From: Oricola thermophila
GTDB lineage: Bacteria; Pseudomonadota; Alphaproteobacteria; Rhizobiales; Rhizobiaceae
DNA length: 64,000 bases
NCBI RefSeq assembly: GCF_013358405.1
Contig: NZ_CP054836.1
Location: 3,934,540 to 3,998,539, forward strand
Direction of reading: 5' to 3'
Shown: in pieces, positions 1-64,000 of the stretch
Layout: each line of letters opens with the position of its first letter
Numbering within the stretch: the first letter of the stretch is position 1
Notes under the pieces: generated by a model
What the model saw: the letters and a program-made list of their open reading frames with translations, nothing else
Told to the model about the DNA's origin: nothing
Database searches by the model: none
Program-made: the position numbers and the translations under genes

Positions 1-2
1 TG

Positions 3-758
3 AGCGAGATCATCGAGCTTTCGGACGCCATCATGGTGGCGCGCGGCGATCTCGGCGTCGAGATGCCGCTTGAATCGGTCCCCGGCATCCAGAAACAGAT
101 CATCCGTGCCGCTCGCAAGGCGGGCAAGCCGGTGGTCGTCGCCACGCAGATGCTGGAATCGATGATCTCGGCACCGGTGCCGACACGCGCCGAGGTCTCC
201 GACGTGGCGACTGCCGTGTTCGAAGGTGCGGACGCCGTGATGCTTTCGGCGGAATCGGCGGCCGGCGACTACCCGGTCGAGGCGGTTGAAACCATGTCCC
301 GCGTAGCCGAGAAGGTAGAGCGCGACAGCCTGTTCTCCGGCATTCTCAATGCGCAGCGGCCCGAAGCGGAAGCCACCGGCTCGGATGCCATTTCCGCGGC
401 GGCACGCCAGATCGCGCATACGCTGAAGCTGTCGGCCATCGTCTGCTACACGTCTTCCGGCACCACCGGGCTGCGAGCGTCGCGCGAGCGGCCGGACACG
501 CCGGTGATTGCGCTGTCGCCGGTTATCGAGACCGCACGCCGTCTGGCCCTCGTGTGGGGCCTGCACTGCGTGGTCACGGAAGATGCCGTCGATCTCGACG
601 ACATGGTGGATCGCGCCTGCCGGATCGCGTACCGGGAACAGTTCGCCAAGCCGGGCGACCGCATCATCATTACTGCGGGCGTGCCGCTGGGAACGCCGGG
701 CGCCACCAACATGCTGCGCATCGCCTATATCGGATCCGACGGCCTCTCAGGCATCTGA
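3..758 (+). CDS. pyk: Pyruvate kinase, C-terminal part
   Basis: This is the last 251 codons of pyruvate kinase, which converts phosphoenolpyruvate and ADP to pyruvate and ATP in the cytoplasm. The 5' end lies outside the window. The visible part opens in the barrel with [17 protein letters not shown], followed by the conserved ATQMLESM segment, and continues into the C-terminal domain ([23 protein letters not shown]). It ends with a TGA that overlaps by 12 nt the 3' end of the convergent hydrolase gene. Family identity is clear from the motifs. The upstream promoter and the first half of the enzyme cannot be judged. Confidence 0.95.
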
Positions 759-1808
759 CGGGACCGCTTCGCGGTTGCCGAGACTGCGGTGGACCGGTCC
801 GTACCGGTCTTCCGCGATCCGCTCTTCCAGCTGTCGGGCCAGCGCCTGGAGATCGCGAGGCTTCCCGGCCAGCTTTTCGAGCGCAGCGACCGCGAGGTCG
901 GTCGCCACATAGTCGGGCTTGTGGCCGAGGTTCCTCACCCATACGAGCTCCGCATTTTCCAGATCGCGGGCCAGCCCCATGGAATGGACCCGTGGAAGCA
1001 CGATCGTGTCTCCGTCGCCGGTGATGATGACGGCAGGCGCCTTGATCCGCGGGTAGCGGGGTGCCGTGCGGGCGACATATTCGCTCAGCCGGGCCACGTC
1101 GATGGCGTTGGCCCGGAAATGCCATGGGCGAAGCACCATCGCGACGCCTGTCCGTCGCACGAAATCCCTGGCCGGGGGATTGGGCGAGAACACCGCCCTG
1201 GTGCCGGGCCACAGGCGCAGCAGGCCGAGCGGCACGACCAAGGTTTCGGAGAAAAGTCGGCCTATGATCGGCCGCGGTGTCAGGTCGTAGTACCAGTCGA
1301 CACCCCCGGGCCAGGGATGGCTCACGGGAGCCATGAAAAGAATGCCGGCAGTCTTCCCGGGATGGTTGAGCGCGAAGGAGGCTGCTATCGCGCCGCCGAA
1401 GGAATGGCCGGCAATGATTGCCTTCCCTATCCCGAGTTCGTCGAGCAACGCGGCAATGGTGTCGGCCTGTCCGTCCGGCAGCTCGTTGTACTCCGGGCCG
1501 CGGGCGGACCAGCCGTGGCCCGGCCGGTCGACGAAGAGAAGGTCGGCACGACCCGCGAGCCGGTCGCGGAAGGCGAGCATCTGGTCGAGAAGATTGCCGC
1601 TGGCACCGTGCAGGAAGACCACCGGCGGCAGGTCGGCGGTGCCTTCGGCCCGTTCCAGAACATAGTGCAGTCGCGTTCCGTTGACGGTGGCAAAACGGCC
1701 GACCGGCGGATGGCGCCGCTCGATCACCAGGACGAAGATGCGGGTGAAAAGCACCAGGGCGGCGAGAAGGGCGAGGAGGACCAGAAACGCCGTGACGACG
1801 ATTTGCAT
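747..1808 (-). CDS. Alpha/beta-fold hydrolase, membrane-anchored
   Basis: A 353-residue alpha/beta hydrolase. Residues 3-29 form one N-terminal hydrophobic segment that probably anchors it in the inner membrane. The oxyanion-hole HG is at 67-68, the nucleophile elbow GHSFGG has Ser136, the acid is probably Asp265 or Asp267 in GDGD, and the histidine is His296 in NLGHKPD. All catalytic elements are therefore present, but the substrate (ester, lactone or peptide) cannot be told. It lies 26 nt downstream of the TPR gene on the same strand and is probably co-transcribed with it. The 3' end overlaps pyk by 12 nt. Confidence 0.85.
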
Positions 1809-1834
1809 TCGCGATTTCCGATTGCGTCAGGTCA

Positions 1835-2488
1835 TCAGGCGGGATCGGCTGCCAACTCGTCGGAAAGGCGGATCACCGCTTCCTGGGCCGATTGCATGGC
1901 TGGATAGACATCGAGCGCGCGCTCCCATGCCTTCAGCGCCGCCTCCTTGCGGCCTGTACGTTCCAGGATCGTCGCCATGCCTGCCAATGCCCCGAAGTGG
2001 CGCGGCTCGAGCTCCAGCGCCTTGCGAATGTCGGTCATCGACTTGGCGAAATTGTCCATGGCGTAGTGCACGGTGGCGCGGCGGTTCCAGCCCTCGGCGA
2101 AATCGGGCGCGCGGATCACCACCTGGTCGAGGAAATCGAGCGCGACGTTGTACTTCTTCTCCTCGAAGGCATCGTTTGCCCAGGTCATGAAAAGGTCGAT
2201 CGTCGCGCTGCCGGAGCGATACCATTCGTTCCAGATGCTTTCGGCTATGGCCGCAGCGTGGCGGCGGTCGCGCGCCTTTTTCAGTTCGCCGAAAAGCTCG
2301 TCGATGCGCGCCGTTCCCTTGTCGGAAGCAAGCGGAACATCTTCATAGACCGGCGGCGGCGCGACGAGATTCTCCTCGGGAACGGGAAGGGGGGCGCCGG
2401 GTTCGGGATCGCCGAATTCCTGCGCATGCGCGATCGGCATGGCCAGCGAGAGGGCGGTGATTGTCACCAAGCGCAAAAACGTCTGCAT
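1835..2488 (-). CDS. Secreted tetratricopeptide-repeat protein
   Basis: A 217-residue protein starting MQTFLRLVTITALS, with a signal peptide that probably ends after AHA (about residue 22). The C-terminal half contains TPR helices (ALDFLDQVVIRAPDFAEGWNRRATVHYAM, then two further repeats), so it is probably a periplasmic scaffold. An in-frame TTG nine codons upstream is an alternative start. The ATG is preferred because a signal peptide follows it directly. No Shine-Dalgarno precedes the ATG; a perfect 22-bp dyad abuts it instead, which suggests a leaderless or operator-controlled transcript. Cytochrome-c-maturation-like TPR proteins look similar, so no precise role is assigned. Confidence 0.8.
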   Translation of the reverse strand: MQTFLRLVTITALSLAMPIAHAQEFGDPEPGAPLPVPEENLVAPPPVYEDVPLASDKGTARIDELFGELKKARDRRHAAAIAESIWNEWYRSGSATIDLFMTWANDAFEEKKYNVALDFLDQVVIRAPDFAEGWNRRATVHYAMDNFAKSMTDIRKALELEPRHFGALAGMATILERTGRKEAALKAWERALDVYPAMQSAQEAVIRLSDELAADPA

Positions 2489-2509
2489 GCGAACAAGGTA
2501 TTGTTCGCA
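2488..2509. promoter_or_regulatory. Perfect inverted repeat at the TPR gene start
   Basis: TGCGAACAA at 2488-2496 and its exact complement TTGTTCGCA at 2501-2509 are separated by GGTA. The dyad touches the ATG of the TPR gene. On the minus strand TTGACG lies 16 nt before TACCTT, a weak promoter that would place the dyad over the -10 region. It resembles a repressor operator; the cognate protein is unknown. Confidence 0.55.
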
Positions 2510-2541
2510 CAGCAAACGTCAAATGCAAAATTCGTTGAGGC

Positions 2542-2559
2542 TGCGACCGGACGGTCGCA
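2542..2559 (-). terminator. Possible rpmJ terminator hairpin
   Basis: TGCGACCG and CGGTCGCA form an 8-bp inverted repeat just past the rpmJ stop codon on the minus strand. There is no uninterrupted T run immediately after the stem, so intrinsic termination is uncertain. Confidence 0.4.
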
Positions 2560-2568
2560 CAAGCGGGA

Positions 2569-2694
2569 TCAGCCCTGGCGCGCCTTGTAGCGCGGGTTCT
2601 GCTTGTTGATGATGTAAACGCGACCCTTGCGGCGAACGAGCCGGTTGTTGCGGTCACGGGTCTTCAGCGCCTTGAGCGAGTTCTTGATCTTCAT
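2569..2694 (-). CDS. rpmJ: 50S ribosomal protein L36
   Basis: A 41-residue basic protein ending [17 protein letters not shown], which is the longer, cysteine-free (zinc-independent) form of L36. L36 binds 23S rRNA in the large subunit. Start and length match the family exactly: [11 protein letters not shown] at the front and no CxxC. It stands alone between the purK terminator and the TPR gene, as expected for the single-gene rpmJ locus of rhizobia. Absence of the Cys/His zinc ligands means this copy should function under zinc limitation. Whether another L36 copy exists cannot be seen here. Confidence 0.95.
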
Positions 2695-2723
2695 TGTATC
2701 GCCTATGGTGCCCTTCGCGGGCT

Positions 2724-2750
2724 CAAACAAAAACGCGCCGGATGGCGCGC
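2724..2750 (-). terminator. Rho-independent terminator of the purEK operon
   Basis: Read on the minus strand, CGCGCC-ATCC-GGCGCG is followed by TTTTTGTTTG. It lies 45 nt past the purK stop and 30 nt before rpmJ, so it separates the two transcripts. Confidence 0.75.
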
Positions 2751-2792
2751 AAAACCTGTGCCGCGGTGGATAACCGCAATGGCGGGCTATTG

Positions 2793-3872
2793 TCAACCGA
2801 CGCGGCGGACAATGCGCGTGAAATGCCCCATCTTGCGGCCCGGGCGGCTCTCGGCCTTTCCGTAGTCGTGCACCAGTATGTCGGGATCGGCGGCGAGGTC
2901 GGGAACGCGGGCGATGTCGTTTCCGATCAGGTTGTGCATCACGCAGTCGGAATGGCGCGTGCCGGAAGAGAGCGGCCACCCGGCAATGGCGCGGATATGC
3001 TGCTCGAACTGCGAGACCGTGCAGGCGGCTTCGGTCCAGTGCCCGGAATTGTGCACGCGCGGGGCAAACTCGTTCGCGCGCAGGCTGCCGTCCTCCATGA
3101 CGAAGAATTCCAGCCCGAGCGTGCCGACATAGGCGAGGGCGCCGGCAAGCATCCCCGCAAGGTCCTTCGCCCGGCTCTCGATCCCCGCGTCGACGCCGGA
3201 AGGCAGCGTCGACGTGGCGAGTATGCCGTTCTCGTGCACGTTCCTGGCCGGGTCGAAACAGACGGTCGTCCCGTCCCCGGACCGGGTCGCGATCACGGAT
3301 ATCTCGGCCGAGAAGGGGGCGAACTCTTCCAGGATCGCGGGAGCATGGCAGATTTCCTGCAGTGCCTCCGCGGGCGAGGGATCGGTCGCATCGCCCCGGA
3401 AACGGACCTGGCCCTTTCCGTCGTAGCCGAGGCGGCGCGTCTTCAGGATGCCGCGGCCGCCGAAGCCGCGAAGCGCTTCCGCGAGATCGTCCGCGCCGCC
3501 AATGTCGCGGAAGGCGACGGTCGGAATGCCGTGGTCGTTGAGGAACGTCTTCTCGACAAGCCTGTCCTGGGCCACTTCAAGCGCCCGGGACGAGGGACGG
3601 AGGGCGACAGTGCTCTCCAGCCAGCGCGCCGCCTCGAGGTCGATGTTCTCGAACTCGTATGTGACGACGTCGCAGCGCCCGGACAGGTCGGCAAGCGCGG
3701 CCTTGTCGTCATAGGCGGCGACGATCTGCGCATTGCAAAGCTGCGCGGCCGGGCAATCGGCCTGCGGCTCCAGAACCACCGTCCGGAAGCCGAGCCGCGA
3801 CGCGGCAATCGCGAGCATGCGGCCGAGCTGGCCTCCGCCGATGATGCCGATGGTTGCTCCCCGTTGCAGCAT
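2793..3872 (-). CDS. purK: 5-(carboxyamino)imidazole ribonucleotide synthase
   Basis: PurK carboxylates aminoimidazole ribonucleotide using ATP and bicarbonate in de novo purine synthesis. The 359-residue sequence has the N-terminal nucleotide-binding [10 protein letters not shown], the ATP-grasp loop [15 protein letters not shown] (about 145-160), the acidic [13 protein letters not shown], and the metal-binding [13 protein letters not shown]. Length is typical. The start ATG ([10 protein letters not shown]) sits 2 nt after the purE stop, so the two are translationally coupled. purE, its partner in the next step, is immediately upstream. The operon ends in a clear terminator. Confidence 0.95.
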
Positions 3873-3874
3873 GG

Positions 3875-4363
3875 TCAGTCTTCGTCCGACGGCTGCTCGG
3901 CGACAGAGGCGGTGCGGGCCGCGCGCCAGGAGTCGAGGCGGGCGGCCAGCGCGTCGTCGGACAGCGCGAGGATGGCCGTCGCCATCAGCGCGGCATTGGC
4001 CGCGCCGGCCTCGCCGATGGCAAGCGTGCCGACGGGAATGCCGGCCGGCATCTGGACTATGGAGAGAAGCGAATCCTTGCCCGAAAGCGCCTTCGAGCGG
4101 ACGGGCACGCCGAGAACCGGAAGCGGCGTCAGCGCGGCGACCATGCCCGGCAGATGCGCCGCGCCGCCTGCGCCGGCGATGACGACCTTGTAGCCATCCG
4201 CTTTCGCCGACCTGGCGAATTCGTACATGCGATCGGGCGTGCGGTGCGCCGAGACGATCAGCGCCCTGTAGCCGACGTCCAGCTCGTCGAGGATATCGGC
4301 GGCGTGACGCATGGTCGGCCAGTCCGACTGGCTTCCCATGATGATGGCGACGTCTGCGGGCAT
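3875..4363 (-). CDS. purE: 5-(carboxyamino)imidazole ribonucleotide mutase
   Basis: PurE (162 aa) shifts the carboxyl group of N5-CAIR to give CAIR, using the product of PurK. The class I motifs are present: [12 protein letters not shown] at the N-terminus (phosphate binding), SAHRTPDRM with the catalytic His, and [11 protein letters not shown]. It lies 25 nt downstream of a DUF465 gene and 2 nt upstream of purK. The DUF465-purE-purK order is common in rhizobia. No PurE-only (class II) features are visible, which agrees with purK being adjacent. Confidence 0.96.
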
Positions 4364-4388
4364 TGGCTTGTTCCGGTTCCGGTGGCGT

Positions 4389-4592
4389 TCAGGCGATGAT
4401 GTCGGGGATGATCTGGTCTTCGATCTGCTGCAACCTGTCCTTGATGGCCAGCTTCTTCTTCTTCATGCGCTGTATCTGCATCATGTTGCAGCCAACCTGC
4501 GCCATGGCACGGATCGCGGCATCGTAATCCTCGTGCTCCTGCCTCAGGCGCGCGGCCGCCAAACGCAACTCCGCCTGATCCTGTTCAGACAT
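4389..4592 (-). CDS. YdcH/DUF465 family small protein
   Basis: A 67-residue, mostly helical protein with the DUF465 pattern ([15 protein letters not shown], then [16 protein letters not shown]). The family is widespread in alphaproteobacteria and has no established function; two antiparallel helices are expected. It heads the purEK transcript. It is one of two DUF465 copies that diverge from the same 177-bp intergenic region (the other starts at 4770), which suggests local duplication. The start ATG is preceded by AGAAGGACAGGGC, an acceptable ribosome-binding site. Confidence 0.85.
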
Positions 4593-4769
4593 GCCCTGTC
4601 CTTCTGGTTACCTGCTGGTCGGGGAGGCCATGCAAGGGTTTCGATTGCAGCCTTCTTTGCAACAAATCTTCACGCATTTCCACAGGGGCCCGTTCGACAC
4701 AAAGCGGTTTTCATGTCACGATTTCAAGTCCGGCACGATTGGCCGGCCAACATGCAAGGAGACATGCCC

Positions 4770-4946
4770 ATGTCGATCGAAGCTCACCTCGAGTCCCTCT
4801 TGCGCAAACACGGTGTCCTGGAATCGGAAATTTCCGATATCCTTTCCCGGCCCGCGCCCGATCAGGCGGAACTGACGCAATTGAAGCGGGAGAAACTGCG
4901 GGTGAAGGAAGAGATCGAACGCATAAAGGCCGAAACCCGGCACTAG
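4770..4946 (+). CDS. YdcH/DUF465 family small protein, second copy
   Basis: A 58-residue protein (MSIEAHLESLLRKHGVL...LTQLKREKLRVKEEIERI) with the DUF465 two-helix layout. It is more acidic and shorter than the divergent copy at 4389-4592. The start at 4770 was chosen because AAGGAGA lies 7 nt upstream; the ATGs at 4752 and 4764 are too far from or too close to that site. The gene is followed by the convergent arsR gene. Function is unknown for the family. Confidence 0.82.
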   Translation: MSIEAHLESLLRKHGVLESEISDILSRPAPDQAELTQLKREKLRVKEEIERIKAETRH

Positions 4947-4977
4947 GCGGGAACGGCATTTCAAGCCGGCCGGCGCA

Positions 4978-5244
4978 TCAGGCGCCGGTCCAGAACTGGT
5001 CCAGCCACAAATGAAGTGGCGAGAAAGCCGCTTCTTCGAGCATGTAGATGCGCCGCGTGCCCTCGGATCGGGCAGAAACCATGCCCGCATCGAGAAGTAT
5101 CTTCATGTGCTGCGAAACCGCCGGACGCGAGATGGGCAGACTTTCCGCCAACTCGCCCACCGTGCGAGGCGACCGTCGCAATTCCTCGAGGATGTAGCGA
5201 CGATGCGGATCCGCGATGGCAAAAAATGAGTCCGAGGTGCTCAT
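4978..5244 (-). CDS. ArsR/SdpR-type autorepressor, cysteine-free
   Basis: An 88-residue winged-helix protein. The recognition helix region reads SLPISRPAVSQHMKILLDAGMV and the wing RSEGTRRIYML. It contains no cysteine at all, so it cannot be a classical thiol- or metal-sensing ArsR/BigR protein; it resembles the SdpR/aromatic-cluster ArsR subgroup instead. It is encoded 31 nt downstream of a TauE/SafE permease on the same strand. The 31-nt gap is filled by a three-half-site repeat, which argues for autoregulation of at least this gene. The inducer is unknown. Confidence 0.85.
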   Translation of the reverse strand: MSTSDSFFAIADPHRRYILEELRRSPRTVGELAESLPISRPAVSQHMKILLDAGMVSARSEGTRRIYMLEEAAFSPLHLWLDQFWTGA

Positions 5245-5245
5245 T

Positions 5246-5269
5246 TCTTACGGGTAAGATCACTCTTAC
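5246..5269. promoter_or_regulatory. Triple half-site operator before arsR
   Basis: TCTTAC-GG-GTAAGA-TCAC-TCTTAC gives three alternating copies of one hexamer directly before the arsR start codon (ATG at 5244 on the minus strand). Two overlapping dyads result. Position and symmetry fit binding of the ArsR dimer. Confidence 0.65.
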
Positions 5270-5275
5270 GTCACG

Positions 5276-6046
5276 TCAAGATGCAATTCCCGGCAATCCG
5301 TCGTAGACGAGTTTCAGCCCGACGACGAAGACCATTGCATACATGAACGGATAGAAGATCTGCTTGTTCATGCGCCTGACGATCCATGCGCCGGCGATGG
5401 TGGCGACCGGCGCGACGGGCATGAGCACCAGGGACGTGGCCAGATTTTCGACGTCGAACTGGCCGAGGGCCATGTAGGGCAGAAGCTTGACCGCGTTCAT
5501 GACGGCGAAGAAGACGACCGAGGTGCCGGTATACAGCTTCGGATCCTGCCGGAGTGGCAAGGTGTAGACCTGGTAGGGCGGGCCCCCCGCATGGGATACG
5601 AAACTGGTGAAGCCGGCCAGAACGCCCCAGAAGCCGCCCTTGGCAATATTGTGGGGTTTCGGCTCCGGCGGCAGGGAGCGCAGGCGAAGCCGGATGTAGT
5701 CGGCCACGAAAAGGAGCGCGACGAGGCCGACAACGAAACGCACCTGCGGGACGGTGACCCAGGATGCCGTGAACCATCCGATCGCGATGCCGAGAATGCC
5801 GGCGGGTAGCATGATCTTCAGTGTCTTCGGGTCGTAGCTGCCCCGCCAGGTCCACAGGCCGACGATGTCCATGACGATCAGGATCGGCAGCATGATCGCG
5901 GCGGCCCTGACCGGAGAGATTACCAGCGCCATCAGCGGCACGCCGATCAGTGCCATGGCGCCGCCCAGCCCGCCTTTCGACAGGCCGACGAAGATGACCG
6001 CGGGAATCGCGGCCACGTAGAAAAGGGGATCGGTAACAAATGGCAT
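5276..6046 (-). CDS. TauE/SafE family membrane permease
   Basis: A 256-residue integral membrane protein with about eight hydrophobic segments. The family signatures are the N-terminal GLSKGGLGGAMALIGVPLMALVI and the second-half repeat GFTSFVSHAGGPPYQVYTL. The family exports sulfite or sulfoacetate or moves other organosulfur anions across the inner membrane; the actual substrate cannot be read from sequence. A cysteine-free ArsR regulator follows directly. A second, distant TauE/SafE protein is encoded at 52122-52886. Confidence 0.88.
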   Translation of the reverse strand: MPFVTDPLFYVAAIPAVIFVGLSKGGLGGAMALIGVPLMALVISPVRAAAIMLPILIVMDIVGLWTWRGSYDPKTLKIMLPAGILGIAIGWFTASWVTVPQVRFVVGLVALLFVADYIRLRLRSLPPEPKPHNIAKGGFWGVLAGFTSFVSHAGGPPYQVYTLPLRQDPKLYTGTSVVFFAVMNAVKLLPYMALGQFDVENLATSLVLMPVAPVATIAGAWIVRRMNKQIFYPFMYAMVFVVGLKLVYDGLPGIAS

Positions 6047-6182
6047 TGCGGCTTCGCTTTCCGCGCCACTTTCAACGCGGAAGCGGCGAAGTCAATGGAT
6101 TCGGCGCACGGGCGTCGACAAGTGCCGCAAAACGGTCGCTTTTCCGGTTGAAGGCGATGCGCGGGAGACATAGAAGTCCGCC

Positions 6183-6839
6183 ATGACGAACTCGATCACA
6201 GAACGCTGCAGGCTTGTCCTGATCGCGCCCGAGGGGGCAACGGGGCCGGATTTCGAAAAGGCACTCGAGGCGGCGCTTGCCGCCGGTGATGTCGCCTCGG
6301 CGATATTCCCTGCCTACGGAATGGACGAGGCCAGCTATCAGCGGCACCTGGAAAGCTGCGTGCCGATCGCGCAGGGATTCGGCGTGGCGGCCATCGTGGT
6401 GGACGACACCCGCGCCTTCGGCCGCACCGGAGCCGACGGGCTGCATGTAGACGGCGGTCCGGAGGATGTCGGCAACGCGGTCGAAAAGGCCGACGGCCGC
6501 TACATCGTCGGGGCAGGGCGCGCGGAGACCCGGCATCGCGCGCTGGAACTCGGCGAGCAGCGCCCGGACTACCTGTTCTTCGGCCGGTTCGGCCAGGATA
6601 CACGGCCCGAGCCGCATCGCCGCAACCTGGCGATGGCGGAATGGTGGGCCGCCATGGTGGAAATCCCGTGCATCGTGATGGGCGGCGCCTCGCTTGATAC
6701 CTTGGAACGGGCGGCTTCGACGGGGGCCGAATTCGTCGCGCTGTCGCGTGCGGTGTTCGGCGAAGGCATCGACCCGGCCGCGGCGATCGCCGAGGCCAAC
6801 GGGATGCTGGAAAACCACAAGCTGGCCGCGGACGCATGA
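6183..6839 (+). CDS. Thiamine-phosphate-synthase-like (ThiE-fold) protein
   Basis: A 218-residue TIM-barrel protein related to ThiE. It keeps the barrel outline (CRLVLIAPEG at the start, AIVVDDTRAFGRTGADGLHVDGG mid-protein, IPCIVMGGASLDTLERAASTGAEFVALSRAVF at the end). The DYLFFGRFG segment replaces the usual GPVFPT-type motif of true ThiE, so synthase activity is doubtful. The stop overlaps the next start (ATGA), coupling it to the Sel1 gene. No other thiamine gene is near. A role outside thiamine synthesis is as likely as a divergent ThiE. Confidence 0.75.
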   Translation: MTNSITERCRLVLIAPEGATGPDFEKALEAALAAGDVASAIFPAYGMDEASYQRHLESCVPIAQGFGVAAIVVDDTRAFGRTGADGLHVDGGPEDVGNAVEKADGRYIVGAGRAETRHRALELGEQRPDYLFFGRFGQDTRPEPHRRNLAMAEWWAAMVEIPCIVMGGASLDTLERAASTGAEFVALSRAVFGEGIDPAAAIAEANGMLENHKLAADA

Positions 6840-7819
6840 GAGGCGACGGCAAGCAGACCTGGGTGACGGCCGGACGCGCCATGCTGGCCGGGCTGTTGCT
6901 GGTCGCCTGGCCGGCCGGTGTCGCGCAGGCCACGGAAAACAGCGAAGAGCCCCCGAACGCGCACAGCGTGGCGCCCTCGCGCTTCGGCGAGCCGCCTGCG
7001 GACGAGGCCTTCGGGGCATTCCAGCGTGGCCTCTATCTCACCGCGCGCAATCTCGCTTTGCCACGCGCCGAGGCCGGCGACCCGGCCGCGCAGACGCTGC
7101 TGGCCGAAATCTACGCGCGCGGTCTCGGCGTTCCGCGTGATCCCGAAGAGGCAGCCAAGTGGTACATGAAGGCGGCCGACCAGGGCGTGCCGGAGGCGCA
7201 GATGCAGTATGCCCTCATCCTGCTGAAAGGCGAACCGGACGAGGAACAGAAGGCAAGGGCCACTGCAATGATGAAAGCGGCCGCCGACGCGGGCAATGCC
7301 CATGCCGAGTTCAACTACGCGCAGTTGCTGATCAATGAGCGGCCTTCCGGCGACAGCATGAAGCTTGCCTACGAGTATTTTATGCGTGCCGCGAAAAAGG
7401 GCATCCCGGATGCGCAGTATGCGGTCAGCCAGTTTCTCCACAACGGGACCGGCGGCATTGCAGCGGACTCGGCACAGGCGCGCGAATGGCTGATCAAGGC
7501 CGCCCGGCAGAATTTCGACACGGCGCAATTCGAACTCGGCCAGTGGTACCTGCACGGGATCGGCGGCGAGCGGGACCTCGACAGGGCTTTTTCCTGGACG
7601 CTGCGGGCGGCACGCGCGGGCAATATCGCCGCGCAGGCGGCCGTTGCCAAACTCTACTGGGGCGCGCTCGGGACGGAGCCCGACGAGGCCGAGGCCGCCG
7701 CATGGTACGTGGTGGCCCGTCGGGCCGGGCTGCGCGACCGCGCACTCGACGATTTCTGGGAGGGGCTGACCGAGGAGGAGCAGCGCGCGGCCATCGACAG
7801 GGCGAACCAACTGCGCTGA
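6836..7819 (+). CDS. Secreted Sel1-like repeat protein
   Basis: A 327-residue protein with an N-terminal signal peptide (hydrophobic 13-28, likely cleavage after AQA). Several Sel1/TPR-like repeats of about 36 residues follow (AEIYARGLGVPRDPEEAAKWYMKAADQG, YLHGIGGERDLDRAFSWTLRAARAG and others) over residues 75-300. Such proteins are periplasmic or envelope scaffolds, and related rhizobial ones affect exopolysaccharide or signalling. It is translationally coupled to the ThiE-like gene by an ATGA overlap. efp follows after a 113-nt gap. Confidence 0.85.
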   Translation: MRGDGKQTWVTAGRAMLAGLLLVAWPAGVAQATENSEEPPNAHSVAPSRFGEPPADEAFGAFQRGLYLTARNLALPRAEAGDPAAQTLLAEIYARGLGVPRDPEEAAKWYMKAADQGVPEAQMQYALILLKGEPDEEQKARATAMMKAAADAGNAHAEFNYAQLLINERPSGDSMKLAYEYFMRAAKKGIPDAQYAVSQFLHNGTGGIAADSAQAREWLIKAARQNFDTAQFELGQWYLHGIGGERDLDRAFSWTLRAARAGNIAAQAAVAKLYWGALGTEPDEAEAAAWYVVARRAGLRDRALDDFWEGLTEEEQRAAIDRANQLR

Positions 7820-7932
7820 CTTTGCCGCGAAAACACGGGCCACATTCAGCGAAGCGCTTGAAAGATCGGCGCAAGTATGGTCTTGAACCGCGAAATTGCA
7901 GGCCCTCGCGGGCACAAGATCGGTGATACCTC

Positions 7933-8496
7933 ATGAAAATAAACGGTAACGAAATCAAGCCGGGCAACGTGATCGAGCACAATGGCGGTCTCTGGGTCGC
8001 GGTGAAATGCAATGCGGTCAAGCCGGGCAAGGGCGGCGCATTCAACCAGGTCGAGCTGAAGAACCTGATCGACGGAACCAAGCTGAACGAGCGTTTCCGT
8101 TCCTCCGAGACGGTGGAGCGGGTCCGCCTCGAGCAGAAGGACTTCCAGTACCTGTACGAACAGGACGACGCCCTGGTGTTCATGGACACGGAGACCTACG
8201 AGCAGCTTGAACTGCAGAAGGACTTCGTCGGCGACCGTGCCGCCTTCCTGCAGGATGGCATGATGGTCACGGTCGAGATGCACGAGGAAAAGCCGATCGG
8301 CGTCACGCTGCCCGACCAGGTCGTGCTCCAGATCGCCGAGGCCGATCCCGTCGTGAAGGGCCAGACCGCGGCTTCCTCCTACAAGCCGGCCGTGCTCGAG
8401 AACGGGGTGCGCATCATGGTGCCGCCCTTCATCGAATCCGGCGAGAAGGTTCTCGTCGACACCAACGAAATCGCCTATATCCGCCGCGCGGACTGA
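7933..8496 (+). CDS. efp: Elongation factor P
   Basis: EF-P (187 aa) relieves ribosome stalling at polyproline stretches. Three beta-barrel domains are recognisable: the KOW-like N-terminal part, the OB-fold middle and the C-terminal [20 protein letters not shown] motif. The loop KPGKGGAF carries Lys33 (Lys34 in E. coli numbering), which in EpmA-containing bacteria is beta-lysylated. Length matches the family. It lies 45 nt upstream of the inositol monophosphatase gene and may be co-transcribed with it. A YebC/PmpR protein, also linked to translation, is encoded at 51345. Confidence 0.97.
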
Positions 8497-8541
8497 CGTC
8501 CGCGCAACAAGGCAACCGCAGCAAGCTCGGGACAGACAGCC

Positions 8542-9342
8542 ATGGCGCGCAGCGCATTGATGAACGTGATGGTGCAGGCCGTGATGAAGGCCGGTCGCGG
8601 ATTGGCGCGCGACTTTGGCGAGGTTCAGAACCTGCAGGTCTCGGTCAAGGGACCGGGCGACTTCGTCAGCCAGGCGGACCTGCGCGCCGAGCAGGTCCTG
8701 CGCGCCGAGCTCGAAAGGGCGCGCCCGGGCTATGGCTTCCTGCTGGAAGAGGGCGGCGAGATCGCGGGTGACGATGCCCAGCACAGGTGGATCATCGATC
8801 CGCTCGACGGAACGACCAACTTCCTTCACGGCGTGCCCCATTTCGCGATCTCGGTCGCGCTGGAGCGCCAGGGCCAGCTGGTGGCGGCGGTGATCTTCAA
8901 CCCCGCGACGGACGAGCTCTACACCGCGGAAAAGGGAGCCGGCGCATTTCTCAACGACCGCCGCCTGCGGGTGGCCGGCCGCAAGGTGCTGTCCGACTGC
9001 ATCGTCGGGTGCGGCGTGCCGCACCTGGGGCGCGGCGATCATGGCCGTTTCCTCGTCCAGCTGCGCAACGTGATGACCGAGACCGTCGGCATCCGCCGGG
9101 GTGGCGCGGCCGCGCTGGATCTCGCCTATGTCGCCGCCGGACGGCTGGACGGCTACTGGGAGGAATGGATCTCGCCCTGGGACATGGCGGCGGGCATTCT
9201 GCTCGTTCGCGAGGCGGGCGGCTTCGTGACCGATCTTTCCGGCGGAAGCGACATGTTCGGTCGCGGCGATATCATTGCCGGCAACGAGGCCATCCACCGG
9301 GCACTGATGGCCACGGTCAACAAACCGCTTGTGAAAAGCTGA
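8542..9342 (+). CDS. Inositol monophosphatase family protein
   Basis: A 266-residue Mg-dependent, Li-sensitive type phosphatase. The metal-binding motifs are all present: EEGGE at about 69-73, DPLDGTTNF at 86-94, and the C-terminal SPWDMAAG. The family dephosphorylates inositol-1-phosphate and related sugar phosphates; SuhB of this family also takes part in rRNA antitermination. Position directly after efp is the usual rhizobial arrangement. Which activity dominates cannot be read from sequence, so no symbol is given. Confidence 0.92.
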   Translation: MARSALMNVMVQAVMKAGRGLARDFGEVQNLQVSVKGPGDFVSQADLRAEQVLRAELERARPGYGFLLEEGGEIAGDDAQHRWIIDPLDGTTNFLHGVPHFAISVALERQGQLVAAVIFNPATDELYTAEKGAGAFLNDRRLRVAGRKVLSDCIVGCGVPHLGRGDHGRFLVQLRNVMTETVGIRRGGAAALDLAYVAAGRLDGYWEEWISPWDMAAGILLVREAGGFVTDLSGGSDMFGRGDIIAGNEAIHRALMATVNKPLVKS

Positions 9343-9445
9343 ATGGCTTCCGCATCGTAACGGAAGTTCGCACTTTTATTTCTGCCACTATTTTCGCTAA
9401 GGTCGCGCCATCCATGGGGATGCTGGCGACCGAGGGAATGGCGGA

Positions 9446-10477
9446 ATGACAATGGGCGAGACCGAGCAGACAAGCGCGCCTGTCCAGACGCACGGCAGGT
9501 TCGATCCGTATCGCCTGTCAAACCCGCAAGTGTTTCTGCTGTCGATGATCATCTTCCTGGTGATCGTCGGTTTCGTGGCAGCCATCCTGTACCGGCAGGT
9601 TTCCGCCGCATTCGTGACGAATCCCGGACTGAACGGTCTCATTCTCGGCGTTCTCGCCGTCGGCATCGTGCTCGTCTTCCAACAGGTGATCGGACTGTTT
9701 CGCGAGGTGCGCTGGGTCAACAGCTTCCGCTCCGGCAACACGGTGACGCGGCGCGATCCGGTGCTGCTGGCGCCGATGCGCGCGCTACTGTCGCGCCGCC
9801 AGGCGGAAACGCTGACGACGATGGCAACCCGTTCGATCCTGGACTCGATCGCCACCCGTCTGGACGAATCGCGCGACACGTCGCGCTACCTGATCGGGCT
9901 GCTGGTCTTTCTGGGCCTTCTGGGTACTTTCTGGGGACTGTTGCAGACGATCGGCTCGATCGGCTCGACCATCCAGTCGCTCGATCCCGGAACAGGCGAC
10001 ACGAACGATATCCTCGATGCGCTGAAGGCGGGGCTGAGCGCGCCCCTCGAGGGCATGGGCACGGCGTTCTCGTCGTCGCTGTTCGGCCTGTCCGGGTCGC
10101 TGGTGCTCGGCTTCCTCGACCTCCAGGCGGGGCGGGCACAGAACCGCTTCTACACCGAACTGGAAAACTGGCTTTCTTCCGTGACCGATCCCAATTCCGG
10201 CCTGGAGCATCCGGCTGCCGGGGGCGATGGCGGCCAGGACATGAAGTCCGTCGCGGAGGCGCTGATGACGATGCAGGGGACCAGCGGTGGCAGCCAGCGG
10301 GCGACGGCCGCGATGGCCAGTCTCGCCGAGGGCATCCAGGGGCTGGTTCGCAACATGCGCTCCGAACAGCAGATGATGCGCGACTGGGTCGAATCGCAGG
10401 CCGCCGAGCAGAAGGAGATCCGCGAGACGCTCGACCGGCTCGCGGCCGCGATAGAGAAGACGGAAAGGGAGAAGTAG
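9446..10477 (+). CDS. MotA/TolQ/ExbB-family proton channel protein
   Basis: A 343-residue inner-membrane protein. Hydrophobic helices are at about 30-52 and 64-88, and a pair at about 150-172 and 210-230 carries the family core (LVFLGLLGTFWGLLQTIGSI, then GMGTAFSSSLFGLSGS). The C-terminal cytoplasmic tail is short and helical. It lies 2 nt upstream of an OmpA/MotB-like gene, so the two should form an ion-driven stator that pushes on peptidoglycan. No flagellar genes surround it, and a separate TolQR pair occurs at 56 kb, so this is a third kind of stator, not TolQ. Role unknown. Confidence 0.85.
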   Translation: MTMGETEQTSAPVQTHGRFDPYRLSNPQVFLLSMIIFLVIVGFVAAILYRQVSAAFVTNPGLNGLILGVLAVGIVLVFQQVIGLFREVRWVNSFRSGNTVTRRDPVLLAPMRALLSRRQAETLTTMATRSILDSIATRLDESRDTSRYLIGLLVFLGLLGTFWGLLQTIGSIGSTIQSLDPGTGDTNDILDALKAGLSAPLEGMGTAFSSSLFGLSGSLVLGFLDLQAGRAQNRFYTELENWLSSVTDPNSGLEHPAAGGDGGQDMKSVAEALMTMQGTSGGSQRATAAMASLAEGIQGLVRNMRSEQQMMRDWVESQAAEQKEIRETLDRLAAAIEKTEREK

Positions 10478-10479
10478 CG

Positions 10480-11508
10480 GTGGCGCTAGCCCGCAACCGC
10501 CGCCACGACCGGCGCGTCGATTACTGGCCGGGATTCGTCGACGCATTGTCGACCCTGCTGCTGGCGATCATGTTTCTCTTGTCCGTGTTCGTGCTGGCGC
10601 AGTTTCTGCTGAGCCAGGAAATCTCCGGCAAGGATGCCGTTCTCAACCGGCTCAACTCCCAGATCAACGAACTGACGCAGTTGCTGGCGCTCGAACAATC
10701 GAACCGGCAGGATGCGGAAGACCAGTTGCTGGCGCTGCAGGCTTCGCTGGAGTCGGCCGAGGCGGAAAGGTCGCGTCTGGAAAGCCTGCTGGCCGCGGGC
10801 AGCGGCGCGAGCGCGGCAGCCGAGGCGCGCATAGGCGAACTGTCCGAGTCGCTCGATGCCGAGCGGCAGATCAGCCAGCGCGCGCTCAACCAGGTCGAGC
10901 TGCTCAACCGGCAGATATCGGCCCTGCGCCAACAGATCGCGGCGCTCGAGGACGCTCTGGATGCCTCGGAGGAGCGCGACCGCGAATCCAACGCCAAGAT
11001 CGCCGATCTCGGTCGGCGCCTCAACGTGGCGCTTGCGCAGCGGGTGCAGGAACTGAACCGCTATCGCTCCGACTTCTTCGGCCGGTTGCGCGAGATCCTG
11101 TCGGACCGCGAGAACATACGCATTGTCGGCGACCGCTTCGTCTTCCAGTCGGAAGTGCTGTTTCCGTCCGGCTCCGCCGATCTCAACGATGCCGGCAAGG
11201 TCGAGATGGCCAAGCTGGCGGCGGCGATCATCGACCTTCAGAAGGAAATTCCGGAGGAGATCAACTGGGTGCTGCGGGTCGACGGCCATACGGACAACGT
11301 GCCGATATCGGGCGGGCGTTTCGCCGACAACTGGGAGCTGTCGAGCGCCCGCGCGACCTCGGTGGTCAAATTCCTGATCGAGGAGGGCGTTCCGCCGCAG
11401 CGGCTGGTGGCCGCCGGCTTCGGCGAGTACCAGCCGCTTGATCCCGCCGATACCGACGAGGCGCGCGCCCGCAACAGGCGCATCGAACTCAAGCTGACCG
11501 AGCGCTAG
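10480..11508 (+). CDS. MotB-like OmpA-family peptidoglycan-binding protein
   Basis: A 342-residue protein starting with GTG two nt after the previous stop. One transmembrane helix (about residues 18-46, following DYWPGFVDALSTLLL, with the MotB-type aspartate) is followed by a long coiled coil (about 50-185) and a C-terminal OmpA domain (DGHTDNVPI, NWELSSARATSV, NRRIELKL). It is the peptidoglycan-binding partner of the MotA-like protein encoded upstream. The GTG start is supported by AAAGGGAGAAG just upstream. The convergent ABC gene begins 9 nt after its stop. Confidence 0.88.
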   Translation: MALARNRRHDRRVDYWPGFVDALSTLLLAIMFLLSVFVLAQFLLSQEISGKDAVLNRLNSQINELTQLLALEQSNRQDAEDQLLALQASLESAEAERSRLESLLAAGSGASAAAEARIGELSESLDAERQISQRALNQVELLNRQISALRQQIAALEDALDASEERDRESNAKIADLGRRLNVALAQRVQELNRYRSDFFGRLREILSDRENIRIVGDRFVFQSEVLFPSGSADLNDAGKVEMAKLAAAIIDLQKEIPEEINWVLRVDGHTDNVPISGGRFADNWELSSARATSVVKFLIEEGVPPQRLVAAGFGEYQPLDPADTDEARARNRRIELKLTER

Positions 11509-11517
11509 GCAGTTCTA

Positions 11518-13329
11518 TTATTCGGCGGCGCCGGCCAGGGCCCTGGCGCCGTCGTCGAACTGGAGTTTCGCCAGCCGCGAATAGATGCCGTCCTTTTTCT
11601 TCGAAAGGGAGGCGTGGGTGCCTTCCTCCACGATGCGTCCGTTCTGCATGACGAGTATGCGGTCGGCCTTGAGGATGGTGGCGAGGCGGTGGGCTATGAC
11701 AATGGTGGTGCGGCCCTGCATCAGCTTTTCCAGGGCCTTCTGGACCAGCTTCTCGCTCTCGGCATCGAGCGCCGACGTCGCCTCGTCCAGCAGCAGGACC
11801 GGCGCGTCGCGCAGTATGGCGCGGGCTATGGCGATGCGCTGGCGCTGACCGCCGGAAAGCGTCAGGCCGCGTTCGCCGACTTCCGTGTCGTAGCCCTGCG
11901 GCAATGCCTCGATGAACTCGTGCGCCTGGGCGGCCTTCGCCGCCTCGACGACCGCCTCGCGGGTGGCGCCGGGACGGGCGAAGGCAATGTTGTCGGCCGC
12001 GGTGCCGGAAAAGATCGCCACGTCCTGCGGCACGATGGCGAAGCGGGAACGGGCCTCGTCGAGCGCGGCCTCGCGCAGGTCGACCCCGTCGAGGCGGACG
12101 GTGCCGGCGGTCGGGTCGTACTGGCGCAGCAGCAGCGCGAAGACCGTGCTCTTGCCGGCGCCGGACGGCCCGACGACCGCGACGGTCTCGCCCGGCCGGA
12201 TGGAGAATTCCAGGCCGCTCACCGCGCTCTCGCCGGGGCGCGTCGGATAGGCGAAGGAAACCTCCTCGAAGGCGACCGCGCCGGCGGCCGGCCGCGGCAG
12301 GGATACCGGTTTGGCCGGCGAGACGATGAGCGGATCCTCGTCGAGCAGTTCCGACAGACGTTCCGCCGCGCCGGCGGCCTGCTGCAGTTCTCCCCAGACC
12401 TCCGACAGGGCGCCGAGCGCGCCGGCGGCAAAGACCGCATAGAGAAGGAACTGGCCGAGCGTGCCGGCGGACATCGTGCCGGAGAGAACGTTCTGGGCAC
12501 CGATCCAAAGCACGGCGACAACGCTCGAGAACACGAGGAAGATGGCGAAGGCGGTCAGCAACGCGCGCGTTTTCGCGGAGGTGCGGGCGGCATCGAAGGC
12601 GGTCTCGACCGCGCGCGAGAAACGCGATGTCGCCAGCGCCTCGTTGGTGAATGCCTGGAATGCGCGGACCGAGCCGATCGCCTCGGATGCGTAGGCGGTG
12701 GCGTCGGCCAGCGTGTCCTGGGCCCTGCGGGAACGGGCGCGCACGCGGCGGCCGAAGGCGACGATCGGAAGCACGATGACGGGGATCGCGGCGATGACGA
12801 CGCCGGACAGGGACGGACTCGTGATCACCATCATGGTCAGCGCGCCGATGCACAGTATGAGATTGCGCAGCGCGACCGAGGCGGTGGCGCCGACGACCGA
12901 CTTGATCTGCGTCGTGTCGGCGGTCAGGCGCGACACGATCTCGCCGGACATGGCGCGGTCGAAGAAGGACGCCGACAGGGTCATGACATGGGAAAAGACA
13001 TCGCGGCGCAGATCGGATACGACGCGCTCGCCGAGCGTGATGACGAAGTAGTAGCGCGCGCCGCTGGCGACGGCGAGAAGGGCGGCCAGAACGACGAGCA
13101 TGGCGAAGTAGTTGTCGATCAGCTGTCCGTCGGCATCGGAGAAGCCGTGGTCGATCATCCGCCGCACGGCTGTGGGCAGGGAAAGCGTCGTGGCGGCGGC
13201 GAGGACGAGCGAGATCGCGGCGCCGATCACCAGGCCCTTGTAGCGAACAACATAGGGCACCAGGCGCGCCAGCGGGCGCAGGGCCTGGCGCTTGCGGTCG
13301 CCGGTTTCGCCTTGCGGCGTGTCAGTCAT
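11518..13329 (-). CDS. ABC exporter, fused permease and ATPase (MsbA/LipA-export type)
   Basis: A 603-residue half-transporter. Six transmembrane helices occupy about 25-300; the nucleotide-binding domain has Walker A GPSGAGKS, signature LSGGQRQR and Walker B VLLLDEATSALD. The family homodimerises and flips lipids, lipid A or amphiphiles outward. An ATG at 13347 would add six residues; the ATG at 13329 was chosen because GAGGGAAAG lies just upstream, while 13347 has no ribosome-binding site. The gene ends 9 nt from the convergent OmpA-like gene. The substrate cannot be told. Confidence 0.9.
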   Translation of the reverse strand: MTDTPQGETGDRKRQALRPLARLVPYVVRYKGLVIGAAISLVLAAATTLSLPTAVRRMIDHGFSDADGQLIDNYFAMLVVLAALLAVASGARYYFVITLGERVVSDLRRDVFSHVMTLSASFFDRAMSGEIVSRLTADTTQIKSVVGATASVALRNLILCIGALTMMVITSPSLSGVVIAAIPVIVLPIVAFGRRVRARSRRAQDTLADATAYASEAIGSVRAFQAFTNEALATSRFSRAVETAFDAARTSAKTRALLTAFAIFLVFSSVVAVLWIGAQNVLSGTMSAGTLGQFLLYAVFAAGALGALSEVWGELQQAAGAAERLSELLDEDPLIVSPAKPVSLPRPAAGAVAFEEVSFAYPTRPGESAVSGLEFSIRPGETVAVVGPSGAGKSTVFALLLRQYDPTAGTVRLDGVDLREAALDEARSRFAIVPQDVAIFSGTAADNIAFARPGATREAVVEAAKAAQAHEFIEALPQGYDTEVGERGLTLSGGQRQRIAIARAILRDAPVLLLDEATSALDAESEKLVQKALEKLMQGRTTIVIAHRLATILKADRILVMQNGRIVEEGTHASLSKKKDGIYSRLAKLQFDDGARALAGAAE

Positions 13330-13352
13330 CCGGATTCTTTCCCTCATCTGGC

Positions 13353-13370
13353 CGGACCGGGGCCGGTCCG
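13353..13370. repeat. GC-rich palindrome upstream of the ABC exporter
   Basis: CGGACCGG and CCGGTCCG flank GG, a perfect 8-2-8 palindrome 24 nt before the chosen ABC start. It may be an operator or a structural feature; nothing decides between them. Confidence 0.35.
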
Positions 13371-13389
13371 ATTGTGTCGAGCCCCGGTC

Positions 13390-13418
13390 TTGAGCTTCGG
13401 TCGTGGGTGATGTATAGG
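13390..13418 (+). promoter_or_regulatory. rpmE: Probable rpmE promoter
   Basis: CTTGAGC (-35, TTGAGC at 13390-13395) and TATAGG (-10 at 13413-13418) are separated by 17 nt. The CTTGA form of the -35 box is typical of rhizobial sigma-70 promoters. Transcription would start near 13425, about 100 nt before the rpmE start codon. Confidence 0.5.
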
Positions 13419-13435
13419 CTCCGCATCTTTTTGGG

Positions 13436-13462
13436 AAGCCGTGGCCAAATGGCGCACGGCTT
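13436..13462 (+). promoter_or_regulatory. Hairpin in the rpmE 5' leader
   Basis: AAGCCGTG-GCC-AAAT-GGC-G-CACGGCTT folds into an 11-bp stem with one bulged G and an AAAT loop, 67 nt upstream of the L31 start codon. It is a candidate ribosomal-protein leader. There is no T run, so it is not an obvious attenuator. Confidence 0.45.
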
Positions 13463-13528
13463 TCATGATTTCAGACAGGCGGGCCGACGGTGCAGGTGCC
13501 GGGCCATCCGCAAGGCAGGACAGACAAG

Positions 13529-13750
13529 ATGAAGGCTGACATCCATCCCGAATACCACATGATCAAGGTGGTGATGACCGACGGCACGGAATACATGACG
13601 CGTTCGACCTGGGGTTCCGAGGGCGAGACGCTCAATCTGGACATCGATTCCAAGTCGCACCCGGCATGGACGGGCGGCCAGCAGAACCTGGTCGATCGCG
13701 GCGGCCGCGTCTCCAAGTTCAAGAAGCGCTACGAGGGCCTCGGCGTCTGA
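13529..13750 (+). CDS. rpmE: 50S ribosomal protein L31
   Basis: A 73-residue L31 ([19 protein letters not shown]...[14 protein letters not shown]). It lacks the CxxC zinc motif, so like the L36 at 2569 it is the zinc-independent type. L31 bridges the two ribosomal subunits. The start at 13529 fits the family N-terminus and has AGGCAGGA 8-16 nt upstream. A leader hairpin precedes it and an intrinsic terminator follows 20 nt after the stop, so it forms a single-gene transcript. Confidence 0.96.
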
Positions 13751-13769
13751 TCGCCGACCCGACGGAATC

Positions 13770-13804
13770 AAAAAAGCCCGGACGAAACGTCCGGGCTTTT
13801 TTTT
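13770..13804 (+). terminator. Strong rho-independent terminator after rpmE
   Basis: AAAAAAGCCCGGACG and CGTCCGGGCTTTTTT form a 15-bp perfect stem around an AAA loop and end in eight T. Because the left arm begins with A6, it can act in both directions and also serve the convergent rcdA gene. Confidence 0.92.
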
Positions 13805-13842
13805 GTTGCCGATCGTGCGGTCGCCGGCGAGCGGCGCGGCGG

Positions 13843-14373
13843 TCAGCGCGCGGCGAAGGCCGTGCGCAGCAGCTCGATCTGGGAACCGACGGGATTGTCG
13901 TTGCGGACCGGCGCGCGATCCGTCTCCTGCGGCTCGCCGAAAAGGTCCTGGTCGAGCCGGCAGACATAGGCCTGCAGGCGGAGCGAGCGGTTCACGAGCA
14001 GGCGGAAAGCCTCGGGCAGCTCGTTCCAGCCGGCGGCGGTCAGCTTGGCGGAGGAGGTGTCGAGGCGGATCTTCTTCTTCTCCACCATCATCTGCTCGCG
14101 GTTCATCTCGCCGGAGTTGAGCGCGCGCTGCAGCAGCAGCCAGGATGCGATCTGCATGAGGCGCGTCGTCAGGCGCATGGACTCGGCGGCATAGAGCGTG
14201 GCGGCGACGCGGCCCAGCTTCTTGGCCTCCGCGCGGCCTTCGCCATCGAGATAGGCGGCGGTCTCCTCGACCAGGCCCATGCCCTCGGCATAGAGCTTCC
14301 TGAAGGCGGAGGACGATGCCTTGCGCTCGATGAAATTGATGGTGTTGTTTGATCTGGAGATCAACTCTGACAT
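13843..14373 (-). CDS. rcdA: DUF1465 protein, RcdA-like protease adaptor
   Basis: A 176-residue helical protein of the DUF1465 family, to which Caulobacter RcdA belongs. RcdA is an adaptor in the hierarchy that delivers the cell-cycle regulator CtrA to ClpXP. The core reads FRKLYAEGMGLVEETAAYLDG, LYAAESMRLTTRLMQIASWLL and LVNRSLRLQAYVCRLDQDLF; three helices are expected, then a flexible tail. Two perfect CtrA-type boxes lie upstream, consistent with CtrA-dependent transcription of its own degradation factor. The assignment to RcdA rests on family membership. CpdR and PopA partners are not in the window. Confidence 0.72.
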   Translation of the reverse strand: MSELISRSNNTINFIERKASSSAFRKLYAEGMGLVEETAAYLDGEGRAEAKKLGRVAATLYAAESMRLTTRLMQIASWLLLQRALNSGEMNREQMMVEKKKIRLDTSSAKLTAAGWNELPEAFRLLVNRSLRLQAYVCRLDQDLFGEPQETDRAPVRNDNPVGSQIELLRTAFAAR

Positions 14374-14491
14374 ACCCGCTACCCTGACCCCGTACTATTC
14401 GCCGCTAATTTTCTTGCTTCGGGTGTATGCGCTGTGGCTCCCCGGCACACTCGCATATTGCCGGTGTGCACAGTTCAGCGCAAGGACATGC

Positions 14492-14506
14492 TTAATGCAA
14501 GGTTAA
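14492..14506. promoter_or_regulatory. CtrA box 1 upstream of rcdA
   Basis: TTAA-TGCAAGG-TTAA, followed by C, is an exact match to the CtrA consensus TTAA-N7-TTAAC. It lies 119 bp before the rcdA start codon. Confidence 0.75.
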
Positions 14507-14695
14507 CGTCGCAGGGGCTCTGTTCCGAAACGGGGCACCGGCCCGCCTGCCGCCGGTGCGGGGAACGCCGGACAAAAAAAAGAGCCGCAAGGAGCAGCTC
14601 TCAGGAGTTTAAACAGGGAGGCGTCAAACAAAGCAACGGTGTCACTTCGAATGAGTCCGGAAAATCCGAACGTCCACAGTAAACACCTGTAAAGC

Positions 14696-14710
14696 TTAAC
14701 AACGGGTTAA
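14696..14710. promoter_or_regulatory. CtrA box 2 in the rcdA/DUF1192 intergenic region
   Basis: TTAA-CAACGGG-TTAA, followed by C, is a second exact TTAA-N7-TTAAC. It lies 44 bp downstream of the DUF1192 stop codon and about 323 bp before rcdA, so it may serve rcdA from a distance or an unannotated transcript. Confidence 0.68.
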
Positions 14711-14753
14711 CGGAATTGCGAAATCCTGCCATATGCTCCCTTTCGGGACGGCG

Positions 14754-14936
14754 TCAGCGCCGGAAGAACGCCTCGGCCGCGTTGCGGCTGGCCGACTTCG
14801 AGTCGATGGCCCGCTCGATCCGGGCGATCTCTTCCCTGAGCATCGCGACCGTCTCGCGCAGCTCGTCCTCCGACAGAAGGTCAAGGTCCTGACCGATCTC
14901 GAAGGCCTTCCTCCTTTTCGGCAGATCTTCATTCAT
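14754..14936 (-). CDS. DUF1192 family protein
   Basis: A 60-residue protein (MNEDLPKRRKAFEIGQDLDLL, LRETVAMLREEIARIERAI, ending AAEAFFRR) that matches DUF1192, a short alphaproteobacterial family of unknown function. The middle is predicted to be a coiled coil. It sits between rcdA and the quinone oxidoreductase gene, divergent from the latter across 89 bp. GGGAGAACACG lies just before the ATG as a ribosome-binding site. Confidence 0.85.
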   Translation of the reverse strand: MNEDLPKRRKAFEIGQDLDLLSEDELRETVAMLREEIARIERAIDSKSASRNAAEAFFRR

Positions 14937-15025
14937 CGTGTTCTCCCGCGCAGTTGCCGCTCCGCCGGAGCGAGCCTACATTCCGGCGCGCGACAAGAAA
15001 AGACGAAGGATCGGCGGAACCACCC

Positions 15026-16015
15026 ATGAGCATGATGAAGGCAATCGAGATTTCCGAACCCGGCGGACCGCGCGCGCTGCGATTGACGGAGCGGCCGGTG
15101 CCGGAGCCGGGCGAGGGCGAGATCCTCGTGCGCGTCAAATGCGCCGGGGTGAACCGGCCCGACGTGCTGCAGCGCATGGGGGCATACCCTCCGCCGAAGG
15201 GTGCCTCCGACATTCCGGGGCTGGAGATATCCGGAACGGTGGAAGCGACCGGTCCGGGCGCATCGCGATTCGCCAGGGGCGATGCCGTCTGCGCGCTGGT
15301 GGCCGGGGGCGGCTATGCCGAGTTCGCCACCGTGCACGAGACGAACGCGCTGCCGGTTCCCTCCGGCTTCACCTTCGCGGAGGCGGCGGCGATCCCCGAA
15401 ACCCATTTCACGGTCTGGCACAACGTGTTCCAGCGCGGCGGGCTGAAGCCGGGCGAGACGCTGCTCGTCCACGGCGGCACGTCGGGCATCGGCACGACCG
15501 CGATCCAGCTGGCCAAGGCGTTCGGCTCGACGGTGCTGACCACGGCGGGCAGCGCGGAGAAATGCGCCGCCTGCACGAAGCTCGGCGCCGACCGGGCAAT
15601 CAACTACCGCGAGGAGGACTTCGTCGAGGCGGTGAAGGAGGCGACCGACGGCAGGGGCGCCGACGTGATCCTCGACATGGTCGGCGGGGACTACATCACC
15701 CGCAACTACAGGGCGGCGGCAATGGACGGGCGGATCGTGCAGATCGCCTTTCTCGGCGGGCGCAAGGCGGAAGCCGATTTCTCGCTGCTGATGACCAAGC
15801 GGCTGGTCCACACGGGCTCGACGCTGCGCGCGCGCGACACGGAATTCAAGGCGGGACTGGCGGCCGAGCTGCGCGAAAAGGCCTGGCCGCTCTTTGCCGA
15901 GCGCAGGATCGCGCCGGTGATGGACATGATCTTTCCGCTACGCGAGGCCTGGCGGGCGCACGAGCGCATGGAGGCGGGCAGCCATATCGGAAAGATCGTG
16001 CTCGACGTCGGCTAG
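15026..16015 (+). CDS. NAD(P)H:quinone oxidoreductase, PIG3/zeta-crystallin type
   Basis: A 329-residue member of the medium-chain reductase superfamily without catalytic zinc. The N-terminal GroES-like domain includes GVNRPDVLQRMGAYPPPKGASDIPGLEISGTVEA; the Rossmann domain has HGGTSGIGTTAIQLAKAFG (about 153-171) and KLGADRAINYREEDFVE. The family reduces quinones with NADPH. The chosen start (MSMMKAIEIS) fits the family N-terminus; ATGs at 15032 and 15035 are nearly equivalent. It converges with the MarR gene, 13 nt away. Confidence 0.9.
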   Translation: MSMMKAIEISEPGGPRALRLTERPVPEPGEGEILVRVKCAGVNRPDVLQRMGAYPPPKGASDIPGLEISGTVEATGPGASRFARGDAVCALVAGGGYAEFATVHETNALPVPSGFTFAEAAAIPETHFTVWHNVFQRGGLKPGETLLVHGGTSGIGTTAIQLAKAFGSTVLTTAGSAEKCAACTKLGADRAINYREEDFVEAVKEATDGRGADVILDMVGGDYITRNYRAAAMDGRIVQIAFLGGRKAEADFSLLMTKRLVHTGSTLRARDTEFKAGLAAELREKAWPLFAERRIAPVMDMIFPLREAWRAHERMEAGSHIGKIVLDVG

Positions 16016-16021
16016 GCGGCG

Positions 16022-16038
16022 GGACCGCTCAGCGGTCC
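16022..16038. repeat. Inverted repeat between convergent genes
   Basis: GGACCGCT-C-AGCGGTCC is a perfect 8-1-8 dyad that includes the MarR stop codon. It may help end both transcripts, but no T run follows on either strand. Confidence 0.4.
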
Positions 16039-16532
16039 ATGCCGGCCGCGATCTCGCGCTCGATCTCCTCGATCAGCCGCGCCGGGTGGATCGACGCAAC
16101 ATGGGCGGCGTGGCGGGCGATGACTTCGATCTCGGCGGGATCGAAGTTCCGCTTCAGATCGTCCATCAGGACGCGACGGGCGCGGACGATGGCCATGACG
16201 TCCGGATTGCCGAATTCCGCGTGGACCGTGATCCGGTCCGGATCGGCGGGATCGCGCTCGCGGCGGGCATAGCCGCGGCGCACGAGCCGGGAAACCAGGG
16301 CGCGCGCCTCGCCGACCGACAGGCGAAGGTTCTCCGCGATCTCGCCGGGGGCGCTGCCCTGCGGACGCGCCGCCAGCAACTCGAGGCAGGAACGGTCCAC
16401 GACCCCGATCCCGTAACGGTTTCCAACGAATTCGAGAGCCTTGTCGATCCAGTGGCCGAAATCGCGAAGCGCGGTTTCGATATCGACTGCGGAACGCTCG
16501 GCGAGAGCGTTGTCGCGGGGCATGCGCAACAT
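16029..16532 (-). CDS. MarR-like winged-helix regulator
   Basis: A 167-residue protein whose middle reads like a MarR winged helix: IAENLRLSVGEARALVSRLVRRGYARRERDPADPDRITVHAEF. The recognition helix is SVGEARALVSRLV and the wing includes RERDPADPDRI. The start at 16532 (MLRMPRDN) has GGATAAGG immediately upstream; an in-frame extension to 16604 without a ribosome-binding site was rejected. The ligand is unknown. The neighbouring quinone oxidoreductase is convergent, so no target gene is implied. Confidence 0.7.
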   Translation of the reverse strand: MLRMPRDNALAERSAVDIETALRDFGHWIDKALEFVGNRYGIGVVDRSCLELLAARPQGSAPGEIAENLRLSVGEARALVSRLVRRGYARRERDPADPDRITVHAEFGNPDVMAIVRARRVLMDDLKRNFDPAEIEVIARHAAHVASIHPARLIEEIEREIAAGMDR

Positions 16533-16680
16533 GGCCTTATCCCAGACGTCTGCATTCCCCCTCCCTGACCTTTTAGCGGGATTGTCGCAGGAATAAACCC
16601 GCAATCTCTTGGGGGCGCGCGCAACCGACCCCGCGCCTCCGGCCGGAAGGCGGGTTGCACGCCGCTTCCCCCGTTTTTCC

Positions 16681-17862
16681 TCACGGCGGCCCTTCCCGTT
16701 CCGCCCAGACCGCGACGCGGTGGCATTCCTTCAGAACCTCGTCGATGGCGTGGCGGTTCCGCTTCCGGTGCCCCGGCGGCGGGCCGGGGCGCATCGCCGT
16801 GTAGATAACCTTCCGGCTGTCCGGCGGGCGATGGCGGACGCGCGCCTCGTGACGGGCAAGGCGGCGCGCCTCGCGGTCGATGTTGTCCAGCGCCATGCGC
16901 GCCGAGACAAGGCGGCGCAGCAGGGTCGCGGCAGGAACGGCATCGCCCGGCAGGCGCAGGCCGGGTTCCGGCAATGGCGGGTGGCGCATGTAGACCGGAA
17001 ACGGGTTGTCGCCCAGCAGGCGGATGCGCGGGCGCGTGCGCGCGTAGCGGCGGCGCGGCCGGGTGAAATCGAAGCGCTTGCGCGGATCAATGAGCGGAAA
17101 GGCCGGGATGGGGCCGAGCGGCACCGGACCGTCGGGCTCTTCCTCTTGTTTCGGTTCCGGCTCGGGATCGGGAAGGTAGCGGATATTCGCCAGCCCCAGG
17201 TTCACCGGCACGCGGACGAGCTGCGGGGCGGACGCGGCTGGTTTTTCCGGCGGCGCGGGCGGCTCGGGGCGGATGGTGACGGTGACGGGGGCGGCGGCTC
17301 CCGCCCGTTCGGAACCTGCCGAATTGCCGGACCGCCGGCCTGCCGCTGACGCGGCGACCGGCTCCTCACCCCCCTCAAGGGGGGAGAGTGGCGTGCAAGT
17401 CTCCGGCTGCCGCGCAGGATGCGGACATCGCGAGCCCCCCTCTTGTGATTTCCAGGGACTTGCTTGCTTTGCCGCGCAAGCCCCGGAAATCACTTTCTCC
17501 CCCGCAGGGGGGGAGATAGGGCGCGCTTCTCCGGCATCGCGCCCCTTCTTCGGCTTCAATGCCGGGGCATGGCGGACCTGCACCTCGATGTTGCGCGCGG
17601 CAATGACGATCAGGCGACGCACGGCGGCCTCGGCGGAGCGCAGGATGCGGCGGACGTGGAGAACGGCGTAGCGCGGCAGGGTGGCCGGGAGGACCGACGG
17701 AAGGGCGAACGAGCCGGCGTCGGCCTCGGGGGTTGCAAGGGGACCGGACGCGGGTTCGGCAGCCGTCTCGAAATCCAGCCCGGCGAGCACGAACAACTCC
17801 CGCAATATGCGCAGCAGGTCCCTGCGGTTCCTCTCTATCGCCAGTGCCCAGTCGAACTGCAT
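16681..17862 (-). CDS. Conserved hypothetical protein interrupted in frame by a palindromic repeat
   Basis: A 393-residue protein of unknown function. The N-terminal 90 residues (MQFDWALAIERNRRDLLRILRELFVLAGLDFE, RYAVLHVRRILRSAEAAVRRLIVIAARNIEV) and the basic C-terminal 160 residues (RYARTRPRIRLLGDNPFPVYMRHPP...) look like real conserved protein. Between them, about residues 115-170, the reading frame runs through a 152-bp repeat with three stem-loops (17365-17516) and yields a low-complexity segment with PPAGEK and LSPLEGGEE. The chosen ATG at 17862 has GGGAG 7 nt upstream. The gene is probably expressed, because no stop arises across the repeat. Confidence 0.65.
   Translation of the reverse strand: MQFDWALAIERNRRDLLRILRELFVLAGLDFETAAEPASGPLATPEADAGSFALPSVLPATLPRYAVLHVRRILRSAEAAVRRLIVIAARNIEVQVRHAPALKPKKGRDAGEARPISPPAGEKVISGACAAKQASPWKSQEGGSRCPHPARQPETCTPLSPLEGGEEPVAASAAGRRSGNSAGSERAGAAAPVTVTIRPEPPAPPEKPAASAPQLVRVPVNLGLANIRYLPDPEPEPKQEEEPDGPVPLGPIPAFPLIDPRKRFDFTRPRRRYARTRPRIRLLGDNPFPVYMRHPPLPEPGLRLPGDAVPAATLLRRLVSARMALDNIDREARRLARHEARVRHRPPDSRKVIYTAMRPGPPPGHRKRNRHAIDEVLKECHRVAVWAEREGPP
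17365..17516. repeat. RIME-like palindromic repeat inside a coding sequence
   Basis: Three consecutive dyads mark the element: CTC-A-CCCCCCT/AGGGGGG-A-GAG (17365-17388), a long stem with outer arms TGATTTCC/GGAAATCA (17446-17492) and inner CTTGC/GCAAG, and TCTCCCCC/GGGGGAGA (17496-17516). The layout and the C/G-run palindromes resemble rhizobial intergenic mosaic elements. It lies wholly inside the hypothetical gene at 16681-17862. Confidence 0.7.
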
Positions 17863-18053
17863 CGTCCGTCTCCCAAGCCGCACCATGCGGCACCGGGAGA
17901 AGGATAAGGGAGGCGGGAGCGCGGTGGATAAATCTACCGCGCGTGCAGGACGAATATTCCCTGGGAAGCATCACTCGACCATAGAAACTTCTCCAATCTT
18001 TCCGACCGGTGAAAATCGGGTAAGCTTGCCTCGTCAAGAATCGGGGGAAGTCG

Positions 18054-19412
18054 ATGAGGCCGGAATACTTGAAGCAGGGCGAACCCGCCCGTCTTTTTCC
18101 AGTGTTATCTACCACGTCGAAAGAGGGGCGCACGACTTCGATATTGCTAGCCTGCATGGGCAGGATAGAAGAATTTCGAAGAGACCTGCTGGCGACTGTC
18201 GGTGTAAGGGTGGGCAAGCGCACCACCATAGAGTGCTACACGGAAGTCGTCTTCGCCGGTCAGGACCCGGACATGAAAGACCGGCCTGACGGACTCATTG
18301 TCCTGTCGACCGGCAGCAAGATCTGGCGCGCGCTCGTGGAAGCGAAAGTCGGGACATCACAACTGGATGCAGGCCAGATAGAGAAGTACAGGCAGATCGC
18401 GCGGGATCACAAGGTCGATTGCGTCATCACAATCTCGAACCAGTTCGCGACCCGCCCGGAACACCATCCGCTGGAAGAGGTCAGGAAAAGCAGATCAAGA
18501 ATTCCAGTGTTTCACTGGTCGTGGATGTCGATCCTGACCTTGGCCGATCTTCTAATCAACACGGATGGCGTCGCGGATGCGGATCAGGCACGCCTGCTTG
18601 AAGAATTGCGCCGGTTCCTGACTCACGAGAGCGCGGGCGTGAAAGGTTTCGACCGGATGCCGCCCGAATGGAGCGAGTTGAATAAGCTCGTTTCTGCCGG
18701 CGGACGAATCCCGGCAAAATCGGAAGATGCACTGGCGGTGCTTGGCGCATGGCATCAGGAAACGAAAGACTTGTCGCTTATCCTGAGTCGCCAGACCGAA
18801 ACGCCGGTGTCGGAACGGTTGCCCCGCAGACATCGCAGCGATCCGACCGCCAGAATAAAGGACGGTCTCACAGAATTGCGGGACCATCACCGGCTGACAA
18901 CAACCCTCGACATTCCGAACGCGGCGGCTCCGCTGGAAATCGTGGCAGACATAACGAGACGCACCATTGATGTCGGCATGACGCTGCGCGCTCCGGAAGA
19001 CCGCAAGTCCTCGAAAGCCCGCGTGAACTGGTTGCTGAGACAGATCAAGGGCACTCCCCCGGCGGATCTCCAAATCAGGCTCCATTGGCCCGGACGAAGC
19101 GAAGCGACGCAGTTTTCCTTTGAAGACCTCTCTGCTGACAACTCGATTGTCGAGAAAGGCAAGGAAACGCTCCAGGTAACGAGCTTTCACATTTTCATCG
19201 CCCGCAGGCTCGGCGCACGGTTCACTCAGCAGGTCAATTTCATCTCCGACCTGGAAGAGGTCGTACCGGAGTTCTATCGGGAAGTAGGGCAGAACCTCTC
19301 AGCGTGGCGCATGAGTGCACCCCGCATCAAGGAAGACCGGGAACAGGCGGAGGACGTAACCACCGAGGCGCTATATGACGAGAGCGAAGATGAGGCTCAG
19401 TCCAACGCATGA
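18054..19412 (+). CDS. Orphan protein with PD-(D/E)XK nuclease-like N-terminal domain
   Basis: A 452-residue protein not recognised as a named family. Residues 60-130 have the layout of a PD-(D/E)XK nuclease: Glu64 in YTEVVF, Asp79 in RPDGLIVL, then Glu96-Ala-Lys98 in ALVEAKVG, followed by QIEKYRQIARDHKVDCVITISN. The C-terminal half (about 270-420) has no recognised domain and ends in a very acidic tail. GGGGGAAG lies before the ATG. The gene stands alone, is visibly less GC-rich than its neighbours, and is flanked by repeat remnants, so horizontal acquisition is likely. Defence or restriction is a guess; no methylase or partner is adjacent. Confidence 0.7.
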   Translation: MRPEYLKQGEPARLFPVLSTTSKEGRTTSILLACMGRIEEFRRDLLATVGVRVGKRTTIECYTEVVFAGQDPDMKDRPDGLIVLSTGSKIWRALVEAKVGTSQLDAGQIEKYRQIARDHKVDCVITISNQFATRPEHHPLEEVRKSRSRIPVFHWSWMSILTLADLLINTDGVADADQARLLEELRRFLTHESAGVKGFDRMPPEWSELNKLVSAGGRIPAKSEDALAVLGAWHQETKDLSLILSRQTETPVSERLPRRHRSDPTARIKDGLTELRDHHRLTTTLDIPNAAAPLEIVADITRRTIDVGMTLRAPEDRKSSKARVNWLLRQIKGTPPADLQIRLHWPGRSEATQFSFEDLSADNSIVEKGKETLQVTSFHIFIARRLGARFTQQVNFISDLEEVVPEFYREVGQNLSAWRMSAPRIKEDREQAEDVTTEALYDESEDEAQSNA

Positions 19413-19499
19413 TTGACGAAGGCCGAATAATGCGACCTTCGTCCTAGGTGTGTGACCTTTGTTCTCTTTCCCTTGGCGGGAGAAGGAGGAACGTCGACG

Positions 19500-20063
19500 T
19501 CAGGCGGCCTTGTCGGCGGGGGACCAGGCGAATTTCTGCATGACCGCGTCGACCGGCGTGTTCGCCAGGTGGTTGGTGTAGTTCGACATGACCTTCTGGC
19601 TGTAGCCGAGGATCACCTCGAGGACCTGGCGCTTCGTATAGCCGGCGTCGAGAAAGGCCTGGACGTCGGCATCCGACAGGTTGCCGTGCTGGCGGATCAG
19701 CTTGAGCGTGAAGGTGCGCAGGGCCTCCAGGCGCGGGGTCGGCAGGGGCGTGCCGTTGCGCAGCGCCTCGGTGATCGCGTCGTCGACGCCCATCGCCTTG
19801 GCGATGCCGGTATGGGCGGGAACGCAGTAGTGGCACTCGTTCTCGACATTGACCGTCTGCCAGACGACGGTCTTCTCGTCATTGTCGAAGCTGGATTCCA
19901 GGAACAGTCGGTGCAACTGCTGGTAGCCTTCCAGCAGGCCGGGCGCCTCGGCCATGACGGCGTGCAGGCCCGGGACGCGGCCGAAGGCGGCCTTGGACTT
20001 CGCCAGAAGCGGCTTGCTTTCCTCGGGGGCGGTGTTCTCGTCGTGGATGGTGAATTCGGTCAT
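19500..20063 (-). CDS. Carboxymuconolactone decarboxylase/AhpD-family protein
   Basis: A 187-residue alkylhydroperoxidase-like helical protein. The redox motif is C77-H-Y-C80 with His84 (NECHYCVPAHT), as in AhpD-type peroxidases; residues 120-187 complete the helical bundle. The start at 20063 (MTEFTIHDEN) has AAGGAAA 8 nt upstream. It diverges from a tetR gene across a region with two palindromic operators, so it is the probable target of that repressor. A role in detoxifying peroxides or in a ring-cleavage reaction is inferred from the family. Confidence 0.87.
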   Translation of the reverse strand: MTEFTIHDENTAPEESKPLLAKSKAAFGRVPGLHAVMAEAPGLLEGYQQLHRLFLESSFDNDEKTVVWQTVNVENECHYCVPAHTGIAKAMGVDDAITEALRNGTPLPTPRLEALRTFTLKLIRQHGNLSDADVQAFLDAGYTKRQVLEVILGYSQKVMSNYTNHLANTPVDAVMQKFAWSPADKAA

Positions 20064-20116
20064 CTCGGTTTCCTTTCCTGCGGCCATCGGGCGGCCGGTG
20101 ACCGGAGACATAATCC

Positions 20117-20136
20117 GTTTGAGTGATCACTCAAAC
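20117..20136. promoter_or_regulatory. TetR operator 1, perfect 20-bp palindrome
   Basis: GTTTGAGTGATCACTCAAAC is identical to its own reverse complement. It lies 54-73 bp upstream of the AhpD-like gene and 86-105 bp upstream of the divergent tetR gene. Confidence 0.85.
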
Positions 20137-20143
20137 CATAAAC

Positions 20144-20159
20144 TTGAGCAATCACTCAA
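20144..20159. promoter_or_regulatory. TetR operator 2, degenerate copy
   Basis: TTGAGCAATCACTCAA repeats the core TTGAGTGATCACTCAA of operator 1 with changes only in the centre-left. The two centres are 25 bp apart, near two and a half helical turns. Confidence 0.7.
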
Positions 20160-20221
20160 ATGTGAACCGGATGTTCCGGCAAGGCGGGACAAGCGGGGCA
20201 AGAGCCATTATTGTGGCGCGC

Positions 20222-20839
20222 ATGAAACGGGCACGACCATATGACCGCGACCGGGCGCTGGAGGCGGCGCTCGACCTGTTCTGGCGCAAGGGCTACCACG
20301 CGACCTCGCTGAAGGACCTGGAGGCCGCGCTGGCGATGAAGCCGGGCAGCATCTATGCCGCCTTCAAGAGCAAGGAGGCGCTCTATCTCGCCGTGCTCGA
20401 CCGCTATTTCGAGCGCGGTCGCGGCGGGTTGCGCGAGCAACTGGCGCGGACGGATTCGCCGCTCGAGGCGCTGGCCGAGCACCTGCGCTCCTTCGCTCGG
20501 GTGAAGGAGGGCGGTACCGATGGACGGGCCTGCATGCTCGTCAAGACGCTTCTCGACATGCCGCCGGACGAGGCGGCGATCGCCGCACGGTCGCGGCGCT
20601 ACCTGGACGAGATGAAGGCGGAGATCGCAGCCGCTTTCGAGAAGGCGAAGGACAGGGGCGAATTGCCGCCGGAGGCCGATGCAGCACGGCTGGCGCGGCG
20701 CTTCCAGGCCTATCTCGCCGCGCTCAGGATCGAGGTGCATCGCGGCACCGCCCCCGACGAGCTGGCCGCGCTGGCCGAGGACATGGCGGCGGAAGTGGAG
20801 GGGCTTCGCGCCCGGCAGGCGAGCCCGTCCGGTGCCTGA
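20222..20839 (+). CDS. TetR/AcrR-family repressor
   Basis: A 205-residue regulator with a TetR helix-turn-helix at about residues 10-50 (ALDLFWRKGYHATSLKDLEAALAMKPGSIYAAFKSKEALY). The helical ligand domain includes ACMLVKTLLDMPPDEA. The start at 20222 (MKRARPYDRDRALE) fits TetR N-termini; the longer frame to 20123 would run through the operators and was rejected. It is divergent from the AhpD-like gene and probably represses both genes. The inducer is unknown; related members respond to electrophiles or oxidants. Confidence 0.9.
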   Translation: MKRARPYDRDRALEAALDLFWRKGYHATSLKDLEAALAMKPGSIYAAFKSKEALYLAVLDRYFERGRGGLREQLARTDSPLEALAEHLRSFARVKEGGTDGRACMLVKTLLDMPPDEAAIAARSRRYLDEMKAEIAAAFEKAKDRGELPPEADAARLARRFQAYLAALRIEVHRGTAPDELAALAEDMAAEVEGLRARQASPSGA

Positions 20840-21051
20840 ACCGGGGCCGGCCGGGTTTACCATGTTCCTTTGCGACACTTCCGTTCAACCGCCCGAAAAG
20901 GCTAGAATTGCCGCAGGGATGGCGAAGGGCCTGCCGTGGCGAAGCGGCGGCGGGAGAGTTGATCTGCCGCAATGCGGCGCGCGCGCAGGCTTTGTTAACC
21001 ATCCGCTGACAGTCTGGGAAAGACGGGGACCGTTCGGGACCGAAGGGAGCC

Positions 21052-22353
21052 ATGCCCGGGATGGGGCAGGGTTCCCGGCCGAAACGGGTTGGCGCATGCC
21101 CCGATCGCGCGGAAACGGAACGCCGCGCCGCGCATTCGCCAATTGCCGACCGGCAGGACCGGGAACGGGAACCGCATTCGGGGACACGTGATTTGACAGT
21201 TCAGACAGGCCAGCCGGCAAAGCAAGGCAGGCGCGCCCTCTCGGAAAGACGCAGATGGCCGGCACTCGCCGCCCTGGCGCTGGCGACGGCAATTGCCGCG
21301 GCGTCGCTCGTCGCGGACGGTGCCGCGCAGCTTTCGGCCGGTCTCGGCGTCGCGGTCGCATCGGCGGACACGCTGCGGCTGGCCGATGCCGTGGCAGACG
21401 GACCGCGCCGGGACATCGCGACCGGGCGAAGCGATCGCGTTGCCCGCGTCGCGCCCAGGGACATCCGCGCAACGGCCGGTCCGGAGGCGGCGAAGCCGGC
21501 CGCACCCGACCCCCGGCGGCTCGCCGCGCTGCGCGGCACGAGGGATCCCGTGCCGTCCGTCGGCGCCCATGCCTGGATACCCGGCCTTTCGGAGACCGGG
21601 TCGACGGCGGAAGTGGAACGGCGGATCGCTCTGGCCTCGGTCTCCGCCCTGCCGGAGCCGGTCCTGCCGGACCTGACGGAAGGCGAAGCTGCGGCGGAAG
21701 CGGGCATTCCCGTGCCGGAGCAGAGACCGCGCATCGCCGCCGCACCTTCACCGGTCACGGCGAATGTCGCGGCAGCGCCCGAAAGGCCCCGGACGGAGGG
21801 CGGTGCACGCAAGTCCGGCGGCACCGCGCTCGCCTATGCCGATCCCGAGAAGGAGGTCGAGGAGGAGACGCGCGGCGGGATCTTCGGACGGCTGTTCGGA
21901 CGGCGCAACGAGTCGCTGCTGCCCGGACGCGGCAGCAAGGTGGCCGTCTACGACATCAGCGCGAAGACGGTCTACATGCCGAACGGCGAGAAGCTGGAGG
22001 CGCATTCCGGCCTCGGCAAGATGAAGGACAATCCCCGCTACGTGCATGTGAAGAACAAGGGGCCGACGCCGCCGAACCTCTACAAGCTCAGGATGCGCGA
22101 AAGCCGTTTCCACGGCGTCGAGGCGATTCGCCTGCTGCCGGCGGACGGCAAGAAGAAATACAACCGCGACGGGCTGCTGGCCCACACCTACATGTATGTG
22201 CGCGGCGGCGGGAAGGACAAGTCGCAGTCGAACGGCTGCGTGGTCTTCAAGGACTATGACAAGTTCCTCGCCGCCTTCAAGCGCGGCGAGGTGAAACACA
22301 TGATCGTGGTGCCGAACCTCAAGGAAGTACCGACCTACATGGCGGCGCTCTAG
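21052..22353 (+). CDS. Membrane-anchored DUF2778 (Tlde1-like) protein
   Basis: A protein of up to 433 residues. One hydrophobic anchor is at about 69-90. A long low-complexity Ala/Pro/Arg region follows (100-290), then a C-terminal DUF2778 domain (about 295-433) with GPTPPNLYKLRM, His378 in LLAHTYMY and Cys396 in SNGCVVF. The domain family includes L,D-transpeptidase-like peptidoglycan enzymes and the T6SS effector Tlde1. The start is uncertain: an in-frame TTG at 21193 would remove 47 unconvincing residues. No immunity or secretion gene is adjacent, so a housekeeping envelope role is more likely than a toxin. Confidence 0.78.
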   Translation: MPGMGQGSRPKRVGACPDRAETERRAAHSPIADRQDREREPHSGTRDLTVQTGQPAKQGRRALSERRRWPALAALALATAIAAASLVADGAAQLSAGLGVAVASADTLRLADAVADGPRRDIATGRSDRVARVAPRDIRATAGPEAAKPAAPDPRRLAALRGTRDPVPSVGAHAWIPGLSETGSTAEVERRIALASVSALPEPVLPDLTEGEAAAEAGIPVPEQRPRIAAAPSPVTANVAAAPERPRTEGGARKSGGTALAYADPEKEVEEETRGGIFGRLFGRRNESLLPGRGSKVAVYDISAKTVYMPNGEKLEAHSGLGKMKDNPRYVHVKNKGPTPPNLYKLRMRESRFHGVEAIRLLPADGKKKYNRDGLLAHTYMYVRGGGKDKSQSNGCVVFKDYDKFLAAFKRGEVKHMIVVPNLKEVPTYMAAL

Positions 22354-22422
22354 GGGCGGCATTCCCGGCCCGTTTCGCTCCGCGCCGGTGCCGTCCGACC
22401 GTGCTGCCGCGGGACGAGAGCG

Positions 22423-23199
22423 ATGAAAAGCGTCATTTCCTTCATTCTCCTGACATTCGCGATCTCGTGGTCGGCCTGGGGCGCGGCCATCGCGACGGGC
22501 AGCGACGCGGCCGGCTGGCGGATCGCGGGCACATTCGGCCCGACGGTGGCGGCGCTGATCCTGTGCGGCCGGGCCGGGCGCGCGGAGACAGGGCGGCTGC
22601 TGTCCGGTTTCCTGCGGCTGCGCGCGCCGGCGCACATCTACGCGTTCGCGCTTTTCTCGACGGCCGCGGTGGGCTTCGCGGCGCTGGCGATCGACGGGCT
22701 TCTCGGCGGCTCGCCCGACATCGCCCTTTCCGCGCGGCCGGCCATGATTCCGGTCATGTTCGCCTGGGTTCTCCTGTTCAGCGTCGCCGGCGAGGAAACG
22801 GGGTGGCGCGGCTACCTGCTGGCGCGGCTGCTGGAACGGACGGGACCGGTGCGGGCCGGCCTCGCCGTGGGATTCGCCTGGGGGGCGTGGCACCTGCCCC
22901 TTTGGCTGCTGCCGGGGAATTTCCACGCCGCGATTCCGCCGGCGCCGTTTCTCGTCCAGATACTCGCAATGTCGATCCTCCATACCTGGCTGTGGAGCAG
23001 GAGCGGCGACAGCCTGTTCATCGCGCATCTGTTCCATGCCGCGTCGAACACGACGCTCGGCATCCTGCCGCTATTGCCCGGCGAGGGGGCGGACAGTCCG
23101 CGGCCGCTCGCGATCGCCGCGGGGCTGGCAGCGATCCTCGCCTGCATCGTCGCGCTCCGGCTGGCCCGCGGGACGGGAACAACGGGCCGGGCCGCGTGA
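22423..23199 (+). CDS. CPBP-family intramembrane metalloprotease
   Basis: A 258-residue integral membrane protein with about seven hydrophobic segments. The CPBP (Abi/Rce1-like) signature is complete: EETGWRGYLL with Glu124-Glu125 and Arg129, FAWGAWHLPLW with His157, and a C-terminal HLFHAASNTTLG. Such enzymes cleave or bind within the membrane and include CAAX proteases and bacteriocin-immunity proteins; the substrate is unknown. GGGACGAGAG precedes the ATG. It converges on the phytase-like gene with a hairpin between. Confidence 0.88.
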   Translation: MKSVISFILLTFAISWSAWGAAIATGSDAAGWRIAGTFGPTVAALILCGRAGRAETGRLLSGFLRLRAPAHIYAFALFSTAAVGFAALAIDGLLGGSPDIALSARPAMIPVMFAWVLLFSVAGEETGWRGYLLARLLERTGPVRAGLAVGFAWGAWHLPLWLLPGNFHAAIPPAPFLVQILAMSILHTWLWSRSGDSLFIAHLFHAASNTTLGILPLLPGEGADSPRPLAIAAGLAAILACIVALRLARGTGTTGRAA

Positions 23200-23236
23200 C
23201 CGGCACCGGGCCGGCTTCCGGCCCGCGAAAGGAAAA

Positions 23237-23260
23237 GGCCGGGGCGCAATGGCCCCGGCC
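23237..23260. terminator. Bidirectional hairpin between convergent genes
   Basis: GGCCGGGGC and GCCCCGGCC form a 9-bp GC stem around GCAATG, 37 nt after the CPBP stop and 27 nt from the phytase-like stop. AAAA precedes it, giving a short U tract only for the minus-strand transcript. Confidence 0.55.
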
Positions 23261-23287
23261 CGCGAACACGCCCTGGGAGGAAGGCGG

Positions 23288-25480
23288 TTACATGGTGTCC
23301 ATGGCGCCGAGGCGCAGGAACAGCGTCTCGCCGTTGGAATCGTCGATGCCGTCATTGTCGGTGACCGCGAAGGCGTTGCCGGCGGCGTCGATGGCGAAGC
23401 CCTCGACCTTGTCGACGACATAGCCGCCCGTGGCCTTCAGGTCGGGGATGAAGTCGTGGACCTCTTCCTTTGAGACCAGCGGCAGATCGCCGCCGAGCGG
23501 GGCCGGCTTCAGTTCGGACACCGACACGCGGAACAGCTTCTTCAGCTTCGCCGCCTCGCCGATCCGGTTGTCGCGCTCGACGATGTAGACGTGATCACCG
23601 TGAAGGGTGATCTCCGACAGGCCGACCCAGCCCTCGCCCTTCGGTTCCAGCGGGTAGGCAACCGCGCCCCATTCCTTCGTCTTCGTGTCGTAGGCGACGA
23701 GCTTGACCTGGCCGGCCGGATCGTCGGCCCACTCGCGCTGGATGGCGACCCACAGCGTGTCGCCGATCATGGTGACGCCTTCCGAGCCGAAGCGCTTCTC
23801 GACGGCGAGCAGCTCCGGCGGGAAGGGCACGTAGTCCGCGATCTCGCCATCGGCATCGACGTGGTACAATGCGTGCGGGATCAGCCTGTCCGTGCGGCCC
23901 TCGGAAGCAAGCCAGAAGCCGCCCTCGCCGTCGGCGGCGATGCCCTCGAGGTCGAGCAGCTGCGCAGCCTGTCCCTCGCGGGTGACGCGGGTGGCCTTCA
24001 CGATCCTCGCCGGCGTCTCGTTGGCGTCGATGGTGAAGATCGTCGGCTGCATGGCGTAGAAGGAGTCGTTGACCGCATAGAGGATGCCCGGCTTCTCCCG
24101 GTCGGCGGCGAGGCCCGAAAGCGCGCCCCAGCCGATCGGACGGCCGTTTTCCATGCCGGAGACGATCATCGGGTACCGCGCCGGACCCTCGCCATAGGCA
24201 TAGATCGTGACGTGGCTGCGCACGCCGCCGTCCGGGCCGAGATCGGCCTCGTTGGCGACGGCCAGCAGGTTGCGGCCCGGAATGGCGACCGCGCCCTCCG
24301 GCGCCAGCGCCGTCGGCAGGAGCTGCACGAATTCCGGCTCGGCGCCGGTGTCCCGATAGACGCCGATCACGGAACCGCGCTCGGACAGCAGGAAGATGTA
24401 GGTGTCGTCGCCAAAGGTGCCGACTTCCATGCCCTCCGGCTCGGCGCCCTTGTTGCCCGACCGGCTTTCCGGATAGTGGCCGGCCATGGCGACCTCGTAT
24501 TCGAAGGAAAGGCCGCTCTCGTAGAGGACCTCGCCGGACTTCGAGAAGATGGTGAAGCCGCGCGAGCCGCCCTCGTAGTCGCCCTCGTTGGCGATCACCA
24601 GGCGATCATTGTCGAGCCACTGGACGGCGTCCGGCTCGCGGCGGACGCCCGACAGTGTGCCGTCGAAGGTGAGGGCGCCTTCCTCGGCCGTGTCGACGCT
24701 TTCGAGATCGACCGTGCCGGCGGAGAAGTGGGAGAGCACCGCGCCGGTCGCCGCCGAGACGATGGCGATGTGGTTGTTCTCCTGCAGGGTGACGGCGATT
24801 TCGCCGGCGTCGTTGAAGTCGACGAATTCGGGCTCCGGATCCTCCGGCGCGATCCCGGCCAGGCCGGTGAGATCGGCAGAGATTTTCGAGTCGCAATCGA
24901 CCGCGCCGCCGGAAACCTTCAAAATGTCGAGCGTGCCGGCGGGCATCTGCGGGATGACGCCGTCATCGAGATCCTCGTCGCGCTCGTTCTCGATGGCGAT
25001 GGCGAGAAAGGCGCCGTCCTTCGAGATGGCAACGGAATCCGGCTGGCCGGACAGGGCGCATTCGCCGACGACCGCGCCGCTGGCAATGTCGACGGTCTTC
25101 AGGACGCCCGACGGGTTGGTGTAGCTTTCCGAGGTGTTGACGCCGACGAAGGCGTTGCCGTCCTTGACGATGACTGAGGTCGGCTCGCCCTCCAGCGGGA
25201 TGAAGCCGCCGGGCGCCGGGTTGGCGGGATCGGAAATGTCAACGATGCCGATGCCGCCGAGCGGGCTGTCCGAATAGACCAGCTTCATGCCGTCCCCGGT
25301 GGCATGGATGATCTCCGAGGAGGTCTCGGTCGCGGGGTCGGCGCCTTCCGGGAGATTGGTGTTTACCGGGAAGGACGCGATCCGGTTGAAGACATGCCCG
25401 CCGTCGGCCTGCGCGGCGGTCGCGGCGAACAGCGCCGCCAGCGCCGTGCCCGCAGACATCAGTCGATATTTCCTGGTCAT
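23288..25480 (-). CDS. Secreted esterase-like phytase-family beta-propeller protein
   Basis: A 730-residue exported protein. The signal peptide ends after TAAQA (about residue 25). The first 330 residues form beta-propeller-like repeats (VDISDPANPAPGGFIPL, VDIASGAVVGECALSG); residues 430-720 match the esterase-like activity of phytase domain (LEGIAADGEGGFWLASEGR, VEGFAIDAAGNAFAVTDNDG). The family is thought to act on phosphate esters outside the cytoplasm. The promoter region contains a PHO box, which supports a phosphate-scavenging role. No metal ligands were assigned from sequence alone. Confidence 0.85.
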   Translation of the reverse strand: MTRKYRLMSAGTALAALFAATAAQADGGHVFNRIASFPVNTNLPEGADPATETSSEIIHATGDGMKLVYSDSPLGGIGIVDISDPANPAPGGFIPLEGEPTSVIVKDGNAFVGVNTSESYTNPSGVLKTVDIASGAVVGECALSGQPDSVAISKDGAFLAIAIENERDEDLDDGVIPQMPAGTLDILKVSGGAVDCDSKISADLTGLAGIAPEDPEPEFVDFNDAGEIAVTLQENNHIAIVSAATGAVLSHFSAGTVDLESVDTAEEGALTFDGTLSGVRREPDAVQWLDNDRLVIANEGDYEGGSRGFTIFSKSGEVLYESGLSFEYEVAMAGHYPESRSGNKGAEPEGMEVGTFGDDTYIFLLSERGSVIGVYRDTGAEPEFVQLLPTALAPEGAVAIPGRNLLAVANEADLGPDGGVRSHVTIYAYGEGPARYPMIVSGMENGRPIGWGALSGLAADREKPGILYAVNDSFYAMQPTIFTIDANETPARIVKATRVTREGQAAQLLDLEGIAADGEGGFWLASEGRTDRLIPHALYHVDADGEIADYVPFPPELLAVEKRFGSEGVTMIGDTLWVAIQREWADDPAGQVKLVAYDTKTKEWGAVAYPLEPKGEGWVGLSEITLHGDHVYIVERDNRIGEAAKLKKLFRVSVSELKPAPLGGDLPLVSKEEVHDFIPDLKATGGYVVDKVEGFAIDAAGNAFAVTDNDGIDDSNGETLFLRLGAMDTM

Positions 25481-25806
25481 GCGTCATTACTCCCAATGTC
25501 GTGATGTGCCGGCCCCGTGGCCGGCGGAAAGGACACCGGCCTTGTTCGCGAGACACGTGACGGCGCCATGACAGTTCCGCGAAGAGATCGTGACATGCCG
25601 CGCCGGGGGAACAGGTCGGCGCCGGCCTTGTCGCCCGGGGAACGAATGCGCCGCCCGGAAAAGGAGCCTTTTAACGGAATCTGAAGTTTCCTTCCCCATG
25701 GTGGAGGGTCGGGACTGCCGACGCCGAAAGACGCCGGACGCGCTCGCCGCGCCGATATTCAGGCCGCAGGAACCGGTTCAAAGGGGGCGCGAAGGAGAGT
25801 CGGATC
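25481..25806. other. 326-bp divergent regulatory region
   Basis: No ORF is supported here. It contains the PHO box (25557-25574, extra half-site 25590-25596) serving the phytase-like gene, a GCCGG/CCGGC dyad near 25510-25526, and the AAGGAGAG ribosome-binding site of the GGDEF-EAL gene at the far end. Confidence 0.65.
25557..25596 (-). promoter_or_regulatory. PHO box with an extra phased half-site
   Basis: On the minus strand CTGTCAT-GGCG-CCGTCAC (25574 to 25557) matches the PhoB consensus of two CTGTCA(T/C) repeats 11 bp apart with one mismatch. A third copy, ATGTCAC (25596 to 25590), lies exactly 22 bp upstream. The box is 77-94 bp before the start codon. Confidence 0.75.
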
Positions 25807-27756
25807 GTGCTGGGCGAAGACAAGGTTGCGAAGACAGTCGCGCCGGCCGCGGTCGAGGCGGTGGATCGCCGCGACACGGAGATACAAAGGCGGCTTGCGG
25901 AAGCCTACCAGCCGATGCTGCGCGCCATGGTCGTTCCGGCCACCGTCTACTTCGCCATCGTGGCAATTGCCTACCTGATCATCGAGGAACCGGCGGGCAA
26001 GGTGCTGCTCGGCACCGTTTCGACGATCATCAGCCTCGCATGTTTCGCCATATCGTGCGAATGCGCCCGCAAGTCGCTGGACCACGGGGAGATCGAGCGC
26101 AGGGCCGCCGGACTCCTGCTCATGACCCTTGTCAGCCTCGTCATGCACCACACGCTGCATCTCGAGCCGACAAAGCTCATCTTCTTCGCGCTGGCGATCA
26201 TGATCGTGTCGGTGGTGGCGATCAGCGCGCGGCTGGTTATCGGCGCGGTCGTGCTGGCGGGCGGCGCCATGATGGCCTTCGCGGTCAAGGCCGGCGGCGA
26301 CAATCCCATCCATTTCGGTTTCATACTGCTGGCCGCGGCATTCGTCGCCTTCACGGTCTCGGGCCTGACCCGCAAGGCGATCCTGAAGGCCATCGGCGCG
26401 AGCATTACCGCCGACGATCTGCGCGAGGCGGCGGAGAAACGCGCCGAACAGGACATACTGACCGGGCTGCCGAACCGGCGGAAGCATTTCGCGGACCTCG
26501 AGAAGCGCCTGAAGGCACGGAAGGGCGCGACGCCCCGCTTCGCTGTCGGCATCGTCGATATCGACGGGTTCAAGACCGTCAACGACCGGTTCGGCCACGG
26601 CGTGGGCGACCTGCTGCTGGTGGAGGTAAGCGCCCGGCTGCGCGAGGCCTGCGCGGGCACGGGACAGCTTGCCCGTCTCGGCGGGGACGAGTTCGCGCTG
26701 ATCATCGAAGACCCAAAGGAAGAGGACGGCCTGAAAAGCCTCGGATGCCGGATCCGCGAGGCGATCGGGCAGCCATTCACGATCATGGGCCTGCCGCTGA
26801 AGATCTCCGCGTCGGCCGGTTTCGCGATGGAGGAGATCGCGATCGTGTCGGCCTCGGAAATGATGGAGCGCGCCGACTACGCGCTGTTTCACGCCAAGGA
26901 ACACGGGTCCGGCGTCGAGATATATACCGCGGAACTGCAGACGCATCGCCGCGAGATGAACGCGATCGAACACAATCTTCGCCATGGCGACCTGGAAAAG
27001 GAAATCCGCGTCGTCTACCAGCCGCAGATCGACATCAGGACCGGCGAGACCGTCGGTTTCGAGGCGCTGGCCCGCTGGGAAAGCCGCGAACTGGGCCGGG
27101 TGCGCCCGGACACGTTCATCGCCGTGGCCGAGCGGATCGGCGCGATGGGCCGCCTGACGCCCCTGTGTCTGCGCAAGGCGCTGGAGGGCGCGCGCGACTG
27201 GCCGCCCGGGCTGAAGCTGTCCTTCAACCTGTCCGTGCGGGACATCGAGACGCCCGCCTCCGTCGAGACGATCCGCAGGATCGTCATGGACAGCGGATTC
27301 GCGCCGGAAAGGCTGGTGTTCGAAGTGACCGAGACGCTGATCATGTCGGAATACGAACAGGCGCAGCGCTCGCTGAAGACGCTGACCGATCTCGGCGCGC
27401 GGGTCGCGCTGGACGATTTCGGCGTCGGCTATGCCAACTTCTCCCATATCGACCAGCTGAACATCGACACGATCAAGATCGACCGGTCCTTCGTCTCGCG
27501 GCTCGGCGACAACACCAACTCGCGCAAGATCGTCAACACGATGATCGACATGTGCGCCAGCCTCGGCGTTGACTGCGTCGTGGAGGGGGTGGAAACGGCG
27601 GAGGAACTGCAGGTGCTCCGGAGCATGGGCGCCTGCTACGTGCAGGGCTACCATTTCAGCCGTCCGATCGAGGCGGTCGATATCCCCGGATACCTGATGG
27701 GCGAGATGGCCCGGCGCGTGAAAAAGCCGTCCCGCGCGGTCTCCCGCGCAAGCTGA
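25807..27756 (+). CDS. Membrane-bound GGDEF-EAL c-di-GMP enzyme (first copy)
   Basis: A 649-residue protein starting at GTG with AAGGAGAG 7 nt upstream. The N-terminal 180 residues hold about five to six transmembrane helices. The GGDEF domain (about 208-365) has DILTGLPNRR and an intact RLGGDEF; the EAL domain (about 390-635) has FEALARWE, NLSVRDIE, DDFGVGYANFSHI and KIDRSF. Both cyclase and phosphodiesterase signatures look intact, so the net activity cannot be predicted. No partner gene is adjacent. A second enzyme of the same type is at 40161-42167. Confidence 0.93.
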   Translation: MLGEDKVAKTVAPAAVEAVDRRDTEIQRRLAEAYQPMLRAMVVPATVYFAIVAIAYLIIEEPAGKVLLGTVSTIISLACFAISCECARKSLDHGEIERRAAGLLLMTLVSLVMHHTLHLEPTKLIFFALAIMIVSVVAISARLVIGAVVLAGGAMMAFAVKAGGDNPIHFGFILLAAAFVAFTVSGLTRKAILKAIGASITADDLREAAEKRAEQDILTGLPNRRKHFADLEKRLKARKGATPRFAVGIVDIDGFKTVNDRFGHGVGDLLLVEVSARLREACAGTGQLARLGGDEFALIIEDPKEEDGLKSLGCRIREAIGQPFTIMGLPLKISASAGFAMEEIAIVSASEMMERADYALFHAKEHGSGVEIYTAELQTHRREMNAIEHNLRHGDLEKEIRVVYQPQIDIRTGETVGFEALARWESRELGRVRPDTFIAVAERIGAMGRLTPLCLRKALEGARDWPPGLKLSFNLSVRDIETPASVETIRRIVMDSGFAPERLVFEVTETLIMSEYEQAQRSLKTLTDLGARVALDDFGVGYANFSHIDQLNIDTIKIDRSFVSRLGDNTNSRKIVNTMIDMCASLGVDCVVEGVETAEELQVLRSMGACYVQGYHFSRPIEAVDIPGYLMGEMARRVKKPSRAVSRAS

Positions 27757-27882
27757 GGACAGGGCCTCCTATCCGGTTGCACCGGCCGGCCCGACGCTGT
27801 ATAGAACGGCCATTCTCCGGAAATCAGTGGTTCGATACCACGCCCGCGGTACCGGCCCGGGCGAACAGGAAAGGTATTTCCA

Positions 27883-28617
27883 ATGGCCAATACGCTTCTG
27901 ATGCCCAAGGCAACCGCTGTCTGGCTGGTCGACAACACCGCGCTGTCCTTCGACCAGATCGCAGAGTTCTGCAAGCTGCATCCGCTGGAAGTGAAGGCGA
28001 TCGCCGACGGCGAGTCGGCACAGGGCATCAAGGGTCTCGACCCGATCAATACCGGCCAGCTGACGCGCGAGGAGATCGCCAAGGGCGAATCCGATCCCGA
28101 ATACCGGCTCAAGCTCGCGCAGTCGAAATACGTGGTGCCGGAGCGGCGCAAGAAGGGACCGCGCTACACGCCGGTCTCCAAGCGCCAGGACCGCCCGAAC
28201 GCGATCCTGTGGCTGGTGCGCAACCATCCCGAGCTGAAGGACGCGCAGATCTCGCGCCTCGTCGGCACGACCAAGAACACGATCGAGCAGATCCGCAACC
28301 GCACGCACTGGAACTCGGCCAACCTGCAGCCGGTCGATCCGGTGGCGCTGGGCCTCTGCTCGCAGATAGACCTCGACTTCGAGGTGCAGAAGGCGGCGAA
28401 GAACCGTCCGCCGGAGCCGGTCGAGCAGGGCGACAGCCTGCTGCCCGCCTCCATGACCGAGAACCTGCCGGTCGACGACATCCTCTCCACCCCGGTCCGG
28501 CCGAAGGAGGAGGAAGAGGAACTCGACGCCGACGCGGTCTTCGCGCGGCTCTCCTCGCTGAAGGGCTCGCAGAGCGAGGAAACGGAAGAGGGACAGGAAG
28601 GCGGCGAGGAGCAGTAG
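27883..28617 (+). CDS. trcR: Cell-cycle transcriptional regulator TrcR (DUF1013)
   Basis: A 244-residue cytoplasmic protein of the DUF1013 family, highly conserved in alphaproteobacteria. Conserved segments are LLMPKATAVWLVDNTALSFDQIAEFC, KKGPRYTPVSKRQDRPNAILWLVRNHPEL and LVGTTKNTIEQIRNRTHWNS; the last looks like a helix-turn-helix. The C-terminus is acidic and variable. The family is annotated as cell-cycle transcriptional regulator TrcR. AGGAAAGG lies before the ATG, and an intrinsic terminator follows. Confidence 0.88.
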   Translation: MANTLLMPKATAVWLVDNTALSFDQIAEFCKLHPLEVKAIADGESAQGIKGLDPINTGQLTREEIAKGESDPEYRLKLAQSKYVVPERRKKGPRYTPVSKRQDRPNAILWLVRNHPELKDAQISRLVGTTKNTIEQIRNRTHWNSANLQPVDPVALGLCSQIDLDFEVQKAAKNRPPEPVEQGDSLLPASMTENLPVDDILSTPVRPKEEEEELDADAVFARLSSLKGSQSEETEEGQEGGEEQ

Positions 28618-28644
28618 GCCCCGCCACGATCCGATGGAAAGCGG

Positions 28645-28670
28645 AAGGCCCGCCGAAAGGCGGGCCTTTT
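28645..28670 (+). terminator. Rho-independent terminator after trcR
   Basis: AAGGCCCGCC-GAAA-GGCGGGCCTTTT forms a 10-bp stem with a GAAA tetraloop and a T4 tail, 27 nt past the trcR stop. Confidence 0.88.
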
Positions 28671-28710
28671 GCGTTCGGTGCCAAGGATGAGCTGCGGCGG
28701 GCAGCCGGCG

Positions 28711-29304
28711 CTAGATGATGTCGGTGGTGCGCGCGACGATGGCGAAACGGTCGGCCAGCTCGGCGAGCGCGACGCGGTGGACCGTGCCCGCGTCGATGAC
28801 GTCACCGGAGCCGTCCGGAAGATCGCGCGTGGCGCATGCATCGGAAGCGATCGTTGACATGTAGCCGAGATCGAGCGCCGCGCGCACCGTCGCGCTGACG
28901 CACATGTGCGTCATGAAACCGGCGACGATCAGCTTGCGCCGCCCGGTCTTCGCGAGCGCAGGCCCGAGCCCCGTATCGGCGAAGGAATTGGGCCGGGCCT
29001 TCTCGATAACGGTCTCGCCGGGAAGCGGCCCGATGCCGTCGATGAAGGCGCCGCGCCAGGCGTCGCGATCGAACGGGCCGTCCTTGCCGCCGCAGTGGGC
29101 TACGTGGAAGACCGGCGTCCGCGACGCGCGGGCGCGGGCAAGAAGGCGCTCCGACGCCTCAATCGCCGGCGCGACACCCGGCAGCGCCAGCGGGCCTTCG
29201 AGATACTCGTTCTGACAGTCGATCAGCACGAGGCAGGCCTCGTCCAACCGGGCGGGGGCGAGGTCGGCACCGGCCATCTCGAGCAGGGTTTTCGGGTGGT
29301 TCAT
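28711..29304 (-). CDS. Isochorismatase-family cysteine hydrolase
   Basis: A 197-residue hydrolase. The catalytic triad is visible: Asp29 (LVLIDCQNEY), Lys102 (VIEKARPNSF) and Cys135 (GFMTHMCVSATV), with the cis-peptide loop before the Cys. The family includes nicotinamidases, ureidoacrylate-type amidases and isochorismatases; the substrate is not clear. The start at 29304 (MNHPKTLLEM) has GGAG 9 nt upstream; the ATG at 29319 is too close to its AAGGA. It is divergent from a lysR gene and is probably regulated by it. Confidence 0.86.
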   Translation of the reverse strand: MNHPKTLLEMAGADLAPARLDEACLVLIDCQNEYLEGPLALPGVAPAIEASERLLARARASRTPVFHVAHCGGKDGPFDRDAWRGAFIDGIGPLPGETVIEKARPNSFADTGLGPALAKTGRRKLIVAGFMTHMCVSATVRAALDLGYMSTIASDACATRDLPDGSGDVIDAGTVHRVALAELADRFAIVARTTDII

Positions 29305-29366
29305 TGGCCTTGTCTCCATTTCCTTCGCCCGGATAGCACCGGCTGCATGTTGCAATCACGCAGGGA

Positions 29367-29402
29367 TTTTGCAGTATATGCCTGCAATTTTGCAGGATAT
29401 GC
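29367..29402. promoter_or_regulatory. LysR binding region with direct repeats
   Basis: TTTTGCAGTATATGC (29367-29381) and TTTTGCAGGATATGC (29388-29402) are 15-bp direct repeats 21 bp apart. Overlapping them is a LysR-type dyad TTGCAG-N7-CTGCAA (29369-29387) and TGCAA-TT-TTGCA (29383-29394). Confidence 0.7.
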
Positions 29403-29404
29403 GG

Positions 29405-30253
29405 ATGCAACCGGCGAGCGCCATGGACTGGGACGACCTGCGGATCGCGGCCGCCGTGGCCCGCGCGGGAACCTTTTCCGGCGCCGCCGCGGAGCTGGGC
29501 CTCGACGCGACCACGGTGGCGCGGCGTATCGCCCGTCTCGAGGCCGCGCTGGCCTTCCCGCTGTTCCGGGCCGCCGACGGCAGGCGCCGGCCCACCGCGC
29601 AGGGTGCGGAGATCCTTGCCCATGTCGAGGCGATGTCCGCTCACGCGGCCGCGATCCGCGCGGTGCAGCCGGCGGGAGAGGGCGTTGCCGGGCATGTGCG
29701 CGTGTCGGCGACGGCGAATATCTGCGACCGCGTCCTGGCGCCGCATGTCGCCGCGCTGCTGAAGGCGCATCCGGGCCTGTCGCTGTCGATCCTCGCCAGC
29801 GATGCCAATGCCAGCTTCTCGCGATACGAGGCGGACATGGCCGTGAGGATGGCAAGGCCGCAGAAGGGCGGCTTCGCGATCCGCAGGCTCGCCGCCCTGC
29901 CGCTGGTGCTGTGGGAGCCGGAAGCGCCATCCGGCGACACGATTGTGTGCGCCTATCCCGAAAGCCTGGACGGAACGCCGGAAATGGCCGAACTCGCCCG
30001 GCTGGGCCTGGCGGACCGGGCCCGCTTCCGGTCGAACAGCGTCGGCGCGATCCGCGCGGTGCTCGCCTCGGGCGGTGCCGCCGCCGTGCTGCCGGACCCG
30101 GGCGGATCCGAGGCGTTGCCGTTGCGGCGCACGCCGCTGCAGGGATATCGCGAGGCGTGGCTGCTCATCCAGCCGCATCTGAGGAAGGATCCCGCGGCAC
30201 GCTGCGTTGCCGGATGGATCGCGGACTGTTTCGCGCGGATTGGTGTCGCCTAG
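29405..30253 (+). CDS. LysR-family transcriptional regulator (1)
   Basis: A 282-residue LTTR. The N-terminal helix-turn-helix spans about residues 8-60 (DDLRIAAAVARAGTFSGAAAELGLDATTVARRIARLEAAL); the rest is the periplasmic-binding-like effector domain (GHVRVSATANICDRVLAPHV, EADMAVRMARP). Starts at 29378, 29399, 29405 and 29423 are in frame; 29405 is preferred because AGGA lies 7 nt upstream and the translation then begins beyond the operator. The divergent isochorismatase-type gene is its likely target. Confidence 0.88.
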   Translation: MQPASAMDWDDLRIAAAVARAGTFSGAAAELGLDATTVARRIARLEAALAFPLFRAADGRRRPTAQGAEILAHVEAMSAHAAAIRAVQPAGEGVAGHVRVSATANICDRVLAPHVAALLKAHPGLSLSILASDANASFSRYEADMAVRMARPQKGGFAIRRLAALPLVLWEPEAPSGDTIVCAYPESLDGTPEMAELARLGLADRARFRSNSVGAIRAVLASGGAAAVLPDPGGSEALPLRRTPLQGYREAWLLIQPHLRKDPAARCVAGWIADCFARIGVA

Positions 30254-30301
30254 CCGTCGTGGTCGAGCGAGAAACGGCAGCTCGCTGACCGGCTTCAGCC
30301 G

Positions 30302-31006
30302 TTAGCGCCCGTCGGGGGATATCTCCCCGCATTCCTCCATCCGGCGGTAGAAATCGCGGATCGTCTTGCCGGGCTCGGGGCGGAAGGTCTCGGGCAGGGG
30401 CTCGATGGCGCGGACGCGGTCGACGCGGAACATGCGGAAGTCCTCGCGAAGCAGGCACCAGCCGACGAACAGCCAGCGGTTGCCCCAGAACCAGAGGCCG
30501 AGCGGGCGGATGGAGCGGCTGGTCGTCCTGTCCTCGCCATCGACATAGTCGAAGCGGATGAGGTTCCTCGATTCGGCGGCGCGCTCGACGACATCGAGCT
30601 TGGCGCGGTCCTCGTCGCTCATCAGGAAGGTCGGGGCGTGGATCTCGGTGGAGCGCAGGCGGGCACGCTCGGAATCGGGGAGGACAGCCGCGATCTTGAT
30701 CAGCGCCTCCTCGGCGGCGCGGGCCAGCGTCGCCCCGCCCCAGGCCTTGACCAGGCGGGCGCCGGCGACCAGCGACACGATCTCGTCGCGCGAGAACATC
30801 AGCGGCGGCAGGTCGAAGCCCTCCCGCATGATGTAGCCGACGCCCGCCTCTCCGTCGATCGGCACGCCCGTCGACTGGAGGTCGGCAATGTCACGGTAGA
30901 TCGTGCGCTCCGACACTTCCAGCCGCTCGGCGAGCATCCTCGCCGTGACGAGACGGCCGCCGCGCAGATGCTGGACGATCTGGAACAGACGGTCGGCTCG
31001 CCGCAT
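30302..31006 (-). CDS. YafY-type regulator with HTH_11 and WYL domains
   Basis: A 234-residue regulator. Residues 5-60 form an HTH_11 winged helix (RLFQIVQHLRGGRLVTARMLAERLEVSERTIYRDIADLQ). The C-terminal WYL-type domain is about 135-225 (IRFDYVDGEDRTTSRSIRPLGLWFWGNRWLFVGWC). WYL domains bind nucleic acid or ligands and control transcription. The gene starts 4 nt after the stop of a VOC gene, so the two form an operon. A perfect dyad before that operon is the probable operator. Confidence 0.88.
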   Translation of the reverse strand: MRRADRLFQIVQHLRGGRLVTARMLAERLEVSERTIYRDIADLQSTGVPIDGEAGVGYIMREGFDLPPLMFSRDEIVSLVAGARLVKAWGGATLARAAEEALIKIAAVLPDSERARLRSTEIHAPTFLMSDEDRAKLDVVERAAESRNLIRFDYVDGEDRTTSRSIRPLGLWFWGNRWLFVGWCLLREDFRMFRVDRVRAIEPLPETFRPEPGKTIRDFYRRMEECGEISPDGR

Positions 31007-31010
31007 CGGA

Positions 31011-31388
31011 TCAGGCCGCGAAGGAGAAGAGGCCGATGGAATTGCCGTCCGGATCGGCGGCGTAGAAGAAGTGCCCGGCCGGTATGTCGATCACCGGCGA
31101 GACGACCTCGCCACCGGCTGCCTTCACCCGCGCCATCGCGTCATCGAGCGAGCCATCGACGGCAAGATGGATCGTGTTGCCGCTGCCCCTCGCGGCGGGC
31201 GTGCCGGGGTAGAGATGCCCCGAAACGCCCGTGTCGGCCATGGAGGAAAACATGACCATCGGATTGGGGCCCTCGTCATTGCGGGTCATCTCGATGGAGA
31301 GCGCTTCTTCGTAGAAGCGCTGCGCGGCGTCGAGATCGGTGACCGGGATCTCGAACCAGACGGCGGTATTCTTCAGTTGTTCGGACAT
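31011..31388 (-). CDS. VOC-family (glyoxalase-like) protein
   Basis: A 125-residue single VOC domain made of two beta-alpha-beta-beta-beta modules: WFEIPVTDLDAAQRFYEEAL at the N-terminus and GHFFYAADPDGNSIGLFSF at the C-terminus. These proteins bind a divalent metal and act in glyoxalase, dioxygenase or antibiotic-binding roles; the substrate is unknown. AAGGAAA lies before the ATG. It is co-transcribed with the WYL regulator 4 nt downstream. Confidence 0.88.
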   Translation of the reverse strand: MSEQLKNTAVWFEIPVTDLDAAQRFYEEALSIEMTRNDEGPNPMVMFSSMADTGVSGHLYPGTPAARGSGNTIHLAVDGSLDDAMARVKAAGGEVVSPVIDIPAGHFFYAADPDGNSIGLFSFAA

Positions 31389-31437
31389 GGCTGTTTCCTT
31401 TCGGGTGAAGCGGATGACAGCCAAAATCTCGCACACC

Positions 31438-31463
31438 CCTCCTGACACCATCCTGTCAGGAGG
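31438..31463. promoter_or_regulatory. Perfect dyad before the VOC-WYL operon
   Basis: CCTCCTGACA and TGTCAGGAGG, exact complements with a 6-nt CCATCC spacer, lie 49-75 bp before the VOC start codon and 20 bp after the stop of the upstream SDR gene. Operator for the WYL regulator is preferred; no T run supports a terminator. Confidence 0.65.
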
Positions 31464-31482
31464 CGTGGCAGAAGGAAAGCCG

Positions 31483-32274
31483 TCACTCCTCCTCGGGCAC
31501 GGCGACGGTGTAGTTGAGCGCAAGGCGGCCGCCGTCGGCATAGATCGTCTGCCCGGTGACGTAGCCGGCCTCGTCGGAGGCGAGGAAGGCGACGACCGAG
31601 GCCATCTCCGCCGGTTCGCCGATGCGCAGCAGCGGCGTGCGGGAAAGAATGCGGTTCTTCGCGGCGGGGTCGTCGTTCACCGAGGCCAGCATCTCGGTCA
31701 TGATCGACCCGGGGCCGACTGCGTTGACGCGGATGCCATATGGCGCCAGCGACAGGGCCATCACCTTCGTCAGCTGGTTCACGCCGCCCTTGGACACGCA
31801 GTAGGGCACCTGGTTGGGAATGGCGACCGTGCCGTTGATGGAGCCCATGTTGACGATGGCGCCGGCGGGACCGCCGTTCTTCACCTTGTCGACCATGATC
31901 CGCGCCGCCGCCTGGCCGCACAGGAACTGGCCCTTCAGGTTCACCCGCATGACGCGGTCGAAATCCTCTTCCGTGATGTCGAGGAAATCGGCGCCGTGAA
32001 CGATTCCGGCATTGTTGACGAGAATGTCGATGTCGCCGAAGACGTCGAGCGTCGAGGCCATCAGGTTGTGGACGGAAAGCCGGTCGCCGACATCGGCGGC
32101 GATGAAGCGGATATCGCCAAGCGAGGAGAGCTCCTTCTCGGCCGCCGCGCCCTTCCTCTCGTCTATGTCGGCCAGCGCGACGCGCACGCCGTCCTGCAGA
32201 AGCCGCTTGACGATCGCGTAGCCGATGCCCTGCGCGCCGCCGGTGACGATCGCGATCTTGCCGTTCAATGCCAT
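31483..32274 (-). CDS. Short-chain dehydrogenase/reductase (1)
   Basis: A 263-residue classical SDR. Cofactor motif TGGAQGIG is at about 11-18, the structural NNAG at about 86-89, the catalytic Ser at GSINGT, and YCVSKGG holds Tyr and Lys; GPG follows as usual. NADH preference is suggested by the acidic residue after beta-2 (LADIDERKG). The substrate cannot be told; 3-hydroxyacyl, sugar or polyol dehydrogenases share this pattern. It lies 91 nt downstream of prpE on the same strand. Confidence 0.87.
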   Translation of the reverse strand: MALNGKIAIVTGGAQGIGYAIVKRLLQDGVRVALADIDERKGAAAEKELSSLGDIRFIAADVGDRLSVHNLMASTLDVFGDIDILVNNAGIVHGADFLDITEEDFDRVMRVNLKGQFLCGQAAARIMVDKVKNGGPAGAIVNMGSINGTVAIPNQVPYCVSKGGVNQLTKVMALSLAPYGIRVNAVGPGSIMTEMLASVNDDPAAKNRILSRTPLLRIGEPAEMASVVAFLASDEAGYVTGQTIYADGGRLALNYTVAVPEEE

Positions 32275-32365
32275 TTGTATCTCCCTCGGATTGGTCCGGG
32301 AGAGTGCTAGGCCCGGCGGCGGGCGGGCGTCAAGCGGTCGTGTCGCGCCCGCCGTTCCCGGACGC

Positions 32366-34294
32366 TCAGATGAAGCCCTGGCCCACCTTGCGGCGCCTCA
32401 GCACCTCGCCGATCTCGTCGAGGATCGCCGGGTCGTCGATGGTCGCCGGCATCTTCCATTCCTGGCCGTCGGCGATCTTCTGCATGGTGCCGCGCAGGAT
32501 CTTGCCGGACCGGGTCTTGGGCAGGCGCTTGACCGCGAGCGCGATCTTGAAGGCGGCCACGGGGCCGATCTCGTCGCGCACCAGCTTCACGACCTCCTTC
32601 TCGATCTCCTCGACGGGACGGTCGACACCGGAATTGAGGACCAGGAAGCCCGCCGGCAACTGGCCCTTCAGGCTGTCGGCGATGCCGATGACGGCGCACT
32701 CGGCGACATCCGGATGGGCCGCGATGACCTCCTCCATCGCCCCGGTGGACAGGCGGTGTCCGGCGACATTGATGATGTCGTCGGTGCGCGACATGATGAA
32801 GAGGTAGCCGTCCTCGTCCATGTAGCCGGCATCCGCCGTCTTGTAGTAGCCGGGGAACTCGTCGAGATAGGCCGAGCGGAAGCGCTCGTCGGCATTCCAC
32901 AGCGTCGGCAGGCAGGAGGGCGGCAGCGGCAGCTTGACGACGATGTTGCCGAGCGTGCCCGCCGGCACCGGGTGACCCTCGTCGTCGAGGATCTGCACGT
33001 CATAGCCGGGCATGGCGACCGTCGGCGAGCCGATCTTGATCGGCAGTGCGCCGAGGCCGACGGGATTGCCGGCGATCGCCCAGCCGGTCTCGGTCTGCCA
33101 CCAGTGGTCGATCACCGGGACGCCGAGCTTCTGCTGCGCCCACTTGACCGTGTCGGGGTCCGCGCGCTCGCCGGCAAGGAACAGGGAGCGCAGGCTCGAC
33201 AGGTCGTATCTCGGGATGAAATCGCCCGCAGGGTCCTCCTTCTTGATGGCGCGGAAGGCGGTCGGCGCGGTGAACAGCGCGGCGACCTTGTGCTCCTCGA
33301 TGACGCGCCAGAAGGTTCCGGCATCGGGCGTTCCGACCGGCTTGCCCTCGAACAGGATCGTCGTCGCGCCGTACACCAGCGGGCCGTAGACGATGTAGGA
33401 ATGGCCGACCACCCAGCCGACATCGGAGGCGGCCCAGAAGACCTCGCCCGGCTTCACGCCGTAGAGCGCGTCCATCGACCAGTTGAGCGCGACCATGTGG
33501 CCGCCGTTGTCGCGTACCACGCCCTTGGGCTGGCCGGTCGTGCCGGAGGTGTAGAGGATGTAGAGCGGGTCGGTGGCGGCGACGGGAACGCAGGGCACCT
33601 CGGTACCCGCTTCCATGTGCGCCCAGACGGCCGCAGCGTAGTCGACGTCGCGGCCGGGCTCGAGCTCGTAGGGGTGTTCCTCGCGTTCCAGCACCACGCA
33701 TTTGGCGGGCTTGTTCTCCGCCATCTCGATGGCCGCGTCTAGCATCGGCTTGTAGGGCACCTGGCGGTTCGGCTCGATGCCGCAGGAGGCGGCGATCACC
33801 ACCTTCGGGTGACAGTCGTCGATGCGGGTCGCGAGCTCGTGGGCGGCGAAGCCGCCGAAGACCACGGAATGGACCGCGCCGAGACGGGCGGTGGCGAGCA
33901 TCGCGAAGGCGGCCTCCGGTATCATCGGCATGTAGATCAGGACGCGATCACCCTTCTCCACGCCCTGGTCGCGCAGCACCGCGGCCAGCGCCTCGACCTC
34001 GCGCTTGAGCTCGGCATAGGTGATCGTGCGCTTCTTTCCCGTGATCGGGCTGTCATAGATGATCGCCGGCTGGTCGCCGCGGCCGTTCGCGACATGCCGG
34101 TCGACCGAGTTGTGACAGGTGTTGCACTCGGCACCGGCGAACCAGCGGCCGTAGACGCCGGCTGCGGGGTCGAACACCCTGTCCCACGGCCGGAACCAGT
34201 CGATCCCCCGCGCCTGCTCGGCCCAGAAGCCCTCGGGATCGGTTTTCCACTCGGAATAAACCGCGTGATAGCGCGATGCTTCGCCGTTGGTCAT
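32366..34294 (-). CDS. prpE: Propionyl-CoA synthetase
   Basis: A 642-residue AMP-forming acyl-CoA synthetase that activates propionate (or acetate). The P-loop is YILYTSGTTGQPKGVV; the propionyl-type segment YGATTILFEGKPVGTPDAGTFWRV and WWQTETGWAIAG follow; the A10 motif LPKTRSGKILRG carries the lysine that is acetylated in regulated members. The start at 34294 (MTNGEASRY) has GGAGGAA upstream; an 87-nt longer frame was rejected. No methylcitrate-cycle genes are adjacent, so it is likely to work with methylmalonyl-CoA genes elsewhere. Confidence 0.9.
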   Translation of the reverse strand: MTNGEASRYHAVYSEWKTDPEGFWAEQARGIDWFRPWDRVFDPAAGVYGRWFAGAECNTCHNSVDRHVANGRGDQPAIIYDSPITGKKRTITYAELKREVEALAAVLRDQGVEKGDRVLIYMPMIPEAAFAMLATARLGAVHSVVFGGFAAHELATRIDDCHPKVVIAASCGIEPNRQVPYKPMLDAAIEMAENKPAKCVVLEREEHPYELEPGRDVDYAAAVWAHMEAGTEVPCVPVAATDPLYILYTSGTTGQPKGVVRDNGGHMVALNWSMDALYGVKPGEVFWAASDVGWVVGHSYIVYGPLVYGATTILFEGKPVGTPDAGTFWRVIEEHKVAALFTAPTAFRAIKKEDPAGDFIPRYDLSSLRSLFLAGERADPDTVKWAQQKLGVPVIDHWWQTETGWAIAGNPVGLGALPIKIGSPTVAMPGYDVQILDDEGHPVPAGTLGNIVVKLPLPPSCLPTLWNADERFRSAYLDEFPGYYKTADAGYMDEDGYLFIMSRTDDIINVAGHRLSTGAMEEVIAAHPDVAECAVIGIADSLKGQLPAGFLVLNSGVDRPVEEIEKEVVKLVRDEIGPVAAFKIALAVKRLPKTRSGKILRGTMQKIADGQEWKMPATIDDPAILDEIGEVLRRRKVGQGFI

Positions 34295-34493
34295 GGCGCG
34301 ACATTTCCTCCACTCGATATCGTTTCCGACCGGTCTCTCCTCCCCGGTTCGGCTGCGCCCGCGCATGCGCTTGCGCTGCAATGCGCGGCCGCCGGGTTCA
34401 AACGTGCCAGAGCGGATGCTATTCGTCCATTTGACTTACGGCCAATCGCGACAAAACCGCGCACACACCGGCGAATGCCGGACGGGAGTTCAC

Positions 34494-34649
34494 GTGATCA
34501 AACTGCTATCGCTGTTCGTGGTGCTGGCCATGATCGTGCAGATCATCAAGCCGATCGGCCTGCCGGGGCTGAGGCGGCGCAGCGACTTCTGGAAACTGCC
34601 GCTAGCCGGCCTTGTGGTGATCATCGCGATCAGCGCGTTTCAGCTCTAG
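34494..34649 (+). CDS. Small two-helix membrane protein
   Basis: A 51-residue protein with two hydrophobic helices (about 3-20 and 35-50) joined by a basic loop (LPGLRRRSDFWKLP). It starts with GTG, supported by GGGAG 6 nt upstream. The last 48 nt overlap the 3' end of the convergent SGNH gene. Hydrophobic helix-turn-helix of this length, plus a proper ribosome-binding site, suggests a real gene. Function is unknown. Confidence 0.65.
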   Translation: MIKLLSLFVVLAMIVQIIKPIGLPGLRRRSDFWKLPLAGLVVIIAISAFQL

Positions 34650-35375
34650 CACGTTGTCCGGATCGCGCTGTCCGAAAACGAAGTCGGCCAGGTGCTCGGC
34701 CCACGTGCGGTAGCCGTCCGGCCCGGCATGGAAGCCGTCGCGGGCAAAGCCCTGCGGGCCGCGGATCGGAACGGGTTCGGCAACAATCGCCCCGCGCTCC
34801 CTGCACAGGCGCTCGCCCATGGCGTTGATGAGTTCGGCGCGCATCTGCAGGATTCGGCCGAGCGCGCGCGGAAGGGCGGGTATCCTCGTCATGTCGGCGA
34901 TCGGCGCCCAGATGATGCGGGCACGGGGAAAGCGCGTGCGCGCGGTGTAGAGCAGCGTTCCGAAATCGCGCTTGAAGCGGCGCACGGCATGGAAGTTCTT
35001 CATGTCGTTGGTGCCGACGGCGAGCACGACATGGGTGAAGTCGTGCCCCTCGACATGGGGCAGGACATGATCACGCAGGTCACCGGCGGTGGCGGAATTG
35101 GCGCCGGCGGCACGCCAGCGAACCGGGCGGCCGGTGCGCTCCGCCAGCACGCCGGCGAGGTTGAAGGCGAGCGTGTCTTCCAGCGCGGTCATGCCGACAC
35201 CGGCAACGGAGGAATCGCCAGCAACCAGCAGGCGGATCTCCTCGCCCTTGCCGGGGAAATGTCCCTCCGGGGGAACGTCAGCCGGAAGCAGGCGCTCGAT
35301 CCGAAGGCGCAGGGCGATGCCTTGCCAGACATAGACGGGAAAAGCGACCCAGGTGAACAACGCCTTCGAGAACAT
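34602..35375 (-). CDS. SGNH/GDSL hydrolase, membrane-tethered
   Basis: A 257-residue hydrolase. One hydrophobic N-terminal segment (MFSKALFTWVAFPVYVWQGIAL) probably anchors it. Block I has the nucleophile Ser in LLVAGDSSVAG, block III AVGTNDM with the oxyanion Asn, and the catalytic Asp-x-x-His is in ARDGFHAGPDGY. The start at 35375 has GGAG 6 nt upstream; the longer GTG start at 35444 has none. Substrates of this family are esters, including polysaccharide acetyl groups. The 3' end overlaps the small membrane gene. Confidence 0.85.
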   Translation of the reverse strand: MFSKALFTWVAFPVYVWQGIALRLRIERLLPADVPPEGHFPGKGEEIRLLVAGDSSVAGVGMTALEDTLAFNLAGVLAERTGRPVRWRAAGANSATAGDLRDHVLPHVEGHDFTHVVLAVGTNDMKNFHAVRRFKRDFGTLLYTARTRFPRARIIWAPIADMTRIPALPRALGRILQMRAELINAMGERLCRERGAIVAEPVPIRGPQGFARDGFHAGPDGYRTWAEHLADFVFGQRDPDNVLELKRADRDDHHKAG

Positions 35376-35501
35376 GACCGACTCCGTCCCGGCAAACAGA
35401 CAATCCGCGGCGCGGGGCGCCACGGATTCCATATAGAGCCCCACCAGGTCTCAACAATATGACAATGGCGTGAACGGCGGCCGGCAAGGCCGCGGCCCGC
35501 G

Positions 35502-36395
35502 TCAGCCGGCGCGCGATGCCTCGTAGATGCTGTCGATCGCGCCGGCGAGAACCGCATTGAACTCGTCGTCGCCCTGGTCGGCGGACAGGCCCTCGGTGAG
35601 CGCGCGAGAGAAGGAGGCGATCACGCCCGTGTTCTGCGCCAGTTTCTCGTTCGCCTCGTCGCGGGTGTACCCGCCGGACAGCGCGACCACGCGCATGACC
35701 CGGGGATCGTCGACGAGCGGCTTGTAGAGATTCGCCTTGGTCGGCAGGGTGAGCTTCAGCATGATCCGCTGGCCGGCGGGAATGTCGTCGAGATGCTTCG
35801 TGATCTCGGCGAGGAGCATGTCCTCCGCCTCGGCCTTGTCCGCGATCGAGATCGTCACTTCCGGCTCGAGGATCGGCACCAGGCCGTGGCCGAGGATCTG
35901 CCTGCCGACCTCGAACTGCTGGTCGACGATCGCCGCGATGCCCTTCGCGTCCGCCGCGTCGACGACCGAGCGCATCTTGGTGCCGAAAATGCCCTTGGCG
36001 ACGGCACGCTCCAGCGTGGCGTCGAGGTTCGGCATCGGCTTCATCAGCTTCACGCCGTCGCTTGCCTCGGCAAGGCCCTTGTCGACCTTGAGGAAGGGAA
36101 CCACGCGGCGCTGCTTCCACAGATACTCGGCCGTGGGCACGCCGTCGATGTCGCGGTCCATGGTCTGCTCGAACAGGATCGCGCCGATCACCTTGTCGCC
36201 GGTGAAGGCGGGGGACTTGATGATGCGCGTGCGCATCTGGTGGATCAGGTCGAACATTTCCTGCTCGGTCGTCCACGCGGTTTCCGGCACGCCGTAGAGC
36301 CTCAGCGCCTTCGGAGTCGAGCCGCCCGACTGGTCGAGGGCCGCGATAAAACCGTCCTTGCCTGCGATCTGCGCCGCCATGTCCGCCTGCGTCAT
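35502..36395 (-). CDS. Class I fructose-bisphosphate aldolase
   Basis: A 297-residue Schiff-base aldolase (PF00274 type) that cleaves fructose-1,6-bisphosphate to the two triose phosphates. Motifs include AALDQSGGSTPKALRLYGV at the N-terminus, PILEPEVTI mid-protein and the Schiff-base region RIMLKLTLPTKANLY. It is the 3' member of a tkt-gap...pgk-aldolase group on the minus strand. The 205-bp gap to pgk contains a dyad of LacI-type half-sites and a pgk terminator-like hairpin, so it probably has its own regulated promoter. Confidence 0.92.
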   Translation of the reverse strand: MTQADMAAQIAGKDGFIAALDQSGGSTPKALRLYGVPETAWTTEQEMFDLIHQMRTRIIKSPAFTGDKVIGAILFEQTMDRDIDGVPTAEYLWKQRRVVPFLKVDKGLAEASDGVKLMKPMPNLDATLERAVAKGIFGTKMRSVVDAADAKGIAAIVDQQFEVGRQILGHGLVPILEPEVTISIADKAEAEDMLLAEITKHLDDIPAGQRIMLKLTLPTKANLYKPLVDDPRVMRVVALSGGYTRDEANEKLAQNTGVIASFSRALTEGLSADQGDDEFNAVLAGAIDSIYEASRAG

Positions 36396-36516
36396 CAGTG
36401 TCTCCCGAGATTCGTTGTGCCCGTCCGGCGCAGATGCGCCCGGGGCCGGATTTTCCCAATTGGTCAGGGACTTAGCAGAGGCGGTGTGCGGAAGAAATAC
36501 GGCGGCGGCCCGCCTG

Positions 36517-36543
36517 AAACGATTAAAATTTCCTAAATCGTTT
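36517..36543. promoter_or_regulatory. Inverted AAACGATT repeats before the aldolase gene
   Basis: AAACGATT (36517-36524) and AATCGTTT (36536-36543) flank an 11-nt A/T-rich spacer. Each octamer fits the LacI-family core AANCGNTT. The dyad lies 122-148 bp upstream of the aldolase start codon. Confidence 0.55.
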
Positions 36544-36547
36544 TAAA

Positions 36548-36588
36548 AATGTTGAAAACCGATGCCGCGCGAGCCTCGCCCGCGCGGC
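36548..36588 (-). terminator. Terminator-like hairpin after pgk
   Basis: GCCGCGCG (36564-36571) and CGCGCGGC (36581-36588) form a perfect 8-bp stem 12 nt past the pgk stop. On the minus strand it is followed, after six bases, by TTTTCAACATTTTT, an imperfect U tract. Confidence 0.5.
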
Positions 36589-36600
36589 CGGTGTCGCGAT

Positions 36601-37800
36601 TCAGGCGGTCAGCGCGGCGACGCCCGGCAGTTCCTTGCCTTCCATCCACTCCAGGAAGGCGCCGCCGGCTGTCGAGACATAGGTGAAGCTGTCCGCGACA
36701 TCCGCATGGTTTAGGGCCGCCACCGTGTCGCCGCCGCCGGCGACCGAGACCAGCTTTCCTGCGGCCGTCTGCTCGCCGGCGAATTTCGCCGCGGCCACGG
36801 TGGCCTTGTCGAAGGGCTCGATCTCGAATGCGCCGAGCGGGCCGTTCCAGACCAGCGTCGCGGCCTTCCCGATCCAGGTGTTGACCAGCGTGACGGTGGC
36901 CGGGCCGACATCGAGGATCATGGCATCGGAGGGCACGGCGGAAACATCGACCGTCTCGTTCTCCGCACCGGCCTTGAACTCGCGCGCGACGACGGCATCG
37001 ACGGGCAGGACGATGGCGCAGCCTGCGGACTCGGCCTCCTGCAGAATCGCATTGGCCGTATCGGCGAGATCGTGCTCGCACAGCGATTTCGCCACGTCGA
37101 CGCCCTTCGCCGCGAGGAAGGTGTTGGCCATGCCGCCGCCGATCACCAGCGCATCGACCCTCCGGACGAGATTCTTCAGCAGGTCGATCTTGGTCGAGAC
37201 CTTGGCACCGCCGACGATGGCGACGACCGGCCTCTCCGGATTGCCGAGACCCTTCTCCAGCGCCTCCAGCTCGGCCTGCATGGTGCGCCCGGCATAGGCA
37301 GGCAGAAGGCGGGCGATGCCCTCGGTCGAGGCGTGCGCGCGGTGGGCGGCGGAGAAGGCGTCGTTCACGTAGATGTCGCCATTGGCCGCAATGGCCTTGG
37401 CGAGATCCGGATCGTTCTTTTCCTCTCCGGCATGGAAGCGCGTGTTTTCCAGCAGGAGAATGTCGCCATCGGCCATTTCGCCGATTTCCGTCTTCGCTTC
37501 CTCGCCGATGCAGTCGGCGGCAAAATCGACGCGGTGGTCGAGTTCCTCCTCGAGCGCCGCGGCGACCGGGCGCAGCGACATCTCGGGTACGACCTTGCCC
37601 TTCGGGCGGCCGAAATGGGCCAGCAGGACGACCTTGGCGCCCTTGCCCGACAGTTCCGTGATCGTGGGCACGACGCGGCGGATGCGCGTGCGGTCGGTGA
37701 CGACCCCGTCGGCCATCGGCACGTTCAGATCGACGCGCACCAAAGCACGCTTGCCGGCGATGTCGGCGGGTAGGTCGTCAAGGGTCTTGAATTTCGCCAT
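36601..37800 (-). CDS. pgk: Phosphoglycerate kinase
   Basis: A 399-residue PGK that transfers phosphate between 1,3-bisphosphoglycerate and ADP. Signatures are [11 protein letters not shown] at the N-terminus, [35 protein letters not shown] and the C-terminal nucleotide motif [11 protein letters not shown]. The ATG at 37800 has GAGGAGAG 7 nt upstream. It follows the antiporter gene by 53 nt on the same strand and precedes the aldolase gene. Length and motifs are typical. Confidence 0.97.
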
Positions 37801-37853
37801 GAAGGGACTCTCCTCGATTTCTGCGCCATGCCTACAGGCGACGGCAATCACGT

Positions 37854-39707
37854 TCAAGCCGTCGGGTCGGCACCTTTTTTCTCGTCCTTGTCCGTGCCGC
37901 TTTTCCTCCTTTCGCGCCAGGCGCGCAGCCGGCGCAGGGCATAGGCGAGAAGCTCGCGCAGGTTGAGGAAGGCCGGGATCGCCGGGCGGTTGGCGTCGGG
38001 TTCGAGCGAGAGGCCGGCGGCGATCACCCGGCCATCTTCGTCGATATCGCGGACGATCAGCTCGACCGGGCCGATGACGATGCGGTCGGCATAGTCGGCA
38101 CGGCCGCCAAGCCGGTTGCGCATCAGCTCGTCTATGGTCAGAGAGGCTTCCGGTTCCTCGAGCGTGAAACCGTAGCTCGCGGCCAGTTCGGACGCCGGCC
38201 GCAACGGATCGACGGTGAAGACGCCGAAGAACTCCGCGTCGTCGCTCGTCACAGGATTGGGCTGGGCAAACAGCCGGTCGAGCAGTTGCGGATAGCGCGA
38301 CGGAACGAAGAGATAGACATAGTCGTTGGGGCGCAGCCGGCCGGCATACTGGTAGCGCATGGACTTGCCGTCGCGGATGACGAGCGAGGGCCGCGCCCAG
38401 CGCGGCATGCGCTCGCCGGAAACGATCGGGCTGTTCTCGACGACGCGATAGACGAGAAGCTCGTGCGAGGCGGAACCGGGCAGTTCCAGTTCCAGCTTCT
38501 CGACCGCTCCCATGCGCGGCGGCACTACGAGACCGAGCCGCCTTGCCAGCGGGTTGATCGTCCAGCCCTGCACCAGCAGCGAGATCATGACGATGATGAA
38601 CGCCGTGTTGAAGAACAGCATGCCGTTGCCGATCTGGCCGATGAACGGGACGATGGCGAGCAGGATCGATACCGCGCCGCGCAGGCCGACCCACGAGACG
38701 AAGGCGGTTTCCTCCGGCCTGAAGCGGAAGGGCGCGAGGCAGATCCATACCGCGAGCGGGCGGGCGACGAAGATAAGAAACAGGCCCAGGGCGATGGCGG
38801 GCAGCGCGATCGCGCCGAACTGCGACGGCGTGGCGAGCAGGCCGAGAACGAGGAACATCAGGATCTGCGCCAGCCAGGACATGCCGTCCTGGAACCGGCG
38901 GATCGACGGCGCGGCGCGGACCTGGCGGTTGCCGGCATAGAGACCGGCGACATAGGCGGCAAGGAAGCCGGAGCCGCCGACCGCGCCGGTCAGCGAAAAG
39001 ACGAGCATGGCAAGCGCGATGACGAAGATCGGCGTCAGGCCGCGTTCCAGCTTGAGCCGGTTCGCGAGCCCCACGATTGCCATGCCGCCGAGGTAGCCCG
39101 CGCCGAGGCCGATGACGAGCTGCATCAGGAAGCGGACCAGCACCTGCATGCCGAACTCTTCGATACCGGTGCCGGAAGCGATGATCTCGACCAGCGTGAT
39201 CGTCAGGAACACGGCCATGGGATCGTTGGAGCCGGATTCGATTTCCAGCGTGGAGCGAACCTTGTCGCGGATCGAGATGCCGCCGATGCGCAGCAGGAAG
39301 AAGACCGCGGCAGCGTCCGTCGAGCCGACGATCGCGCCCAGCAGCATGCTTTCCAGCCATGGCAGGCCGAGAACCAGGTGCGCGGCCGATCCGAAGAGAA
39401 GGGTCGTCAGCACGACGCCGGCCGTCGCAAGGGTCAGGGCGGGCGCGGCAGCGTTGCGGAAGGATTGCAGCGAGGTGCCGAAACCGGAATCGAACAGGAT
39501 GACGGCAAGGGCGATGGAACCGACGAAATAGGCGACGGGCGCATTGTCGAAGTCGATGCCGAGGCCGTCGACGCCGGCGATCAGGCCGATGCCCAGGAAT
39601 ATCAGCAGCAGCGGGGTGCCGAAGCGGTAGGCGAGCAGGCTGGAAAAGGCCGCGGCGAGCACCAGGACGGTGCCGACCAGGATCGCCAGATACATGGATT
39701 CGATCAT
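37854..39707 (-). CDS. CPA1-family K+(Na+)/H+ antiporter with C-terminal RCK domain (NhaP2/CvrA type)
   Basis: A 617-residue antiporter. About 12 transmembrane helices (5-400) include the ion-site motifs [17 protein letters not shown] and [14 protein letters not shown]. The C-terminal 200 residues are cytoplasmic, with a TrkA-C-like segment ([21 protein letters not shown]) and a CorC-like end. The family extrudes K+ or Na+ in exchange for protons. The start at 39707 ([10 protein letters not shown]) has GAGGTGA 8 nt upstream. It lies between the glycolytic genes gap and pgk, which it does not obviously serve. Confidence 0.9.
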
Positions 39708-40160
39708 CGCCGCGTCACCTCGCGCGTTCGTGCGAGACCGCGCGGTACCGGTCCGGCGGCACGCGTCTCGGGCACAGGGGTGACTGCGATGAATCCGATG
39801 GCGGCATCCTCGCGATTCGGGTGAAAATGGAATGTCCTTCAACGATATAGGCGATTCCCGCGCGGATACAATTTACCGGCGGCCGAAAATATCGCCTCCC
39901 GGCCGGGCGCGGCTCGCCCGCCCGGGATCGCGCACGGGCGGGTCGGACCCGGGATTTATTCCGCCCGTCATGTGACGACTGCCACGATGATCGCGACAAG
40001 GGACGGCATGTGTTTCCTTCGGCACGATCGCCGCCGGCAAATCATTGTTCCGCAGCTTCACGATAAAATCGCATTTCGTTACGAATTTTCGCGTTTTATT
40101 CATTCGTAAACTCCGACCCGATATTTCTATTTCAAGTATCTTCCGTTCGGAGTTTGCCGG
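39708..40160. other. 453-bp divergent region with two strong hairpins
   Basis: No ORF is supported. TCCCGGCCGGGCG/CGCCCGCCCGGGA (39897-39927, one mismatch) and ACGGGCGG/CCGCCCGT (39934-39968) form two adjacent hairpins. The last 100 bp before the GGDEF-EAL gene are AT-rich, with TTCGT-T-ACGAA at 40075-40085 inside a looser palindrome. Confidence 0.6.
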
Positions 40161-42167
40161 TTGATCCGAATTAAGTTGAAGGAAATCTTGCGAGGCGTGA
40201 TCGAGCCGCCCAGCCCGGCCGATATGGGAAGCGTCATACGGATCACGCATTACGGGGCCGCAGCCACGGCGCTGAACGCGCTCGTATTCCTGCTGCTGCG
40301 CTGGGAGACACTCGGCGGTCGGCCGATCGCCGCATGGTTCGCGGCAACTCTGGTAATCTGTTTGTGGGCGGGCGTGAAATCCTGGCGTGCGCGGGACGTG
40401 AAGGTGGAACGCGTGTCGCGTCGGGCCGCCCGGCGATTGAGCCTGACGTCTTTCCTGCTTGCGCTGCCATGGGCGGTGCTCGCCATCGGCGTGTTGCCGC
40501 GGGGCAACGAATACGACCAGCTATTCGCCCTGATTGTCTGTGTCGGCATGTTCTCGGGCGCTGCCATGATGCTGCAGCGAACGCTCACGGCAATGCTGAC
40601 CTACGTGATCACCGTGAATGCCGGTATCGCTGTCGGCTGCGCCCTCGCGGACTTCTCCGGCGCCTATGCGCTTGTCGTCTACGGTGTCATCAGTGCGTCA
40701 TGCCTCGGATATTCCGCTTTCCTCGCGGGCCGCACCGCGCGCGAGCGCGACGGAATGGTCGCGCGACTGTCCGATGCCAACCGCGATCTCGAAAAGGCAA
40801 ACAGGACCATCTCCTCGCTTGCCTATATCGACATGCTGACCGGGCTGCCGAACCGAAAGGCCTTCAGCGAGGCGATCGAGCGCGACATCGAGGAGGCCCG
40901 CCGCACGAACCAACGCTACTGCGTCCTGATGCTCGATCTCGACAATTTCAAGAACGTCAACGACAGCCTGGGCCACCACGTGGGCGACGAGTTGCTGACG
41001 CTGACCGGCCGGCGGATATCCGGTCGTCTCGACGGCAAGGACACGGTGGCGCGGCTCGGCGGTGACGAGTTTGCCGTGCTTGCGCCGATGGAGGACAAGC
41101 GCGAGCCGGAACGACTCGCTGCCGCGCTGATCGAGGCAGTCTCGCGTCCGGCGGATATCGGCGGGCGGCGCGTCATGCCCGGCACGTCGGTCGGCATCGC
41201 CATCCTGCCCGACCATGCGGCCTCCGCGTCGGAACTGCTGAGAAACGCCGATGCGGCCCTTCGCCAGGCGAAGGAGATGGGAAAGGGTCGGGTGGTGGCC
41301 TACGATGCCGCCCTCGGACTGGAAATGGACAAGGCGAATTTCGTCGCCGGCGAACTGAAGAAGGCGCTCGAGGACGGCGGGCTGGCGGTCCACTACCAGC
41401 CGAAATTCGACCTTCGGACGGGCGCCATTCACGGCGTCGAGGCGCTGGTGCGGTGGTCGCATCCGCAACTGGGGCAGGTGCCTCCCGACCATTTCCTGCG
41501 GATAGCGGCCGAGCACGGGATCATGCAGCGCCTGACGTCGTTCATCTACGAGCGGGTTGCCCAGGACATCCATGCCCTGCGCCATGCTGCCGTCGACATC
41601 GGAAAGGTTGCAGTGAACATCCACCCGGTCGACCTGATGGTGCCGGATCACCTCATCGACACGATCAGTTCGCTGGCGGAACGCTACGCGGTCGGGCCCG
41701 ACGACCTGATCCTGGAGATCACCGAGGGCTGCTTTGCCGGGCGAGGGACGGAAGCCACGTCCGCCATACTCGGCGAGATCTCGCGCATGGGCTACGAGTT
41801 GTCGCTCGACGACTTCGGCACGGGATATGCGGCCCTGACCCACCTGCGCACCCTGCCGGTCAGCGAGATCAAGATCGACAAGAGCTTCGTCGGTTCCATG
41901 TCCAGTTCGAAAAGCGCCCGCGCCATCGTGTCCGCGATCGTCGCGATTGCCAAGGGCATGGAGCTGCGTGCCGTCGCCGAGGGCATCGAGACGCCCGAGC
42001 AGCTGGACGTGATACGCGAACTCGGCGCCGGCTACGCACAGGGCTACCTGTGGTCACCTGCCATTCCGGTGGACGAACTGGCGGCATTGGCATGCGGACA
42101 GGGGACCGAGAGCGGTGCCGAGCTCGCGGCGGCCACCTCGAAGCTCCGGCTTGCCCGGCGCCGCTGA
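40161..42167 (+). CDS. Membrane-bound GGDEF-EAL c-di-GMP enzyme (second copy)
   Basis: A 668-residue protein with about six N-terminal transmembrane helices (28-190), a GGDEF domain (about 220-385; SLAYIDMLTGLPNRK and intact RLGGDEFAV) and an EAL domain (about 400-650; GVEALVRWSHP, LDDFGTGYAALTHL, EIKIDKSFV). Both active sites look intact. The frame begins with TTG, with GGAG 8 nt upstream; an ATG at 40224 would lose 21 residues. It is inserted between the antiporter and gap genes on the opposite strand and ends at a strong terminator. Confidence 0.9.
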   Translation: MIRIKLKEILRGVIEPPSPADMGSVIRITHYGAAATALNALVFLLLRWETLGGRPIAAWFAATLVICLWAGVKSWRARDVKVERVSRRAARRLSLTSFLLALPWAVLAIGVLPRGNEYDQLFALIVCVGMFSGAAMMLQRTLTAMLTYVITVNAGIAVGCALADFSGAYALVVYGVISASCLGYSAFLAGRTARERDGMVARLSDANRDLEKANRTISSLAYIDMLTGLPNRKAFSEAIERDIEEARRTNQRYCVLMLDLDNFKNVNDSLGHHVGDELLTLTGRRISGRLDGKDTVARLGGDEFAVLAPMEDKREPERLAAALIEAVSRPADIGGRRVMPGTSVGIAILPDHAASASELLRNADAALRQAKEMGKGRVVAYDAALGLEMDKANFVAGELKKALEDGGLAVHYQPKFDLRTGAIHGVEALVRWSHPQLGQVPPDHFLRIAAEHGIMQRLTSFIYERVAQDIHALRHAAVDIGKVAVNIHPVDLMVPDHLIDTISSLAERYAVGPDDLILEITEGCFAGRGTEATSAILGEISRMGYELSLDDFGTGYAALTHLRTLPVSEIKIDKSFVGSMSSSKSARAIVSAIVAIAKGMELRAVAEGIETPEQLDVIRELGAGYAQGYLWSPAIPVDELAALACGQGTESGAELAAATSKLRLARRR

Positions 42168-42183
42168 GACGGTCCACGACGAA

Positions 42184-42210
42184 AAAAGCCGCCCCGAAAG
42201 GGCGGCTTTT
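42184..42210 (+). terminator. Rho-independent terminator between GGDEF-EAL and gap
   Basis: AAAAGCCGCCC-CGAAA-GGGCGGCTTTT gives an 11-bp stem 16 nt past the GGDEF-EAL stop. The A/T flanks let it act on the convergent gap transcript too. Confidence 0.88.
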
Positions 42211-42233
42211 CGATTCGGCATGGGGCGGAAGCG

Positions 42234-43244
42234 TCAGATGAGCTTGCCCATGGCGACGGCGGTGTCGCCCATGCGGTTGGAGAAGCCCCACTCGTTGTCG
42301 TACCAGGACAGGATCCGGCACATGGTGCCTTCCATGACCTTGGTCTGGTCGGTGTGGAAGACCGAGGAGTGGCTGTCGTGGTTGAAGTCGGAGGAAACGA
42401 GCTTCTCGTCGGTATAGCCCAGAATGCCCTTCAGCTCGCCATTGGCGGCGGTGCGGATGGCGTCGTTGATCTCCTCGACCGAAGTGTCGCGCGATGCGAT
42501 GAAGGTCAGGTCGACAACCGAGACATTCGGCGTCGGCACGCGGATGGCGACGCCGTCCAGCTTGCCGTTCAGCTCCGGCAGCACGAGGCCGACGGCCTTG
42601 GCCGCGCCGGTCGAGGTCGGGATCATGGAGAGCGCCGCGGCGCGGGCGCGATAGAGATCCTTGTGCATCGTGTCCAGCGTCGGCTGGTCGCCGGTGTAGG
42701 AGTGGATCGTCGTCATGAAGCCCTTCTCGATGCCGATGGCATTGTTGAGCACATAGGCGACGGGCGCGAGGCAGTTGGTGGTGCAGGAGGCGTTGGAGAC
42801 GACGACGTCGTCGGCGGTCAGGCTGTCATGGTTGACGCCGAAGACGACGGTCTTGTCGGCGCCCGATGCCGGGGCCGATACCAGAACGCGCTTGGCGCCG
42901 GCCTCAAGGTGCATGGCGGCCTTGTCCCTGGCCGTGAAGATGCCGGTGCACTCCATGACGATGTCGACGCCGAGATCGCCCCACGGCAGGTTCTTCGGAT
43001 CGCGCTCCGCGAAGACCTTGAAGCTGTCGCCGCCCTCGATACGGATCGTGTCGCCGTCCACCTCGACGGATTTCGGGAACTTCCCGTGCACCGAGTCGTG
43101 GCGCATGAGGTGCGCGTTGGTCTCGACCGGGCCGAGATCGTTGATCGCGACAATGTCGATGTCCTTGCGGCCGGATTCGTAGACGGCGCGGACGACGTTG
43201 CGGCCGATGCGGCCAAATCCGTTGATGGCTACCTTGAGGGTCAT
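42234..43244 (-). CDS. gap: Glyceraldehyde-3-phosphate dehydrogenase
   Basis: A 336-residue NAD-type GAPDH. The Rossmann start is [16 protein letters not shown]; the active-site Cys is in [13 protein letters not shown]; later [25 protein letters not shown] and [13 protein letters not shown] follow. It oxidises glyceraldehyde-3-phosphate to 1,3-bisphosphoglycerate. It lies 29 nt downstream of tkt, so the two are probably one transcript. The next glycolytic gene, pgk, is 4.4 kb further on, beyond two unrelated genes. Confidence 0.97.
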
Positions 43245-43273
43245 GGAAATTCCTCCGTTGCGATGGGGCGAAA

Positions 43274-45277
43274 CTAGTTGTCTTCCGACGCGGCGTGAAT
43301 GCGGGATTCCGCCGCAGAGACGACCGCTTCCGGCGTGATGCCGAAATGGGCGTAGAGCTGCTTGTAGGGGCCGGACGCGCCGAAAGAGTCCATGCCGATG
43401 AAGATGCCGTCGGAACCGATGATCGCGTCCCAGCCTTGGCGGATGCCGGCCTCGACGGCGATCCTGACCGGCGCGGTGCCGATCATCGCCTTGCGGTAGT
43501 CCTCGGACTGCATGGCGAACAGGTCGATGCTCGGCACCGAGACAACGCGGGTCGGGTGGCCATTGGCCTCAAGTGCCGCTTTCGCGTCCATCGCGATTTC
43601 CACTTCCGACCCGGAGGCGAAGATGGACACGACGGCGTCGTCGCCGGCCGGCGACAGCTCGTAGGCACCGTAGGCGCTGCGGTTGTCGGCGGAATGCTCG
43701 GTGCGGACGGCCGGAAGGCCCTGGCGCGTGAGCGCCAGCGTCGTCGGCGTCTTGAGGCTTTTCAGCGCGATTTCCCAGCACTCGGCGGTCTCGACGGCAT
43801 CGGCCGGGCGCAGGACCACGTGGTTGGGGATGGCACGCAGGGCGGCCAGGTGCTCGACCGGCTGGTGCGTCGGGCCGTCCTCGCCGAGCCCGATGGAATC
43901 GTGCGTCATCACGAAGATGGTGCGAATGCCCATCAAGGATGCCAGGCGCATGGACGGGCGGGCATAGTCGGAGAACACCAGGAAGGTGCCGCCATAGGGA
44001 ATCAGGCCGCCGTGCAGGGTGATGCCGTTCATGGCCGCGGCCATGCCGTGTTCGCGGATGCCGTAGTGGATGTAGCGGCCGGAGAAGTCATCCGGCGTAA
44101 TCGGCGCGGTCTGGCTCGTCCGGGTGTTGTTGGAGCCGGTCAGGTCGGCGGAACCGCCGATTGTCTCGGGCACGACGCCATTGATGACTTCCAGTGCCAT
44201 CTCGGACGCCTTGCGGGTCGCCACCTTGGGCTGATCGGCCACCAGCTTCTTGCGGTATTCTTCCATTGCGGCATCTAGGCTCGCCGGCAGGTCGCCGCGC
44301 ATGCGGCGCTCGAACTCGCCGCGAACCGACTTGTCGGCCTCCGCGAGGCGGGCTTCCCATGCGACGCGCTGCTTGCCGGCGGTCAGGCCGACGAGACGCC
44401 AGTCGTCGAGAATCTCGGAGGGAATCTCGAAGGGCTCGCAATCCCAGCCGAGTGCCTTGCGCGCACCGGCAATCTCCTCGGCGCCGAGCGGCGATCCGTG
44501 TACCTTGGAAGTGCCGGCCTTGGTCGGCGCGCCGAACCCGATGGTGGTGCGGCAGGCGATCAGCGTCGGACGGTCCGACGAGCGGGCGCTCTCGATGGCC
44601 GCCGCAATGGCATCGGGATCATGGCCGTCGACGGCGAGCGTCTCCCAGCCGGAGGCCTCGAAGCGGGCCTGCTGATCCGTGGAATCGGAGACGGACACCT
44701 TGCCGTCGATGGAGATGCCGTTGTCGTCCCAGAGGACGATGAGCTTGGAGAGCTTGAGATGTCCGGCAAGGGTCAGCGCTTCCTGGCTGATGCCTTCCAT
44801 CAGGCAGCCGTCGCCGGCCAGCACATAGGTGTAGTGGTCGACGAGGTCGCTTCCGAACTCGTCGGCGAGCTTCTTTTCCGCGATCGCCATGCCGACGGCA
44901 TTGGCGAGGCCCTGGCCGAGCGGTCCGGTCGTGGTCTCGATGCCGGCGGCGTGACCATATTCCGGATGGCCGGCGGTCTTCGAGCCGAGCTGGCGGAAAT
45001 TCCTGATCTCGTCGATCGTGATGTCCTCGTAGCCGAGGAGGTAGAGCAGCGAATAGAGCAGCATCGACCCGTGCCCGGCCGACAGAACGAAGCGGTCGCG
45101 ATCCGGCCATTGCGGATTCATCGGGTCGAACTTCATGAAGCGCGAGAAAAGCACGGTGGCGATATCGGCCGCACCCATGGGCAGGCCGGGGTGGCCGGAA
45201 TTGGCTGCCTCGACCGCATCCATGGACAGGAAGCGGATCGCATTGGCCATCCGGTCATGTTTTTCGCGAGAGATCAT
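43274..45277 (-). CDS. tkt: Transketolase
   Basis: A 667-residue thiamine-diphosphate enzyme of the pentose phosphate pathway. The N-terminal motif is [17 protein letters not shown], the ThDP motif [19 protein letters not shown], the transketolase signature [14 protein letters not shown], and the C-terminal domain starts near ALTRQGLPA. The start at 45277 ([10 protein letters not shown]) has AGGA 6 nt upstream; the frame from 45349 lacks a site. It heads the tkt-gap transcript. The 289-bp gap before it is shared with the divergent DUF4164 gene. Confidence 0.96.
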
Positions 45278-45566
45278 CGGTAATCCTGTTTGCGTTCGCC
45301 GGTCGCGGGAAGGCCGGCGCCGGCGGTCCGGGACGAAATCGCGCGACACATAGCAGGTCGCCGGGACGAGTCAACAAAGCGGGAATTCCGGGAAGCCCCG
45401 GCACGGCGGGCACGTTCGCCGTGTCGTATCTCAACTGTGGGTTAGCGCGGCAGGGATTTGAAATGCCGGCGGCAACCGGCTAAGTTGACGTTCTGCCTTA
45501 TCGCTCCGGCCTAAGGCGTTCAATTGAAAGGTTTTCGCCTTTCCCCGGATTTTTGAGAGTGATGCC

Positions 45567-45839
45567 ATGCCTTCACAGCAGACGCTTTCGGAAGTTCTGG
45601 ACCGGCTCGAAAAGGCGGTGTCTTCCCTCGAGGACGTGGTCGACCGGCATCTCGAAGTGCGCGAGAATTACCGCGACGCGGAAGAGGAGGTCCAGCGCAT
45701 GAACGCCGATCGCGCCAAGCTGGCAGGGGAACTCGATGCCTCGGAGGCGCGCGCAGGCCGCCTCGAAGACGTCAACAAGGAAGTGTCGCGCAGGCTCGTG
45801 ACGGCAATGGAAACGATACGTGCCGTGCTCGACCGCTAG
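45567..45839 (+). CDS. DUF4164 family coiled-coil protein
   Basis: A 90-residue, almost wholly coiled-coil protein (SEVLDRLEKAVSSLEDVVDRHLEVRENYRDAEEEVQRMNADRAKLAGEL...). It matches DUF4164, an alphaproteobacterial family encoded next to zapA. It ends 24 nt before zapA and is probably co-transcribed. A role as a partner in Z-ring assembly, similar to ZapB, is plausible from the position and the coiled coil, but is inference. Confidence 0.85.
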   Translation: MPSQQTLSEVLDRLEKAVSSLEDVVDRHLEVRENYRDAEEEVQRMNADRAKLAGELDASEARAGRLEDVNKEVSRRLVTAMETIRAVLDR

Positions 45840-45863
45840 TCGTCAGGTGCAGGCGGAGGGAAC

Positions 45864-46217
45864 ATGGCCCAGGTTACCGTAACGATCGACGGCAAGATGT
45901 ACCGCATGGCCTGCGATCCGGGCCAGGAGGAGCACCTGCAGGAACTGGCCGCGCGCTTCGACCAGTACGTCCGCCACCTCAAGGAGTCCTTCGGCGAGAT
46001 CGGCGACCAGCGCATTACAGTGATGGCCGGCATCATGGTCATGGACGAACTGGCCGAGACGGAAAAGCGTATCAAGGGCCTTGAATCGGAAATCGAGTCG
46101 CTCAGGCGGACCCGCGACGAGGCGCTGGAACGTGCCGACAACATCGACGCGCAACTGATGGAGCGGCTTTCCTCCGTTGCCGAGAAGATCGAGGCCGTCT
46201 CGGGCAAAATGTCCTGA
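45864..46217 (+). CDS. zapA: Cell division protein ZapA
   Basis: A 117-residue ZapA, which cross-links FtsZ filaments at mid-cell. The N-terminal globular domain includes VTVTIDGKMYRMACDPGQEEHLQELAARFD and ITVMAGIMVMDEL; the C-terminal coiled coil covers about 65-112. Length is typical. It is followed by the 6S RNA gene and the 5-formyl-THF cyclo-ligase gene, a synteny conserved across proteobacteria. The upstream DUF4164 gene is 24 nt away. Confidence 0.93.
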   Translation: MAQVTVTIDGKMYRMACDPGQEEHLQELAARFDQYVRHLKESFGEIGDQRITVMAGIMVMDELAETEKRIKGLESEIESLRRTRDEALERADNIDAQLMERLSSVAEKIEAVSGKMS

Positions 46218-46263
46218 GGGAATGGCGATTCCCACTGGCGCGGCGTGCGCCGAAGGCCTATAT

Positions 46264-46420
46264 CGCGGCTGACCGACTGCGCTTCGCGGCAGGAAACAAT
46301 TCCCCGGGGCCTTACGCATCCTATGGGAGCTGTCACTGATTGGACCCGTGGGTTCTTTCACACGGCGCCCACCTACTTCGGTAGGTTCCCGGGATGCCGT
46401 TTTCCACCGGTTGCCGCGGT
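46264..46420 (+). ncRNA. ssrS: 6S RNA
   Basis: This non-coding stretch between zapA and the cyclo-ligase gene matches alphaproteobacterial 6S RNA, which traps sigma-70 RNA polymerase in stationary phase. The closing helix pairs CGCGGC-TG-ACCG (46264-46275) with CGGT-T-GCCGCG (46408-46418). Further in, GCATCC/GGATGC and GGGA/TCCC close a large bubble, and CCTAC-TTCG-GTAGG (46372-46385) is a terminal hairpin. A -10-like CTATAT (46258-46263) lies just before the 5' end. Ends are estimated from the helix, about 157 nt. Confidence 0.85.
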
Positions 46421-46451
46421 TGGTTATTCCCTTCTCACGGAGAGAATCGAC

Positions 46452-47039
46452 TTGGTCGCCGGCCCTTCCGAAGAAAAGAGGCGCATCCGCGCCGAGACGC
46501 TGGCGCGGCGCGACGCGCTGCCGGTCGACATCCGTATCGAGAAGAGCCTGGCCATGGCCGATCATGGCGCCGCGATCGCTTTCGATCCCGGTACGGTGGT
46601 GTCGGGCTTCTGGCCGATCCGCTCCGAGGCCGACATCAGGCCCCTGATGTTCGCGATGCGCGAGAGGGGCGCACGGCTTTGTTTGCCGGTGGTGCTCGAC
46701 CGCGAAACGATCGTGTTCCGCGAGCTGGTACGCGGCGCGGAGATGGTCGATACGGGTTTCGGCACGGCCGGACCCGGCGAGGAGGCCGAGATTCTCGATC
46801 CGCGACTGATGCTGGTGCCGCTTTCGGCCTTCGACGCCAGGGGCAACCGGATCGGATATGGCGCGGGACATTACGACCGGGCGATCGCGCGGCTCGCCGA
46901 CAGGGGCATGAAGCCGCGGCTTGTCGGGGTGGCCTTCCGCTGCCAGGAGGTCGAAAGCGTGCCGGCGGAGCCGCATGACGTGCCGCTGGACGCGATTTTG
47001 ACGGAAGACGGCTTGCGCAGCTTCGCCGGGCGGGCGTAG
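46452..47039 (+). CDS. 5-formyltetrahydrofolate cyclo-ligase
   Basis: A 195-residue enzyme that converts 5-formyl-THF to 5,10-methenyl-THF with ATP. Motifs are EKRRIRAETLARRDALP near the N-terminus, SGFWPIRSEADIRPLM and the signature GNRIGYGAGHYDRAIA. The start is a TTG at 46452 with GGAGAG 7 nt upstream; any earlier start would run through the 6S RNA gene. Location after ssrS is conserved. The YmdB-like gene follows 9 nt later, so they share a transcript. Confidence 0.92.
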   Translation: MVAGPSEEKRRIRAETLARRDALPVDIRIEKSLAMADHGAAIAFDPGTVVSGFWPIRSEADIRPLMFAMRERGARLCLPVVLDRETIVFRELVRGAEMVDTGFGTAGPGEEAEILDPRLMLVPLSAFDARGNRIGYGAGHYDRAIARLADRGMKPRLVGVAFRCQEVESVPAEPHDVPLDAILTEDGLRSFAGRA

Positions 47040-47048
47040 GAAGCCGGA

Positions 47049-47870
47049 ATGAGACTTCTATTTCTTGGCGACATGGTCGGGCGGTCGGGCCGCACGGCCG
47101 TGTATGAACGGCTTCCCGGCCTCATCTCCGACTACCGGATCGATTTCACCATCGTGAACGGCGAGAACGCCGCCGGCGGCTTCGGCATCACGGAGGCGAT
47201 CCTGACCGAAACGCTCGACGCAGGCGCCGACGTGGTGACCACCGGCAACCATGTCTGGGACCAGCGCGAGGCGCTGGTCTTCGCGGACAGGCACGAGCAG
47301 TTCCTGCGGCCGGCCAATTTCCCGAAGGGCACGCCGGGCCGCGGCATGGGCGTCTACGAGGCCAGGAACGGTGCGCGGGTGATGGTGTCGAACATCATGG
47401 GCCGGGTGTTCATGCATCCGGATCTCGACGATCCCTTCGCTTGTGCGGAAGAGCAGCTTTCGGCCGGCAGCCTTGGTGCCGATTTCGACGCCGTGGTGTT
47501 CGATTTCCATGCCGAGGCGACATCGGAAAAGATCTGTTTCGGCCATTTCGTCGACGGGCGGGCGAGCCTTGTCGTCGGTACGCACACGCATACGCCGACC
47601 GCCGATCACCAGATCCTGAACGGCGGCACGGGATATCTGACCGATGCCGGCATGTGCGGCAATTACGACTCTTCCCTCGGAATGGACAAGGAAGAGCCGC
47701 TCAACCGCTTCCTTTCGAAGATACCCAAGGGGCGATTCGAGGCGGCGAACGGTCCGGCGACGATCTGCGGCGTGGCCGTGGAAGTCTCAGACCGCACCGG
47801 CCTAGCCGAGAAGATCGCGCCGCTGCGCCTGGGGCCGCGGCTGACCGAAACGGTTCCCGACTGGTGGTAG
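47049..47870 (+). CDS. YmdB-type metallophosphoesterase (TIGR00282)
   Basis: A 273-residue calcineurin-like phosphoesterase. Metal-binding motifs are LFLGDMVGRSGR, VNGENAAGGFGI, TTGNHVWDQ, FDFHAEATSEK and VGTHTHTPTAD. The Bacillus relative YmdB hydrolyses 2',3'-cyclic nucleotides and affects multicellular behaviour; that activity is known for the family and inferred here. It follows the cyclo-ligase by 9 nt in the usual rhizobial arrangement. Confidence 0.92.
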   Translation: MRLLFLGDMVGRSGRTAVYERLPGLISDYRIDFTIVNGENAAGGFGITEAILTETLDAGADVVTTGNHVWDQREALVFADRHEQFLRPANFPKGTPGRGMGVYEARNGARVMVSNIMGRVFMHPDLDDPFACAEEQLSAGSLGADFDAVVFDFHAEATSEKICFGHFVDGRASLVVGTHTHTPTADHQILNGGTGYLTDAGMCGNYDSSLGMDKEEPLNRFLSKIPKGRFEAANGPATICGVAVEVSDRTGLAEKIAPLRLGPRLTETVPDWW

Positions 47871-47924
47871 AACGCCCCGGCCTGCAGGCCGGGGCGCAGC
47901 GGAATCGGCGAATGGCCGGTTGCT

Positions 47925-48314
47925 TCACGGAAGGGCATGGGTGGTGGCGATGCTGCTGGACGGGCGTCCGCGGCGGTAGCCCTTCTTCTGATCGCGGCTG
48001 ACACAGCGATGCACGCCGCAGGTTTCCGTATCCGAAGCGATGACGGTTGCCGGGACGACCTTCTCGTCAGGCGAGCAATGGGCGCGCGACGCCACGTAAC
48101 GGTCGTAGAGCATGTAGTTGTCGACCCGCGTCGAGGGATACTGGATCACCGCGGCGCCGAGGGCATGGAGCGTCTCCTTGACCGAGGCGCAGCTGTAAAT
48201 GTCGGAGCGGAAGCGCTCGATCGCGCTTGCCGGCGAGACGACGGCGAAGAGCAGGAGCGTGGCGGAAGCAGCCCGCACGAGGTGACGGCCGCGGCTGTTG
48301 AATGCGTTCTTCAT
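47925..48314 (-). CDS. Secreted hypothetical protein with conserved cysteines
   Basis: A 129-residue protein with a signal peptide (hydrophobic 14-28, likely cleavage after SPASA). The mature part has four cysteines: one in YSCASV, one in AHCSPDE, and two in ETCGVHRCVS, which could form disulfides in the periplasm. The C-terminus is basic and probably disordered. AAAGGAAAA precedes the ATG. No recognised domain was found; function is unknown. Confidence 0.72.
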   Translation of the reverse strand: MKNAFNSRGRHLVRAASATLLLFAVVSPASAIERFRSDIYSCASVKETLHALGAAVIQYPSTRVDNYMLYDRYVASRAHCSPDEKVVPATVIASDTETCGVHRCVSRDQKKGYRRGRPSSSIATTHALP

Positions 48315-48595
48315 CGGTTTTTCCTTTCATCCGTTTCTGACCGGGGCTTGCCGCCCCTGCGGCGGCAACGCGCCGTTTCGATGGATGGAAGGATGCCGCA
48401 TGACGCACGGTCATGTTGTGCCGACGGTCACACCCTGCGACCCGGCCCGCGCACGGGCAGGCGTGCCCGTCCGGCGTCCGCGTCGGGGCCGGCCATTCAT
48501 GCCGGTCTTGCACGAGTGTCGTGACGGAACGCCGGTTTTTGCAGCGGGCAGGCGCCGATAGCTTCCCGGCATCACTTCAGCGAAAGGGTTGCCAG

Positions 48596-49321
48596 ATGAA
48601 GATCACAGACAGCATCGTCCTCGTCACCGGCGCAAACAGGGGCGTAGGACGGGTTTTCGCCCGGACACTCATCCAGCGCGGCGCGAAGAAGGTCTATGTC
48701 ACCGCGCGCGACGTGGAGAGCCTCGAAGTCACGGAAGGCGGCGCCTCGGAACGCCAGGTGCCGCTCAGGCTGGACGTCACCTCGGCGCAGGACATCGCCG
48801 CCGCGGTGCGCGCCGCGGGGGACGTGAACCTGCTCATCAACAATGCGGGCGTGCTGAGCGCCGGCGGCGCGCTGGACGTCGCGGAGGCGGCCCTGCGCCG
48901 CGACATGGCGGTGAATTTCGAGGGGCTTCTCAATGTCACGCGGACCTTCGCGCCGGTCATGGAAAGCAATGGCGGCGGCAAGGTCGTGAACATGCTGAGC
49001 CTGCTTTCCCTCGTCTCCGCGCCCGGATTTTCCGCCTACAACGCGTCGAAGGCGGCGGCGTGGTCGATCGCGATGTCGCTGCGCGCCTATCTGGAGCCGA
49101 AGGGCATCTCGGTCCTGAACGTGTTTCCGGCCGGTATCGACACGGACATGCTGGCCGGCGTCGACGGGCCGAAAGACGATCCGGAGGCGGTGGTCGCGGA
49201 CGTGCTCGACGCTGTGGAAAGCGAGGCGGAGGACGTCTATCCCGCGTCCGCCGCGGACGTTCACGCATCCTGGCGCGACGATCCCAAGGCGGTGGAGAAA
49301 GCCTTTGCCGCCATGATGTAG
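48596..49321 (+). CDS. Short-chain dehydrogenase/reductase (2)
   Basis: A 241-residue SDR. The cofactor motif is LVTGANRGVGRVFA at about 9-22, LINNAG at about 80-85, the catalytic Ser is probably in MLSLLSL and Tyr/Lys are in YNASKAA. NADPH preference is suggested by ARDVES after beta-2. The substrate is unknown. The start at 48596 (MKITDSIVL) has AAAGGG about 8 nt upstream. A LysR gene follows in the same direction. Confidence 0.85.
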   Translation: MKITDSIVLVTGANRGVGRVFARTLIQRGAKKVYVTARDVESLEVTEGGASERQVPLRLDVTSAQDIAAAVRAAGDVNLLINNAGVLSAGGALDVAEAALRRDMAVNFEGLLNVTRTFAPVMESNGGGKVVNMLSLLSLVSAPGFSAYNASKAAAWSIAMSLRAYLEPKGISVLNVFPAGIDTDMLAGVDGPKDDPEAVVADVLDAVESEAEDVYPASAADVHASWRDDPKAVEKAFAAMM

Positions 49322-49411
49322 GCGCTTGTCGGGCCGGCCGAACCGGCCTTGGGAACCGGGGACGGCCGGGGCGCCGGGCGTCCCGACCATGCGGGCGGCT
49401 GACAATGGTCG

Positions 49412-49438
49412 CCATTCATGCGAATATTCCATGAATGG
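49412..49438. promoter_or_regulatory. Inverted repeat spanning the second lysR start
   Basis: CCATTCATG (49412-49420) and CATGAATGG (49430-49438) are exact complements with a 9-nt spacer CGAATATTC. The right arm contains the ATG of the lysR gene at 49435, so binding there would block the gene's own expression. Confidence 0.65.
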
Positions 49439-50373
49439 ACACGGATTCCCTGAATATTGTCGTGACCGTTGCACGGCTGGGGAGCTTCGCCAACGCGGCG
49501 CGGGCGCTGGACGCCGACCCGTCATCGGTTTCGCGAACGGTCGCCTCGGTGGAGGCCGCGCTCGGCCTGCGCCTGTTCCAGCGCACGACCCGCCGGCTCA
49601 CGGTGACGGAAGAGGGTGAAGCCTATCTTCGCCGGATCGGACCGCTGCTGGAGGAATTCGATCTGGCGCGCGAGGAGGCGCGCCGCATACGCGACGAGCC
49701 ATCGGGCACGCTGCGGTTCACCGCCTCGGTCGCATTCGCGCATGAGTGCGTCGTTCCCCACCTGGGTGAGTTCCGGGAACGTTATCCCGCCCTGGCGGTC
49801 GAGCTCCATCCGACGGACGCGAACCTGGACCTGATCGCCGCCGGCATGGACCTCGCGGTTCGCCTCGCCGCCGCGCCGCAGGGCGATCTCGTCAGCACGC
49901 GGCTTGCCCGCACGCGCTATCGCGTCGTGGCATCGCCGGATTACGTCGACTCGTACGGCCCGTTCACCGATCCGAGGCAACTGGAGAATTGCGACTGCCT
50001 GCGTTTCGCGCTTCCCGACTTCCGGACACGATGGCGTTTCAGGCGGGCGGGGGAAGAGACTGTCGAGGTGCCGGTTTCGGGAGGCGTTCTGATCTCCAAC
50101 GCATTGGCGCTTCGCCGCGCTGCCCTGGACGGGCTCGGGCCGGCGCTGCTACCCGACTGGCTGATCCGGCGTCATCTCGACGAGGGCCGCCTGGTCGATC
50201 TGTTCCCGGACCGCGAATGTGCCGCCACGGATTTCGACACGGGTGCCTGGGCGCTCTATCCGAGCCGCTCGTTCCTGCCGCAGAAGGTGCGCGTCGCGAT
50301 CGACTTCCTGCGCGAAAAGCTGCGCCCGGACAGCGGTGCTATCCCCGGAAATACAGATTGTCCGGCACCATGA
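49435..50373 (+). CDS. LysR-family transcriptional regulator (2)
   Basis: A 312-residue LTTR. The helix-turn-helix covers about residues 4-60 (SLNIVVTVARLGSFANAARALDADPSSVSRTVASVEAALGLRLFQRTTRRL), and the effector domain follows (GTLRFTASVAFAHECVVPHL, GMDLAVRLAA, GLGPALLPDWL). An ATG four nt earlier is in another frame. The gene begins inside a dyad that is probably its own operator. The SDR gene upstream is a possible target. Its 3' end overlaps the convergent MBL-fold gene by 35 nt. Confidence 0.88.
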   Translation: MDTDSLNIVVTVARLGSFANAARALDADPSSVSRTVASVEAALGLRLFQRTTRRLTVTEEGEAYLRRIGPLLEEFDLAREEARRIRDEPSGTLRFTASVAFAHECVVPHLGEFRERYPALAVELHPTDANLDLIAAGMDLAVRLAAAPQGDLVSTRLARTRYRVVASPDYVDSYGPFTDPRQLENCDCLRFALPDFRTRWRFRRAGEETVEVPVSGGVLISNALALRRAALDGLGPALLPDWLIRRHLDEGRLVDLFPDRECAATDFDTGAWALYPSRSFLPQKVRVAIDFLREKLRPDSGAIPGNTDCPAP

Positions 50374-51181
50374 TGGTCGGGCGCCCGGGCAGGTCGCGAA
50401 CGCTGATGGTCAGCGAGTTTCCGTCCAGGAATTCGATGGCGAAGTCCGGCTCCATGCGGGCGAGGAAACTGTCGAGGCGCGTGCCGCGCAGGTGCATCGG
50501 CAGGACGATGGAGGCACGCAGGCGGTTCGTGATCTCCGCCATGCCCTCGTGCGACAGGGTCAGGCCGCCATCGACCGGCACCATGACGATGTCGAGCCGG
50601 CCGATTTCCGCGTAATGCGTGTCGGTCAGCTCGTGGTGCAGGTGGCCGAGATGGCCGATGCACAGGCCGGCGATCTCGAAGATGAAGATCGAATTGGCGT
50701 CCGGGATCATGCCGCCGGTTTCCCAGGAGCGAATGTCGGTGGTCACGTTGCGGATATAGACATCGTCGACGACCACCCGGTGTTCCGCCGGTTCGGGACC
50801 GTCGGGATTCCAGCCCGGCAGGACGACCTCGATGCGGGCGTCGGGCGAAAGCGTGTAGTGGGAGGAATGGGCCCGGTTCATGGTGACGACGCGAGGCACG
50901 GGATCGGCGCCATGGAAACCGGAGAAATCCGTGGCGATCCTGACGCCGGCCGGCGTCTCGATGACATAGGTGGAATGTCCCTCGAACGTGATCGTCACCG
51001 CCTCGGGGGCATTCAGCGGGTTTTCGGATGCCGCCGCCGAGGCGAAGATCACGCCGGGCAGGGCCTGGGCAATCGCCCGGCACTGGCTGGGCGGCTCCTC
51101 CCGGTCCTGCGCGGCTGCCGGTGCGACGGAGCCCGCAATGGCTATGGCGACAAGCCCGGTCAGGGTGTGAAGGAAGCGCAT
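50339..51181 (-). CDS. Exported MBL-fold metal-dependent hydrolase (UlaG-like)
   Basis: A 280-residue protein with a signal peptide (hydrophobic 8-22, likely cleavage near PAAAQ). The mature part has an UlaG-like metallo-beta-lactamase fold: FEGHSTYVIETPAGVRIATDF, then MNRAHSSHYTLSP, GHLGHLHHELTD, VPVDGGLTLSHE and VLPMHLRG. HSSHYTLSP stands where HxHxDH normally lies, so the metal site is unusual and activity uncertain. The start at 51181 (MRFLHTLTG) fits the signal peptide. The gene is convergent with lysR. Confidence 0.82.
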   Translation of the reverse strand: MRFLHTLTGLVAIAIAGSVAPAAAQDREEPPSQCRAIAQALPGVIFASAAASENPLNAPEAVTITFEGHSTYVIETPAGVRIATDFSGFHGADPVPRVVTMNRAHSSHYTLSPDARIEVVLPGWNPDGPEPAEHRVVVDDVYIRNVTTDIRSWETGGMIPDANSIFIFEIAGLCIGHLGHLHHELTDTHYAEIGRLDIVMVPVDGGLTLSHEGMAEITNRLRASIVLPMHLRGTRLDSFLARMEPDFAIEFLDGNSLTISVRDLPGRPTIMVPDNLYFRG

Positions 51182-51344
51182 GGTGGTCGTCCTCGCTCGT
51201 CCTGCCAGGGATTGTAGCGGAGGATCGCGCCGGGGCGAATCACGATTTCGAACCGCCGTGCATGCCCGCCCCGCTGGACGATGCCCGCGATCTCTCATAT
51301 AAGCCGCGCGACTTTGAAATATCCGCAGGACGACAGAGGAACGA

Positions 51345-52097
51345 ATGGCCGGTCATTCCAAATTCAAGAACATCATGCATCGCAAGGGTCGCCAGGATGC
51401 GGCCCGCTCCAAGCTGTTCTCGCGCCTTTCCAAGGAAATCACCGTCGCGGTGAAAATGGGCGGCGGAACGACCGATCCCGACATGAACCCGCGCCTGCGG
51501 CTGGCCATCCAGAACGCCAAGGGCCAGTCGATGCCGAAGGACAACATCCAGCGCGCGATCAACAAAGGGTCGGGCGGCGATGCCGACGACTACAAGGAGA
51601 TGCGCTACGAGGGGTATGGCCCCGGCGGTGTCGCCATCATCGTCGAGGCGCTGACCGACAACCTCAACCGCTCGGCGTCCAACATCCGCGCCTGCTTCTC
51701 CAAGAACGGCGGCTCGCTCGGCGAGACCGGCTCCGTCTCCTTCATGTTCGACCGGGTCGGCGAGATCGTCTACAAGCCCGAGGCCGGCGACGCGGACACG
51801 ATCATGGAGGCGGCCATCGAGGCCGGCGCCGATGACGTCGAGACCGACGAGGACGGCCACACCATCATTTGCGCCTTCGAGGATCTCGGCACGGTTTCGA
51901 AGACGCTGGAGGCCACCCTCGGCGAGCCGGAATCCGTCAACATCATCTGGAAGCCGCAGAACCGCACGCCCGTGGACGAAGCCAAGGCCGCCACGCTGAT
52001 GAAGCTTCTGGAAGCCCTCGACGATGACGACGACGTGCAGAACGTCTATTCCAACGAGGACATCCCCGAGGAGGTGATGGCGAAGCTTTCCGCCTGA
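51345..52097 (+). CDS. yebC: YebC/PmpR (TACO1) family protein
   Basis: A 250-residue protein with the signature [23 protein letters not shown] at the N-terminus and [17 protein letters not shown] mid-protein; three domains are expected. The family was long annotated as a transcriptional regulator (PmpR), and more recent work points to a role in translation. Position upstream of ruvCAB is conserved, here with a TauE/SafE gene inserted on the other strand. Length is typical. Confidence 0.95.
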
Positions 52098-52121
52098 TCC
52101 CCGGCTTTGGCGCCGCGGCAG

Positions 52122-52886
52122 TCAGGCCTGACCGCGCAGCCCGTCGAGCACGGGAAGCGTCATGATCGCGGCGGCAATGACGATCAACAGGGCGACGCGC
52201 TTGTAGGTCGATTCGCTGGCGAGGCCGAACAGGCGCGCGCCGACCAGCAGGGCGACGAGGTAGAGCGGCGCGCAGACCAGGCCGAGCATCAGGGACTCGC
52301 GGTTGACGATGCCCGCGACAACGAGGCCCGTGCCGGACAGCACCTGCGCCAGCGCGAAGTAGACGAGCAGGTTCGCCCGCACCAGCCCGGCGCCCGTCGA
52401 CAGCGCCATCCAGTAGAGGATGACCGGCGGGCCGGAGACCCCGGCTGCGCCGCCGAGAAAGCCGGAAATGCCCCCGACGCCAATGCGCACGGCCAGGTTG
52501 CGCGGTCCGCGATAGACCCAGCCCGACCACAGTATCGCTGCGGCGACGAGGATGACCAAGGACATGAACCAGCGCAGCGTCACTGTGTCGCCGGTCTTGA
52601 GGAACCAGATGCCGAGCGGCAGGATCAGCCCGTAGCCGGCGGCAACCGGCAGCAGTTCGCGCAGCGAGACTTTCTTCAGGGCGCTGAGGATGAGCGGCAG
52701 CATCGGCAGGGAATCGATGACCAGCAGGATGACGATGGCCGCCTGCGGGCCGAAGGTCATCGCGCCCACCGGGCCTATGATCATGCCGGTGCCGAAGCCG
52801 GAAAAGCCGCGCACGATGCCGGCAACGGCAATCGCGAACAGCAGGACGAGGAGAGCCGCGTCGACGGGGATGCCCAGAATTGTCAC
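52122..52886 (-). CDS. TauE/SafE family membrane permease (second copy)
   Basis: A 254-residue integral membrane protein with about eight helices. Family motifs are FSGFGTGMIIGPVGAMTFGPQ in the first half and GFLGGAAGVSGPPVILYWMA in the second. It is not closely similar to the copy at 5276-6046, so a different anion is likely. It interrupts the usual yebC-ruvC neighbourhood on the opposite strand. Its promoter region is shared with ruvC and contains the SOS-like box. Confidence 0.87.
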   Translation of the reverse strand: MTILGIPVDAALLVLLFAIAVAGIVRGFSGFGTGMIIGPVGAMTFGPQAAIVILLVIDSLPMLPLILSALKKVSLRELLPVAAGYGLILPLGIWFLKTGDTVTLRWFMSLVILVAAAILWSGWVYRGPRNLAVRIGVGGISGFLGGAAGVSGPPVILYWMALSTGAGLVRANLLVYFALAQVLSGTGLVVAGIVNRESLMLGLVCAPLYLVALLVGARLFGLASESTYKRVALLIVIAAAIMTLPVLDGLRGQA

Positions 52887-52945
52887 GGATGGTACCCGGA
52901 AGAGTTGAAAAGCGGCTGCATCGCATAACCGCCCGGCATGGGCAA

Positions 52946-52977
52946 GATGTGACTTTTGTTTTCTTTTTGTTCACATC
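52946..52977. promoter_or_regulatory. SOS (LexA) box and flanking dyad upstream of ruvCAB
   Basis: GTTT-TCTTTTT-GTTC (52958-52972) fits the alphaproteobacterial LexA consensus GTTC-N7-GTTC with one mismatch. It lies inside a larger inverted repeat GATGTGA/TCACATC (52946-52952 and 52971-52977). The box ends 41 bp before the ruvC start codon. Confidence 0.7.
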
Positions 52978-53013
52978 CTTCATGCGACAGGCTAACCTGA
53001 AGACGGAGGCCAG

Positions 53014-53526
53014 ATGGGACAGGCGATTCGGATAATCGGGATCGACCCGGGATTGCGCCGGACGGGATGGGGCATTGTCGAGAGCCTCGGCAACAGCCTG
53101 CGTTTCGTCGGCTCGGGTACGGTCCGCTCGGACATCAAGGCGGACCTAGCATCGCGGCTGTGCCAGCTGCATGACGGGCTTGCCGAGATATTGCACGAGC
53201 ACATGCCGCACGAGGCGGCCGTCGAGCAGACCTTCGTCAACAAGGATGCGACGGCGACGCTGAAGCTCGGCCAGGCACGCGGTATCGCCATGCTGGTGCC
53301 GGCGCGCGCCGGCCTGCCGGTGGCGGAATACGCGCCGAACGCGGTCAAGAAGACGGTGATCGGCGTCGGGCACGGCGACAAGAAGCAGATCCACATGATG
53401 GTGAAGGTGCTGATGCCGAAGGCGACGTTCGATACCGACGACGCGGCGGACGCGCTGGCCATCGCCATCTGCCACGCGCATCACCGCACGAGCGCGGCCC
53501 ACCAGGCGAGGCTTGCAACAGCATGA
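53014..53526 (+). CDS. ruvC: Holliday junction endodeoxyribonuclease RuvC
   Basis: A 170-residue resolvase. Catalytic acids are visible in [12 protein letters not shown] (Asp), [10 protein letters not shown] (Glu) and [16 protein letters not shown] (Asp pair). RuvC cuts four-way junctions held by RuvAB. The stop overlaps the ruvA start (ATGA), so the genes are coupled. The SOS-like box 41 bp upstream suggests LexA control of the whole ruvCAB operon. Confidence 0.97.
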
Positions 53527-54137
53527 TCGGAAAGCTGAAAGGCACCGTCGACGAGATCGGCGAGGATCACGCGATCATAGACGTGCACGGCGTCGGCTAC
53601 GTGGCCTTCTGCCCAGCGCGCACGCTGGCGAGTCTCAACGAGGGCGAGGCCGCGGTGCTGCATATCGAGACCTATGTACGCGAGGACATGATCCGGCTTT
53701 ACGGATTCTCGACCCATCTCGAACGCGAATGGTTCCGGCTGCTGCAGAGCGTTCAGGGAGTCGGCGCCAAGGTGGCGCTGGCCGTGCTGTCCACGCTGTC
53801 GGCATCCGACCTGGCCAACGCAATCGCGCTGCAGGACAAGGCGATGGTGGCGCGCGCGCCGGGCATCGGGCCGAAGGTGGCGCAGCGCATCGTAACCGAA
53901 CTGAAGAACAAGGCACCGGCCTTCGCGGGCGAAGCCTCGGGCACGATCGGGTTGAAGCAGGAACTGGGCGAGGGCGTGGCCTCCGCGCCGGTTTCCGATG
54001 CGGTCTCGGCACTGACCAATCTCGGCTATTCCCGCGACCAGGCGGCGAACGCGGTGGCAGTGGCGCTGAAGGAAGCCGGCGAGGGTGCCGACAGCGCGAA
54101 GCTGATACGGCTTGGGCTGAAGGAACTGGCGAAGTGA
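53523..54137 (+). CDS. ruvA: Holliday junction DNA-binding protein RuvA
   Basis: A 204-residue protein with an N-terminal OB-fold ([30 protein letters not shown]), helix-hairpin-helix motifs in the middle ([20 protein letters not shown] and [22 protein letters not shown]) and a C-terminal RuvB-binding domain ([23 protein letters not shown]). It is translationally coupled to ruvC by an ATGA overlap. ruvB follows 42 nt later. Length and domains are standard. Confidence 0.97.
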
Positions 54138-54179
54138 TGCGGGCTTGCCTCGAAATGGCGAGGGTGCGATTGACGGCCC

Positions 54180-55229
54180 ATGGATGAGGATACCCGCCTG
54201 ATTACGCCCGAGAAGCGCGGCGAGGACGTCGATGTCGCGCTCCGGCCGCAGACGCTGGACGATTTCACCGGCCAGAAGGCCGCGCGCGCCAACCTGAAGG
54301 TTTTCATCGAGGCGGCCAAGGGCCGCGGCGAAGCGCTGGACCACGTCCTGTTCGTCGGCCCGCCGGGCCTCGGCAAGACGACGCTGGCACAGATCATGGC
54401 AAAGGAACTGGGCGTCAATTTCCGCGCCACGTCCGGCCCGGTGATTGCCAAGGCCGGCGATCTCGCCGCCTTGCTGACGAATCTGGAAGAGCGCGATGTC
54501 CTGTTCATCGACGAGATACACCGGCTCAACCCGGCCGTGGAGGAAATCCTCTATCCCGCGATGGAGGATTTCCAGCTCGACCTGATCATCGGCGAGGGGC
54601 CGGCGGCGCGCTCGGTCAAGATCGACCTGGCCAAGTTCACCCTCGTCGCGGCAACGACGCGGCTCGGCCTGCTCACAACGCCTCTGCGCGACCGCTTCGG
54701 CATTCCGGTGCGACTCGAGTTCTACACGGTGGAGGAGCTGGAGACGATCGTGCGGCGCGGCGCGCGGATCATGGGGCTGTCGATGAGCGACGACGGCGCG
54801 CGCGAGGTGGCGAAACGGGCACGCGGCACGCCCCGCATCGCCGGCCGCCTGCTGCGCCGGGTGCGCGATTTCGCCCATGTGGCGAAGGCGGAGGAGGTGA
54901 CGCGCGAGATCGCCGACGAGGCGCTGACGCGGCTTGACGTGGACGCGATCGGGCTGGACATGCTGGACCGGCGCTACCTGACGATGATCGCGCGAAACTT
55001 CGGCGGCGGGCCCGTGGGAATCGAGACGATCTCGGCGGCACTGTCGGAGCCGCGCGACGCCATCGAGGACATCATCGAGCCGTTCCTGATCCAGCAGGGC
55101 TTCATCCAGCGTACGCCGCGCGGCCGCATGCTGACGGCAAGGGCCTGGACGCATCTCGGCCTCGATGCACCGAAGGATCTCGCAGCGATGCAGTCGAGCC
55201 TTTTCGACGAGGACGACCAGGCCGGTTGA
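54180..55229 (+). CDS. ruvB: Holliday junction branch-migration helicase RuvB
   Basis: A 349-residue AAA+ motor. Walker A is [13 protein letters not shown], Walker B is [14 protein letters not shown], sensor 1 lies in [20 protein letters not shown], and the C-terminal winged helix includes [21 protein letters not shown]. It works with RuvA to drive branch migration. It completes the ruvCAB operon. The ybgC gene of the tol-pal cluster starts 162 nt further on. Confidence 0.97.
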
Positions 55230-55391
55230 CTTCGGCGCCGACCCGTCGGGCATCCCGATTTGCCGGGCACATCCGTCTTTCGAGGAACCGAGGGAGCCGG
55301 GGTTGCGCAGAGCCGCGAAATCATGGAGATGGGCCATTCCAGCCCGCGGCAGGGGCGGGGATGCGGCGTATCGGCGAAGGTGGAAACGACC

Positions 55392-55844
55392 ATGGCAGAC
55401 CACGAGGACGTGCTTTCCGGGCGGCTCACCGACGGTGGCCACGAATTGCAGGCGCGTGTCTACTACGCCGACACGGACTTCTCGGGGGCCGTCTATCATG
55501 CACGCTACCTGGAATTCCTCGAACGCGGCCGTTCGGATTTCCTGCGCCTCGTCGGCGTGCATCACACGGAGCTGGAGGCCGGGAAGACGGGCGAGACGCT
55601 CTACTGGGTGGTGCGGCGCATGGAGATCGATTTTCGCTCCCCGGCGCGTATCGACGACATCCTGACTGTCGCGACACGGGTTGCGGAGACCGGCAGGGCT
55701 CGCATCCGCATGGCGCAGGAGATCCGCCGTGGCGAGACCGTGCTGATCAAGGCGAAGGTCGAGGCGGCGCTGATCAACGCGGAAGGCAAGCCACGCCGCT
55801 TTCCGCGCGAATGGGCGGAACTGTTTCAGCCCGCGTCATCGTGA
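55392..55844 (+). CDS. ybgC: Tol-Pal system-associated acyl-CoA thioesterase YbgC
   Basis: A 150-residue hotdog-fold thioesterase. The active-site motif is VYYADTDFSGAVYHARYLEFLERGR, with the catalytic Asp in YADTD. It hydrolyses acyl-CoA or acyl-ACP and is the usual first gene of tol-pal clusters. The start at 55392 (MADHEDVLSG) was chosen by family length; a longer frame to 55260 is unlikely. The 221-bp gap to tolQ contains a degenerate CtrA box. Confidence 0.92.
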   Translation: MADHEDVLSGRLTDGGHELQARVYYADTDFSGAVYHARYLEFLERGRSDFLRLVGVHHTELEAGKTGETLYWVVRRMEIDFRSPARIDDILTVATRVAETGRARIRMAQEIRRGETVLIKAKVEAALINAEGKPRRFPREWAELFQPASS

Positions 55845-55889
55845 TTTCACGCAGCATGCCTTGAAATGAACGCAATTGCCCCGGTTTCA

Positions 55890-55904
55890 CTAACGAGGCG
55901 TTAA
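55890..55904. promoter_or_regulatory. Degenerate CtrA-like box upstream of tolQ
   Basis: CTAA-CGAGGCG-TTAA keeps seven of the eight fixed bases of TTAA-N7-TTAA but is not followed by C. It lies 162 bp before tolQ. Support is weaker than for the three exact sites. Confidence 0.4.
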
Positions 55905-56065
55905 GGATAACGATTCATGAATGGGCTAGGCTCGCAACGGCCCTTCCAACGCCTTTGTTTTACCCAAATTGTCGTTGAGAGCCGGTCTGACCGCAAAACG
56001 GAACGGACCGACCGCGACGCATTCGACAGGGGTTGACCGGAAACCCGGGACTTGAGGAACTACAC

Positions 56066-56794
56066 ATGGAACAGATTGGCTTGGCCGCACCAGGTGGCGA
56101 ACTCTCGCTGTGGGCGCTCTTCATGCAGGCGGGCTTCGTCGTCAAGCTGGTGATGATCGGCCTGCTCGCCGCCTCGGTATGGTCCTGGGCGGTGATGATC
56201 GACAAGACGCTCGCCTTCGCCCGTCTCCGGCGCGCGCTGAACCGTTTCGAGGACACGTTCTGGTCGGGCCAGTCGCTGGAGGAGCTTTACCGCTCCCTCT
56301 CCGACCGCAAGGCCACGGGAATGGGCGCGTTGTTCGTCGCGGCGATGCGCGAGTGGAAGAAGAGCTTCGAGCGCGGGGCCCGCTCGCCGGTGAGCCTGCA
56401 GAACCGGATCGACCGGGCGATGGACGTGGCGCTGGCGCGCGAGGTGGAGGAATTGGAAAGCCGGCTCGGCTACCTCGCCTCGGTCGGGTCCTCCGCGCCC
56501 TTCATCGGCCTGTTCGGCACGGTGGTCGGCATCATGACATCGTTCCAGGCGATCGCCGGATCGGAATCGACCAACCTCGCGGTGGTTGCGCCGGGTATCG
56601 CGGAAGCGCTGCTGGCGACTGCGCTGGGCCTCGTCGCCGCCATTCCGGCCGTGATCGGGTACAACAAGCTGTCGGCCGACGCGGCCAGGCTGGCGTCGCG
56701 GATGGAGGCTTTCGCCGACGAGTTCTCCGCCATCCTGTCGCGCCAGATCGACGAACGGGCCAATGGCGGCACGCGCCAGCAGGCCGCCGAATAG
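56066..56794 (+). CDS. tolQ: Tol-Pal system protein TolQ
   Basis: A 242-residue inner-membrane channel subunit of the MotA/TolQ/ExbB family. Three helices are at about 15-38, 140-165 and 175-200 (SSAPFIGLFGTVVGIMTSF and VAPGIAEALLATALGLVAAIPAVIGYN). With TolR it uses the proton gradient to energise TolA for outer-membrane constriction. The start at 56066 (MEQIGLAAP) has TTGAGGA 7 nt upstream. tolR follows after 24 nt. Confidence 0.96.
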   Translation: MEQIGLAAPGGELSLWALFMQAGFVVKLVMIGLLAASVWSWAVMIDKTLAFARLRRALNRFEDTFWSGQSLEELYRSLSDRKATGMGALFVAAMREWKKSFERGARSPVSLQNRIDRAMDVALAREVEELESRLGYLASVGSSAPFIGLFGTVVGIMTSFQAIAGSESTNLAVVAPGIAEALLATALGLVAAIPAVIGYNKLSADAARLASRMEAFADEFSAILSRQIDERANGGTRQQAAE

Positions 56795-56818
56795 AAACGT
56801 CGCGAGAGGAATGTCTCA

Positions 56819-57274
56819 ATGGCCATGTCACTAAACAGTGCAGCCGGCAGGGGATCGCGGCGCGGACGCCGGCGAGCGCACAGCGCGCGGCTGATGTCCG
56901 AAATCAACGTCACGCCCTTCGTGGATGTGATGCTTGTGCTGCTGATCATCTTCATGGTCGCCGCCCCGCTGCTCACCGTCGGCGTGCCAATCGACCTGCC
57001 CGAGACGCGGGCCTCGGCGCTCAATTCCGACACGCAACCGATCACCATCTCGATCCGCGACAATGGCGAGATCTACATACAGGAGACGCCGGTGCCCATC
57101 GACGAGGTGGTGCCGAAACTCGAGGCGATCGCCCAGACCGGCTACGACGAACGGATCTACATTCGCGGTGACCAGAATGCCGACTACGGAACGATCATGC
57201 AGGTCATGGGGCGAATAAACCAGGCCGGTTTCAAGAACCTCGGCCTGGTGACGCTGCAGGAACAGGATAACTGA
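56819..57274 (+). CDS. tolR: Tol-Pal system protein TolR
   Basis: A 151-residue ExbD/TolR protein with one transmembrane helix (about 35-58) that holds the critical Asp in NVTPFVDVMLVLLIIFM. The periplasmic domain follows and ends GFKNLGLVTLQ. It pairs with TolQ. AGAGGAATG precedes the ATG, and tolA starts 6 nt after its stop. Length is typical. Confidence 0.96.
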   Translation: MAMSLNSAAGRGSRRGRRRAHSARLMSEINVTPFVDVMLVLLIIFMVAAPLLTVGVPIDLPETRASALNSDTQPITISIRDNGEIYIQETPVPIDEVVPKLEAIAQTGYDERIYIRGDQNADYGTIMQVMGRINQAGFKNLGLVTLQEQDN

Positions 57275-57280
57275 CGCATC

Positions 57281-58345
57281 ATGCGCGTTGGCCTCGTCAC
57301 GTCCGGATTGCTGCACGCGGTGGCGCTCACCTGGGGCATGCTGACGCTCAGCGCTCCGGAATCCTTCGACGTTGCCGACGTGGAATCGCTCCCGGTCGAA
57401 CTGGTATCGATCGCCGAGCTGACGCAGATCCAGAAGGGCGCGGAGGAGGCTCCCAAGGACGGGCCGGCCGCCCCGACCCCGACAGAGAAGCCGACGGTGG
57501 ACCCCGAGGCCGAAAACATCGGCGACAAGGAGCGCGACCAGGCGGCACCGGAAACGGAGGAACAGAAGCCGGTCGAGGTCGACCAGGCTACGTTGCCGAA
57601 ACCCTCGGATGCTCCGACTCCCGAGACTCCGCCGCGCGAGGAGCCGGTACCCGACCAGGTGGAGCAGGCGGAGCCCGAACCGGTGCCGACGACAGAGGTC
57701 GCCGCGCTTCCCACGCCGCCGCAGGAGGTGCAGGCGGATCCGGTGAAGGATGCAATCGAGAAGGCCGAACCGCTGCCCGAGGAGATACAGCCCGAGTCGC
57801 GGATACCCGAACAGGTGCCGGTACCGGCACTGCGTCCCGAACGGCCGACTGCGCAGACCGCGCGTACCGACCAGCGCCGCGAGAACGAGCCGCAGCAACG
57901 GGCAGAGACGCCGCCGCCCGCGCCGGAAAGCGATTCGACCGAGGACGAGGTGGCTGCACTTCTCAACCAGGAACAGGCTTCCGGCGGCGGTGCCCAGCGC
58001 AGCCGCGACCCGGCATCGCTCGGCGGTCAGAGCAACACAGGTGGTTCGGAGCTTACGCAGAGCGAAATGGATGCACTGCGCAGCCAGATACAGGCGTGCT
58101 GGAACCCGCCTGCCGCCATAGGCGCCGGCGACCTCAGGGTCTCGGTGAGGTTCAGGCTAGACCCGTCGGGCATGGTCGAGGGAGCTCCCACGATCACGCA
58201 GAGTTCCGGCAACCGCGCAGCGGACGAAAGCGCGCGGCGTGCCATCCTGATCTGCGGCCAGCGCGGCTACAAGCTGCCGGCCGAGAAGTATGACGCGTGG
58301 CGCGACGTCGTGGTGAATTTCGATCCCAGCGAGATGTTCCGCTGA
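57281..58345 (+). CDS. tolA: Tol-Pal system protein TolA
   Basis: A 354-residue protein. Residues 4-24 form the single N-terminal membrane anchor; a long Glu/Pro/Ala-rich periplasmic region (about 45-245) follows; the C-terminal 100 residues are the TolA/TonB-like domain (SEMDALRSQIQACWNPPA, LRVSVRFRLDPSGMVEGAP, AILICGQRGYKLP). It bridges the inner membrane and Pal. The Pro-rich middle is typical of rhizobial TolA, unlike the Ala/Lys helix of E. coli. Polyproline content makes it a plausible EF-P client. Confidence 0.93.
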   Translation: MRVGLVTSGLLHAVALTWGMLTLSAPESFDVADVESLPVELVSIAELTQIQKGAEEAPKDGPAAPTPTEKPTVDPEAENIGDKERDQAAPETEEQKPVEVDQATLPKPSDAPTPETPPREEPVPDQVEQAEPEPVPTTEVAALPTPPQEVQADPVKDAIEKAEPLPEEIQPESRIPEQVPVPALRPERPTAQTARTDQRRENEPQQRAETPPPAPESDSTEDEVAALLNQEQASGGGAQRSRDPASLGGQSNTGGSELTQSEMDALRSQIQACWNPPAAIGAGDLRVSVRFRLDPSGMVEGAPTITQSSGNRAADESARRAILICGQRGYKLPAEKYDAWRDVVVNFDPSEMFR

Positions 58346-58399
58346 GCCGGGCTCGCGGAAAGTGCCGGGCAAGGAAAAGCGGATAGAAGGACAAACGCG

Positions 58400-59713
58400 A
58401 TGAGACTGCCGATCCTGAGACTGATTGCCTTCGTTACGCTGGCCGCATCGGCGCTGGCGCTAGCCGGAAGGCCGGCGTCCGCGCTGGTCGAAATCGACAT
58501 CAACCAGGGCAATATCGAGCCGTTGCCGATTGCCATTACCGACTTCATCTCGTCGGACGGGATCGGCGCGGACATCGCCGGCGTGGTGGCGGCGGACCTG
58601 AAGCGTTCAGGCCTGTTCGCCCCGGTCGACAAGGGTGCCTTCATCGAGAAGGTGAGCAATCCCGACGTCGCGCCGCGCTTCGAGGATTGGCGCGTGATCA
58701 ATGCGCAAGCCCTGGTGATCGGTCGCGTGGTGGAAGAGGGGGGCGGGCGACTGCGTGCCGAGTTCCGCCTCTGGGACACCTTCGCCGGCGAGCAAATGCT
58801 TGGCGAGCAGTTCTTCACCACGCGCGACAACTGGCGGCGCGTTGCCCATATCATCGCCGACGCGATCTACCAGCGGCTGACCGGTGAGAAGGGCTATTTC
58901 GACACGCGAATCGTCTTCGTCTCCGAAAGCGGGCCGCGGGACAACCGCGTCAAGCGGCTGGCGATCATGGACCAGGATGGCGCCAATGTACGCTATCTGA
59001 CACGGGGTGACGACATCGTGCTGACGCCGCGGTTCTCCCCGACGCGCCAGGAAATCACCTACATGGATTTCGCCGGCGGGCAGCCGAAGGTCTACCTGCT
59101 GCAGCTCGAGACCGGGCAGCGCGAACTGGTCGGCGATTTCCCCGGAATGACCTTCAGTCCGCGCTTCTCTCCCGACGGACAGCAGGTGATCATGAGCCTG
59201 CAGCAGGGTGGCAATGCCAATATCTATTCCATGGACCTGCGCACGCGGCAGACGACGCGACTGACGGCCTCGAATGCCATCGACACGTCACCATCCTATT
59301 CGCCCGACGGTTCGCGCATCGTCTTCGAATCCGACCGGGGTGGCCGCCAGCAGCTCTACGTTATGGGCGCGAACGGCGGGGACGCACAGCGGATTTCCTT
59401 CGGCAACGGATCCTATTCGACGCCGGTGTGGTCGCCGCGCGGCGACCTGATTGCCTTTACAAAGCAGTCGGGCGGGCAATTCTCCATCGGCGTGATGCGT
59501 CCGGACGGCTCCGGCGAACGCATCCTGACGACGGGGTTCCACAACGAGGGGCCGACCTGGGCGCCGAACGGCCGGGTGCTGATGTTCTTCCGCCAGGCGG
59601 CAGGCAGCGGTGGGCCGCAGCTCTACACGATCGATCTGACGGGCCGCAACGAGCAGGCCGTCCCGACGCCGGAATTCGCATCGGACCCGGCCTGGTCGCC
59701 ACTTCTGGAATAG
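58400..59713 (+). CDS. tolB: Tol-Pal system beta-propeller protein TolB
   Basis: A 437-residue periplasmic protein with a signal peptide (cleavage near RPASA). The N-terminal domain (about 25-160) contains [17 protein letters not shown]; the six-bladed propeller follows, with repeated WDxxPxFSPDG-like strands ([54 protein letters not shown]). It binds Pal and modulates Tol-Pal. 54 nt separate it from tolA. Pal is 155 nt downstream behind a CtrA box. Confidence 0.96.
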
Positions 59714-59772
59714 TCCGCCCGGAAGCCGCCGCATTTGGCGCATAGGCGCGGTAGCTTCGGTCCATGCCGAGA

Positions 59773-59787
59773 TTAAGGTGCGGTTAA
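59773..59787. promoter_or_regulatory. CtrA box upstream of pal
   Basis: TTAA-GGTGCGG-TTAA, followed by C, is an exact TTAA-N7-TTAAC. It lies 81-96 bp before the pal start codon, in the only long gap within the tolB-pal-cpoB section. Confidence 0.75.
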
Positions 59788-59868
59788 CCGTCTTTCTTGA
59801 ATGGCGGTTAAGGACAACAGGGTTACCAAAGACTCAACACTATGGTTCCAATTGCAGGAGATCCGGCC

Positions 59869-60369
59869 ATGCGCCGCACAACCAGTTTTCCGATCAAGCT
59901 TGTCGCGGTCTGCCTGATGGCGGGATTCGCCGTGACGGGCTGTGCTTCGAAAAAGCCGCTGCCGAACAATGCCGGGGAACTCGGCCTGAACAGTGCCGCA
60001 CCGGGCACTGCACAGGACTTCACGGTCAATGTCGGCGACCGCATTTTCTTCGACACCGATTCCGCGGCGATCCGCGCGGATGCGCAACAGACGCTGACCC
60101 GGCAGGCGCAGTGGCTGAACCAGTATCCGCAATATGCGATTACCATCGAAGGCCATGCCGACGAGCGCGGCACGCGCGAATACAACATCGCGCTCGGCGC
60201 CCGGCGGGCGGCGGCCACACGCGACTTCCTGGTATCGCGCGGCGTGAACGCGGCGCGCATCAAGACGATCTCCTATGGCAAGGAACGCCCGGTGGCGACC
60301 TGTGACGACATTTCCTGCTGGTCGCAGAACCGCCGTGCCGTCACTGTGCTCGGCGGACCATCGAGCTGA
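59869..60369 (+). CDS. pal: Peptidoglycan-associated lipoprotein Pal
   Basis: A 166-residue outer-membrane lipoprotein. The lipobox is VTGC, with the lipidated Cys at about residue 27. The OmpA-like domain holds DRIFFDTDSAAIRADAQ, the peptidoglycan-binding EGHADERGTREYNIALGARRA and RISYGKERP-like end. It links the outer membrane to peptidoglycan and to TolA/TolB. The start at 59869 (MRRTTSF) has AGGAG 8 nt upstream. An intrinsic terminator follows. Confidence 0.96.
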   Translation: MRRTTSFPIKLVAVCLMAGFAVTGCASKKPLPNNAGELGLNSAAPGTAQDFTVNVGDRIFFDTDSAAIRADAQQTLTRQAQWLNQYPQYAITIEGHADERGTREYNIALGARRAAATRDFLVSRGVNAARIKTISYGKERPVATCDDISCWSQNRRAVTVLGGPSS

Positions 60370-60393
60370 CAACCGGGATATGACGGGAAACGG

Positions 60394-60418
60394 AAAAAGC
60401 GGCCTCGGCCGCTTTTTT
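60394..60418 (+). terminator. Rho-independent terminator after pal
   Basis: AAAAAGCGGCC-TC-GGCCGCTTTTTT gives an 11-bp stem with a T6 tail, 25 nt past the pal stop. It separates pal from cpoB. Confidence 0.85.
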
Positions 60419-60440
60419 GCCGTTTGCGGCAGACAAAGTT

Positions 60441-60469
60441 TTGTCGAACTTGACGGCTTAGTGATAAAT
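60441..60469 (+). promoter_or_regulatory. Possible cpoB promoter
   Basis: TTGTCG and ATAAAT are separated by 17 nt, placing a start near 60476, 35 nt before cpoB. The terminator just upstream makes a separate promoter necessary. Confidence 0.45.
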
Positions 60470-60510
60470 GACGCGAAGGGCCGGGACCTATTCAGGAGTT
60501 TTCATTCAAG

Positions 60511-61434
60511 ATGGTTTCATTGCCGAGACTGATTGGCACCATGCTTACGCTGGCCGTGTTCGCCGGCAGCGCACAGGCGGGCGATCCGCGGGCATTGCCC
60601 GAGGGAAGCTACCAGGTGGCGCAGGTGACCGATCCGCGCGTCTATGCGCTGGAAGAACAGATGCGCCAGCTCAATGGGCGGATCGAGGAACTGACGTTCC
60701 AGATGCTCGAGTTGCAGGAGCAGCTGCGCCGCATGCAGCAGGACTACGAATTCCGGTTTCAGCAACTGGAAGGCGGCACGGCGACGGAGCCGATTGCGCC
60801 GACAGACGGCCTGCCCATGGATTCGGGAAGTCTCGAACAGCCGCCGGCGCAATCGAATGTTGCGGATGCTTCCCCCGTGCCGGGAACGCAGATCGGGAAC
60901 CAAGGTCCCGTACGCGGCACACCGCCGCGCACCCTCGGTACGCTCAAGATAGATGATTCCGGGGCAATCGTCGGCGGCACGGTCGACTTTTCGGAAAACC
61001 AGATCAGTTCAGCCATCGACGGACAGGCCGTGGCAAGCCTGCCGCAAAACGCCGATCCGGAACAATTGTACCGCGAAGGCTATCAGCATGTACTCAATGG
61101 CGACTATCAGATGGCCGAGGGCATATTCCGCTCCTTCGTGGAGAGTTTTCCCAACGATGCGCTGACAGCCGATGCACGCTTCTGGCTGGCGGAAAGCGTG
61201 CGCGGGCAGGGTCGGCTGGAAGAGGCCGTGGAGATATTCATCGCCATTCGGCAGGATTACCCGGACTCGCAAAAGGCCCCCGAGACCCTGCTCAAGATCG
61301 GGCAGATCATGTATGATCTTGGCGATCGCGACGTTGCCTGCGTGACGTTCGCCGATGCCGAGAATACCTATCCGCAGATGTCGGAATCCGTGCGCAGCCG
61401 CATTCGCGAAGAGCGCGCCAAGGCACAGTGCTGA
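60511..61434 (+). CDS. cpoB: Cell division coordinator CpoB (YbgF)
   Basis: A 307-residue periplasmic protein with a signal peptide (cleavage near GSAQA). An N-terminal coiled coil (about 40-85; VYALEEQMRQLNGRIEELTFQMLELQEQL) mediates trimerisation; a linker follows; the C-terminal TPR domain starts near 195 (LYREGYQHVLNGDYQMAEGIFRSFV). It couples Tol-Pal constriction to septal peptidoglycan synthesis. AGGAG lies 12 nt upstream of the ATG. The stop overlaps the tilS start. Confidence 0.94.
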   Translation: MVSLPRLIGTMLTLAVFAGSAQAGDPRALPEGSYQVAQVTDPRVYALEEQMRQLNGRIEELTFQMLELQEQLRRMQQDYEFRFQQLEGGTATEPIAPTDGLPMDSGSLEQPPAQSNVADASPVPGTQIGNQGPVRGTPPRTLGTLKIDDSGAIVGGTVDFSENQISSAIDGQAVASLPQNADPEQLYREGYQHVLNGDYQMAEGIFRSFVESFPNDALTADARFWLAESVRGQGRLEEAVEIFIAIRQDYPDSQKAPETLLKIGQIMYDLGDRDVACVTFADAENTYPQMSESVRSRIREERAKAQC

Positions 61435-62525
61435 CAGACAGCCGCGCAGCCGAACAGGCAAGGCGCAACCTTTTCTCCATTGCATTACCGACCGACGGCC
61501 GGATCGTCATCGCTCTTTCGGGCGGCAGCGATTCCACCGCGCTTCTGGTCCTTGCCCGCGAGGTGTTTTCCGCGCGCGGTGCGCGCGACAGAATGCTGGC
61601 GATTACCGTCGATCATGGCCTGCGCTCCGAAGCGGCGGACGAGGCGCGCCGTTGCGGGGAACTGTGCGCCTCGCTCGGAATCGCGCATGCTGTGAGGCGC
61701 TGGGAGGGCGAAAAGCCCGCAAAAGCCGTCCAGGCCGCGGCGCGCGAGGCGCGGTACGGGCTGCTCGCCGAGGCGGCGGGAGACGGCATCGTGCTCACCG
61801 GGCACACGATGGACGACCAGCTTGAAACCGTGGCGATGCGCCAGGCAAGAGGGGCCGGACGCGGCCTGTCCGGAATCGCACCGGCAACGCTGTACGAGAA
61901 ACGCACCTGGTTCGTGCGGCCCTTGCTGACTTGCCGGCGGGCGGACCTGCGTGCGCAACTTTCGAAAGAAGGCATGTCCTGGATCGAGGATCCCTCGAAC
62001 CGAGATACCCGTTTCGAGCGGGTCAGGATTCGCATGGCCATGCGGGAAAACGACACCCTCAGCGATGCGGCGATCCGGGAAAACTTCAATCTGCGCCGCG
62101 CGGAATCCGAACAGGCCGCGGCACTGCTGCGCGACGAGCGGAGGTGGCGGTTCGACGCGGACAGCCGTGCCGCCGAACATGTGCCCGGCGATGACGGCGC
62201 CGGGCCGGGAACCGGCCTTGCGCTCGCTGTCGTGGCGAGCTGGGTCGGCCAATGTCCGAACCTGCCGGCGCGCGACATCATCGGCCGGATGATCGCGTTC
62301 TGCGAAGGTGCCGGCAAGGGGGAACGGCTGACCGTTTCGGGATGCCTGCTGGAGCGCAGGGCCGACCATGTGCGGTTCAGGCGCGAATCGCGCAACAGAC
62401 GCGAGACCGGATACGGTTACGACCACCTCCTGCCCAGCCCCGATTTCGCGGTGGCGCAGGCCCTTTGCGAGCGTGCCGTGGGGATGTCCTACCCGGTTCC
62501 GCCAGTGTCCGGTTACCCTGATTGA
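61428..62525 (+). CDS. tilS: tRNA(Ile)-lysidine synthetase TilS
   Basis: A 365-residue enzyme that attaches lysine to C34 of tRNA-Ile(CAU), changing decoding from AUG to AUA. The PP-loop is ALSGGSDSTALL (about 29-40); TGHTMDDQLETVAMR and SWIEDPSNRDTRFERVRIR follow. It is shorter than the E. coli enzyme because the full C-terminal domains are lacking, as usual in this order. It starts with GTG inside the last codons of cpoB. ftsH is 111 nt downstream. Confidence 0.93.
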   Translation: MLTDSRAAEQARRNLFSIALPTDGRIVIALSGGSDSTALLVLAREVFSARGARDRMLAITVDHGLRSEAADEARRCGELCASLGIAHAVRRWEGEKPAKAVQAAAREARYGLLAEAAGDGIVLTGHTMDDQLETVAMRQARGAGRGLSGIAPATLYEKRTWFVRPLLTCRRADLRAQLSKEGMSWIEDPSNRDTRFERVRIRMAMRENDTLSDAAIRENFNLRRAESEQAAALLRDERRWRFDADSRAAEHVPGDDGAGPGTGLALAVVASWVGQCPNLPARDIIGRMIAFCEGAGKGERLTVSGCLLERRADHVRFRRESRNRRETGYGYDHLLPSPDFAVAQALCERAVGMSYPVPPVSGYPD

Positions 62526-62635
62526 ACACAATCGCCGCATGCGCGGTCTGTCGCCTTGGCAACGCCCTCCTTCGCACCTATGTTTGGTGACAAGGAATGC
62601 CGCATTGCCGATTGCGGCCCAAGAACGAGAAAGCC

Positions 62636-64000
62636 ATGAACCCGAATTACCGCAATTTCGCGCTGTGGGCGATCATCGCACTGATGCTGATCGCGCTGTT
62701 CAACATGTTCGACAGCCAGCCGACGACGACGGCCAGCCGCGATGTATCCTACTCGCAGTTCCTGCAGGACGTCTCGTCCGGGCGTGTCAAATCGGTGACG
62801 ATCTCCGGTGAGCAGATCACCGGCACCTACAGCGACTCCGGAACGACGTTCCAGACCTATTCGCCGGGCGATTCCGATCTCGTCCAGCGGCTGGAGCAGC
62901 AAGGCGTGGAAATCCGGGCACGGCCCGAGACCGATGGCTCGAATTCGTTCATCTCATATCTGTTCACCTGGCTGCCGATGATCATCATCCTTGGTGTCTG
63001 GATATTCTTCATGCGCCAGATGCAGGGGGGGGGCTCAAGGGCGATGGGCTTCGGCAAGTCGCGGGCCAAGCTTCTTACGGAAGCGCATGGCCGCGTGACT
63101 TTCGCGGACGTGGCAGGCGTCGACGAGGCAAAGCAGGACCTCGAGGAGATCGTCGAGTTCCTTCGCGATCCGCAGAAATTCCAGCGGCTCGGCGGCAAGA
63201 TTCCGCGCGGTGTGCTGCTGGTCGGCCCTCCGGGAACCGGCAAGACGCTTCTTGCGCGTTCCGTCGCGGGCGAAGCGAACGTGCCCTTTTTCACGATTTC
63301 GGGTTCCGACTTCGTCGAGATGTTTGTCGGTGTCGGCGCGAGCCGCGTGCGCGACATGTTCGAGCAGGCGAAGAAAAATGCGCCATGCATCATCTTCATC
63401 GACGAGATCGATGCCGTCGGCCGCCATCGCGGTGCGGGACTCGGCGGCGGCAATGACGAGCGCGAGCAGACGCTCAACCAGCTACTTGTCGAGATGGACG
63501 GCTTCGAGGCCAATGAATCGATCATCCTGATCGCGGCCACCAACCGGCCCGACGTTCTCGACCCGGCGCTGATGCGTCCCGGTCGTTTCGACCGCCAGGT
63601 GGTGGTGCCCAACCCGGACGTCATCGGGCGCGAGAAGATACTCAAGGTGCATGTGCGCAACGTTCCGCTGGCGCCAAATGTCGATCTCAAGGTCATCGCG
63701 CGCGGCACGCCGGGCTTTTCCGGTGCCGACCTGATGAACCTCGTCAACGAGGCGGCACTGATGGCGGCGCGGCGCAACAAGCGGCTGGTCACCATGGCCG
63801 AGTTCGAGGACGCCAAGGACAAGGTGATGATGGGGGCGGAACGCCGTTCCAGCGCCATGACCGAGGAAGAAAAGGAACTGACCGCCTATCACGAGGCCGG
63901 GCACGCCATCGTCGCGCTCAACGTGCCGTCGTCGGACCCGGTGCACAAGGCGACGATCATTCCGCGTGGCCGTGCGCTCGGCATGGTGATGCAGCTCCCC
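62636..64000 (+). CDS. ftsH: ATP-dependent zinc metalloprotease FtsH, N-terminal part
   Basis: The first 455 codons of FtsH, cut by the window end. Two transmembrane helices are at about 8-24 and 107-127 with a small periplasmic domain between. The AAA+ part has Walker [14 protein letters not shown], Walker [17 protein letters not shown] and the second region of homology [20 protein letters not shown]; the protease motif YHEAGHA begins near residue 420. FtsH degrades membrane proteins and regulators. A run of nine G at 63025-63033 encodes part of QGGGS just after helix 2; the frame is intact. Confidence 0.97.

Follow-up and report, generated by a model that had tools for sequence, protein, structure and literature searches.

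A solitary gene of Oricola thermophila joins a predicted PD-(D/E)XK nuclease fold to a YbjN/secretion-chaperone-like domain and is a plausible single-gene defence system

The gene considered here, from a 64,000-nucleotide stretch of the Oricola thermophila chromosome (the window), encodes in one chain two domains that are individually known: a PD-(D/E)XK nuclease fold which, by sequence and structure model, has an intact active site, and behind it a domain that folds like YbjN and the type III secretion chaperones, this second fold being assigned at moderate scores. Their fusion is what appears new: no description of a nuclease-chaperone fusion, or of a TerD-nuclease-chaperone chain, was found in the open-licence literature (earlier work on Ter systems, Anantharaman 2012, could cover the TerD fusion). 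Single-gene defence is a plausible reading, and a minority of relatives lie near Zorya, Ssp, restriction-modification (R-M), CARF or CBASS genes. Of the roles considered, anti-phage defence is the likeliest, and a function in DNA damage or stress is its main rival. The features of the gene and its immediate surroundings are collected in Table 1.

Table 1. Features of the nuclease/chaperone-fold gene and its neighbours (window positions).
Feature	Position	Strand	Basis or remark
Whole gene, 452-aa nuclease/chaperone-fold protein	18054..19412	+	open frame, ATG start
Shine-Dalgarno-like purine-rich run GGGGGAAG	18043..18050	+	read from sequence
PD-(D/E)XK nuclease domain, about residues 17-195	18102..18638	+	AlphaFold2 model, solved-structure matches
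Glu64 codon, putative active-site acid	18243..18245	+	E in 116/116 and 22/22 rows
Pro78-Asp79 codons, PD of motif	18285..18290	+	P, D in 116/116 and 22/22 rows
Glu96-Ala97-Lys98 codons, ExK of motif	18339..18347	+	E, K in 116/116 and 22/22 rows
Gln108-x3-Tyr112, QxxxY in next helix	18375..18389	+	Q, Y in 116/116 and 22/22 rows
Connector, about residues 196-230, helix 204-214	18639..18743	+	AlphaFold2 secondary structure
YbjN / type III secretion chaperone (TY-chaperone)-like domain, about residues 231-424	18744..19325	+	model and VIA-align
C-terminal tail rich in acidic residues, 425-452, low confidence for the most part	19326..19409	+	AlphaFold2 block pLDDT
Perfect 8-bp inverted repeat past stop codon	19415..19443; arms 19415-19422, 19436-19443	.	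no T run
Left neighbour, 401 aa	16681-17886	-	divergent
Right neighbour, CMD-type	19500-20111	-	convergent; Pfam CMD 1.1e-05
TetR gene beyond right neighbour	20123-20839	+	

An earlier sequence-only reading of the locus had described 452 codons behind a good ribosome-binding site, in a gene standing alone. The reading frame and its start are as described, and the gene is indeed solitary, with a divergent neighbour on its left and a convergent one on its right. As a ribosome-binding site the purine run GGGGGAAG is acceptable, though close to the ATG (its last base lies 3 nt upstream). A scan for sigma-70-type promoters gave no match near the gene, and the inverted repeat past the stop codon is absent from the sites reported by the terminator scan. 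Four window neighbours scanned with Pfam are of CMD, TetR and MarR type, plus one without a match. The left neighbour, for which neither Pfam nor NCBIfam returned a model, belongs to a multi-copy family: it has 46 matches within its own genome, including ten other places at 67-90% identity, and outside that genome it was found only in its genus and in one further genome (21 searched).

The nuclease assignment rests on the predicted structure and on conservation. The AlphaFold2 model of the full-length protein has a mean pLDDT of 92.6, and solved PD-(D/E)XK structures match it over residues 17-191, with the elements of the domain following one another as helices 23-37 and 39-47, strands 58-67, 80-86 and 89-97, helix 106-118 and strand 123-128. 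The residues named in advance (E64, D79 in RPDG, E96-A-K98, and Q108 and Y112) are correctly placed and invariant in all rows of the larger of two alignments in which conservation was counted (A2, with 116 rows, and a second of 22). A QxxxY motif after ExK is typical of RecB-type members of the superfamily. The window protein shares with the superfamily, whose solved relatives in fold include AF1548, Can2/Card1, PaqCI, MspJI and BamHI, the core topology, the E-D-ExK residues and the QxxxY helix, and differs in its C-terminal partner domain. The fold and the invariant active site thus bear out the PD-(D/E)XK reading, which the structure comparison of the whole model left standing, and they suggest that the N-terminal domain cuts DNA in a metal-dependent manner. 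Other searches were silent: Foldseek with the whole model gave nothing at E <= 0.001 (its top two rows, alpha-galactosidases with a probability of only 0.18, were rejected), the PDB searched by sequence, with the single protein and with a profile, gave 0 matches, and Pfam and NCBIfam gave no model up to E 10. Membership in the PADLOC family PDC-S05 was likewise rejected, the match being weak and short (residues 38-74, E 0.0048, 15 bits).

The C-terminal part had been said to resemble nothing recognisable, and this did not hold. Modelled separately, residues 200-424 reach a pLDDT of 94.9, and VIA-align places them with YbjN, AmyR, Spa15, VecA and others, at moderate scores and with near-complete coverage of the matched chains; beyond them, confidence falls from a block pLDDT of 77 (421-430) to 51, 55 and 49 in the tail. 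All models are of monomers. Even at E values as high as 10, the Pfam families of this fold do not match the window protein in sequence, and the protein is therefore not filed as a member of a YbjN or chaperone family but as alike in fold only. The two domains are usually linked. A search of 398 genomes with the C-terminal domain by itself, scoring no more than 8 candidates in each, returned 10 members of the family; two further rows were marginal (E 5.3e-5 and 8.0e-4) and were treated as chance, the ORF with the second of these being presumably FtsH-like. One 378-aa ORF (G329 contig 42, 26896-27627; L072) matches residues 9-254 only and continues for about 100 unmatched residues, possibly a nuclease part with another or a shortened C-terminal part.

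Those of YbjN, the type III secretion chaperones and the TY-chaperones (PMC9503650, PMC5398634, PMC3575483) that have been solved are small separate proteins, whereas here the domain is joined to a nuclease. By analogy with them, the C-terminal half would bind a segment of a protein. A comparative-genomics paper (PMC9503650, section 3.8) interprets TY-chaperone domains as chaperones that bind peptides, within conflict systems where nucleases of restriction type also occur; these ARG-centric systems likewise pair TY-chaperones with REases, but as separate genes rather than in one chain, and the window gene differs further in having the CMD-, TetR- and MarR-type neighbours and the one without a match.

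The sequence-only reading had also called the gene an orphan, which is right of its solitary position and wrong of its family. With the protein as query, 8,000 candidates were scored and 1,722 of them proved homologous at E <= 0.001, and a search started from a relative 41% identical, whose nearest named matches are from Marinobacter, found 1,747. Identities range from 63 to 99% among the 120 homologs listed from the first search, the 99% match (P0001) being set aside as possibly the window's own protein. Most names among the listed homologs are 'hypothetical protein', some are 'Stress response protein', many entries are nameless, and one reads 'PD-(D/E)XK nuclease superfamily protein'; a single listed homolog (P0146) carries a precomputed PF13020 label. 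PHROG gave no match for the window protein.

In some actinobacteria the same two-part region is preceded by a TerD domain. Relatives on plasmids were found in 11 of 72,556 records, all Rhodococcus or Streptomyces; ten are annotated 'TerD family protein' and the eleventh record is without annotation. In the two that were tested, TerD occupies about residues 4-172 (6.3e-47 and 9.1e-48) and the region after it covers 88-94% of the window protein. The arrangement recurs in Rhodococcus, Nocardia and Streptomyces relatives, and PF02342 is present in 115 of the 120 homologs listed for the Rhodococcus form. The stand-alone form is free of it: Pfam finds no TerD (PF02342) in the window protein, no TerD label occurs among the 240 homologs listed for this form, and of 20 genomes that have it none yielded a TerD gene elsewhere (the same search was positive in 2 of 14 controls). 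That the C-terminal half might itself be TerD was ruled out, since TerD sits ahead of the entire homologous region. A link between Ter domains and anti-phage action has been proposed earlier (PMC10250203, PMC3710099).

The gene appears to have arrived horizontally. A base count of 32 G or C in 60 for bases 18061-18120, made in the sequence-only reading, is correct on recounting, and the low value extends to the whole gene: its GC of 0.577 is the second lowest of 51 window ORFs (lowest, 4311-4946 at 0.575; third, 0.616). The 50 others average 0.662 (sd 0.025); they were picked mechanically, and at least 19452-20126 among them is probably spurious. The codon adaptation index, 0.499, is the lowest of the 51 (others, mean 0.681, sd 0.090), and third-position GC is not extreme (0.684 vs 0.797, sd 0.087). 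The ORF at 4311-4946 (+), with a GC of 0.575 and a CAI of 0.501, is as atypical as the nuclease gene. The gene occurs in 4 of 61 genomes (its own counted), in 0 of 36 other genomes of the host's family, in 12 of 398 genomes of the phylum, and in 12 of 198 genomes of a second family (about one genome per genus), where some copies are broken. In a tree of 59 rows, 41 from Rhodobacterales and 18 other (a class that includes unclassified alphaproteobacterial MAGs, possibly Rhodobacterales), the well-supported branches need at least 4 label changes and the most economical count is 8, where a change can stand for either a gain or a loss. One copy from Ruegeria is sister to one from Roseibium (100/91), while the copy in the window groups with an Oricola protein (99/97). 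The mixing of taxa in the tree and the low GC therefore support horizontal spread; the proposed acquisition agrees with the codon-use and presence/absence results as well.

A search for an insertion scar gave short two-copy repeats only. In 20 relatives nothing close to the flanking genes was found (the best matches being 39% for the right gene and, for the left-side MarR-type gene, 39% along a short segment). The protein was found in 0 of 50,697 phage records, and one IMG/VR contig carries it. It is very improbable that the gene is a hitchhiker or a decaying copy without function in its present host: relatives with stops inside the match (G042, G515, G614, G570, G194 and G241) and the silent promoter scan would fit such decay, but the copy in the window is unbroken, with all its active-site residues in place. 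In G570 (contig 1, 3171779-3174353; L104, L106, L118) the relative lies in two pieces about 1.2 kb apart, with an internal stop in each.

The neighbours of relatives offer some guidance as to function. Across 53 named-genome loci no constant operon partner was found. The family seen most often beside the gene, which from its sequence we take to be RimO-like, occurs in 16 of them (among them L010, L012 and L014), in either orientation. At 48 loci (37 of the 53, ten further stretches and one IMG/VR contig) PADLOC was run on the called ORFs closest to the gene, two to either side; these are 109 of 179 ORFs, the 16 RimO-side loci lying outside the scan and the 179 including three further loci. Among the 109, 51 families were matched, of which 25 were listed; from these SspF, ZorA, ZorB, MTase_II, CARF6 and AriA were traced to their loci, and DrmC, HNH and mad2 are also among the 25. 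The 51 compare with 12 among 87 more distal ORFs of the same 48 loci (90 before three that were the gene itself were dropped), where the matches include SspG (the L108 island again), MkoA, MkoC, RtcR types and, in three, mad3. The enrichment of defence genes is modest and suggestive, and the comparison is not a statistical test. A restriction- or defence-type neighbour is present at 5 of 48 loci, or 6 counting a VWA-PP2C-kinase triad, with two loci (L060 and L049) picked by eye.

At L057 (7959-16351) the relative directly precedes a complete Zorya type I set, ZorABCD (2.6e-144, 5.8e-97, 1.5e-91 and 0), and its stop codon overlaps the called zorA by a single base. Regular co-occurrence is absent: ZorA and ZorB occur once each in the 109 neighbours, both at L057 (the 16 RimO-side loci lying outside). 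Upstream of that relative we read a regulator-like and an integrase-like ORF. Elsewhere, SspF (2.2e-149) lies beside a relative with SspG (1e-140) further on (L108); CARF6 (3.6e-41) and an ORC-CDC6-like ATPase lie upstream of another (L023), and a UvrD-type helicase with a topoisomerase zinc ribbon (9381-12302) starts 37 bp past it; an REase-ARP neighbour is found at L060 (Pfam 3.7e-25). An AriA match (L117) was not counted, as it arrives with 60 ATPase-type models. Outside the 48 loci, a Rhodococcus plasmid carries a CBASS cyclase and an E1-E2 protein downstream of the fusion gene (L006); the annotation of a Streptomyces plasmid (L007) shows nothing comparable.

At one locus (L048) the relative adjoins a methyltransferase (1.5e-116) and an XcyI-type endonuclease (Pfam 9.2e-13), and one might ask whether the protein is itself a restriction endonuclease without its own methyltransferase, either an orphan type II or a modification-dependent type IV enzyme, whose C-terminal half recognises DNA. 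The likeness of the N-terminal domain to MspJI, AspBHI, PaqCI and BamHI would suit this, as would a low-GC, solitary gene. It is nonetheless improbable, given that the C-terminal fold is like that of protein-binding chaperones and that the methyltransferase at L048 is the one MTase_II among the 109 PADLOC neighbours, with none among the four scanned in the window.

A nuclease of stress response or DNA repair, in which the chaperone-like domain holds a host protein while the nuclease processes damaged DNA, is a weightier alternative, though we consider it unlikely. Here TerD and the VWA-PP2C-kinase genes would be parts of a stress pathway: TerD (response to stress, in the GO terms of its records) is fused in the Rhodococcus and Streptomyces forms, and at L049 (9651-13232) VWA, PP2C and kinase/Zn-ribbon genes follow the relative, which we take to resemble the TerY-phosphorylation triad of Ter systems. 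The presumed RimO-like gene beside 16 of the 53 loci points the same way. There is also a precedent, in that DR1245, which has a YbjN-like fold, interacts with the SSB-like protein DdrB (PMC3575483). The patchy spread and the taxon-mixing tree, on the other hand, suit an accessory gene better than core repair, and some loci have Zorya, Ssp, R-M and CBASS neighbours.

Defence by a sensor-effector route, as a horizontally spread one-protein system, is the reading toward which we lean, by a little. The chaperone-like domain would bind a protein made by the phage, or a host protein that infection has altered, such as one that binds ssDNA or acts in replication. Until the C-terminal half encounters this partner, the nuclease would be kept inactive or without a target; binding would release or position it, and invading or host DNA would then be cut. 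In the actinobacterial form, the N-terminal TerD domain may serve as a second input. The gene usually goes without a constant partner, and some copies are carried near other defence genes. A bolder version, which we offer tentatively and would sooner doubt than accept, is that the family forms a new one-protein immune class: the TY-chaperone-like domain would capture a phage protein that is unfolded or free, or a host replication or SSB-like protein that infection has displaced, and thereby license the fused nuclease, with the TerD form linking Ter signalling to DNA cleavage.

A family of more than 1,700 homologs, spread over Proteobacteria, Actinobacteria and others, is mostly named 'hypothetical' or 'stress response', if it is named at all, and two fold assignments with an intact active site open it to direct testing. 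The TerD fusion gives a handle on the role of TerD domains in stress and defence. If the chaperone-like half does sense a partner protein, the family would represent a new bacterial coupling of protein recognition to DNA cutting.
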